From Flavobacteriales bacterium (GTDB taxonomy: Bacteria > Bacteroidota > Bacteroidia > Flavobacteriales_D > Sanyastnellaceae): 35,637 bases of DNA. How positions within the stretch are numbered: the stretch's first letter is position 1; every line of letters starts with the position of its first letter. Location of the stretch: assembly GCA_020437755.1 (NCBI GenBank), contig JAGQVX010000025.1, positions 1-35,637 of the forward strand. The letters are read 5' to 3'. This document shows, piece after piece, positions 1-35,637 of this stretch. The notes below the pieces were generated by a model. The model saw only the letters and a program-made list of their open reading frames with translations, was not told the origin of the DNA and made no database searches. The position numbers were made by a program, and so were the translations under genes.

Positions 1-75
1 CCGCCGTATACGGAACCGTACGTACGGTGGTGTGAGAGGACAGATAGGGAACTAATCCCTATCTTCCTACTCGAT
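1..75 (+). mobile_element. Group II intron 3' end (domains V and VI), truncated by window edge
   Basis: This is a non-coding RNA-type structure read by eye. Positions 1-30 fold as a group II domain V: lower helix 1-9 with 22-30, containing a C-G-C triad at 2-4 with the expected central G-U wobble, an AC bulge at 20-21, and a short upper helix 10-12/17-19 closed by loop GAAC. Positions 34-72 fold as domain VI: 34-36 with 70-72, 37-40 with 65-68, and a 9-bp stem 42-50/56-64. One adenosine at 69 is left bulged, the position expected for the branch point. It lies 7 nt (inclusive) from a plausible 3' end GAT at 73-75, fitting the usual ...AY intron terminus. The upper domain V helix is shorter than normal. 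The body and reverse-transcriptase ORF would lie left of the window. Alternative: a coincidental hairpin cluster. Confidence 0.72.
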
Positions 76-93
76 TCAATTGAATCCGTTTTT

Positions 94-2148
94 TCAGATT
101 TTCTCCTTAACGACGAACTCGGTTCGTCGATTCACCTGATGCTCTTCTTCAGTACACTCAACTCCATCCTTACACTTGTTGAGCAATTGCTTTTCGCCAT
201 AGCCTTTCGAAGTTACCAGACTACGTGTAATTCCTTTTGCTACTAAATAGTCAACCACTGCCTGAGCTCGCTTTTTCGATAGCTGCACGTTGAAGAAATC
301 GCTTCCTCTGCAATCACAATGAGAGCGAATTTCAACTTTCAGATTTGGATTATCCTTGAGCAGTTTTACCAATTCATTCAAGTAAGGCACAGCATCCGGA
401 CGAATATCCCACTTGTTGTAATCCCAATGGATGTTGGGAACAGGATACACGCCATCTCCATTTCCGGAGCCTGAACCATCTCCTTTTCCACTTCCGTCAC
501 CTTTGCCATTGTTGGTGCCATCGCCGTTGTTGTTGCCACTTCCATCGCCATTGCCCGATCCGTCGCCATTGCCCGATCCGTCGCCATTATTCGATCCATC
601 ACCGTTTCCGTTACCATTACCACTTCCGTCAGCAATAACGAGTTTCTCCATTTCCAGAACCAAGTTTTTAGTTTCATCGCCTGAGGCATTCTCGGTGTTC
701 AAGGTCTCAGAAGTAGCGAAGAAACTATCATCTTCGGCTCGGATTTCATATTTCTTTCCGGGAATCAATTCACCATGGAACTTACCGTTTTCATCGGTGT
801 AAACAACCTCTTGAGTTCCATCGGTGAGATTCTTGATAATCACTTTAATTCCTTCCAAAGGCTTCATCGTATCCTTGTCCGTAATCAATCCGTCAACCAT
901 GATTTCAGGGTCAGATATGGTAAACGCATAGATACGATCCGAGCCACTGCGATCTGATGAAAGATATCCGGATTGCCCATCACGCTCCATCCAAATTCCA
1001 AAGTCATCTTCCGGCGTGTTCAAGGGATACCCCAAATGGTAAGGATCGCTCCAACTTCCACTGCGATTCACAGAATACAAAATGTCCAAACCACCTAACG
1101 TCTGACGCGAATCTGACGAGAAAAACAACGAATCAGCAGAATGCAGGTAAGGGAAAACTTCATCTCCTCCTGAATTTATCGATGTTCCAAGGTTCACCGG
1201 CTTTGACCATTCTGTCCCGTTCCATGTTGATGAATACAAGTCCATACCACCGTATCCGCCTTGCATATCCGACGAAAAATAGAGGGTGCTGCCATCGGCC
1301 GAAAGTGCTGGGTGTGCATACATATAGTGGACATCATTGTAGCTCCATGGCTCTGGTTCGGACCACTCGCCATCAGCGCGATGCGACACATACAACTGCG
1401 TATTGTTGATGTGGTTGGCGTCCTCTCCGAGTCGGGCCTTGCTTTCATAGTTACTGCGAGTCAGAAACATAGTGTTGCCATCTGCAGTCACTGAAGCCAT
1501 ACCATCATGATACTTCCCATTAATTCCATCTACTTTTTGTGCAGCACTCCAACTACCCGACTCAGGCTGCGTGTAGTACAAGTCTATAAAGGATTCACCG
1601 GTGTAAGGGTCTTTGGTCATGCCCCCGGCACTTACCGTTGAAACAAGGAATCCATTTCCATATTTGGCAGGACTAAATACATTGGTTGCATTGGGTATAG
1701 ATACCTCTGATATCTGATACAATCCTGAATCCTGAGTCATCTTTTCGATATTCCGGCAAGAGGTGCGCAGGCGCTGTGCGGTTTCATCTCCTGGTTTTCT
1801 CGACAAGATTCCATCAAAAATGGCATATGCCTCTTCATATTTTCCGTTGCTCATCAAAGCCCTACCGAAATCCATTCGATCTTCATCGGATAAATTGGGG
1901 TCAATGGCGGCGGTCTCGAAGGCATTCATGGCCTCTTCGAATTGGTTCAATTGCATATAGGCATTCGCCAAATTGAGTTGCGCCTGGGTATCCTGCTTTT
2001 TAGCCAACCCCTTTTCATATTGATGAATGGCTTCCTTGTACTTCAGTTGATCATAAGCCTCATTGCCATTTTTAATGTACACACCGGCGCATGAAGCCAA
2101 TAAAACTGAAGAGGCTATTGTGACGTATAGAGCTAATTGTCTTTTCAT
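94..2148 (-). CDS. PorE-like lipoprotein: TPR, PD40 propeller, carboxypeptidase-regulatory-like and OmpA domains
   Basis: A 684-aa outer-membrane lipoprotein; the signal peptide ends in the lipobox LASC with Cys20 as acylation site. In order it shows TPR helices (about 25-130), WD40/PD40-type propeller blades with repeated 'SADGSTLYFSSD'-like motifs (about 165-420), a CarboxypepD-regulatory-like fold (about 425-500), a Gly/Asn/Asp-rich linker (about 508-570) and a C-terminal OmpA peptidoglycan-binding domain ending in the family-typical HQxNRRTEF. This order matches PorE-like T9SS proteins, which anchor the secretion machine to peptidoglycan. It is the last gene of a cluster with a PorP/SprF protein 9 bp upstream and an SprB-like adhesin, which supports that role. 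An oddity is His-Cys-Asp-Cys at 610-613, where the OmpA family usually has H-T-D-x. The function is inferred from architecture and neighbours. Confidence 0.9.
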   Translation of the reverse strand: MKRQLALYVTIASSVLLASCAGVYIKNGNEAYDQLKYKEAIHQYEKGLAKKQDTQAQLNLANAYMQLNQFEEAMNAFETAAIDPNLSDEDRMDFGRALMSNGKYEEAYAIFDGILSRKPGDETAQRLRTSCRNIEKMTQDSGLYQISEVSIPNATNVFSPAKYGNGFLVSTVSAGGMTKDPYTGESFIDLYYTQPESGSWSAAQKVDGINGKYHDGMASVTADGNTMFLTRSNYESKARLGEDANHINNTQLYVSHRADGEWSEPEPWSYNDVHYMYAHPALSADGSTLYFSSDMQGGYGGMDLYSSTWNGTEWSKPVNLGTSINSGGDEVFPYLHSADSLFFSSDSRQTLGGLDILYSVNRSGSWSDPYHLGYPLNTPEDDFGIWMERDGQSGYLSSDRSGSDRIYAFTISDPEIMVDGLITDKDTMKPLEGIKVIIKNLTDGTQEVVYTDENGKFHGELIPGKKYEIRAEDDSFFATSETLNTENASGDETKNLVLEMEKLVIADGSGNGNGNGDGSNNGDGSGNGDGSGNGDGSGNNNGDGTNNGKGDGSGKGDGSGSGNGDGVYPVPNIHWDYNKWDIRPDAVPYLNELVKLLKDNPNLKVEIRSHCDCRGSDFFNVQLSKKRAQAVVDYLVAKGITRSLVTSKGYGEKQLLNKCKDGVECTEEEHQVNRRTEFVVKEKI
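441..627 (-). repeat. Low-complexity GNGDGS-coding tandem repeat (OmpA-protein linker)
   Basis: This DNA encodes the Gly/Asn/Asp/Ser linker between the regulatory-like and OmpA domains of the PorE-like protein. Short units coding G-D-G-S-G-N recur with near-identical codons, so the locus is a degenerate minisatellite of about 18-bp units. It is likely prone to length variation by slippage. It also creates long open frames on the opposite strand that are not genes. Confidence 0.8.
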
Positions 2149-2157
2149 CCCTTTCCT

Positions 2158-3084
2158 TTAAAAGTATCGTGGAGATCGTTTCTTAATGTCAATATTCTTC
2201 CCAAAATCAAAACCGAGCATGATTTCATGAGAACCTGTTGAATATTGGCGGATTGCAGTAAGCGTGAAGTCATAAGCATAACCTGCCCTAAGTTGTGGGG
2301 TAATGTTATACTCGATCATACCAATGATGGCGTCACCACTTCTCCATCCGGCTCCTAACCATAAGCGCTTATACAATAAAAAGTTACAGTTCAAATCAAC
2401 TTCTACCGGAGCAGCGGGAGTGAACTTTACCAATGCCGATGGTTTAATAGCTACGTTATAACCTACATCGAAAACAGCTCCTCCATTGAGATAGTAGTGC
2501 TGAGTAAAGTAGTTTGGATTGATATTAACGTCAAAGATGATTTTGTCATCCAATGAATAAATCACCGGAACCGAAACACCAACGTACCACCGGTCGGTAT
2601 TGTAATAAGCCCCAAATCCAAATTTAGTGACTAACTGCCCTTGGATATCGTTTGCCGTATACACCTGGTCGTTTTCATCCCAAATGGTAACGTCCGACAA
2701 TCGCGCGCTGTATGAAGCCACGTTTGCCCGCACACCAAGTGCCAAATTACCGGCGCCTAATGGGGTTCTCCAGGCTAAATCGCCTCCAAATTCCAATTGA
2801 CTGATAATTCCAAGTCGGTCATTAGTTACGTGGAACCCCACTCCCAACTTGTCATTCAAAACGGGGCCATCAATACCAAAAACCTGCGTCGTGGGAGCCT
2901 GATCAAAGTTGACCCATTGGCTTCGATGCAAAAGGCTTGTGCTGAAATAAGGGTGAGACCCCGCATAGGCCGGATTGAGAAGCAGCCCATTAAACATGTA
3001 CTGGCTCACCATAATTTCTTGCTGTCCGTAAGCTACTCCTCCGATCAGCAGACCCATTAAAAGATATATCGCTTTTTTCATCAT
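2158..3084 (-). CDS. PorP/SprF family type IX secretion outer-membrane protein
   Basis: A 308-aa protein with a cleavable signal peptide (MKK start, hydrophobic core, cleavage near VAYGQ). The mature protein begins with the PorP/SprF hallmark 'QYMFNGLLLNPAYAG' and continues with 'HRSQWVNFDQAPTT', followed by alternating amphipathic strands typical of a 14-stranded outer-membrane barrel. Family members are outer-membrane partners of T9SS, often dedicated to a cognate large adhesin: SprF supports SprB in gliding flavobacteria. Here it sits 18 bp downstream of an SprB-like gene and 9 bp upstream of a PorE-like gene on the same strand, so a cognate role in exporting or displaying that adhesin is likely. 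The family call is firm; the specific partner is inferred from position. Confidence 0.93.
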   Translation of the reverse strand: MMKKAIYLLMGLLIGGVAYGQQEIMVSQYMFNGLLLNPAYAGSHPYFSTSLLHRSQWVNFDQAPTTQVFGIDGPVLNDKLGVGFHVTNDRLGIISQLEFGGDLAWRTPLGAGNLALGVRANVASYSARLSDVTIWDENDQVYTANDIQGQLVTKFGFGAYYNTDRWYVGVSVPVIYSLDDKIIFDVNINPNYFTQHYYLNGGAVFDVGYNVAIKPSALVKFTPAAPVEVDLNCNFLLYKRLWLGAGWRSGDAIIGMIEYNITPQLRAGYAYDFTLTAIRQYSTGSHEIMLGFDFGKNIDIKKRSPRYF

Positions 3085-3102
3085 TTTCTTCTTTTGAGGA
3101 GA

Positions 3103-6100
3103 TTATCGTCTGAGATCCACAAATGTGTTGAACTGTCGGTCATCAGCCTCGAATACAATATAGTACGTGCCATCGGGCAAGTCTTCACCGCTATTGTTCT
3201 GCCCATACCATTCATTCTGATAACCATCTTTGTTGTAAACGATGTTACCCCATCGGTTGAACACAGTGAATGTATTGTCAGGGTGTTCCAAAACGCCAAG
3301 GATCACATAGAAGTCGTTGTCTCCGTCGTCGTTGGGCGAAAGTCCGGTAGGAAGCGTAATGTCATCGGGTTGTGTGAGCGTAATGACACTGTCCTTTACG
3401 CATCCATTCGCATCGGTTACCGTAATGGTATAGTCGCCTGCCGGCAAGCCGTCGGCTTCAGTTGCTCCATCTTCGATAGATGAGGGTCCAGACCATTCGA
3501 TGGTGTACTGTGGTGTGCCACCTTCGATGTTGGTTGTCAAAGAGCCGTCATTTCCTTCAAATTCTGAAACATTAAACCCATTATCGTAAAGTGGACTAGT
3601 TCCATTAATGGTTATGCTGTCAGGTTCATTCACAAAATAGTTGAACGAGTTACTACAACCCCCGGCATCCTCTATGGTGGCAATGACCTCACCGCCACAT
3701 ATGTCTTCGAGAGTATCACCTGTACCCGCTTCTTCGCCATCTATTGTCCATGAAATCACAAACGGTTCAGCAGCGTTCACAACTTGCAAGGCAATGCTAC
3801 CATTGCAATCGCCGTAGCACAACGGGTCTATCTGCGTAGGTGTCACCTCGATTGGTGGAGGACCTCCAATCTCAATTTGGAGTGTAGTTGAGCACAAGTT
3901 TTCATCAGTAACTGTTACTTCATAGGTGCCGGGACATAGATCGGTTTGATCTTCGGCATCCACAACAACACCTTGTCCAGTCCACTCATATGTGTATGTA
4001 CCAAAACCTCCTGTTACAGTTATATCGATTGACCCATCGCAAGCACCACAGCTCGCATCAATTGATGTTTCGTCGATTTGTAGTTCGTCCGGTTCATCAA
4101 TCATCCAGCATTCTTCAGCTTCACAACCGTTTGAATCAACTACGAACAAACAGTATTCGCCAGCAACAAGATCTGTTGCTTCTTCCGTTGTACTCACGTC
4201 AGGTGTCCACTCGATCGTAGTATAATCGCCACTTCCACCCGTGATATTTGCATCAATTGAACCTAAATCCCCATTGCACAAAATCGGCGTCTGCAAGTCG
4301 TTGAAATGCAATGAGTCAGGTTGAATGATTTCAAATTGTGTAATCATTTCACAACCAATACTGTCAGTGACTGAAACAGAGTAGGTACCAGCGCACAAAT
4401 CTGTTACGATAAGATCCGTAGTGTTAAGTGGATCTGACCAAATGACATCCAATGAACCTACTCCACCATCGGGTTCTATACTAATTGAACCATCACAACT
4501 TCCGTAGCAGGATACATTAACTCCTCCATTAAACATTGAAATATCCGCTGGGACCTGAATAACAGGTGGCTCAGTCAATTCAAGGAATACAGTAGTATCA
4601 CATCCGTTGGCATCAGTAATGAGAACATCGTAGATACCTGGCCCCAGATCTTCAAGCATGTTGCTTGTGGAGATAATTGTTGTATCACCGTCCACATGCC
4701 ATACATAAGTGTATTCCGGAACTCCACCGGAAGTAGTTACGTCTATCCAACCGTCCATTGCCCCAGCACAACTGATATTGAAATCACCGGGAAAGAGAGA
4801 TATATCTACATCAGCAACAAGCGGCTCGTCTGGCTCAGTTATGTCCAGACATGAAGTTGCTTCACAGCCCGATGCGTCGGTAACCGTCAAGCAGTAGCAT
4901 CCGGCTCCCAGACCGGTAAGTGTCGTGTTGTTTGATAAGAAATTGGCATCGCAATCTGCCCATTCATAGGTGAAATCAGGATCGCCTCCTTCAATAGTAG
5001 AAATAATAGAACCGTTCGTGTCACCATTACATTGTAGCGTGAACAACACACTGTCTCCTTGCACCGGAGCATTGAGAGTAACAAGGAATGGTTCGGGTTC
5101 TTCAATGGTTACGATTGCCTGTGCATTGCATCCATTAGCATCTGAAACGGTAAGTGTATACGTTCCACTTGGCAGGCCGCCTATCACATTTCCTGCATAA
5201 AGGTTGCCGTCAAGATCCACCCAATCATAGGTCAATACACCACATCCGCCTACTGCACTGACTGAAATTGAACCGTCTGAATAGCCAAAGCAACTCACCG
5301 GTTGGATGTTGTCAATGGATATTTCGATTAATTCAGGTTCACTGATAGTCCAACAAATGGTGTCGGTGCAATCATTGGTGTCCATCACATACAAGCAATA
5401 CTCACCTGGTCCCAAATCCTGAATGGTGTCAACCGCGAATGGATCGACAGTCAATCCACCACTTATCCATTCCCAGTCCTGGTAATCTCCACTTCCTCCT
5501 GAAACTTCAGGTACAATCCAACCATCATCAGCACCGAAACACGAGATATTACATCCGTTGTAGTCTGAAACATTACCTGTAGATTCAATCGGATCCGGTT
5601 CCGACATGTTAATGGTTGACGTAGCCAGACATCCATTGATGTCAGTGACGTTGACGCAATATGTCCCCGCGCCCAGTCCGGTGAGGAAGGGATCGTTGAC
5701 GTCATTGCCAAACTGGGTAACATCGTCGCAGTTGCTCCAATCGAATTCATAGCATTCAGGTGCATATGTCACGCAGTCAGGTGTTCCACCAGTCACAGAA
5801 GCACTAATAGCTCCATCCTGCTCACCATTGCAGCTAATGTTAAATCCTCCGTCAAATAAAGACACCTCTAGATCAATAATCATCACCTGAGGAGCAACTA
5901 AAGGGATCGTATCACTGATGCTACATCCAGTGCCATCAGTAACGTTTACAATATAATCGCACGCAACAAGGTTTGTAATAGTCGTTACGTTACCCGCTCC
6001 CGGGAAATTGGCGCACATTGGAATGGCGGGCCAATCAATGGTCAACAACCCTGTTCCACCGGATACTGCAATTTCAATAGATCCATCGTTTTGCCCGATA

Positions 6101-9057
6101 CAAGACGGTGCAACGATTTCTACGATTTCAAGTTCAATTTCGGGCAACTGATCAATGGTGTAGTTGAACTGTTGTTCGCAGTCTCCCTGCGTAACGGTCA
6201 AGGTATAATTCCCTGCACACAATCCGGAAATGTCTGCTGTCGAAGCAACAAACCCGTCAGGTCCTGTCCAGGAATATCCTTCTGTTCCTAGTTCGGGAAC
6301 TATTGTTACATCAATTGAGCCATCGCAGAATCCAAAACAGGTGGCATCATTCACAGTGGCATTCAAAGTGAAATCCTGATTCTCTCCAATGTTAATCACA
6401 TACTGTTCTGTGCAACCCTGTCCGTCACTAAGCTCAACCACATAATCGCCTGAGTCCAGCCCTGTGAGTACATCACCACTACAAGGACAACTTGGTCCTG
6501 AAATCCAAGTGATCGTATAGGGCCCGCCATTTCCACCACCATAGCTGTCGAGGGTGATTTCACCTTGGCCCGCATTCGGCGAGCCACATGGGTTCTGCAT
6601 AGTGGTGTAATTCAAGAATAAATCTGGAACACAGGTCAGTTCTACGATTTCGGTATGAACACAGTTATTATCATCCGTTACGGTAAGCTGGTTGCTTCCG
6701 CAAGGAACATTGGTCGGATCTTCCAGGAACGATCCCCATGGAGTATCCAGATTGTTCCACTGAATGATATACCCAGGTGAACCTCCTGAAACTGTAATAT
6801 CAATTGCTCCATCCTCTGCGTTCGGACAAGACACATTGAAACCTCCGGGATAAGTGAAGATGTTGTCTACGACAACGGTGAGAGGTTGTGCCGGTTCTCC
6901 AACAACAATAGTCACAGAATCTTCACTGATGCATCCATTGAAATCGGTCACTTGAACATAGAAAGTATCACTTGCCAATTCCAAAGCACAAGGTGCGGTA
7001 AGGTTGTCATCATGACTCCAAGCGTAGAAGTAAGGCGGACAGCCACCGGTTGAGGTTACGCAAGCAGAACCCGTTTGTTCGCCATTGCACAACACATCTA
7101 CAACCCCGTCCAATTGGATCTCAAGTGGCTCAGGTGCATTTAACGTCCAGCTGTCGGTGATAACACATCCGGCATCATCTGTAATCACAACCGTATAGGT
7201 GCCTTCGCATAAATCAAAAATATCTTCATTGGTTGACGTGAATGAGTCTGGTCCAGTCCATGAGAATTCATAAACTCCACTTCCACCTACAACGGTTATG
7301 TCAATCAAACCATCGCACATTCCCGGACAACTAATTTCCTGACAAGCAAAGTCTGCAAATGACACACTCGCAATATCTAGCGGATTTACAACCTCCACAG
7401 AAACACACTGGTCAGTGATGCTGCAGCCGGCGTCATCGGTTACGGAAACGCAGTATTCCCCTTCCGGTACGTCGGTAAGGTCTTCATTATTCGAAATCAC
7501 GTTGCCATCCGAATCAGTCCACTCAAAAATGAATGGTGGTGTTCCGTTTAGCATGGTTAGATCCACATCGCCGGTACTCGCTCCATCACAATTAATAGGG
7601 GTGACCACAAAATCGAGCAATAGAGGAGAAACAGTCACGGTTGCAGAAGCAGATTCAACGCAACTGGCAACTGATGCTGTTAAAGTGTAAATGGTGGTTA
7701 CTTCCGGACATACATCCTGAATCAATTGGTCGGCAATTAATTCACCAGCCGGATCCCAGACAATATTCACGTTGGGATCCTCCAGAGTTGTTCCGGTAAG
7801 TTGGGTGCAGTTCCCCGGACAAATCTCCGTGGGATCGGCAACAAGATCTACTGGCAGTTCATCCAGAATTCCAAAGTCAACAGAACTGTTGAATAATACG
7901 GTGTCGCAGAGCTGGTCCAGCAACTCTATAGTCACATATTCTAAACCTTCAATGAGTCCATCATCAATCGGAAAGATATTCAAATCAACCGACTGTGAAC
8001 CGGCAGGAATTGTAATGGTATAGGTGCCGTCTCCATTGTCCAACGTAGCGAGATCAGGAGATGTAGTAAAGTCTTCAGGGAATGTAGCATCTCCTGAAAG
8101 GCTGAATGATACTTCTAAATCCTGGGACTGAACATACTGACCTTCGAAAGTCACAATTCCATCATTACATCCTTCAATCATGTCGTCGATTCCGCCGGCT
8201 GTACTGGTCAACATGGTAACCGGATTCGATTCCAGTTGGCTGATAAAAACACCTGAATCATAAATACGATCCGAACCATCCGCAATAATCAGCTTCAAGT
8301 GAACCGTGTCGCATGGAACCAAGTCCCCAATTTCGGCTCGCAGACCCCGTGTGAATCCATCATACTGAGTGGAAATTCCTAGGGGATCCTGGTTGTTGTA
8401 AAAATATTCAGTGTTGCTGATGTGATTCACATTGTTGATCGCAACCGGAGTTGAGGTGCCCGGAATAAGTGCAATATTCACATCGGTTCCGATGTTGTCG
8501 GCTGTGATGAAAAATCCAAAGACGTCGTTGAACGAAGAACCTACCCACTCAAGGTATTCTTCAGATGCAAACATGAAGTCAAATTTCAAACTATCACCTT
8601 GCACAACTACATCGAATTCAAATGTGCAGGCGTCCCAGGTGGTGAGACCACCGTTTGCCAATGTCAGCAGCGGACTCCCGGGATAGAAGTTGTCATACTC
8701 GCTACAATTGACGCAGTTACCATCTCCATCGATTATTGGAAGCCCTGTCTCATCATTTGGTCCAATTGCATTCTCGGCATGACCTGTGGTGAGCAGAATC
8801 CCTTGACTTTGGCCCAGGGAATCATCCTTTAAACAATAATACCCATAGGATAATGGGTGAGCATTAACCGATACGTTGAAAATCTCAACACCATCACCAA
8901 CAAGCTGCTGTGCCATTTCGGTGATGGGCATGCCATTATCTACAATAAGGGTGTTATTGGGTTGTGCATCCAAATCACATTGTGCATGCGATATTAGGGA
9001 CGCAAACAAAAGTGAAGCACCCAATAGCGCGTACTTCAGGGTCGTTTTCATATTCAT
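3103..9057 (-). CDS. Giant SprB-like cell-surface adhesin with type B T9SS sorting domain
   Basis: A 1984-aa secreted protein. It has a signal peptide (about 1-25, ending SHAQ), then a choice-of-anchor L domain (about 30-285, with 'GILLTTGHAENAIGPND'), a Calx-beta-like segment (about 290-395) and an Ig-like segment (about 400-480). About 17 SprB-type repeats follow (about 481-1890), each built on C-x-G-x-x-D-G-S-I, a GG turn, W, then G-T-Y-x-x-x-V-T-D-x-x-G-C. The last ~83 residues are a gliding-associated type B (CHU_C) sorting domain with 'SPNDDGDND', 'FNRWGNIVY' and 'DGTYYIVF'. Such proteins are exported by T9SS and act as surface adhesins, in gliding species as mobile adhesins. The downstream SprF/PorE-like genes fit this role. 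Whether this organism glides cannot be told from the window. The length is well below that of the largest known SprB proteins. Confidence 0.95.
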   Translation of the reverse strand: MNMKTTLKYALLGASLLFASLISHAQCDLDAQPNNTLIVDNGMPITEMAQQLVGDGVEIFNVSVNAHPLSYGYYCLKDDSLGQSQGILLTTGHAENAIGPNDETGLPIIDGDGNCVNCSEYDNFYPGSPLLTLANGGLTTWDACTFEFDVVVQGDSLKFDFMFASEEYLEWVGSSFNDVFGFFITADNIGTDVNIALIPGTSTPVAINNVNHISNTEYFYNNQDPLGISTQYDGFTRGLRAEIGDLVPCDTVHLKLIIADGSDRIYDSGVFISQLESNPVTMLTSTAGGIDDMIEGCNDGIVTFEGQYVQSQDLEVSFSLSGDATFPEDFTTSPDLATLDNGDGTYTITIPAGSQSVDLNIFPIDDGLIEGLEYVTIELLDQLCDTVLFNSSVDFGILDELPVDLVADPTEICPGNCTQLTGTTLEDPNVNIVWDPAGELIADQLIQDVCPEVTTIYTLTASVASCVESASATVTVSPLLLDFVVTPINCDGASTGDVDLTMLNGTPPFIFEWTDSDGNVISNNEDLTDVPEGEYCVSVTDDAGCSITDQCVSVEVVNPLDIASVSFADFACQEISCPGMCDGLIDITVVGGSGVYEFSWTGPDSFTSTNEDIFDLCEGTYTVVITDDAGCVITDSWTLNAPEPLEIQLDGVVDVLCNGEQTGSACVTSTGGCPPYFYAWSHDDNLTAPCALELASDTFYVQVTDFNGCISEDSVTIVVGEPAQPLTVVVDNIFTYPGGFNVSCPNAEDGAIDITVSGGSPGYIIQWNNLDTPWGSFLEDPTNVPCGSNQLTVTDDNNCVHTEIVELTCVPDLFLNYTTMQNPCGSPNAGQGEITLDSYGGGNGGPYTITWISGPSCPCSGDVLTGLDSGDYVVELSDGQGCTEQYVINIGENQDFTLNATVNDATCFGFCDGSIDVTIVPELGTEGYSWTGPDGFVASTADISGLCAGNYTLTVTQGDCEQQFNYTIDQLPEIELEIVEIVAPSCIGQNDGSIEIAVSGGTGLLTIDWPAIPMCANFPGAGNVTTITNLVACDYIVNVTDGTGCSISDTIPLVAPQVMIIDLEVSLFDGGFNISCNGEQDGAISASVTGGTPDCVTYAPECYEFDWSNCDDVTQFGNDVNDPFLTGLGAGTYCVNVTDINGCLATSTINMSEPDPIESTGNVSDYNGCNISCFGADDGWIVPEVSGGSGDYQDWEWISGGLTVDPFAVDTIQDLGPGEYCLYVMDTNDCTDTICWTISEPELIEISIDNIQPVSCFGYSDGSISVSAVGGCGVLTYDWVDLDGNLYAGNVIGGLPSGTYTLTVSDANGCNAQAIVTIEEPEPFLVTLNAPVQGDSVLFTLQCNGDTNGSIISTIEGGDPDFTYEWADCDANFLSNNTTLTGLGAGCYCLTVTDASGCEATSCLDITEPDEPLVADVDISLFPGDFNISCAGAMDGWIDVTTSGGVPEYTYVWHVDGDTTIISTSNMLEDLGPGIYDVLITDANGCDTTVFLELTEPPVIQVPADISMFNGGVNVSCYGSCDGSISIEPDGGVGSLDVIWSDPLNTTDLIVTDLCAGTYSVSVTDSIGCEMITQFEIIQPDSLHFNDLQTPILCNGDLGSIDANITGGSGDYTTIEWTPDVSTTEEATDLVAGEYCLFVVDSNGCEAEECWMIDEPDELQIDETSIDASCGACDGSIDITVTGGFGTYTYEWTGQGVVVDAEDQTDLCPGTYEVTVTDENLCSTTLQIEIGGPPPIEVTPTQIDPLCYGDCNGSIALQVVNAAEPFVISWTIDGEEAGTGDTLEDICGGEVIATIEDAGGCSNSFNYFVNEPDSITINGTSPLYDNGFNVSEFEGNDGSLTTNIEGGTPQYTIEWSGPSSIEDGATEADGLPAGDYTITVTDANGCVKDSVITLTQPDDITLPTGLSPNDDGDNDFYVILGVLEHPDNTFTVFNRWGNIVYNKDGYQNEWYGQNNSGEDLPDGTYYIVFEADDRQFNTFVDLRR
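3375..7620 (-). repeat. About 17 tandem SprB-type protein repeats
   Basis: Counting the C-x-G-x-x-D-G-x-I starts and the VTDxxGC ends gives about 17 units of roughly 65-90 residues. Two sub-types are visible. One opens directly with a short lead into 'SCFG', while a longer one opens with a 'Y/F-x-G-G-F-N-I/V-S-C' header (units 4, 8, 9, 12, 13 and 17 by my count). The repeats are diverged at DNA level, so they are old protein duplications rather than a recent DNA repeat. The last unit has Glu-Phe-Glu where the first Cys is expected. Confidence 0.85.
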
Positions 9058-9097
9058 GAAAAGATATCTTTGATTTGACTACGTTGGTAAGGTTGTG

Positions 9098-9490
9098 TCA
9101 CTTTTCAGGCTTGCGCATTCTGAATTGTGAGCATCGATTGTTGAATTCTTCTTCCGAATATTCAGCAATTAACTTCATTTCTTCCAGTTCAGTAACGTTC
9201 ATTACCACTGATTTGAATGCCGTGAAATTGTCATTCAATGAAGCGTCATTCGAAGGTGAAATGGAAAGCATGATGAGTCCCGCAGGTACGCATGACTGCT
9301 TTACAGTAAACTGCACATTGCCTTCGAGTCCGTCGACAATGTCCTTATAAGTGTAGGGGTCGAGGTCTTCTATTTCTACAAACATGACGCGCTGGTCAAA
9401 CGTGGGACTCTGGCCAAATGATTGAAATGAAACCAGACTCAGACCAATGCACAAGAGAGAGAAGACTAGAGGTTTTACCGTTCTTAACAT
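9098..9490 (-). CDS. Small secreted protein of unknown function upstream of the adhesin
   Basis: A 130-aa protein with a clear signal peptide (LVFSLLCIGLSLVSFQSFGQ, cleavage after about residue 27). The mature ~100 residues are acidic, with no motif I recognise. It has two Cys (in 'QSCVPAG' and 'NNRCSQF') that could form one disulfide. The pattern of a short strand, a helix 'YKDIVDGLEG', a strand 'VQFTVKQS' and another strand suggests a small alpha/beta fold, possibly ferredoxin-like, but this is only an impression. It lies 40 bp upstream of the SprB-like gene on the same strand, so it is probably co-transcribed with the adhesin cluster. A 7-of-8 match to the Bacteroidota -7 box (CATCTTTG) lies at 9541-9548, but I see no matching -33 element. 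Confidence 0.75.
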   Translation of the reverse strand: MLRTVKPLVFSLLCIGLSLVSFQSFGQSPTFDQRVMFVEIEDLDPYTYKDIVDGLEGNVQFTVKQSCVPAGLIMLSISPSNDASLNDNFTAFKSVVMNVTELEEMKLIAEYSEEEFNNRCSQFRMRKPEK

Positions 9491-9608
9491 GGTTGATTCG
9501 TTTAAGTTGTTGGTATACAGTACTTAGGTTAGCCGCTGAACAAAGATGGAAAATAATTTGTTACAGCCGTAAATATCTGAGTACAATGTATCGACAAAAT
9601 CAACGATT

Positions 9609-10382
9609 TTATCCCACAGATTCAGTGATTTGACGCACCATTTCATAAATTACTACCCCAGCACTTACCGAAACGTTCAATGAAGCGGTCTGCCCCGACA
9701 TGGGAATACGCACCCTTTCATTGCTCATTTCCAACACAGATGGCTGGATGCCCATATCCTCCGAACCCATCACAATACAAATCGGACCGCTCAAGTTGGA
9801 TGCGTACAAATTGCTTTCTGCTTTTTCAGTGCAGCTCACAATAGACAGCCCGCTCGATTTTAATTGTTCCAGCTCCTTGATGAAATGTGATGCCTTACAC
9901 ACCGGAATGCGCATCATCGCTCCTGCACTGGCTTTAATTGTGTCGGCATTGATTTGCGCACTGCCTTTTGCCGGAATCAAAACAGCGTCCATCCCCGCGC
10001 ATTCAGCAGTTCGTGCAATGGCCCCCAAGTTCCGTACATCAGTAATACCATCCAATGCAACAATTCGTGGAGTCCTGCCTTCTTGAAATGCCCGATCCAC
10101 TATCTCACTGATGTCGTGGTATTCAATGGGCGACATAAATGCAACGACTCCCTGATGGTTTTTGCGTGTCAAAAAATTCAAGCGTGACTCCGGAACATAT
10201 TGACGATGTATACCCTTGTCCTTGATCAAGGCGATCAATTCATTCACCAAAGCGCCGCGCAACTGCTTTCTGATCAACACTCGGTCAACTGTCTTGCCGG
10301 CTTCAATTGCTTCCATAACCGGACGAATACCCCAAACGATATCCTGATCGTCTTTCTTTTTATTCCTCGTAAATTTTTCCAT
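9609..10382 (-). CDS. rlmB: 23S rRNA (guanosine-2'-O-)-methyltransferase RlmB (TrmH/SpoU family)
   Basis: A 257-aa cytoplasmic SPOUT methyltransferase. The N-terminal RNA-binding domain starts at 'IVWGIRPVMEAI'. The knotted SAM-binding domain carries the three family motifs: 'DGITDVRNLGAIARTAE' with the catalytic-region Asn and Arg, 'IVMGSEDMGI', and 'IPMSGQTASLNVSVSAGV'. The expected reaction is 2'-O-methylation of G2251 (E. coli numbering) in 23S rRNA with S-adenosylmethionine. Length agrees with the family (about 245-260). Its start overlaps the end of the upstream GWxTD gene by 23 bp, so it is the last gene of the four-gene operon starting at 14588. A related TrmH paralogue with another target site is the main alternative. 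Confidence 0.93.
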   Translation of the reverse strand: MEKFTRNKKKDDQDIVWGIRPVMEAIEAGKTVDRVLIRKQLRGALVNELIALIKDKGIHRQYVPESRLNFLTRKNHQGVVAFMSPIEYHDISEIVDRAFQEGRTPRIVALDGITDVRNLGAIARTAECAGMDAVLIPAKGSAQINADTIKASAGAMMRIPVCKASHFIKELEQLKSSGLSIVSCTEKAESNLYASNLSGPICIVMGSEDMGIQPSVLEMSNERVRIPMSGQTASLNVSVSAGVVIYEMVRQITESVG

Positions 10383-11613
10383 TTCTCCAACTGGTTACTG
10401 CCCGTTCCCATTGTGCCTTGTAGAGCCTATCTCTGCGCAATTCATAAAAATCAGATACCAATGACGTGAGCTTGCGGTCAAAGGTAAATCGTAATGTCGC
10501 TACGTTATCCTGCTCACCATAATACCATACCTCACTTTCTGCCGTTTTGGTGATGGATTGTGGATTGCCAAACACAATATGAATCAACCCCCTGTCCGTC
10601 TTCCAACCCGGTATTCCTGACGTAAAGTAATAATTTGCTTCCTCAACCCGATTGTAGTAAATACGGATCAGCTCCCGAGCGCGATCCTTCGATCCGGCAC
10701 AATCCGTCCAAAAAGTCTCCAACCGCTCCTGAGGATCTTTACTGTTGGCCAAGGCATCATACTCAGCGCGCGATGTGATGTAGCGTGTGGTTTCAGCCAT
10801 GCGGGCAAATGTCTTAATCTCAGGAAAATACAGATCATTCACACTGATCACGCCCAAGACATGTCCCTTCTGCACCAATGAATACATCCCTTCTTCTAAA
10901 GCAATTGATGGCGCATCATATCCGTACCCTTCCACAGGTGTGAACGCATTTTCCTGAACCGCAGGAAATTCCGATCGGGAATCTGAAAATGGGGGAGGAG
11001 GGAGCGATACATTAGATTCATGTGGAATTAAGTCTAAACCCGAATCGCAATTGGGACAGATCAGTCGCACCGCTTCTCCTTCAATCAGCCGATGACGAAA
11101 ACAGGGTGTGCCTTCTGAAGTGACAAACATGAAGTCCTGCCTGCCCAAAGATTGGGTCCCGCCGAGTGGTATCAATTGCGTTTCTGAAACTCCCCGGTTC
11201 TGATCCATAACCTGAACGGCGAGCAGATGCCCGCTGCCCGTTGGCAATGCAATTTGAAATGAATCATACAACATATTACCTATACCCGCGGCCGGATAAA
11301 TTTTCTCGGTGCTGCCACTGTCGAGTAGCAAAGTGGGTTGTGATGAATCAAATACCTGATAGGACAATTGAATGCGTGCCTTGAATGGGTCTTGTGGGTC
11401 CTTTCGTGTAAATAATACTTCCGAAGCCGCGATTCCCACATGTACCGTTGCACGATCGCTACTTTCATTCAAAACCATTACTTCGGGATGTAAATTTTTG
11501 AATTCGTAGTTGTACTCCTGCTCCAGTCCACTGGTCTGCGTTGGTGTCGGACTGCTGCATGCCACCAAAAACACCGCTGTAGCGATCACTCCCCACCTCA
11601 TGATAACTCTCAT
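10360..11613 (-). CDS. GWxTD-domain lipoprotein
   Basis: A 417-aa predicted lipoprotein; the lipobox LVAC places the acylated Cys at 19. The body contains a beta-rich N-terminal half, a small 'CPNC' pair in the middle, and the C-terminal GWxTD domain with the literal motif G-W-K-T-D at 336-340, followed by 'RGLIHIVFGNP' and 'EVWYYGEQDNVATLRFTFD'. GWxTD domains are common in Bacteroidota and other phyla, but their role is not established, so I give none. Its 3' end overlaps rlmB by 23 bp and its 5' end overlaps rmuC by 4 bp (ATGA), so translation is probably coupled. The start is fixed by that overlap and by the signal peptide. Confidence 0.9.
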   Translation of the reverse strand: MRVIMRWGVIATAVFLVACSSPTPTQTSGLEQEYNYEFKNLHPEVMVLNESSDRATVHVGIAASEVLFTRKDPQDPFKARIQLSYQVFDSSQPTLLLDSGSTEKIYPAAGIGNMLYDSFQIALPTGSGHLLAVQVMDQNRGVSETQLIPLGGTQSLGRQDFMFVTSEGTPCFRHRLIEGEAVRLICPNCDSGLDLIPHESNVSLPPPPFSDSRSEFPAVQENAFTPVEGYGYDAPSIALEEGMYSLVQKGHVLGVISVNDLYFPEIKTFARMAETTRYITSRAEYDALANSKDPQERLETFWTDCAGSKDRARELIRIYYNRVEEANYYFTSGIPGWKTDRGLIHIVFGNPQSITKTAESEVWYYGEQDNVATLRFTFDRKLTSLVSDFYELRRDRLYKAQWERAVTSWRNGKIYEE

Positions 11614-12908
11614 TCGGCGGAATTTAAGGATTCTTGATCATCTTGCTCCTGAGGTAGCCATTGGTCACCAAATTCTTTCTTCGACTTCACTCCCAATTCC
11701 TTGGTCTTCAATGCTGTTTGAACCATGTTGCCTCTTCCGTCAATAAGCTTGTTCCGCGCTGATTGATACGCACTTGAAGCCTGATTCAGCCGGTTCTCAA
11801 TTTGGTCCATGTCCTGACTGAAACTCACGAATTTGTCGTACAAGGTCCCGGCCAGGCGAGCAATTTCCAACACGTTGCGATGCTGGTTTTCCTGTTTCCA
11901 TACCGATGAAATGGTGCGCAATGTGGCAAGCAAGGTCGATGGAGTGACAATAACAACTTTCCGCTCCCAGGCATAGTTGTACAAGTCCTGATCATTCGCA
12001 ATGGCCATGGCAAATGAGGATTCTATAGGCATAAACAACAACACAAAATCGGGCGTGCTCAATCCCTCTATGGCCTCATATGATTTTTCCGCCAGCCCCT
12101 TAATGTGAGACTTCACCGATTGGATATGGGCCTGTAAAAACTGACTGCGCTCTTCTTCATTGCCGGCATTAACCATACGCTCATAGGCAGTCAGCGATAC
12201 TTTGGAGTCAATGATGATGTGCTTTTCCTCGGGCAATTTGATCACAACGTCAGGTTGCACTCGACGGCCTTCGTGGTCGGAATAGGATGCCTGTGTGAGG
12301 TATTCTATTCCCCGTTGCAACCCGCTACTTTCCAATATTTTCTGAAGAATCATCTCGCCCCAGTTGCCTTGGGTTTTGTTTTCTCCTTTTAAGGCAGTCG
12401 CCAAATTCTGAGCATCTTCCGACAAGCGCTGGTTCAACTTTAACAGATTTTCCAGTTCGATTTTCAATTTCGCGCGATCTTCTGTCTCGTTCCGGTGATT
12501 CTGTTCGACTTTGCTTTCGAATTCCTTGATTTTTTCTCGAAGAGGAGTCAACACGGCGTCAATTCCCTCTTTATTCTGTGCGGTAAATTTCTTGGAGTTG
12601 TCTTCGAGTATCTTGTTGGCCAATAGCTGAAATTCTCGTGCCAGGTCTTCTTTGCTGGCTTCAAATTGTCGGGCTTGTTCTTCGATCCTGCCTTCGAGTT
12701 GTTTTATTTGTTCTTCGCGTGTAGCAAGTGTTCTGGCATCCGCCAAATGCGTTTCGCGTAGACCCTCGATTAATTCTTCCCGCTCACGAATTTGTCCTTG
12801 CAACGTGGCAATTTCAGATAGCTGATTCCTCATTTGCCTTGTGCGCAAAAACAAATAGGCCAATGCAAAGCCAACAAGTAATCCAATGAGGGCATAAAGC
12901 CAAATCAT
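11610..12908 (-). CDS. rmuC: DNA recombination protein RmuC
   Basis: A 432-aa protein with one N-terminal membrane anchor (about 2-21), a long coiled coil (about 25-190, rich in E/Q/K/L heptads) and the RmuC nuclease-like core, including 'KTQGNWGEMILQKILE', 'YLTQASYSDHEGRRVQPDV' and 'HIIIDSKVSLTAYE'. The Asp-x-Ser-Lys stretch corresponds to the PD-(D/E)xK-like active site suggested for the family. RmuC limits inversions between short inverted repeats in E. coli. Length fits the family. It overlaps the GWxTD gene by 4 bp and follows the barrel gene after 18 bp, so it is the second gene of the operon. Confidence 0.95.
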   Translation of the reverse strand: MIWLYALIGLLVGFALAYLFLRTRQMRNQLSEIATLQGQIREREELIEGLRETHLADARTLATREEQIKQLEGRIEEQARQFEASKEDLAREFQLLANKILEDNSKKFTAQNKEGIDAVLTPLREKIKEFESKVEQNHRNETEDRAKLKIELENLLKLNQRLSEDAQNLATALKGENKTQGNWGEMILQKILESSGLQRGIEYLTQASYSDHEGRRVQPDVVIKLPEEKHIIIDSKVSLTAYERMVNAGNEEERSQFLQAHIQSVKSHIKGLAEKSYEAIEGLSTPDFVLLFMPIESSFAMAIANDQDLYNYAWERKVVIVTPSTLLATLRTISSVWKQENQHRNVLEIARLAGTLYDKFVSFSQDMDQIENRLNQASSAYQSARNKLIDGRGNMVQTALKTKELGVKSKKEFGDQWLPQEQDDQESLNSAE

Positions 12909-12926
12909 GCAGGGTAGTGTTCAGGG

Positions 12927-14588
12927 TTAAAAAAAGCTCGTAAATCCGAAGTGAATCTTAGCGTTTCGCAGCAATACCGGATTGTTGTATTGTCGTCCCA
13001 TGGCGTACGTCAGCGCAAAAATTCCCGACTTCGTTTCAAAACTTACCCCTGCTCCAAATCCAATAGGGGTATCAGTGGCAAAGTTACGCGTAGATTGGCT
13101 TTCCCACCAACCTTGGTCGAAAAACAAATGAACATTGCTGTTCTTCTCCAGTAAAAAGCGCAGTTCTGTCGTAGCAACCAACCAGGATGATACTTGCAAG
13201 CCGCTTTCATCCATACCGCGCATGGTCTTCATTCCTCCAAACCGGTACATCTCGTTGGTGTAAATTCTGTCCGATTGTTTGGATGCTCCTTTAGCTCCTA
13301 GTTTGAAGGTAAAGCGTTGAAACAGAGGAATGAATCCCGATATCTCCCCTCCAAATTCCCATTGGTCGGTGGTCGACGAAATATTCGTGTCGTCCGTTCC
13401 GCGTTCCTCGAAATTCTTTCTTCCGGCTGCAGCAGTCAGATCTGCCAGTATCCCTTTTCGAGGATTGAAACGGTAGTCCAGCCGCTCCAGTCTCCCCGAA
13501 AGACCATATAGTATCGTACGGGTGTTGGCCAAAGCAAGCTGACTGTTGGTTAGCGCCGATCCTGTGGCTTCTCTTTTGGCGAATGCCTTGACATAGGTAT
13601 GCGTATGGAAGCGGTAATACAATGCTCCCTGCAATTCCAATGTGCTAATGGTTGAATCCCTTCGAAACATTTCCAAATCTCCCCCTATTCCCAATCTGCT
13701 TCCCAATAAATAGGGGTAGAGAGCAGATACCTCAAGCTGCTGAGTAGCACTTTGTATGCGCCTCCAGTTTAACGAAAGCTGCTCTCCTTGATTCAAAATG
13801 TTTTGGAGGTTCAAATCCAATTCACCGGTAATGGTGATTTTGTCATCGTTGTCGTTTTGCTGCACACCAAGCAATCCATTGAAGGTGTTAGCTCTTTTCC
13901 GACGCACGTATATATATAGGTCGGCCCCGTCTTCTCGAAACTGGACTTCGGCAGGCTTTGTCTCTTCTAAGAACGGGACCTCCGAAATGCGACTCTCAAT
14001 GCGTCTAACAAGTGATTCATCGTATGGATTGCCCGATTTTATTCCGAGATGGGTCTGCAAATAATTGGTATTGATGAGGTCGTCGCTTTTCACCGCAATG
14101 CTATCGAATAGCACTAATGGACCGTTTTCGATAGTTACCGTAATACTCAATTGACTATCCTCGCTGCTCAAGCTTACCGGGATAACACGAGCGAACGGAT
14201 ATCCGCTGTTTTCGTACCTGGACAATTCGTCGGTGAGATAACGATCAATCGAAGCCTCGGTAACCCATCCACGAGTCGACAGTCTTCGTGATTCCCCGTC
14301 TTCTGTAAGCAATCTGACCTGTCCCCAGCTGAATTGAGGTCCGGGTGAAAGAAAAACCTGGGTAGGGTGCTCACCTGCAATACTGTCAATGCTGCACGTC
14401 AGGTATCCCTCCTTGTGATATACGGATTCCAAATCCTGCAAAGCTCGTTGCAAAGTCAACGATGTGTCCATTGGAATACTGTCGCAATTGGTCAGCGGCT
14501 CAACATTCACACATAGCCAGTTGGCTTGTCCGTCCAGATGGAAGGTTGCAAGAGTCAGTGCACATGTCAGGGCAATTCGTGAAAGCAT
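12927..14588 (-). CDS. BamA/TamA-family outer-membrane barrel protein with POTRA-like region
   Basis: A 553-aa protein with a signal peptide (cleavage near LDGQA). Residues about 25-240 resemble POTRA repeats ('LESVYHKEGYLTCSIDSI', 'VLFDSIAVKSDDLINTNYLQ', 'GNPYDESLVRRIESRISEVPF'). From about 250 the sequence alternates as a 16-strand Omp85 barrel, with 'RFGGMKTMRGMDE' standing for the conserved lid-loop region ((V/I)RG(Y/F) in BamA, here MRGM), and ends in Phe as outer-membrane proteins do. At 553 residues it is nearer TamA than BamA (about 800). Omp85 proteins insert or translocate outer-membrane proteins, but the substrate here is unknown. It is the first gene of the rmuC-GWxTD-rlmB operon. 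A consensus -7 box lies 62 bp upstream. Confidence 0.88.
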   Translation of the reverse strand: MLSRIALTCALTLATFHLDGQANWLCVNVEPLTNCDSIPMDTSLTLQRALQDLESVYHKEGYLTCSIDSIAGEHPTQVFLSPGPQFSWGQVRLLTEDGESRRLSTRGWVTEASIDRYLTDELSRYENSGYPFARVIPVSLSSEDSQLSITVTIENGPLVLFDSIAVKSDDLINTNYLQTHLGIKSGNPYDESLVRRIESRISEVPFLEETKPAEVQFREDGADLYIYVRRKRANTFNGLLGVQQNDNDDKITITGELDLNLQNILNQGEQLSLNWRRIQSATQQLEVSALYPYLLGSRLGIGGDLEMFRRDSTISTLELQGALYYRFHTHTYVKAFAKREATGSALTNSQLALANTRTILYGLSGRLERLDYRFNPRKGILADLTAAAGRKNFEERGTDDTNISSTTDQWEFGGEISGFIPLFQRFTFKLGAKGASKQSDRIYTNEMYRFGGMKTMRGMDESGLQVSSWLVATTELRFLLEKNSNVHLFFDQGWWESQSTRNFATDTPIGFGAGVSFETKSGIFALTYAMGRQYNNPVLLRNAKIHFGFTSFF

Positions 14589-14649
14589 GGATGAAGAAAA
14601 AAGGAAGATTGGAGACTATAACGCTTTAAAACAACGTTTATGCTCTAGA

Positions 14650-14657
14650 CAAATGTA
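14650..14657 (-). promoter_or_regulatory. Putative -7 promoter box for the barrel-rmuC-rlmB operon
   Basis: On the minus strand this reads TACATTTG, an exact match to the Bacteroidota -7 consensus TAnnTTTG. It lies 62 bp upstream of the ATG at 14588, which would give a leader of roughly 55 nt. No convincing TTG -33 element is seen at 17-23 bp, so it is tentative. Confidence 0.5.
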
Positions 14658-14713
14658 GTCAAGGTTGTTGATAACCCATTGAAACCTTATCATACAATTC
14701 GCGTAAACGGGGC

Positions 14714-14721
14714 TACATTTG
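14714..14721 (+). promoter_or_regulatory. Putative -7 promoter box for the small lipoprotein gene
   Basis: TACATTTG on the plus strand matches TAnnTTTG exactly and is the same octamer as the minus-strand box at 14650-14657, suggesting divergent promoters in this 171-bp intergenic region. It lies 38 bp upstream of the lipoprotein ATG. A TTG at 14679-14681 is too far (32-bp spacer) to be a standard -33 element. Confidence 0.5.
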
Positions 14722-14759
14722 TGAGGAACCCAAAGGAAAATTCACGCAACACTTTAAAC

Positions 14760-14885
14760 ATGAAAAAGGTACTTGGAATTATCGCACTGATTATTGTTCT
14801 TGGCGCAACGTTGGCTTCTTGCATGCCCCACAAACAAGCATGCGCGGCGTATTCAGATGTAGAAGTTGAGCAGGAAGCTCAATAA
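14760..14885 (+). CDS. Tiny lipoprotein (41 aa)
   Basis: A 41-aa predicted lipoprotein. It starts MKKVLGII, has a hydrophobic core, and the lipobox LASC puts the acylated Cys at 21. Only about 20 residues remain after processing, with one further Cys (28) followed by A-A-Y and an acidic tail. The open frame extends upstream to 14679, but the ATG at 14760 gives a textbook lipoprotein signal and follows a consensus -7 box by 38 bp, so I chose it. Small lipoproteins with a C-x-A-Y element occur widely in Bacteroidota, but I know no function for them. Its stop codon directly abuts the stop codon of the convergent OsmC gene. Confidence 0.78.
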   Translation: MKKVLGIIALIIVLGATLASCMPHKQACAAYSDVEVEQEAQ

Positions 14886-15293
14886 TCATACGTACTTAAT
14901 GGTGACATCCTGCTCCAGTTCCGGATGCAGGCTCAGGGCTACCGGACAGTCGATTGCGGCTCGATCCAGGATGGCCCGTTCTTTTTCCGTATAACCCATA
15001 TCTTCAATCGTCAATACGATTGCAAGCTTTCCGATTCTACGAGGATTTGAGAACATCGTTTTTTCTACCTCCCCCTCCATTTTTCCCACTGCCATTCCAC
15101 GGTTCTGCGCAGCTATGGCCATTACCGTAATCATGCACGAAATAAGCGAAGCGCCCAATAAGTCGGTAGGTGAAAATGCTTCACCCTTGCCATGATTATC
15201 CACCGGGGCATCCGTAGTTATTTCATCGCCCGATTTGTAATGTGTGCAAATGGTTCGCAATGAACCCTGATATTTTACGCCCATTTTAGTCAT
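14886..15293 (-). CDS. OsmC/Ohr-family protein
   Basis: A 135-aa cytoplasmic protein of the OsmC/Ohr fold, which reduces organic or other hydroperoxides through two cysteines. Both expected positions are present: Cys in 'LISCMITVMAI' on the central helix and Cys in 'DCPVALSLHPE' near the C-terminus. 'FSPTDLLGASL' is the usual family lead-in. Length fits. The gene converges with the tiny lipoprotein with zero spacing, and its start is 49 bp from the divergent outer-membrane protein gene. I cannot tell OsmC from YhfA-like subgroups reliably, so no gene symbol is given. Confidence 0.92.
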   Translation of the reverse strand: MTKMGVKYQGSLRTICTHYKSGDEITTDAPVDNHGKGEAFSPTDLLGASLISCMITVMAIAAQNRGMAVGKMEGEVEKTMFSNPRRIGKLAIVLTIEDMGYTEKERAILDRAAIDCPVALSLHPELEQDVTIKYV

Positions 15294-15299
15294 AAGGAA

Positions 15300-15334
15300 T
15301 TGGCTTTTCTTGCGTTATTAATTTCGTACCTTTG
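15300..15334 (+). promoter_or_regulatory. Promoter of the outer-membrane protein-lipA pair, with very short leader
   Basis: TACCTTTG at 15327-15334 matches the TAnnTTTG -7 box exactly, with a TTG at 15300-15302 (24-bp spacer, slightly long) as a possible -33 element. The ATG at 15343 begins only 9 bp after the box, so the transcript would have a leader of a few nucleotides or none. The signal peptide supports that ATG. Confidence 0.55.
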
Positions 15335-15342
15335 AATTAGGA

Positions 15343-16131
15343 ATGCGAAAGTTCAACAAATTCACCGGATTGATACTCTTTTTTCTGAGCGTTTCCCTCG
15401 CGGGATATGCACAGAGCGCTTCGGAAGCAACGGGAGATGAAGGTCCCACCATCTTGTACAATCAACAAATGTATGGCGGGATACACCTGCATAGCAGTGG
15501 GTATGGATTGAACTTTACCTGGGGAAAATACAGCACGGCACACAAAATTTGGCTGTACTCGGCTGAGTTTCTTTACATGAAGCACGAGAAGGAAGTCAGA
15601 AGCTACAATCCTACGCAGCCCGATGCCAAGAGCTATGTGTACGGTAAGCTGAATAGCTTTTTCGTACTGCGTCCCGGAATCGGAAGGAAGAAAATCGTGG
15701 CCGATAAGCTGCGCAAAAGCGGAGTGCAGATCGCATACAGCTACACGCTAGGTCCGGCACTGGGTATTACCAAGCCGGTTTATCTTGAGATTGGTGTCCA
15801 GGAGACCAATTACAACACCTACGTCACGGAGCGATATGATCCTGACAAGCACTTTTTTGACGATATCTATGGTCGTGCGCCATTCATCAATGGAATTACT
15901 GAACTTTCATTGTATCCGGGTGGATTCGCTAAATTTGCATTCAATTTTGAATACGCCAATTCGAAGAACCGATTGAAAGGTTTGGAAACAGGGGTAGCCT
16001 TGGATGCATACTTCAAGCGCATTCCAATTATGGCTGAGAATATCGGCGATTTGGAGGGTGTTAGAAACAAGCAGCTCTTTCTGAATTTTTACGTGAACCT
16101 CTTCTTTGGCAAGAAGTACAACAAGAGATGA
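15343..16131 (+). CDS. Predicted outer-membrane protein upstream of lipA
   Basis: A 262-aa protein with a signal peptide (hydrophobic 9-19, cleavage near AGYAQ). The mature part is made of alternating beta strands rich in Tyr, Phe and Gly ('[18 protein letters not shown]', '[12 protein letters not shown]', '[12 protein letters not shown]'), which suggests a beta-barrel of about 10-12 strands. I do not recognise a named family beyond conserved Bacteroidota outer-membrane proteins. The last codons overlap the lipA start by 4 bp (ATGA), indicating translational coupling to lipoyl synthase, which is an odd pairing. A consensus -7 box lies almost at the start codon. Confidence 0.85.
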
Positions 16132-16997
16132 CCAAATCCCTTCTTCAGGAGCCTGAAAAGGCGCGCAAGCCCAAGTGGTTGCGTGTGAAATTGCCCACCG
16201 GGGAGAATTACAAAATGGTGCGAGGTCTTGTCGATAAGCACCAACTCCATACGATTTGTGAAAGTGGAAACTGCCCCAATATGGGCGAGTGCTGGGGAGC
16301 CGGAACGGCAACGTTCATGATCTTGGGCAATGTCTGTACTCGTTCTTGTGGTTTTTGCGCGGTCTCGACTGGTCGGCCTGAAGAGGCTGATCCTTTTGAG
16401 CCGGCTCGTGTTGCTCAATCGGTCAAACTGATGCAAGTGAAGCATGCAGTCATTACTTCTGTTGATCGCGACGATCTCACCGATGGAGGTTCAGAAATCT
16501 GGGCGATGACAGTCAGAGCCATTCGCAGAAAATCCCCCGATACAACTCTCGAAACCCTCATTCCCGATTTTGGGGGCAAATGGGAAAACTTGCAGCGCAT
16601 AATCGAAGTAGCTCCGGAGATCGTCTCGCACAACCTTGAAACCGTTCGTCGACTGACCAAAGAAGTGCGGATCCAGGCCAAGTATGATAGAAGTCTGGAA
16701 GTATTACGTCGACTTAAAAAAGGAGGAATGCGCACCAAGTCGGGCATTATGCTCGGATTAGGGGAAAGTGATGAGGAGGTTTTGGAAGCAATGGACGACC
16801 TCCGTGCTGTTGATGTTGACATCCTTACTTTGGGGCAATACTTACAGCCAACACCCAAGCATCTTCCCGTGGATGAGTTCATTACCCCTGAGAAATTTGA
16901 GTACTTCAAGGAGATGGGAATGAAAAAAGGATTCCGCTATGTGGAAAGCGGTCCGCTGGTGAGGTCTTCCTATCACGCAGAGAAGCATTTGTTCTAG
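16128..16997 (+). CDS. lipA: Lipoyl synthase (radical SAM)
   Basis: A 289-aa cytoplasmic enzyme that inserts two sulfurs into octanoyl-carrier domains to make lipoate for pyruvate and 2-oxoglutarate dehydrogenases and the glycine cleavage system. The auxiliary-cluster motif C-x4-C-x5-C is at Cys44/49/55 and the radical SAM motif C-x3-C-x2-C at Cys70/74/77. '[12 protein letters not shown]' and the C-terminal RSSY (279-282), whose serine ligates the auxiliary cluster, are also present. Length matches the family. It is translated from an ATGA overlap with the upstream outer-membrane protein gene. No lipB is in the window. Confidence 0.98.
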
Positions 16998-17111
16998 GAA
17001 TGCCACTTGACCTGTATAATTTCTCAACCTTATTAGGGTAAACGTTTTCTTAGCTTGTATTTTTTACAGTAAATTGCCGCCTGTTTTGAATGCGGAAAAA
17101 CCTGAATAGTT

Positions 17112-20100
17112 ATGAAGAGTAAAATTTTACTGTTTGCTTTGATGTCTGTAGTTGTAGGAGGAAGCTTCTATCTTGGACAGGAACGTGAGATCGTAGCGAA
17201 CTATCAATCGCGCGAGTCTTTGGAGACAGCAAATTCTGCCGATGGAATGCACGAGATTTACGCAAAATTGCGTGGAAATGTGGAGACCGGTATCATCGAT
17301 CCCAAGGATTACGCGATGATGCGCAAAGCAGTAGAACAACACAATGCCACTCACGGCAATAATCGTTCAACAGATTTGTCTTGGATCGAAATGGGGCCTG
17401 ACAACGTAGGTGGGCGTACCCGTGCGATCCTGGCGGTTGACAGCCAAACACTCTATGCGGGGTCAGTATCCGGAGGTCTCTGGAAAACGACCAATGGAGC
17501 CAACACATGGTCAAAAGTATCTAGCTTGCCGGCTTGTATTATCGGCTCGATTGCCCAAGATGGCAATGGAACGATCTACGTAGGAACCGGCAACGATTTC
17601 GAAGGCTTCCCACTCGGAGAAGGCCAATCTCAATTCACGGGTAATGGATTGTGGAAGTCGGACGATGACGGCGCTACCTGGTCGGTTATTGATGGGACAG
17701 TTCCAACGTTCCTCGCAGGAAATGCCAACTGGAATGCGATTAATTCACTCGAAACAGACCCACTGCACAGTTCACGCGTGTGGATCGGCGCAGATGCTGG
17801 CTTTGGATATTATGATAACTCCAATGGTGATCTGGTAATGAATACGATCAGCGGAATTGCTAATGGTGGTGTGATGGATATTGATGTGTCAGAAGACGGT
17901 CAAACCATCCTCGTCGCTTTGGGTGCCGCCCGAATTTTCCGCTCTACCAATGGTGGAGATTCATTTGAAGAGATTTCTGGTTCAGGTACTGACTTGCCTA
18001 GTTCGAATGGACGTGCTCGCGTTGCATTGAGCAAGACAGAACCAAACCACATGTTTGTACTTTATGCTCTCGGTAATGGAAATATGGGTGGTGTTTACTA
18101 CTCAGGTGATACGGGAAACAGCTGGACCAACCTTTGGCCGGAAGATGTTCCTGAGTTGGATCCCACAGGTTCCAATAATCAAGGAAATTATGACTTGGCA
18201 CTTATTGTAGCACCATTCGATCCAACCTTGGCTTTCGTTGGTGCAGTTACCCACTGGAAAGTAGGTCCAACCAACCAGTCTGAACCTGCGGCATTCAATT
18301 TCGGATTCGGTGAGGAACAGCTGTATGTGCACTCAGATATTCACGAGTATATTTTCGCTCCAAACGGCGATTTCTACATTGGAACCGATGGTGGAATTTT
18401 CAAATCAACCAATAATGGTTTCAACTACTATTCTGCAAACCGCGGATATAACGTGACTCAGTTCTACGGCATTGCTCACGGATCTCGCCCTATCGGTGCT
18501 ACATCGCTTGGAAATGAGGCGTCGAGCATACCTTCTGTTGCTGGTGGATCACAAGACAATGGTACTCAGGTAATATTCGGTGACGGAGCATGGAACAGCC
18601 CACAACAGGCTATTGAAGCAATGGGCGGTGATGGTTTTGATTGTGACATGGCTCAGGTAACCGAGGGTCAATCTACAGTGCTGTTTGCTACCTCTCAGTA
18701 TGGTATGCTTCAGCGCATGGATCAGAACGGTTCGGGAGGTATGTTCTTCGATGATACGCTCTTGACGATCTATGAAGACAACGACTTCGAACCAGGTGGT
18801 TTTTACTCATGTATTCGCTTGTTTGAGGATACTGAAGATGAAGATTCGGAGCAATACATCACCTACGTTAATCCTTTTGACGAGGATATTTATGATGAAG
18901 ATCCGGACGATGGTATCCCGGCCACTATTACCTTGTTGACCAACAACCTGAATATTCCTTACGAAGTTGAATTGGAGCCAAATGATACCATTCACTTCTG
19001 GCCTGAAATTATTCGTCCCGCATTCGTAAGCGAGGATTCACTCACCGCGGATCCCAACTACTGGTGGCTCGAGCCTCAGCAGTTGTTGTCGAAGAATGTT
19101 GAATGCATGACGGATTCAATGATCCTCGATACTGTTCAGGTTATCGACGATATTATTGAAGAGACATTGACCGTTTACTGGACAGATACACTGATTGTAG
19201 AAGGCGAAGAAATTATCGTTAATGATTCTACAGTTGTTGTGATTGGGGCCGACACGATTTGGGTGGATCAAATCAACTATTCATACTCTGAACTTTGTGA
19301 TACTACCTGGAGCTATGCTGGAGACACATTGATCAACGTAGCGGAGCAGCGCCAGTACCTTGATACGTATACCTCACTGTTTGCCCTGGGTTTGAAAGGC
19401 GCCAATGGTCTGTGGGTAACGCGTCAGGCGCTTAACCTGAACACCACTCCTCAATGGTTTGAGGTGGTTACCAGTGTACCTAGTGGTGGAATTAAGGCAA
19501 TAGAATTCTCTCCGGATGGTAATACGATGTACTACAGTGGTTGGAACAATAGCTTGTACCGCATTACTGGTCTGGATCACCTTTGGACACAATCGGATGT
19601 TGCCAACCTCGAACACACAGTTGTGATTGCAAATGCCGGAGGTGTTGTAACAGGAATCGCATTTGATCCTAACTGGTCAGATGATAACCAACACATGGTT
19701 ATTACTGTCGGTGGTTATGGAACGGTCAATGACGGTCATGTTCGCGAGACATTTAATGCGCTGGCTGACGCTGTGGCGTGGAATAACATCTGGTTTGATA
19801 ATGGTGGTGAGTTGGCACGTATGCCTTGTTATGACGCTATTATCGATGTGAATGATCCTTCGGGCCAAACAATTGTGCTTGGAACTGAATTTGGAGTTTA
19901 TGTTACCGACAATGCAGGTGGCACAAACGGAGAAGATTGGGTTCAAGCTAACAACCCAACGGATCCGAACCAATCTACAGGTATTGATGCTTGTCCTGTG
20001 ATGAGCATTAAGCAGCAGCAAGTGGGTGACCCCGGCGGTTCTGTACGTTGGAGAGCTCCACAAAACTATGGTATCATTTACGCAGGTTCACACGGACGTG

Positions 20101-20426
20101 GAATCTTCCGCAGTGAGGAAGGTTGGACCGTAAATGTGGAAGAGTATGAGCCATCTGCCAAAGATGAACTGAATCTGATTACGGTTTATCCAAACCCAAC
20201 TGCTCAGACGCTTTACCTCGACGTAACCCTCAACTCAGCCGAGTTGATCTCAGCGCAGGTTTATAGTATCACCGGTGACTTGGTTAAGACCATTAATCAA
20301 AAGCAACTTGCTCCAGGTAAGCACACGCTGCAGCTTGATGTGAGTGATTTGACAACTGGAAATTACATCATCAACTTCGAAGCAGGTAACCAAAGAGGAG
20401 TTGCCAAATTCGTGGTGATGGATTAA
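17112..20426 (+). CDS. Large secreted sortilin/BNR-type propeller protein with type A T9SS sorting domain
   Basis: A 1104-aa exported protein with an N-terminal signal or anchor segment (about 5-22). From about 90 it has VPS10/sialidase-like propeller blades with repeated 'GGLWKTTNGANTWS' and 'NGLWKSDDDGATWSV' Asp-box-like turns. It opens with 'WIEMGPDNVGGRTRAI', typical of Bacteroidota sortilin-like secreted proteins. The propeller is interrupted at about 575-750 by a very acidic Asp/Glu/Thr/Val-rich insert, then resumes. The last ~85 residues form a type A sorting domain ('ITVYPNPTAQTLYLDV', 'GKHTLQLDVSDLTTGNYII'), so it should be released or attached by T9SS. No enzymatic residues can be assigned confidently. 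It is a single gene, followed by a strong terminator. Confidence 0.92.
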   Translation: MKSKILLFALMSVVVGGSFYLGQEREIVANYQSRESLETANSADGMHEIYAKLRGNVETGIIDPKDYAMMRKAVEQHNATHGNNRSTDLSWIEMGPDNVGGRTRAILAVDSQTLYAGSVSGGLWKTTNGANTWSKVSSLPACIIGSIAQDGNGTIYVGTGNDFEGFPLGEGQSQFTGNGLWKSDDDGATWSVIDGTVPTFLAGNANWNAINSLETDPLHSSRVWIGADAGFGYYDNSNGDLVMNTISGIANGGVMDIDVSEDGQTILVALGAARIFRSTNGGDSFEEISGSGTDLPSSNGRARVALSKTEPNHMFVLYALGNGNMGGVYYSGDTGNSWTNLWPEDVPELDPTGSNNQGNYDLALIVAPFDPTLAFVGAVTHWKVGPTNQSEPAAFNFGFGEEQLYVHSDIHEYIFAPNGDFYIGTDGGIFKSTNNGFNYYSANRGYNVTQFYGIAHGSRPIGATSLGNEASSIPSVAGGSQDNGTQVIFGDGAWNSPQQAIEAMGGDGFDCDMAQVTEGQSTVLFATSQYGMLQRMDQNGSGGMFFDDTLLTIYEDNDFEPGGFYSCIRLFEDTEDEDSEQYITYVNPFDEDIYDEDPDDGIPATITLLTNNLNIPYEVELEPNDTIHFWPEIIRPAFVSEDSLTADPNYWWLEPQQLLSKNVECMTDSMILDTVQVIDDIIEETLTVYWTDTLIVEGEEIIVNDSTVVVIGADTIWVDQINYSYSELCDTTWSYAGDTLINVAEQRQYLDTYTSLFALGLKGANGLWVTRQALNLNTTPQWFEVVTSVPSGGIKAIEFSPDGNTMYYSGWNNSLYRITGLDHLWTQSDVANLEHTVVIANAGGVVTGIAFDPNWSDDNQHMVITVGGYGTVNDGHVRETFNALADAVAWNNIWFDNGGELARMPCYDAIIDVNDPSGQTIVLGTEFGVYVTDNAGGTNGEDWVQANNPTDPNQSTGIDACPVMSIKQQQVGDPGGSVRWRAPQNYGIIYAGSHGRGIFRSEEGWTVNVEEYEPSAKDELNLITVYPNPTAQTLYLDVTLNSAELISAQVYSITGDLVKTINQKQLAPGKHTLQLDVSDLTTGNYIINFEAGNQRGVAKFVVMD

Positions 20427-20451
20427 TGAAAATATTCCTTTTAAACTTCCT

Positions 20452-20483
20452 AAAAGCCTCCCAAATTTGCGGAGGCTTTTTTT
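20452..20483 (+). terminator. Rho-independent terminator after the propeller protein gene
   Basis: A perfect 10-bp stem AAAAGCCTCC / GGAGGCTTTT encloses a 9-nt loop and is followed by further T residues. It lies 25 bp after the stop codon and only 10 bp before the gap start codon. Confidence 0.92.
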
Positions 20484-20493
20484 ATACGCATAG

Positions 20494-21486
20494 ATGAGAA
20501 TAGGAATCAATGGTTTCGGGCGAATAGGGCGAACAGTAGCACGGCTGCTGATGAAAGATCCCTCACTTGAGTTGGTGGCGATTAATGATTTGGCGGATGC
20601 CAAGGCCATGAGCCATTTATTTAAGTACGACTCCGTTCACGGACGCTACTCGGGTGAGGTCATCGCTCATAAGAATGAAATTCTGATTGATGGTCGTCCC
20701 GTAAAGTACTCCTCACACAGCAAACCTGAGGATATTCCATGGGGAGCAATGGGAGTTGATATCGTGATCGAAGCCACAGGGAAGTTTCTTCGGAAATCGC
20801 TTGCCGAAGCCCATGTTAGTGCAGGCGCAAAGCGTGTGCTGCTCACTGCCCCATCTCAGGATGACTCGGTGAAGAGCATTGTGATAGGAGTGAACGAACA
20901 AACACTCGACAAGTCAGATGTTATCGTTTCAAATGCATCTTGTACTACCAACAGTGCAGCACCAATGGTCAAGATATTGAATGATTTGTGCGGTATTGAG
21001 AGTTGTTATATCACCACGGTGCATTCATATACCACCGACCAACACCTGCAAGATGCCCCACATCGTGACTTGAGGCGAGGAAGGGCGGCTGCCGAATCTA
21101 TCGTGCCTACAACAACAGGCGCCGCCAAGGCTCTTACACGCATCTTTCCCGAACTCAGTGATGTGTTGGGAGGATGTGGAATCAGAGTGCCGGTTCCTGA
21201 TGGGTCACTTACCGACTTGACCTGCATCGTTAAGCGACCACAAGATATCGGCGTCATCAATAGGGCATTCTTCACTGCTGCTCAGGGAGGTATGAAAGGA
21301 GTCCTGGATTATACCGAAGATCCTATTGTGTCTCGAGATGTCCTTGGAGACCCTCACAGCTGCATATTCGACGCACAGCTTACTTCGGTCATTGGCAGTA
21401 TGGTTAAAGTGGTCGGTTGGTATGACAACGAAATCGGATACTCACATCGATTGATCGATTTGCTGCACCTGATGAATAAAAACTAG
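20494..21486 (+). CDS. gap: Glyceraldehyde-3-phosphate dehydrogenase, type I
   Basis: A 330-aa glycolytic/gluconeogenic enzyme that oxidises glyceraldehyde-3-phosphate to 1,3-bisphosphoglycerate. The Rossmann motif 'INGFGRIGR' is at residues 5-13, Asp32 in 'INDL' indicates NAD preference, and the catalytic 'SNASCTTN' places the nucleophile at Cys150. The phosphate-binding 'TTTGAAKA' and C-terminal 'WYDNEIGYSHR' are also present. Length is normal. It starts right after the upstream terminator, so a promoter must lie within or just after that hairpin; I do not see a good match. Its last 4 bp overlap the end of convergent lpxH. Confidence 0.98.
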   Translation: MRIGINGFGRIGRTVARLLMKDPSLELVAINDLADAKAMSHLFKYDSVHGRYSGEVIAHKNEILIDGRPVKYSSHSKPEDIPWGAMGVDIVIEATGKFLRKSLAEAHVSAGAKRVLLTAPSQDDSVKSIVIGVNEQTLDKSDVIVSNASCTTNSAAPMVKILNDLCGIESCYITTVHSYTTDQHLQDAPHRDLRRGRAAAESIVPTTTGAAKALTRIFPELSDVLGGCGIRVPVPDGSLTDLTCIVKRPQDIGVINRAFFTAAQGGMKGVLDYTEDPIVSRDVLGDPHSCIFDAQLTSVIGSMVKVVGWYDNEIGYSHRLIDLLHLMNKN

Positions 21487-22235
21487 TCTGTATAGGTTTT
21501 AAGGTGCATGGTCGATCCATCAAAATGACCATAGGTGAAATGTGAAATCCAATCGCCCAGATTGATGTAACGACTGTCAGGGCCAACCTTAAGATCCAGG
21601 GGTAAGTGACGATGCCCAAAGACAAAATAGTCAAAGTGCTGCTTCTCCAGGATTTCCTTGCAATAGATAGCGAGCCACTCTTGATCCTCTCCCAGGAAAA
21701 CACTGTCCTGCACTTCACTTGCGCTACGGCTTTTGCGCGACCAAAAATCAGCCATGGAAATACCCAAATTGGGGTGTAGCCGAGCGAACAACCATTGACA
21801 AACCTTGCTGGCGAATACCTTTTTAATGAATTTGTAGCCATGATCTCCCGGTCCCAAACCATCTCCGTGACCGATTAGAAATTTCTTACCGTTCCAGGAG
21901 CGCTCAATATTGTCGCGGTACAACATGACGCCAGTCTCCTGCGGGAGATAGTCGAAAATCCACATGTCGTGATTTCCCGTGAATACATGAATAGGAATTC
22001 CACGATCGGTTAGTTCGGAAATCTTGCCCAGAAGCCTCGTAAACCCCCGAGGTACGGCCTTTTTATACTCAAACCAAAAGTCAAACAGATCTCCTACCAG
22101 GAATATTTCGTCGGCATCTTGCGAAACTTCATCCAGCCATTTGACAACCTTTTTTTCCCGTACTAAACTTTTTTCACGATTGGGAGACCCCAAATGAAAA
22201 TCAGAAGCAAAGTAAATGTTGACAGGCTTTTCCAA
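21483..22235 (-). CDS. lpxH: UDP-2,3-diacylglucosamine diphosphatase (LpxH-type)
   Basis: A 250-aa calcineurin-like metallophosphoesterase that makes lipid X from UDP-2,3-diacylglucosamine in lipid A synthesis, at the inner face of the inner membrane. All metal-binding motifs are visible in order: 'SDFHLG', 'GDLFDFW', 'GNHDMW', 'GHGDG' and 'GHRH'. Length and order match the Bacteroidota LpxH group. It is the last gene of an operon that begins with lpxK, 21 bp after the TlpA-type gene. Its stop overlaps the end of convergent gap by 4 bp. A general metallophosphoesterase is a weaker alternative. Confidence 0.93.
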   Translation of the reverse strand: MEKPVNIYFASDFHLGSPNREKSLVREKKVVKWLDEVSQDADEIFLVGDLFDFWFEYKKAVPRGFTRLLGKISELTDRGIPIHVFTGNHDMWIFDYLPQETGVMLYRDNIERSWNGKKFLIGHGDGLGPGDHGYKFIKKVFASKVCQWLFARLHPNLGISMADFWSRKSRSASEVQDSVFLGEDQEWLAIYCKEILEKQHFDYFVFGHRHLPLDLKVGPDSRYINLGDWISHFTYGHFDGSTMHLKTYTD

Positions 22236-22256
22236 GGATGGAAGGACTTAATCAGA

Positions 22257-23426
22257 TTAATACCCGAAAATCTCGTGGAGCTTTTGTTCAAGAGCCGGTC
22301 CACGCAGATGGGTTTCCATAACCTTACCTTCTCGGTCCAAAAGGATGGTGTGAGGAATGGAGTGTATGCCGTACAATGCTGCGGCCTCGCTCTGCCATCC
22401 TTTTAAGTCACTTACGTGATTTGGCCACAATAAACCGTCTTGTTCAATAGCTTGCTTCCAACGACCTAAATCGCGGTCAAGAGAGACAGAAAACACTTCA
22501 AAACCGTCCTTGTTGTACTTCTTGTATGCAGCAACTACATTAGGGTTTTCTCTGCGGCAAGGACCACACCATGAAGCCCAAAAGTCCAACAAAACCACTT
22601 TGCCTTTCATATCGGTCAGCTGGCGTTCGGTACCAGCAGGATCGTTCATTTTAATGTTGGGAGCTGCATTTCCGGTAACATATTTGGAATTTGCCTGTTG
22701 CTGTGGAGGTGTTCCCGATTTTTGGAGTTCGTTGGTCTTTTTGGCGGATGCCAACTGCTGACTCACCATCTTGTACTGAAAGCTATGTCCGAAACTTTCC
22801 TTGGTCTTGTCAAGCACCTCTTCAAAAGTGGCCATGTCGGTCTTGAAGCTCAATTCCGACAAAGCTGCAAAAACAGCAGGTGATCCCGCATTGATTTTGA
22901 TGAACTCCTTGCTAAAATCAGTTACACCTTTTTTCAATTCGACAACCTCCTGTCGGTACTGGCTTACTTCTACCTGGCTTAAGCCCGCTTGTCTCATTTT
23001 GTTGTTAAGTTCAACAACCTTTCGCTTCATGCCGTTTACTGTAGTGTTGTACTCCTGCAGCAATGCACTGTTTTTCGAACCTTCAATCTTCGAACTTTCA
23101 CCCATTTCTCCGGCCTTTGCCTGAATGTTGATGTTTTCAGTACTGTCGGCCAGGAGTATGAGGTAGTCCTGATCCGATACCGACAACTTGTAAAAGTTCA
23201 AGTCTAACCCCGGCGATGGGGTAAGGCTGAATGATCCATCCTGCGCAAGCTGCACCGAGTCGGTAGCTTCGACGCGCTGATTAACATAGCGAGATAAATA
23301 CAAGGTCTTACCCCCTGCACCTTCAATGACCCCTGAAATACCACTCTGCTTCTGTCCGCAACCGGCTACTGTTGCAGCGACAACTGCAACACCCACTACA
23401 TGGGGTAAAACTCCTTTCAATTTCAT
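22257..23426 (-). CDS. TlpA/ResA-type lipoprotein thioredoxin with DUF4369-like N-domain
   Basis: A 389-aa lipoprotein with lipobox VAGC and acylated Cys at 23. Residues about 30-130 look like DUF4369 ('SGVIEGAGGKTLYLSRY'), about 130-240 is a helical, partly coiled-coil linker, and about 255-389 is a thioredoxin fold with active site W-C-G-P-C (Cys287, Cys290) and a cis-Pro at about 358 ('SIPHT'). Such proteins are membrane-anchored periplasmic disulfide reductases in Bacteroidota; the client is unknown. It lies 6 bp from the upstream choice-of-anchor B gene and 21 bp from lpxH, so it is co-transcribed. No redox partner (DsbD/CcdA) is in the window. Confidence 0.93.
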   Translation of the reverse strand: MKLKGVLPHVVGVAVVAATVAGCGQKQSGISGVIEGAGGKTLYLSRYVNQRVEATDSVQLAQDGSFSLTPSPGLDLNFYKLSVSDQDYLILLADSTENINIQAKAGEMGESSKIEGSKNSALLQEYNTTVNGMKRKVVELNNKMRQAGLSQVEVSQYRQEVVELKKGVTDFSKEFIKINAGSPAVFAALSELSFKTDMATFEEVLDKTKESFGHSFQYKMVSQQLASAKKTNELQKSGTPPQQQANSKYVTGNAAPNIKMNDPAGTERQLTDMKGKVVLLDFWASWCGPCRRENPNVVAAYKKYNKDGFEVFSVSLDRDLGRWKQAIEQDGLLWPNHVSDLKGWQSEAAALYGIHSIPHTILLDREGKVMETHLRGPALEQKLHEIFGY

Positions 23427-23432
23427 ATGCTC

Positions 23433-24785
23433 TTATTCAACAATGATTCGTTCTGTGATGGTTTTTTCTGAGCCGGAAACACGCAAAATGTAAAGACCGG
23501 GTGTTACCTTTTCCGGAATGTCCAGAGTAGATTTTTCCTCGGAAAGAATAGTCTCTGAGATTTGAGTTCCGGCAATGTCAAACAAACGCGCTATCGCAGC
23601 ATCCGGAAAGTCAATGTTCAACTGGGATCCTCGTTCAACCGGATTAGGGAAAATCCCTGTCTGCTTAACAACAGGCATTTCAACATTCGTCGGGAATGAA
23701 GGTGCCAAAACAAAAAGTCCTTCTTGCATATCCGAAACCAGCACATTCCCACTGGGCAAGAATGGATATACTCCCCAGGCTCCTTTGTACGACATACCAT
23801 TCGGAATGGATGAGGTGTCATAGAAGGCGGCAACGGTTGGATTGGCCATGTCTGAGCAGTCGAAAGCGTAGTAGCCATCATAGTAATAACTCACGTGCAA
23901 GATGTTCCCGGTGAATATCAAGTTGTGTGGGATGGACGTAGGTGCTACCTCATTTCCAAACAAGGACACCACCTGGATGTCGGTCGGGTCGGTCACATCA
24001 AGAATCTTCATCTTCATGCCATGGGTTTCGTCGGCCATCGCATAGTAGGTCCCCGATTCATGCAGCCATCCCGAATGATTGTATCCGCTATCAGGGTAGT
24101 CTGAAAGACTTCCCAGGAACTGAACATTTTCGAGATCTGAAAAATCAACAATGTACAAGGCGTCTCCACCATTGCAATAGGCAATGCCGTCCTTCACGTA
24201 AATATCGTGCTGATATCCAATCGTTCCCCAAAAAGGTAAGTCGTCATTGCAATCCAAAACTTCAACGGGATTGGTAGGATCTTCCAGACTAACAAGCCGC
24301 AACTCATCTTCACCTCCGCAAACGTACATCATGGCCTTGCTTTCATCAATGAAAATATTGTGAGAGCGAATCAAAATGGCATTGGAGTCATATACCAATG
24401 GCGCCTCATCGGGGAGGTTGTTGAGATCAATAATCTGAAGGGTGCTGTTCCCCTCATCACATACCACATAAAGATACCCCGCATAGTCGTGAAAATCCCG
24501 GTGAACGATGTTGCCACCTGTAGCTGCACCCTCAATGAAGTGAATTTCACTTGCATTCTCCGGATCCGTGACATCAAAGATATGCGTACCCTGAGTGCTT
24601 CCAATTATGGCGTATTCGCGGTCATTAGCTGCATATCCCCAAATTTCGTTGTAAGCATTGTCATAAAATGCCGATCCCGGAATAGTTGGATCATCCCAAT
24701 GAAACAGTACGCTGCAGTTCAAACTGTCCTGCGCTGCCATGGAAAATGAAAATGCCGCAAAAGCAAAGAGTAAGAATATCCTCAT
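23433..24785 (-). CDS. Choice-of-anchor B family secreted protein with type A T9SS sorting domain
   Basis: A 450-aa protein with a signal peptide (cleavage near SMAAQ). The body has LVIVD-type propeller repeats with 'GTHIFDVTDPENAS', 'STLQIIDLNNLP', 'DALYIVDFSDLENV' and 'MKILDVTDPTDI'. The N-terminal 'NEIWGYAANDREYAIIGS' is the signature start of the choice-of-anchor B family. The C-terminal ~75 residues are a type A sorting domain ('GIFPNPVERGSQLNIDF', 'TPGLYILRVSG'). It should be exported and surface-attached by T9SS; its ligand or function is unknown. It overlaps lpxK by 4 bp (ATGA) and precedes the TlpA-type gene by 6 bp, so it sits inside a lipid A operon. Confidence 0.92.
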   Translation of the reverse strand: MRIFLLFAFAAFSFSMAAQDSLNCSVLFHWDDPTIPGSAFYDNAYNEIWGYAANDREYAIIGSTQGTHIFDVTDPENASEIHFIEGAATGGNIVHRDFHDYAGYLYVVCDEGNSTLQIIDLNNLPDEAPLVYDSNAILIRSHNIFIDESKAMMYVCGGEDELRLVSLEDPTNPVEVLDCNDDLPFWGTIGYQHDIYVKDGIAYCNGGDALYIVDFSDLENVQFLGSLSDYPDSGYNHSGWLHESGTYYAMADETHGMKMKILDVTDPTDIQVVSLFGNEVAPTSIPHNLIFTGNILHVSYYYDGYYAFDCSDMANPTVAAFYDTSSIPNGMSYKGAWGVYPFLPSGNVLVSDMQEGLFVLAPSFPTNVEMPVVKQTGIFPNPVERGSQLNIDFPDAAIARLFDIAGTQISETILSEEKSTLDIPEKVTPGLYILRVSGSEKTITERIIVE

Positions 24786-25804
24786 GTCGTTGTGTTTTCT
24801 CTGGTTATTAAGTCTAAAAGCTCTTCTTCACCCCACAAAAATCGAATATCAATAGGGATGTAAACGATATTGATATCCATCAGGCGTGAAAAGTGTTCCT
24901 TCAGTCGCACATAGTCCTTTTCTGTAGTGACTAGCGTGTTGCAATCCCCAAAATTACCAATACTTGTCAGCATTTGCTCTATCTCACTGACTTTAAATGC
25001 ATGGTGGTCGGGGAATTTAAAATGGTTTAACACTTCAAAGTGCTTCGAGCAATAGGCTTCAAACAGTTTTGGATTGGCAATTCCACTCACGAGAACGACC
25101 TTTTTGCTCAGTGGTTTTCCCGAATCCAGAGCTAATTGAGCATCTTGATAATCGAGACAAGTGAACGCCAGGACCTGTGAGCTGTGAAGGTTTAGTTTTC
25201 TCCTCCATTGTTCAGGAGCGCCATTCGGCAAATGGGAGGGGCATTTTGTAACGACAACCGCATTCGCTCGTCGCGCGGACATGCGATTGTCGCGAAGGTT
25301 TCCGGTGGGAAGTATCCAATCGGAACTGTACGGATGGTCCCAAGTGGTGAGTAGTATGGAAAGATCAGGAGCCAATCTGCGGTGCTGAAACGCATCGTCC
25401 AACAGAATTCTTCCGGTTTCAGGGGCGTCAAGCGAGATGTTGTGCGTCCCCAGTACACGGTCTTCACACACGAACACGCGGTGATCCGGCAAACGGTTGG
25501 ATAGCAATACGGGCTCATCACCGCATTCCTCAAATGAGCTTTTGGGAAGCACTTCCAAGTATCCCTTGGACTTTCGACCATACCCACGTGAGAGCAATGC
25601 CACACCGGTACCCAGTTTTTGAGCAACCCACAAAGCCATGGGGGTCTTCCCCGTACCTCCAACACTCAAATTACCTATTACAATAGTTGGGATAGGGGAT
25701 TTTCGAGATGGAAGAATGTTTTTATCGAATAGCACATTCCGCAGCCACACTGCGGTGCCGTATATCAATGAAAACGGAAAGAGTAAGAGTCGGAGGAGTT
25801 GCAT
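24782..25804 (-). CDS. lpxK: Tetraacyldisaccharide 4'-kinase
   Basis: A 340-aa inner-membrane-associated kinase that phosphorylates the 4'-position of tetraacyldisaccharide-1-phosphate to give lipid IVA. The N-terminal hydrophobic segment 'LLRLLLFPFSLIYG' is followed by a P-loop 'GNLSVGGTGKTP' at about 44-55, then 'LLSRGYGRKSKGY' and 'ILLDDAFQHRRL', where the family usually has DDGFQH. I start it at the ATG at 25804. The frame is open further upstream, but that extension runs through the divergent Nif3 gene and carries no family similarity. It is the first gene of the lpxK-...-lpxH operon. Confidence 0.95.
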   Translation of the reverse strand: MQLLRLLLFPFSLIYGTAVWLRNVLFDKNILPSRKSPIPTIVIGNLSVGGTGKTPMALWVAQKLGTGVALLSRGYGRKSKGYLEVLPKSSFEECGDEPVLLSNRLPDHRVFVCEDRVLGTHNISLDAPETGRILLDDAFQHRRLAPDLSILLTTWDHPYSSDWILPTGNLRDNRMSARRANAVVVTKCPSHLPNGAPEQWRRKLNLHSSQVLAFTCLDYQDAQLALDSGKPLSKKVVLVSGIANPKLFEAYCSKHFEVLNHFKFPDHHAFKVSEIEQMLTSIGNFGDCNTLVTTEKDYVRLKEHFSRLMDINIVYIPIDIRFLWGEEELLDLITRENTTT

Positions 25805-25843
25805 TAATTTTACCGAACCAAAAGAAACGGGTAAACTTACAAA

Positions 25844-26938
25844 ATGAAGATCAAAGAAGTACTCGACTATCTGGAACATTTGGCGCCCGGATATTTGCAG
25901 GAGGATTATGATAATTCCGGACTTCTGGTGGGCGATCATCAGCAGGAGGTTACGGGGATTCTGGTGTCTCTCGATTGTATCGAATCGGTTGTGGATGAGG
26001 CTATTGAAAGGAAATGCAACGTTATTATTTCCCATCACCCCATTGTATTCAGCGGTCTCAAACGGTTTACAGGTGCCGATTACATTCAGCGAGTGATTAT
26101 CAAAGCAATCCGGAATTCCATTGCGCTGATTAGTATCCATACCAACCTCGATAATGTTCAACATGGCGTGAACAAAGTGATCTGCGATCGCTTGGGTATT
26201 TTGTCACCCAAGATTCTGAAGCCCAAAACCGGGATATTGGAAAAACTGGTGACCTATATCCCTCAGCCGCATCTTGAAGAGGTGAGAAATGCATTATTTC
26301 GGGCTGGTGCCGGCCAAATAGGCGAATATTCCGAGTGTAGCTTTAGTTCTGTAGGCCAGGGTACATTCACGCCGTCTTCCCGGGCGAATCCGTCTATCGG
26401 ACAGCGCGGCAAAAGGGAGCAGGTGGATGAGGTTCGTCTGGAAGTTCTCGTTGAAAAGTGGAAAAGGCAATCGATTTTGCAGGCGCTGATGGAGAGTCAT
26501 CCCTATGAAGAGGTAGCCTGGGAAGTATATCCTATTGTCAATGCCCATCCACAGGTAGGTTCCGGAATGATTGGAGAACTTGCAGGTGAGGAGAATGAGG
26601 AGGCATTCGCCAAATGGGTAAAAGATCGCATGAAGGTTTCGGCGGTCAAGCACACGGCATTTTTGAATCGTAAAGTCAGGAAAGTCGCTGTATGTGGGGG
26701 TTCCGGAAGTTTTCTTTTGGCGGATGCCATAAAAGCCGGCGCCGATGTATTCATATCTTCCGATTTCAAGTACCACCAGTATTTTGATGCCGATGGGCGT
26801 ATTGTGATTCTGGATATTGGGCACTATGAAAGCGAGCAATTTACCTCTGAATATCTAATGGTCAGCCTCACAGAAAAATTTCCTAATTTTGCCGTCCATT
26901 TATCCCAAATCAGGACCAATCCGATAAATTTCATTTGA
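25844..26938 (+). CDS. Nif3-like dinuclear metal centre protein
   Basis: A 364-aa member of the Nif3/YbgI family (often labelled GTP cyclohydrolase 1 type 2-like; the true reaction is unsettled). Metal ligands are visible in 'ISHHPIVF', 'SIHTNLD' and the C-terminal 'DIGHYESE'. Between the two halves (about 130-250) is the extra domain seen in long-form bacterial members, with 'RNALFRAGAGQIGEYSECSF' and 'SHPYEEVAWEVYPI'. Length fits the long form. It diverges from lpxK with 39 bp between starts and precedes the coiled-coil protein by 1 bp, a pairing common in Bacteroidota. Confidence 0.94.
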   Translation: MKIKEVLDYLEHLAPGYLQEDYDNSGLLVGDHQQEVTGILVSLDCIESVVDEAIERKCNVIISHHPIVFSGLKRFTGADYIQRVIIKAIRNSIALISIHTNLDNVQHGVNKVICDRLGILSPKILKPKTGILEKLVTYIPQPHLEEVRNALFRAGAGQIGEYSECSFSSVGQGTFTPSSRANPSIGQRGKREQVDEVRLEVLVEKWKRQSILQALMESHPYEEVAWEVYPIVNAHPQVGSGMIGELAGEENEEAFAKWVKDRMKVSAVKHTAFLNRKVRKVAVCGGSGSFLLADAIKAGADVFISSDFKYHQYFDADGRIVILDIGHYESEQFTSEYLMVSLTEKFPNFAVHLSQIRTNPINFI

Positions 26939-26939
26939 A

Positions 26940-27728
26940 ATGAGTAATAAAGTTGCAAAATCGCCGGAAGAGAAACTTCGGGCACTCTATGACCTTCAGG
27001 TGATCGATTCTATGATCGATAAAATGCGCATCGTAAGGGGTGAGCTTCCTCTTGAAGTGCAGGATCTGGAAGATGAAATCGAAGGACTGGAAACGCGTCT
27101 TGGAAATCTTCAAGCGGAAGTGGAGAAGATTGATGACGAAATCAACGGAAAGAAGAACACCATTCAGGATGCTTTGGGCCTCATCAAGAAATATGAGGAG
27201 CAGCAAAACAACGTTCGAAACAACCGTGAATTCGATTCGCTGAATAAGGAGATCGAGTATCAGGGATTGGAGATTCAGTTGTGCGAAAAGAAAATTAAGG
27301 AGTTCCAGTTTCAGCGCGAGCAGAAAATGGAGGTGATAGACGCAAGCCAGGAACGACTCAACGAGCGTAAAGGTGACCTCGATTCAAAGAAATCCGAGTT
27401 GAAGGAAATCGTTGCCGAAACGGAGAAGGAAGAACAAATCCTCGCCCGTATGTCGGAAGAATACTCGAAGGAAATCGATGAGCGTTTGTTCGCTGCTTAT
27501 AGTCGTATCCGTGGTGCTGCCAAAAATGGTATGGCCGTGGTTCCTATCGATCGTGAAGCATCGGCCGGTTCATTCATTAAGATCCCGCCTCAGAAGCAAT
27601 TGGACGTTGCAGCCCGCAAGAAGATCATTGTTGATGAGCACAGCGGACGTATTTTGGTTGATATGGAACTCGCTACAGAGGAGCGTGCCAAAATCGAAGA
27701 GTTGATTCAGAAAGAATTGCAGGGTTAA
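26940..27728 (+). CDS. Coiled-coil C4-zinc-ribbon family protein lacking all zinc cysteines
   Basis: A 262-aa protein. Residues about 10-185 form a long coiled coil; about 195-262 match the C-terminal domain of the zf-RING_7/CdsZ-like family, with 'GMAVVPI' before and 'IPPQKQLDVAARKKIIV' inside. In the family as I know it, two C-x-x-C pairs bind zinc. Here the positions are Ser208/Ser211 (S-A-G-S) and Asp232/Ser235 (D-E-H-S), so no zinc ligand pair remains, while the surrounding residues are well kept. The reading frame is intact. Family members are thought to act in RNA/protein or secretion-related contexts; I assign no function. It is 1 bp downstream of the Nif3 gene and followed by a strong terminator. 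Confidence 0.9.
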   Translation: MSNKVAKSPEEKLRALYDLQVIDSMIDKMRIVRGELPLEVQDLEDEIEGLETRLGNLQAEVEKIDDEINGKKNTIQDALGLIKKYEEQQNNVRNNREFDSLNKEIEYQGLEIQLCEKKIKEFQFQREQKMEVIDASQERLNERKGDLDSKKSELKEIVAETEKEEQILARMSEEYSKEIDERLFAAYSRIRGAAKNGMAVVPIDREASAGSFIKIPPQKQLDVAARKKIIVDEHSGRILVDMELATEERAKIEELIQKELQG

Positions 27729-27751
27729 TATACCTGTGACTGAAGAAATAG

Positions 27752-27779
27752 AAAAACCCCGCTTTTGGCGGGGTTTTTT
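27752..27779. terminator. Bidirectional Rho-independent terminator
   Basis: Stem AAAAACCCCGC / GCGGGGTTTTT with loop TTTTG, followed by T residues. The A-run on the left gives a U-run on the opposite strand. It therefore can end both the Nif3/coiled-coil operon on the plus strand and the convergent FadL-type gene on the minus strand. Confidence 0.93.
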
Positions 27780-27797
27780 AATGCTCTGTTTTTCCTT

Positions 27798-29264
27798 TTA
27801 AAACCTAAATCCACACGACATCAGGAATTGCCCGGTGCCGCTTTTTATTTTGATGGGTTCTACAAGGTCGGGATTGAACATGTAGTATTCCGAAAACTCT
27901 TGTTTCTGGGTGTAGCTGATGTCTGCGTAGAAATGAAGGCCGCGGTATCCCAATCCACCTGCATAGGTAAACACTGCGGGATTGTCGGTTACCGCCCCAT
28001 TCACGTATGCCGATTGCTGATAGCCCACTCCTGCTCGAATTCGGAATGGCTTTCCAATGCGGAATTCTGTTCCCACACGCACATTGTGTGCAGGACGGTA
28101 AATGGCTGAAATGGCTTGATTCTCAGCGGTGAAGTCATAGGAACTGAGAACATTTCGCGTGTTGCCCAATTTTCCGGTTGCATAGTTTACAAATTCATAG
28201 TCGGCATTCACGACGCCGGCCTTTCCAAGAACGAAGGCAGCACTTCCTCCCAAACGATAGGTGGTTCGAATACGATAATAGTTGGCCACAATATCTGTTG
28301 ATGCATCATAGGGAGCTTCACCTTTAAAAACCGATGTCATATCGCGCGAAAAGGACTCCGTAATACTGAACCAGGTGGGTGTTTGACCGGAAATCCCCAC
28401 TCGCAGCCAATCGGTAGCCTTGAAAATGGCTCCGAGCTTGGCATTAAATCCTGAGCCGGAAACATTGAACGTTTCTGCAAAAGTGAAGTGGTCCAGTTCA
28501 AGATCCTCTTCAGTAGTGTATTCGGTATAGCTCGATTCTTCAGTATAGTTGATTCGAGGGAAAGCCAATGCGCCCCCCAGGTAAAGTCGGTCCCGATAGT
28601 TGGCGCCAACAGCAAAAGCAGTTTCCGCCAGATTTCCCGATCGTTCAATGACCTGCATTTGGTTGACCTGTCCGGAAATGACATGGTCGTACTCATTATC
28701 GGTGCTATCAATGGGATTGATCAGGTAGGTGTCCCAAGCCAACCCGGCATCGTAAGGGAAGGCGAGGTAGAGTTGATCTCCGGGTGTTCCGTTGGCCTGG
28801 GCTACAAATTGATCCAGCAATGAGCGATTGTTCATGGAGCCTGTGGCTGTAATTTGCTCTTTGAATGTGGCCAGTCGGTTGTAGGCAACACCAAAGTTCA
28901 CCCGTTTCCAGTCGCTGCTTTGAGTGATATTACTGCTCACGAATCCCAGGCTGTGGACGCCGGCGGCCAGACTAAAATCATTGTGCAGGTCGTCGGAATA
29001 GGTTGATTCGTTGGCAATTCCCGAAATTCCAAGTGTAATACCAAAATCACCCCTACGATACAACCCTACTCCGGCAGGATTGATGGAGAAGGAGGACAGG
29101 TCGGCTCCGAGCGCCCCGAAAGAGCCTGCCATGCCGGCGCTGCGGCTGCTCATTCCTTGCCAGTCAAGAAAACTGTAGCGAAGTACATCTACTTCATTCT
29201 GAGCATTGGAATAGCTGGTGCCAAGGCATAGGGCAACCAGGAATATGATCACTTTGCGTTTCAT
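27798..29264 (-). CDS. OmpP1/FadL-family outer-membrane transporter
   Basis: A 488-aa outer-membrane protein with a signal peptide (cleavage near YSNAQ). The mature start 'DVLRYSFLDWQGMSSRSAGMAGSFGALGADLSSFSINPAGVGLYRR' region shows the FadL/TodX hallmark of an N-terminal hatch with G-x-x-G-A-L-G-A-D and N-P-A-G. The rest is barrel-type alternating strands, ending in 'CGFRF' with terminal Phe. FadL-type channels take up hydrophobic compounds such as long-chain fatty acids; the actual substrate is not predictable here. It lies 29 bp downstream of the Tyr-rich lipoprotein gene and is probably in one operon with it. Confidence 0.92.
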   Translation of the reverse strand: MKRKVIIFLVALCLGTSYSNAQNEVDVLRYSFLDWQGMSSRSAGMAGSFGALGADLSSFSINPAGVGLYRRGDFGITLGISGIANESTYSDDLHNDFSLAAGVHSLGFVSSNITQSSDWKRVNFGVAYNRLATFKEQITATGSMNNRSLLDQFVAQANGTPGDQLYLAFPYDAGLAWDTYLINPIDSTDNEYDHVISGQVNQMQVIERSGNLAETAFAVGANYRDRLYLGGALAFPRINYTEESSYTEYTTEEDLELDHFTFAETFNVSGSGFNAKLGAIFKATDWLRVGISGQTPTWFSITESFSRDMTSVFKGEAPYDASTDIVANYYRIRTTYRLGGSAAFVLGKAGVVNADYEFVNYATGKLGNTRNVLSSYDFTAENQAISAIYRPAHNVRVGTEFRIGKPFRIRAGVGYQQSAYVNGAVTDNPAVFTYAGGLGYRGLHFYADISYTQKQEFSEYYMFNPDLVEPIKIKSGTGQFLMSCGFRF

Positions 29265-29293
29265 AAGCTCTTTATTTGGACGTGTGTCATCGA

Positions 29294-30613
29294 TTATCTT
29301 CCTCCTCGTGATGATCTGGAAGAATTGCTGCTACCCGAACGTGAATTCCCGCTGCTTCGCGAGCCGCCCGAAGAGCGGCTGCCACTGTTGGAAGAATTGT
29401 TTCGTCCGGAATTCCAGGAGTCGTTGCTTCTTGAGTTCCCGGAGTTTCGATTCGTGTCGGGCATTTTGAAACGGTCGCGATCGTTATTGTTGCGCTGTTG
29501 CTGATAACCGTCATTGCCCGAGTTGTTGCGTTGATTATTGTAGTTGGGGCGTTGATTGTTGTTTTGCGCCGGATTTCGATCGCGCGATGTATTGTTATTG
29601 CGGCTATCTCGTTCACGGAAATAGTCATCCTGCGTGTTTACCGGATCGTTCAATCGGCTAGGGTTGTTCTGACTCGGTGCTTTCCAGTTGTAGTCGGAAG
29701 TAGACTGGGGCTTCGGAGAAGCGGGAGCTACCTCATTTGCCGGATGGCGCTCTACCTGGTTCGAAGCCAGAACATCAGATGATGAAACAAGCGCTTGTGG
29801 GCGAGCGGGCTTGCTGACACGCTCAGCGGTTACGTCTTGATGGATGTGTTCCACCTGACCAGCCTGGTCGGGTCTTGAGCCTGAATTGTCTTGCGCTATC
29901 ACATCCGAAGTGCGTTCACGGTGATCCTGGAGCAGAACATCTCCTGTATAGTTGGAGTTGATGATAGAGCCGCTGCCAATTGGAGTGCGGTGACCAACCT
30001 GTGCGTAGCCGCCGTATCCGTAGTCATAGAAACCAGGGTTTCCATACCCGTATCCGTATCCATATCCGTAACCATAGCCATAGCCGTACGGACTATAACC
30101 ATATGGGTAATACCATGGATTGTAGTTGTAGCAAAAGGGATCGTACCAGGGGTCATACCCCCAGTTGGAACACCATGGGTTGTAGAAGGCAGAGTATCCG
30201 TAATTGTAGTTGAATGGATAGTAGTAGTTGTACCCCCAGTTGTACGACATGGACCAGCCCCAGTAGCTGTTGTAGCTCAATGACCAGCCCGGACGGCGAG
30301 TGTAATAAGGGCGGTAAGGATACCCACCGTACGCATTGCCGTAGTAGTTGTTGGTAACGTAGGTGTCACCACCATCGTTGTAATAATCATCCTGGTAATC
30401 GTCCTGATAATTGTACTGGTCTGAGTAGTAATCGTCCTGTTCCTGATCTTCAGTCTCCACATGAGAGGAGCTGAGGTCATATTCTTCAGGATCGCTGGAA
30501 ACCCGGTAGATGTCGTCTTGTTCCAGATTATCATTATAGGCATATTTGCCAACATTGCAGGATGTAAGTAGAGCAGCAATGCAGATCGAAGCTAGAATGG
30601 ATACGTTTTTCAT
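29294..30613 (-). CDS. Tyr/Asn/Gly-rich low-complexity lipoprotein
   Basis: A predicted lipoprotein of 439 aa from the ATG at 30613, which gives the natural MKN start (an in-frame ATG at 30619 would add two residues). Lipobox LTSC puts the acylated Cys at 19. Residues about 35-95 are Asp/Gln/Tyr-rich, and about 95-215 are dominated by Tyr, Trp, Asn, Pro and Gly, including a run of alternating Tyr-Gly. A mixed region of about 215-330 follows, and the last ~110 residues are Asn/Arg/Ser/Gly-rich, ending in a basic SR/RGG-like tail. No enzymatic domain is visible. Composition suggests a disordered, possibly adhesive or condensate-forming surface protein, but this is speculation. A consensus -7 box lies 39 bp upstream. 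Confidence 0.85.
   Translation of the reverse strand: MKNVSILASICIAALLTSCNVGKYAYNDNLEQDDIYRVSSDPEEYDLSSSHVETEDQEQDDYYSDQYNYQDDYQDDYYNDGGDTYVTNNYYGNAYGGYPYRPYYTRRPGWSLSYNSYWGWSMSYNWGYNYYYPFNYNYGYSAFYNPWCSNWGYDPWYDPFCYNYNPWYYPYGYSPYGYGYGYGYGYGYGYGNPGFYDYGYGGYAQVGHRTPIGSGSIINSNYTGDVLLQDHRERTSDVIAQDNSGSRPDQAGQVEHIHQDVTAERVSKPARPQALVSSSDVLASNQVERHPANEVAPASPKPQSTSDYNWKAPSQNNPSRLNDPVNTQDDYFRERDSRNNNTSRDRNPAQNNNQRPNYNNQRNNSGNDGYQQQRNNNDRDRFKMPDTNRNSGNSRSNDSWNSGRNNSSNSGSRSSGGSRSSGNSRSGSSNSSRSSRGGR
30030..30098 (-). repeat. Hexanucleotide-type repeat coding Tyr-Gly dipeptides
   Basis: Within the Tyr-rich lipoprotein, successive near-identical hexamers (TAYGGN on the coding strand) encode about eight alternating Tyr-Gly pairs. 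Third-base variation shows it is not perfectly homogenised, but the tract could expand or contract by slippage without frameshift. Confidence 0.8.
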
Positions 30614-30651
30614 GACCATGAGGTTTTTTGCGCCAATTGAGGTCTTTCCTT

Positions 30652-30659
30652 CAAATGTA
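30652..30659 (-). promoter_or_regulatory. Putative -7 box for the Tyr-rich lipoprotein-FadL operon
   Basis: On the minus strand this reads TACATTTG, matching TAnnTTTG exactly, 39 bp upstream of the chosen ATG. No TTG lies at the proper spacing. It sits in the ~104-bp divergent region shared with proS; a 7-of-8 match (TACTTTTA) at 30674-30681 may serve proS on the plus strand. Confidence 0.5.
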
Positions 30660-30717
30660 CGACTTTGAATTCTTACTTTTACAGCACACTAAATTTATCA
30701 AGAATCGTTCCATATTT

Positions 30718-32187
30718 ATGGCTTCAAAACTCACTCCACGCAGTACAGATTATTCGAAATGGTACAATGAATTGGTAGTAAATGCCGATCTCGCTCAGCA
30801 CTCTGATGTTAAGGGGTGTATGATCATCAAACCTTATGGTTATGCCATTTGGGAGAAGATGAAAGACCAACTCGACCGCATGTTCAAGGAAACCGGGCAT
30901 CAGAACGCCTACTTTCCATTATTCATTCCAAAGTCTTACCTCAGCAAGGAAGCAGATCACGTAGAGGGATTTGCCAAGGAGTGTGCGGTGGTGACGCACT
31001 ATCGTTTAAAGACGAGCGAAGATGGGGGTGTGGTTGTTGATCCGGATGCCAAGTTGGAAGAGGAGTTGATTGTTCGTCCTACCTCCGAAACCATTATTTG
31101 GAATACCTATAAAGGGTGGATCCAGTCGTACCGCGATCTTCCGATTCTGGTGAATCAGTGGGCCAATGTCGTGCGATGGGAGATGCGTACCCGCTTGTTT
31201 CTCAGAACCACAGAGTTCTTGTGGCAAGAAGGTCATACGGCTCATGCAACAAAGGAGGAGGCTATTGAAGAAACGCACAAGATGCTTGATGTGTATGCCG
31301 AGTTTGCTGAGAAGTACATGGCTATTCCGGTAATCAAAGGGGTGAAGACGGCAAGTGAGCGTTTTGCCGGAGCGGTGGATACATTGTGCATTGAAGCTAT
31401 GATGCAGGATGGGAAGGCGCTACAGGCAGGAACCAGTCACTTCCTGGGGCAGAACTTCGCGAAAGCTTTTGATGTGAAGTTTGCCGGTAAAGATGGTGGA
31501 ATGGATTACGTGTGGGCAACCTCATGGGGCGTTTCAACCCGATTAATGGGAGCATTAATCATGACCCATAGCGACGATCAAGGTTTGCGACTGCCACCGA
31601 GTCTGGCTCCAATTCACGTGGCGATTGTGCCTATATATAAAGGTGAAGAACAATTGGAAGAGATTCGTGAGAAACTGGATGGCTTAATCCAATCGTTGCG
31701 TGCGGCAGGGTTGGTAGTGAAGTTTGACGACGACGACACCAAGAAACCGGGATGGAAGTTTGCCGAGTACGAGTTAAAAGGTGTGCCTGTGCGTTTGGCA
31801 GTTGGTCAGCGCGATTTGAGCAACAACATGATTGAAGTAGCGCGCAGAGATACCGGTGAAAAGGTTATGGTTTCCATGGATGAGGCTGCCGGACAGGTGC
31901 AACGCATATTGGATGAAATCCAGAAGAACCTTTTTGATGATGCATTTGCGCACCGGGCGGCCAATAGCCGAAAGGTGGAGAGTTATGCGGAATTCAAAGA
32001 GGAGATTGAGAAGGGCGGCTTTTTGTACGCGCACTGGGATGGTACGGCCGAAACGGAGGCGAAGATTAAAGAAGATACCAAAGCTACCATTCGGTGTATA
32101 CCTATTGATGGAGAGCAGGAGGAAGGCAAGTGCATGGTGACCGGAAATCCGTCGAGTCAAAGGGTTATATTTGCCAGAGCATACTAA
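30718..32187 (+). CDS. proS: Prolyl-tRNA synthetase (type 3, archaeal/eukaryote-like)
   Basis: A 489-aa cytoplasmic class II synthetase charging tRNA-Pro. Motif 2 is seen in '[25 protein letters not shown]' and motif 3 in '[25 protein letters not shown]'. The anticodon-binding domain starts near '[11 protein letters not shown]', and the C-terminal zinc-like domain ends in the typical Tyr ('QRVIFARAY'). There is no editing insertion, which fits the type 3 form used by many Bacteroidota. The frame is open from 30628, but the ATG at 30718 ('[18 protein letters not shown]') is where family similarity begins, so I chose it. The next gene starts 6 bp after the stop. Confidence 0.96.
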
Positions 32188-32193
32188 AAACCT

Positions 32194-32886
32194 ATGACAG
32201 AGGCACGAGAATTAATTCTGAAACTCATTGAGGAGAAAGCACGCGTGAAGCAGGATGTTTTCTTCAATACGAAGGAGCGTTTTGCAGAACTCAAAGACGT
32301 TTTGGATCAAACCATGTCTGAATTGCAAGAGTCCTTTGGAGACCGGGACAATCGCATCACCATGTATTATAAGTCGAAAGGCGAGTACGAGGCTGAAGTA
32401 AAAATTGCCGGAGATATCCTGATCTTTCACATGCACACGAACGTCTTTCAATTCGACAAGTCACATAGCTTGTGGAGGTCTTCGTATTTGAAAGATGATG
32501 AGTCGAACGGTTTTGTGGGGGTAATCAATATTTACAATTTCCTGGCTGATTCATTCAAGTTTCACCGCCAGCAGGATATTGGTTATTTGGTAGCGCGGGT
32601 TTTCGTGAATCGGGACAACCACTTTTTGGTTCAGGGAAAGCGACAATTGGGGTTCCTGTACAACGATTTTATTGGAAGTGAACTCACGAAGGAAAAGATG
32701 ATTGACATTGTTGAGTCCACGATCCTGTACACGCTGGATTTCGACATGCTCACGCCACCGTATCAGAACATGCAGGAAGTAACTGTGGAGCAGATACAGG
32801 CTTTGAGCGATAATTTGAACATCATCACAGGTAAGCGTCTTGGTTTTCGCTTCAGCAGTGACGATGATGGAGCTGAATTCGAATAG
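32194..32886 (+). CDS. Conserved hypothetical cytoplasmic protein downstream of proS
   Basis: A 230-aa soluble protein with no signal peptide or membrane segment. The N-terminal third is helical and charged ('ELILKLIEEKARVKQDVF'), and the middle is mixed alpha/beta ('EYEAEVKIAGDILIFHMHTN', 'GVINIYNFLADSFKFHRQQD'). The tail is acidic (DDDGAEFE). I do not recognise a family with known activity. It begins 6 bp after proS on the same strand, so it is almost surely co-transcribed with it. The context suggests a housekeeping role, but nothing more specific can be supported. Confidence 0.85.
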   Translation: MTEARELILKLIEEKARVKQDVFFNTKERFAELKDVLDQTMSELQESFGDRDNRITMYYKSKGEYEAEVKIAGDILIFHMHTNVFQFDKSHSLWRSSYLKDDESNGFVGVINIYNFLADSFKFHRQQDIGYLVARVFVNRDNHFLVQGKRQLGFLYNDFIGSELTKEKMIDIVESTILYTLDFDMLTPPYQNMQEVTVEQIQALSDNLNIITGKRLGFRFSSDDDGAEFE

Positions 32887-32910
32887 ATTTCAGAAAAAAT
32901 AGTCGGGATG

Positions 32911-32940
32911 TTGCGATAAAGAAAAATCCATTTATCTTTG
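32911..32940 (+). promoter_or_regulatory. Promoter of tRNA-Glu
   Basis: TTG at 32911-32913, a 19-bp spacer, and TATCTTTG at 32933-32940: a near-ideal Bacteroidota primary sigma promoter (TTG-N19-TAnnTTTG). The tRNA begins 16 bp after the -7 box. It is the best promoter in the window. Confidence 0.82.
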
Positions 32941-32956
32941 CACTCCGAAATTAAAC

Positions 32957-33028
32957 GGCCCGTTCGTCTAGGGGTTAGGACGCCAGGTTTTCATCCTGGT
33001 AGCAGGGGTTCGATTCCCCTACGGGCTG
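32957..33028 (+). tRNA. tRNA-Glu (anticodon UUC)
   Basis: A full 72-nt cloverleaf can be drawn: acceptor GGCCCGT / ACGGGCT (7 bp, with a terminal G-U), D-arm with GGGGTTA loop, anticodon stem CCAGG/CCTGG with loop TTTTCAT giving anticodon TTC at 32990-32992, T-arm with TTCGATT loop, and discriminator G at 33028. The 3' CCA is not fully encoded (CA follows). A tyrosine recombinase gene lies just downstream, making this tRNA 3' end a likely integration target. Confidence 0.97.
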
Positions 33029-33032
33029 CAAT

Positions 33033-33045
33033 GTGTCTGAGACAC
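33033..33045. repeat. 13-bp palindrome just after the tRNA gene
   Basis: GTGTCT-G-AGACAC is a perfect dyad with one central base, 5 bp downstream of the tRNA-Glu 3' end. The 11-mer TGTGTCTGAGA (33032-33042) recurs as a direct repeat at 33123-33133, 91 bp on, just before the recombinase stop codon. It may be a recombinase arm or core site; no function is proven. Confidence 0.5.
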
Positions 33046-33051
33046 GTAACA

Positions 33052-33085
33052 AGAGAACCCACGCCAGTCGTGGGTTTTCTCGTTT
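33052..33085 (+). terminator. Terminator downstream of tRNA-Glu
   Basis: A 12-bp stem (33052-33063 with 33069-33080, one G-U wobble) and a 5-nt loop CCAGT, followed by a pyrimidine-rich stretch with only short T-runs. It probably ends the tRNA transcript and may also act on minus-strand recombinase transcription. Confidence 0.75.
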
Positions 33086-33149
33086 CTATACCTTTCCTTT
33101 TCCCCTCTATTCTTCATAAACGTGTGTCTGAGATGCATGACGTGTAGTA

Positions 33150-34583
33150 TTACACAAGCCTAGTATTGATAGGGATTGACTCACCATTGCGCTCTGCGAA
33201 ATCAAACTCGCCGTTATCTTGTGCGACTTTAAGGTGACCCAGGAATCGAGCAGCGTTTTTCTTCAGATGAAGGTCGCGAACATAGGTGTCAAAAGCATCC
33301 GAGCTACTGACCGAGTGGCCAGTGACCTTTGAGTGCACAGGCTTGGGGACGAAATCATGCAGTAGTGTTATAAAGGAACTTCTTCCGAACGACTTACTCG
33401 AAGCAAAACGACCTTTGGGCCCCTGAGTATGTGATTCCTTCTCACCACCAAGTATTCTCCTGAATGTGTATGATTCATCAATCCCTGCATTTTCTGCTAT
33501 CTCCTTCAGTGTGTCATTGAATCTTTGACCAGTAATGGGCTCTGACAAGCTGTTCTGCAGAATAATATCCTCAATGGGCTTAAGAACTGGAATTCCAGCA
33601 ACTAGTCCAGAGCTGTTTCTGCTGGTTTTCTGCGGTCTGAGTTGAACATAGCGATATGTTCCGAATTCTGTCGGGATAGAACTGACTTCCTCCCCGATGC
33701 GAGGTTGGACTTTACCAGAAAGCAACTCATAGAATCTGGTCCAGTCGCTAACTCGAAGCCCTGTGCAGAATGTAATCACTGCCCAGGTCTGGGTCTTCTT
33801 CTCAATTGAGTTTTCGGGTGAGTAATCCATTAATTTCTGGAGGTCGAGCAAGTCGAAATGAATATTGTCAGACTCGACCCTAGGTATTCTTCCAAGACTT
33901 GCTCTGGGATTCCATAGAGGAAGCTTTAACCTTGAACCCATTGCTTTGTTCAACAAGGCTATGGTCCACTTCTCATTGTCAGCCAGCGTATTTTGAGCAT
34001 ATGGTTGTCCATCCGATTTTCTCTGTTTCTCAAACCACGCACTGAATCTGTCCACCTCTTCCATAGAAACGGTCTCCAAAAGAATCCGACGTTCTGTATC
34101 CTCGTAGTATCGCTGGAGGCGGTTGTAAATCTTCATGTACTGCTGATGGGTCCTAAAGCCTTTTCGCTTCGTTTCTGGGCGTTCTTTCTCTTTGTCAATA
34201 AACCAGATGATGAATTCGTCAAGATAGGAGGGCGCAGAACCTTCTTTGCTTTCTGCATAGATTCTTTGCTTCTGAAACCTCACGATGAAATACTGCTTCA
34301 GAATTTGCTTGTTCAACTTTTCTTCTCCTCTTCCTTGGATGACTATTTCCTCCACCGCTAACTGATACTCCTTGAATCTCTGATACCACTCAGGATTTTC
34401 ATGAGCAAACTTAGCAGTGGGCTCTCGTCTTTCGTTGTCCCACTCGGTAACAGGAATCCGTAGACCAGATGAATGGCGGAACTTATCACGAGAACCATTG
34501 TCTTGAATGAAGGATAATTGGACCTCTACAACATGGCCATTACCTGATTTACGTAAGCGATAGTATGTTTCAATTGCTTTCAT
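33150..34583 (-). CDS. Tyrosine recombinase / site-specific integrase
   Basis: A 477-aa phage-type integrase. The N-terminal arm and SAM-like core-binding regions span about 1-220, and the catalytic domain about 240-440. Active-site residues: Arg277 in 'CTGLRVSDW', Lys319 in 'RPQKTSRN', Arg401 in 'SKSFGRSSFITLL', His423 in 'VTGHS' and nucleophile Tyr434 in 'FDTYVR'. The usual His of H-x-x-R appears to be Ser398, a non-canonical substitution. The gene points at the tRNA-Glu 3' end, 121 bp away, as expected for an integrase at an attachment site. It is 10 bp downstream of the winged-helix gene and probably co-transcribed with it. It marks an integrative element that leaves the window to the right. 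Confidence 0.93.
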   Translation of the reverse strand: MKAIETYYRLRKSGNGHVVEVQLSFIQDNGSRDKFRHSSGLRIPVTEWDNERREPTAKFAHENPEWYQRFKEYQLAVEEIVIQGRGEEKLNKQILKQYFIVRFQKQRIYAESKEGSAPSYLDEFIIWFIDKEKERPETKRKGFRTHQQYMKIYNRLQRYYEDTERRILLETVSMEEVDRFSAWFEKQRKSDGQPYAQNTLADNEKWTIALLNKAMGSRLKLPLWNPRASLGRIPRVESDNIHFDLLDLQKLMDYSPENSIEKKTQTWAVITFCTGLRVSDWTRFYELLSGKVQPRIGEEVSSIPTEFGTYRYVQLRPQKTSRNSSGLVAGIPVLKPIEDIILQNSLSEPITGQRFNDTLKEIAENAGIDESYTFRRILGGEKESHTQGPKGRFASSKSFGRSSFITLLHDFVPKPVHSKVTGHSVSSSDAFDTYVRDLHLKKNAARFLGHLKVAQDNGEFDFAERNGESIPINTRLV

Positions 34584-34593
34584 ATTAATCGGA

Positions 34594-34869
34594 TTAAGCG
34601 GCCTGGCTGTTTGGAGCTTCCCAAGTATCTATTGGGAGAACCGACCATTTAGCGTAGCGGGATTCGTATTCTAGGACACCTTTAGCGATGAGTTCATTGG
34701 TCTTTTTTGAGACCGTCGACAAAGGGAAATTCAGCTGATTTGCTATTTCGGTCTTAGTCAGTCGACAGCCATATGGATTAGCATCCTCAATGGATTTTAT
34801 AAGTGCGATGATAAATGCTCCTTGAGCATTTGTGTATCGCAGGAATTCTGTGTTTACAAGCATTTTCAT
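34594..34869 (-). CDS. Winged-helix DNA-binding protein of the integrated element
   Basis: A 91-aa protein, from the ATG at 34869 (a second ATG is two codons later). A GTG at 34899 would extend it, but that start falls inside a palindromic array better read as an operator. The core 'CRLTKTEIANQLNFPLSTVSKKTNELIAKGVLEYES' region is a winged helix-turn-helix like MarR/IclR regulators or transcription-coupled replication initiators. It precedes the recombinase by 10 bp, so it may regulate integration/excision or act as a recombination directionality factor. Self-regulation through the dyads just upstream is plausible. No effector-binding domain is present. Confidence 0.82.
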   Translation of the reverse strand: MKMLVNTEFLRYTNAQGAFIIALIKSIEDANPYGCRLTKTEIANQLNFPLSTVSKKTNELIAKGVLEYESRYAKWSVLPIDTWEAPNSQAA

Positions 34870-34891
34870 GATTCTGAGTTTTGGACCAGTC

Positions 34892-34922
34892 GCACTCACT
34901 GAGTAAATAACTCAATGAGTGC
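34892..34922. promoter_or_regulatory. Double-palindrome operator candidate
   Basis: Two 11-bp dyads of form ACTCA-N-TGAGT (34894-34904 and 34910-34920) are separated by AAATA. The whole unit is also a 31-bp inverted repeat: 13-bp arms with one mismatch around the 5-bp spacer. It lies 23 bp upstream of the ATG of the winged-helix gene and 20 bp past the end of the 118-aa gene. This arrangement suits cooperative binding of two dimers, for example by the winged-helix protein itself. Confidence 0.7.
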
Positions 34923-34942
34923 TATGGTACCATTAAAGTGAT

Positions 34943-35299
34943 TTAAGCAGCGTCTTTTAGCGAGTTATACTGCTCATAGAGTTCGTGAAGAACGAAGTTG
35001 ATTTCAGCTCCGTCGAGTAGAAGACCTTTGTCAAAGTGATGCAGGACATATTCAATGGTGTCGATTTGCATCAGTTTTTCATTCATGTACATTCCACACT
35101 CGACAAGTGGCTCATGCAGTTCTTCAAGTGTCCGAGTTCGCCACGGAAGCACCTCTTGCAGAATCCACTGCTTGGTGTACTCATTAGGCAGACCGAATTG
35201 GTCAAACTCTATCTGTTCGTCATTGAATAGGTCAAACAACCACTCATTGACTTTCATGTGCGCTGCTTTGCCCTGCAGCTGGGTAAAACGCTTTTTCAT
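34943..35299 (-). CDS. Unknown 118-aa protein of the integrated element
   Basis: A 118-aa soluble, acidic, mostly helical protein with no recognisable family. Features: a basic start (MKKRF), 'KVNEWLFDLFNDEQIEFDQFG', a Trp/Arg patch 'ILQEVLPWRTRTLEELHE' and a C-terminal helix 'EINFVLHELYEQYNSL'. The ATG at 35299 is the furthest upstream; an alternative ATG is at residue 15. It lies 73 bp upstream of the winged-helix gene start, with the double palindrome in that gap. Being the first of three same-strand genes, it may be a regulator or small accessory protein of the element. The frame is clean and codon use looks coding, but the call rests on these features alone. Confidence 0.65.
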   Translation of the reverse strand: MKKRFTQLQGKAAHMKVNEWLFDLFNDEQIEFDQFGLPNEYTKQWILQEVLPWRTRTLEELHEPLVECGMYMNEKLMQIDTIEYVLHHFDKGLLLDGAEINFVLHELYEQYNSLKDAA

Positions 35300-35637
35300 T
35301 TTTGCGTGTTTTTAAATTATGTTCCCCTTTTTATTTTGATGCGTTTGCTTGGGGAATGGCAAAACATCATAGCAATTGATATAAGTGTGTGATAATTGGA
35401 GGGGGACGCGATTGACTATCTATGGCTTTCGATTTTAACGCCACGTTAGGAATCTGAGAGCCAGTTCTAGGATATAAGTTCCCAAGCCATACACCGAATA
35501 CAGTGAGGCTGCTCAAAGAATTATGTAGTCCTGATATGTCCTTAAGTTGTATCAACACACCAACATTTTTTTTGCCTCAAACGAGGCGTTCTTCCCGCGA
35601 TTAATGGTTGCGGGACTTGACCGTTGAAAACAGCATC
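35300..35637. other. AT-rich non-coding stretch of the element, no supported gene
   Basis: These 338 bases hold no convincing gene. A 63-codon frame on the minus strand (35367-35558) lacks any recognisable feature. Near the right end are two small hairpins: GCCTC-AAAC-GAGGC (35574-35587) and TCCCGC/GCGGGA (35593-35598 with 35610-35615). Upstream regulatory sequence for the 118-aa gene must lie here, but I see no exact -7 box. Confidence 0.5.

Follow-up and report, generated by a model that had tools for sequence, protein, structure and literature searches.

A CdsZ/FlgZ-type protein of Flavobacteriales that lacks the four cysteines of its C-terminal zinc ribbon

What becomes of a zinc ribbon whose four predicted zinc ligands have all been replaced? 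The question is raised by an ORF in a 35,637-nucleotide stretch of DNA from a Flavobacteriales bacterium (hereafter the window), which an earlier note had described as coding for a zinc-ribbon protein with both C-x-x-C pairs replaced in an intact frame. The coordinates of the ORF, the length of its product (262 aa) and the motifs S-A-G-S (residues 208-211) and D-E-H-S (residues 232-235) were all confirmed. A nif3/DUF34 gene lies directly upstream. The window also carries a 1984-aa ORF (3103-9057, minus strand), a 441-aa ORF (29294-30619, minus strand) whose product abounds in Tyr, Gly, Asn and Ser, with no Pfam match at E≤0.001, and a prolyl-tRNA synthetase gene (30718-32187, plus strand). The C-terminal domain of this synthetase lacks three cysteines of the Thermus enzyme 1h4q (those of HCG and ACE, and the second C of CVRC) and keeps one; the cysteines matching those of 1h4q are presumably zinc ligands.

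Table 1. Coordinates of the ORF, of the elements of its product and of the upstream gene in the window
Feature	Position	Strand	Remark
DUF164/COG1579 homologue (CdsZ/FlgZ type), 262 aa	26940..27728	+	long coiled-coil hairpin and C-terminal ribbon without any of the four zinc cysteines
coiled-coil hairpin, residues ~9-193 (helices 9-89, 95-178, 181-193)	26964..27518	+	secondary structure of model
ribbon, residues 200-241 (strands 200-204, 238-240; helix 217-225)	27537..27662	+	model
first former knuckle S208-A-G-S211 (CxxC in C4 relatives)	27561..27572	+	alignment
second former knuckle D232-E-H-S235 (CExC in C4 relatives)	27633..27644	+	alignment
C-terminal helix, residues 242-262 (helix 242-261 in model)	27663..27725	+	longer than in most same-order C4 members
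nif3/DUF34 gene, upstream	25844..26938	+	PF01784 E 3.7e-79; TIGR00486 above its cut-off

Homology to PF02591/COG1579 extends over the ribbon and over the whole length of the protein. The window protein scored 28.8 bits with PF02591, just short of the cut-off of 29.1, and in the genome search the score was 31.5 bits, which is above the cut-off, so the ribbon is still recognised. With NF047363, the CdsZ equivalog, it scored 71.9 bits and falls below the curated cut-off of 275, but CdsZ is still the nearest NCBIfam. The nearest solved structures by sequence were CT398/CdsZ (4ilo, E 1.1e-13) and HP0958/FlgZ (3na7, E 1e-07). The AlphaFold model of the window protein (mean pLDDT 89.3) preserved the elements of the ribbon, and its block means lay at 79-89 between residues 201 and 260. 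In a Foldseek search with this model the only matches at E≤0.001 were 4ilo (E 1.6e-09), 3na7 (E 4.3e-09), 5y06 and 5y05; the architecture of the family, a coiled-coil hairpin followed by a C-terminal ribbon, was found both in the model and in its matches to 4ilo, 3na7 and 5y06. A model of a C4 relative from Pedobacter (L060), built on a smaller alignment, gave block means of 65-78 over ribbon residues 191-240; because the alignments differ, the gap between the two models does not demonstrate that one ribbon is more stable than the other. It is likely that the ORF is an orthologue of the CdsZ/FlgZ family and that its C-terminal ribbon would now be metal-free.

When the window protein was aligned to C4 relatives, to which it is 48-59% identical, S208, S211, D232 and S235 fell exactly on the four cysteine columns, and none of the four cysteines of the CXXC-X18-26-CXXC motif of C4 zinc ribbons (in the zf-RING_7 sense) is present. 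Judged from these missing ligands, the ribbon would hold no metal. The alignment with zf-RING_7/CdsZ homologues had been proposed in the earlier note as a check, and it also revealed that the replacements are shared across the protein's own family (f1): all 50 copies fetched from the 106 family genomes with a match are cysteine-less (45 SSDS and 5 STDS in the four columns). The change is thus lineage-wide within that family, as the note had envisaged, and a sequencing error at the four codons is ruled out by these 50/50 copies. The gene has no second copy in its own genome (one match at E≤10, and a single place above the PF02591 cut-off). As no C4 zinc-binding paralogue was found there, the protein is not the C-minus twin of a zinc-binding copy.

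The extent of the loss was then followed through 249 aligned loci, taken from 190 genomes and 59 named records, some of which duplicate genomes. Homologues were present in 106/114 genomes of the family (50/50 of those ≥90% complete and ≤5% contaminated), and in 118/120 order, 118/119 class and 118/118 phylum genomes. In the four columns, 117 loci read CCCC, 112 are flavobacterial and cysteine-less or SSSC, and 20 depart in other ways. Within the order, every fetched copy of families f3 (6/6), f4 (4/4), f6 (1/1), f11 (1/1) and f12 (5/5) is cysteine-less as well, and 25 of the 92 fetched order copies keep CCCC, being all those of six other families (f2, f5, f7, f8, f9 and f10). Since six of the 12 sampled order families keep C4, zinc is not generally dispensable in the clade. 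Outside the order, cysteine-less copies make up all of those from f62 (5/5) and f31 (2/2), and f16 contributed three of them together with L185 (genus g131), which reads S-G-G-S and S-E-H-C and, with its fourth cysteine kept, is a partly converted relative. Among the named records, the cysteine-less ones are labelled Flavobacteriales, Cryomorphaceae, Crocinitomicaceae, Flavobacteriaceae and Bergeyella, and the C4 ones Bacteroidales, Sphingobacteriaceae/Pedobacter, Phocaeicola and Flavipsychrobacter.

Did the flavobacterial cysteines disappear once? In a 120-row tree (LG+G4, ribbon motif columns removed, nif3 added), 33 cysteine-less flavobacterial rows fell on one branch (SH-aLRT 88, not starred), with two f12 rows and L185 outside it; this tree requires 6 changes, of which starred branches force at least 5. 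In a free tree of 55 hand-chosen rows under a richer model the flavobacterial rows were scattered, with 11 changes, 4 of them forced by starred branches. When 23 cysteine-less flavobacterial rows were held together, the log-likelihood was 63.6 units better than that of the free quick tree (p-AU 0.981). L151 (CCCC, a fragment of 111 aa) and L225 (SSDS, interrupted by runs of N) were dropped from the trees and from the conservation counts, and the divergent C4 rows L168, L193, L195, L200, L202, L205, L206 and L208 from the trees. A single origin of the flavobacterial loss is compatible with these results and is the simplest reading, though two genes cannot decide the matter.

Zinc sites have also been lost elsewhere in the phylum. 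In family f26, L143 reads A-E-G-C and D-E-H-S, whereas L234 and L235, from another genus, are CCCC. All copies of f77 (3/3) and f79 (9/9) have D at position 232 and S at 235 (D-E-N-S, once D-E-S-S), and by manual count their loop after the first knuckle is two residues shorter. In f69, f74, f81, f85 and f87 (7/7) the third cysteine is kept and the fourth is T or S. The D232/S235 pair therefore recurs in groups that the trees separate from flavobacteria. Adding L143 to the flavobacterial clade gave a tree 28.0 log units worse than the free tree (p-AU 0.209, not formally rejected) and, on the summed values, 91.6 log units below the tree that holds the flavobacterial rows alone. We treat L143 as separate because its f26 mates are C4 and its first knuckle differs, although the AU test did not reject the grouping. 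Within the limits of the trees, the losses elsewhere in the phylum are separate from the flavobacterial one; the second knuckle has become D-E-x-S-G in at least two lineages, and probably in three.

The earlier note had taken the intact frame and conserved neighbouring residues to indicate a functional, metal-free ribbon rather than a decaying gene, and had proposed dN/dS on the ribbon as a check. Estimated from 15 independent pairs of closely related cysteine-less copies, dN/dS was 0.106 in the coil, 0.035 in the ribbon and 0.025 in the knuckles, and the four former cysteine sites showed no non-synonymous against 21 synonymous changes. A looser, earlier set of 21 pairs, some of them distant or near saturation, gave 0.141 for the coil, 0.048 for the ribbon and 1 non-synonymous against 33 synonymous changes at the four sites. 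The C4 group gave 0.057 for the coil and 0.024 for the ribbon, from 3 usable pairs, which are too few for a contrast with the cysteine-less group. No match of the family genome search contained a stop codon. Purifying selection on the ribbon is hence stronger than on the coil, and the functional part of the note's reading is borne out; the metal-free part would follow from the missing ligands. The note had also named intact C-x-x-C pairs in close relatives, combined with relaxed selection, as evidence against its reading: such pairs do exist within the order, but relaxed selection was not seen.

Eight ribbon residues (R205, G210, P216, Q218, R226, E233, G236 and D241) are invariant in the 111 flavobacterial cysteine-less rows, and the IPPQ, KKII and GRI segments around the knuckles are the same as in C4 relatives. 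Two of the invariant residues are less constant among the 116 C4 rows, of which 52 have R at position 226 and 85 have D at 241. At position 224, A is found in 100/111 flavobacterial rows, and 82/116 C4 rows have R or K there. R226, D241 and A224 look as if they had been fixed together with the loss of zinc. In the 17 cysteine-less rows of the order that lie outside the protein's own family, the C-terminal tail is 20-23 residues long; in the 25 C4 rows of the order its median length is 6 (range 3-27). Tails of up to 39 residues occur in C4 rows from outside the order, and the C4 row L095 carries a long basic one, so that tail length is a weak correlate of cysteine loss.

At the level of sequence we conclude that: i) the four ligands are replaced, ii) the replacements are conserved, iii) the ribbon is under strong purifying selection, and iv) the genome holds no zinc-binding paralogue. 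How the protein does without its ligands may then be pictured as follows. The ribbon would keep its old fold, a D-E-x-S-G turn taking over from zinc in holding the second knuckle; R226, D241 and A224 would help the metal-free fold, and the longer C-terminal helix perhaps does so too. The protein would still act as a rod-shaped adaptor or chaperone, its ribbon docking on a protein or nucleic-acid partner, and zinc would have been a stabiliser of the fold, not an active part. By analogy with FlgZ, a role as adaptor or chaperone is the likeliest function. On balance we lean towards the view that loss of the zinc site is a repeatable route with a preferred solution, in which C-E-x-C becomes D-E-x-S-G in flavobacteria, in one f26 genus and in f77/f79, with R226, D241 and A224 fixed alongside in flavobacteria. 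This would amount to a convergent, sequence-encoded substitute for structural zinc.

A change of function offers a possible, if rather doubtful, alternative: zinc would have been lost because an ancestral partner such as RpoN was dropped, and the ribbon would now do something else. Pereira et al. suggest a zinc-free new function for homologues with decayed CXXC motifs (PMC3372290), and according to the same source single C-to-S changes in Helicobacter pylori FlgZ, which protects RpoN from turnover, cost that protection, C223S affecting stability as well. Zinc therefore matters in H. pylori, and the flavobacterial role could have shifted. RpoN, however, is encoded in the window's own genome and in 120/120 order genomes, whatever their ribbon type, so that its loss is ruled out as the cause. 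The segments IPPQ, KKII and GRI, unchanged from C4 relatives, argue in the same direction, and so does the neighbourhood of the gene, which is much alike across ribbon types: nif3 adjoins it in 86/112 flavobacterial, 94/117 C4 and 17/20 other copies (5 and 3 copies having too little upstream DNA). Nif3/DUF34 has been proposed to be a metal chaperone or insertase (PMC8469502). Given that adjacency is similar without a zinc site, zinc loading of the ribbon cannot be the sole reason for the linkage.

Of the 14 flavobacterial copies in which nif3 lies at a greater distance, most are N-terminally extended, and in the cases inspected the open frame of extended copies starts near the nif3 end. An open frame of >500 aa was found in 25/106 matching family genomes (G099, with a frame through N, was left out). 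All 13 long-frame copies fetched (L024, L025, L027, L212-L218 and L221-L223, all f1; genera g3, g6, g8, g9, g10, g11, g12 and g19) carry an in-frame Lys/Ala/Pro/Val-rich N-terminal extension of 218-376 residues with 19-30% Lys. It is reminiscent of histone H1-like tails and is absent from the window protein. Found in eight of the family's genera, the extension might be a sign of contact with nucleic acids, and would fit a changed function.

An economy of zinc, by which the lineage would drop the metal from its ribbon proteins in general as in C-minus ribosomal proteins, seems unlikely. In many bacteria the C-minus forms of L31 and L36 belong to paralogue pairs under zinc control. The sole L31 of the window's own genome has no cysteine, its sole L36 has one, and the prolyl-tRNA synthetase described above is without three of the four Thermus cysteines, all of which would be expected from such an economy. 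But of 30 genomes searched 29 had an L36 match, and in all 29, among them genomes with a C4 ribbon, L36 has at most one cysteine; it thus does not track the loss in the DUF164 gene, which moreover has no zinc-binding paralogue to alternate with. The rows of the L31/L36 survey are L254, L255 and L256-L283.

Binding of another metal through D232, H234 and the serines is very improbable. D232 and H234 are each conserved in 110/111 flavobacterial rows, but H234 is also the commonest residue in C4 relatives (72/116), position 234 is N or S in the separate f77/f79 lineage, and serine is a poor ligand for structural zinc. Decay, in which a ribbon that had lost its function would be left to drift, might be suggested by the absence of all four ligands and the Pfam score just under the cut-off; it is contradicted by a ribbon dN/dS three-fold under that of the coil, by the eight invariant columns and by the absence of stops from the family matches, and we give it almost no credence.

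Substitution of zinc by a conserved cysteine-free stretch, the reading that we prefer, has a precedent in part. The core finding, a cysteine-less ribbon in Flavobacteria, is already known: Pereira et al. (2011, PMC3372290) reported that DUF164 proteins of Flavobacteria generally read SXXS-X20-DXXS, that at least one cysteine is missing from 43 of the 349 DUF164 proteins, and likewise named Actinobacteria. Their Flavobacteria proteins and the window protein share lineage and motif, with no difference in the latter. The sections of that paper drawn on here hold no selection analysis, no placement of the loss on a family tree and no other D-E-x-S lineages. Searches of the open-licence literature found neither a later study of the flavobacterial form nor papers on zinc-independent or convergent ribbons. 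New here are the fit to a single origin, the recurrent losses, the recurrence of D-E-x-S-G and the fixation of R226, D241 and A224; of these, the recurrence of the D-E-x-S-G knuckle most merits further study.

Compared with the characterized members, the window protein shares the coiled-coil hairpin and C-terminal ribbon with H. pylori FlgZ (HP0958, 3na7) and Chlamydia trachomatis CdsZ (CT398, 4ilo), but both of these are C4 ribbons and it has none of the four cysteines. As for the window gene, a nif3-type gene lies upstream of H. pylori flgZ (PMC3372290). The fold is also that of MSMEG_4306 of Mycobacterium smegmatis (5y06, 5y05), in whose crystal zinc is held by two CXXC motifs (PMC5947703), both missing from the window protein. 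The family thus offers a natural, well-sampled case in which a structural zinc site was lost as a set, with a conserved cysteine-free stretch instead; the C4 sister families in the same order and the SSSC relative L185 make a mutational test of the zinc-compensating residues possible. The C-minus forms of L31 and L36, both seen in the window's own genome, are likewise zinc-ribbon-type proteins without the full set of cysteines; unlike the paired forms of many bacteria, the DUF164 gene is a single orthologue.
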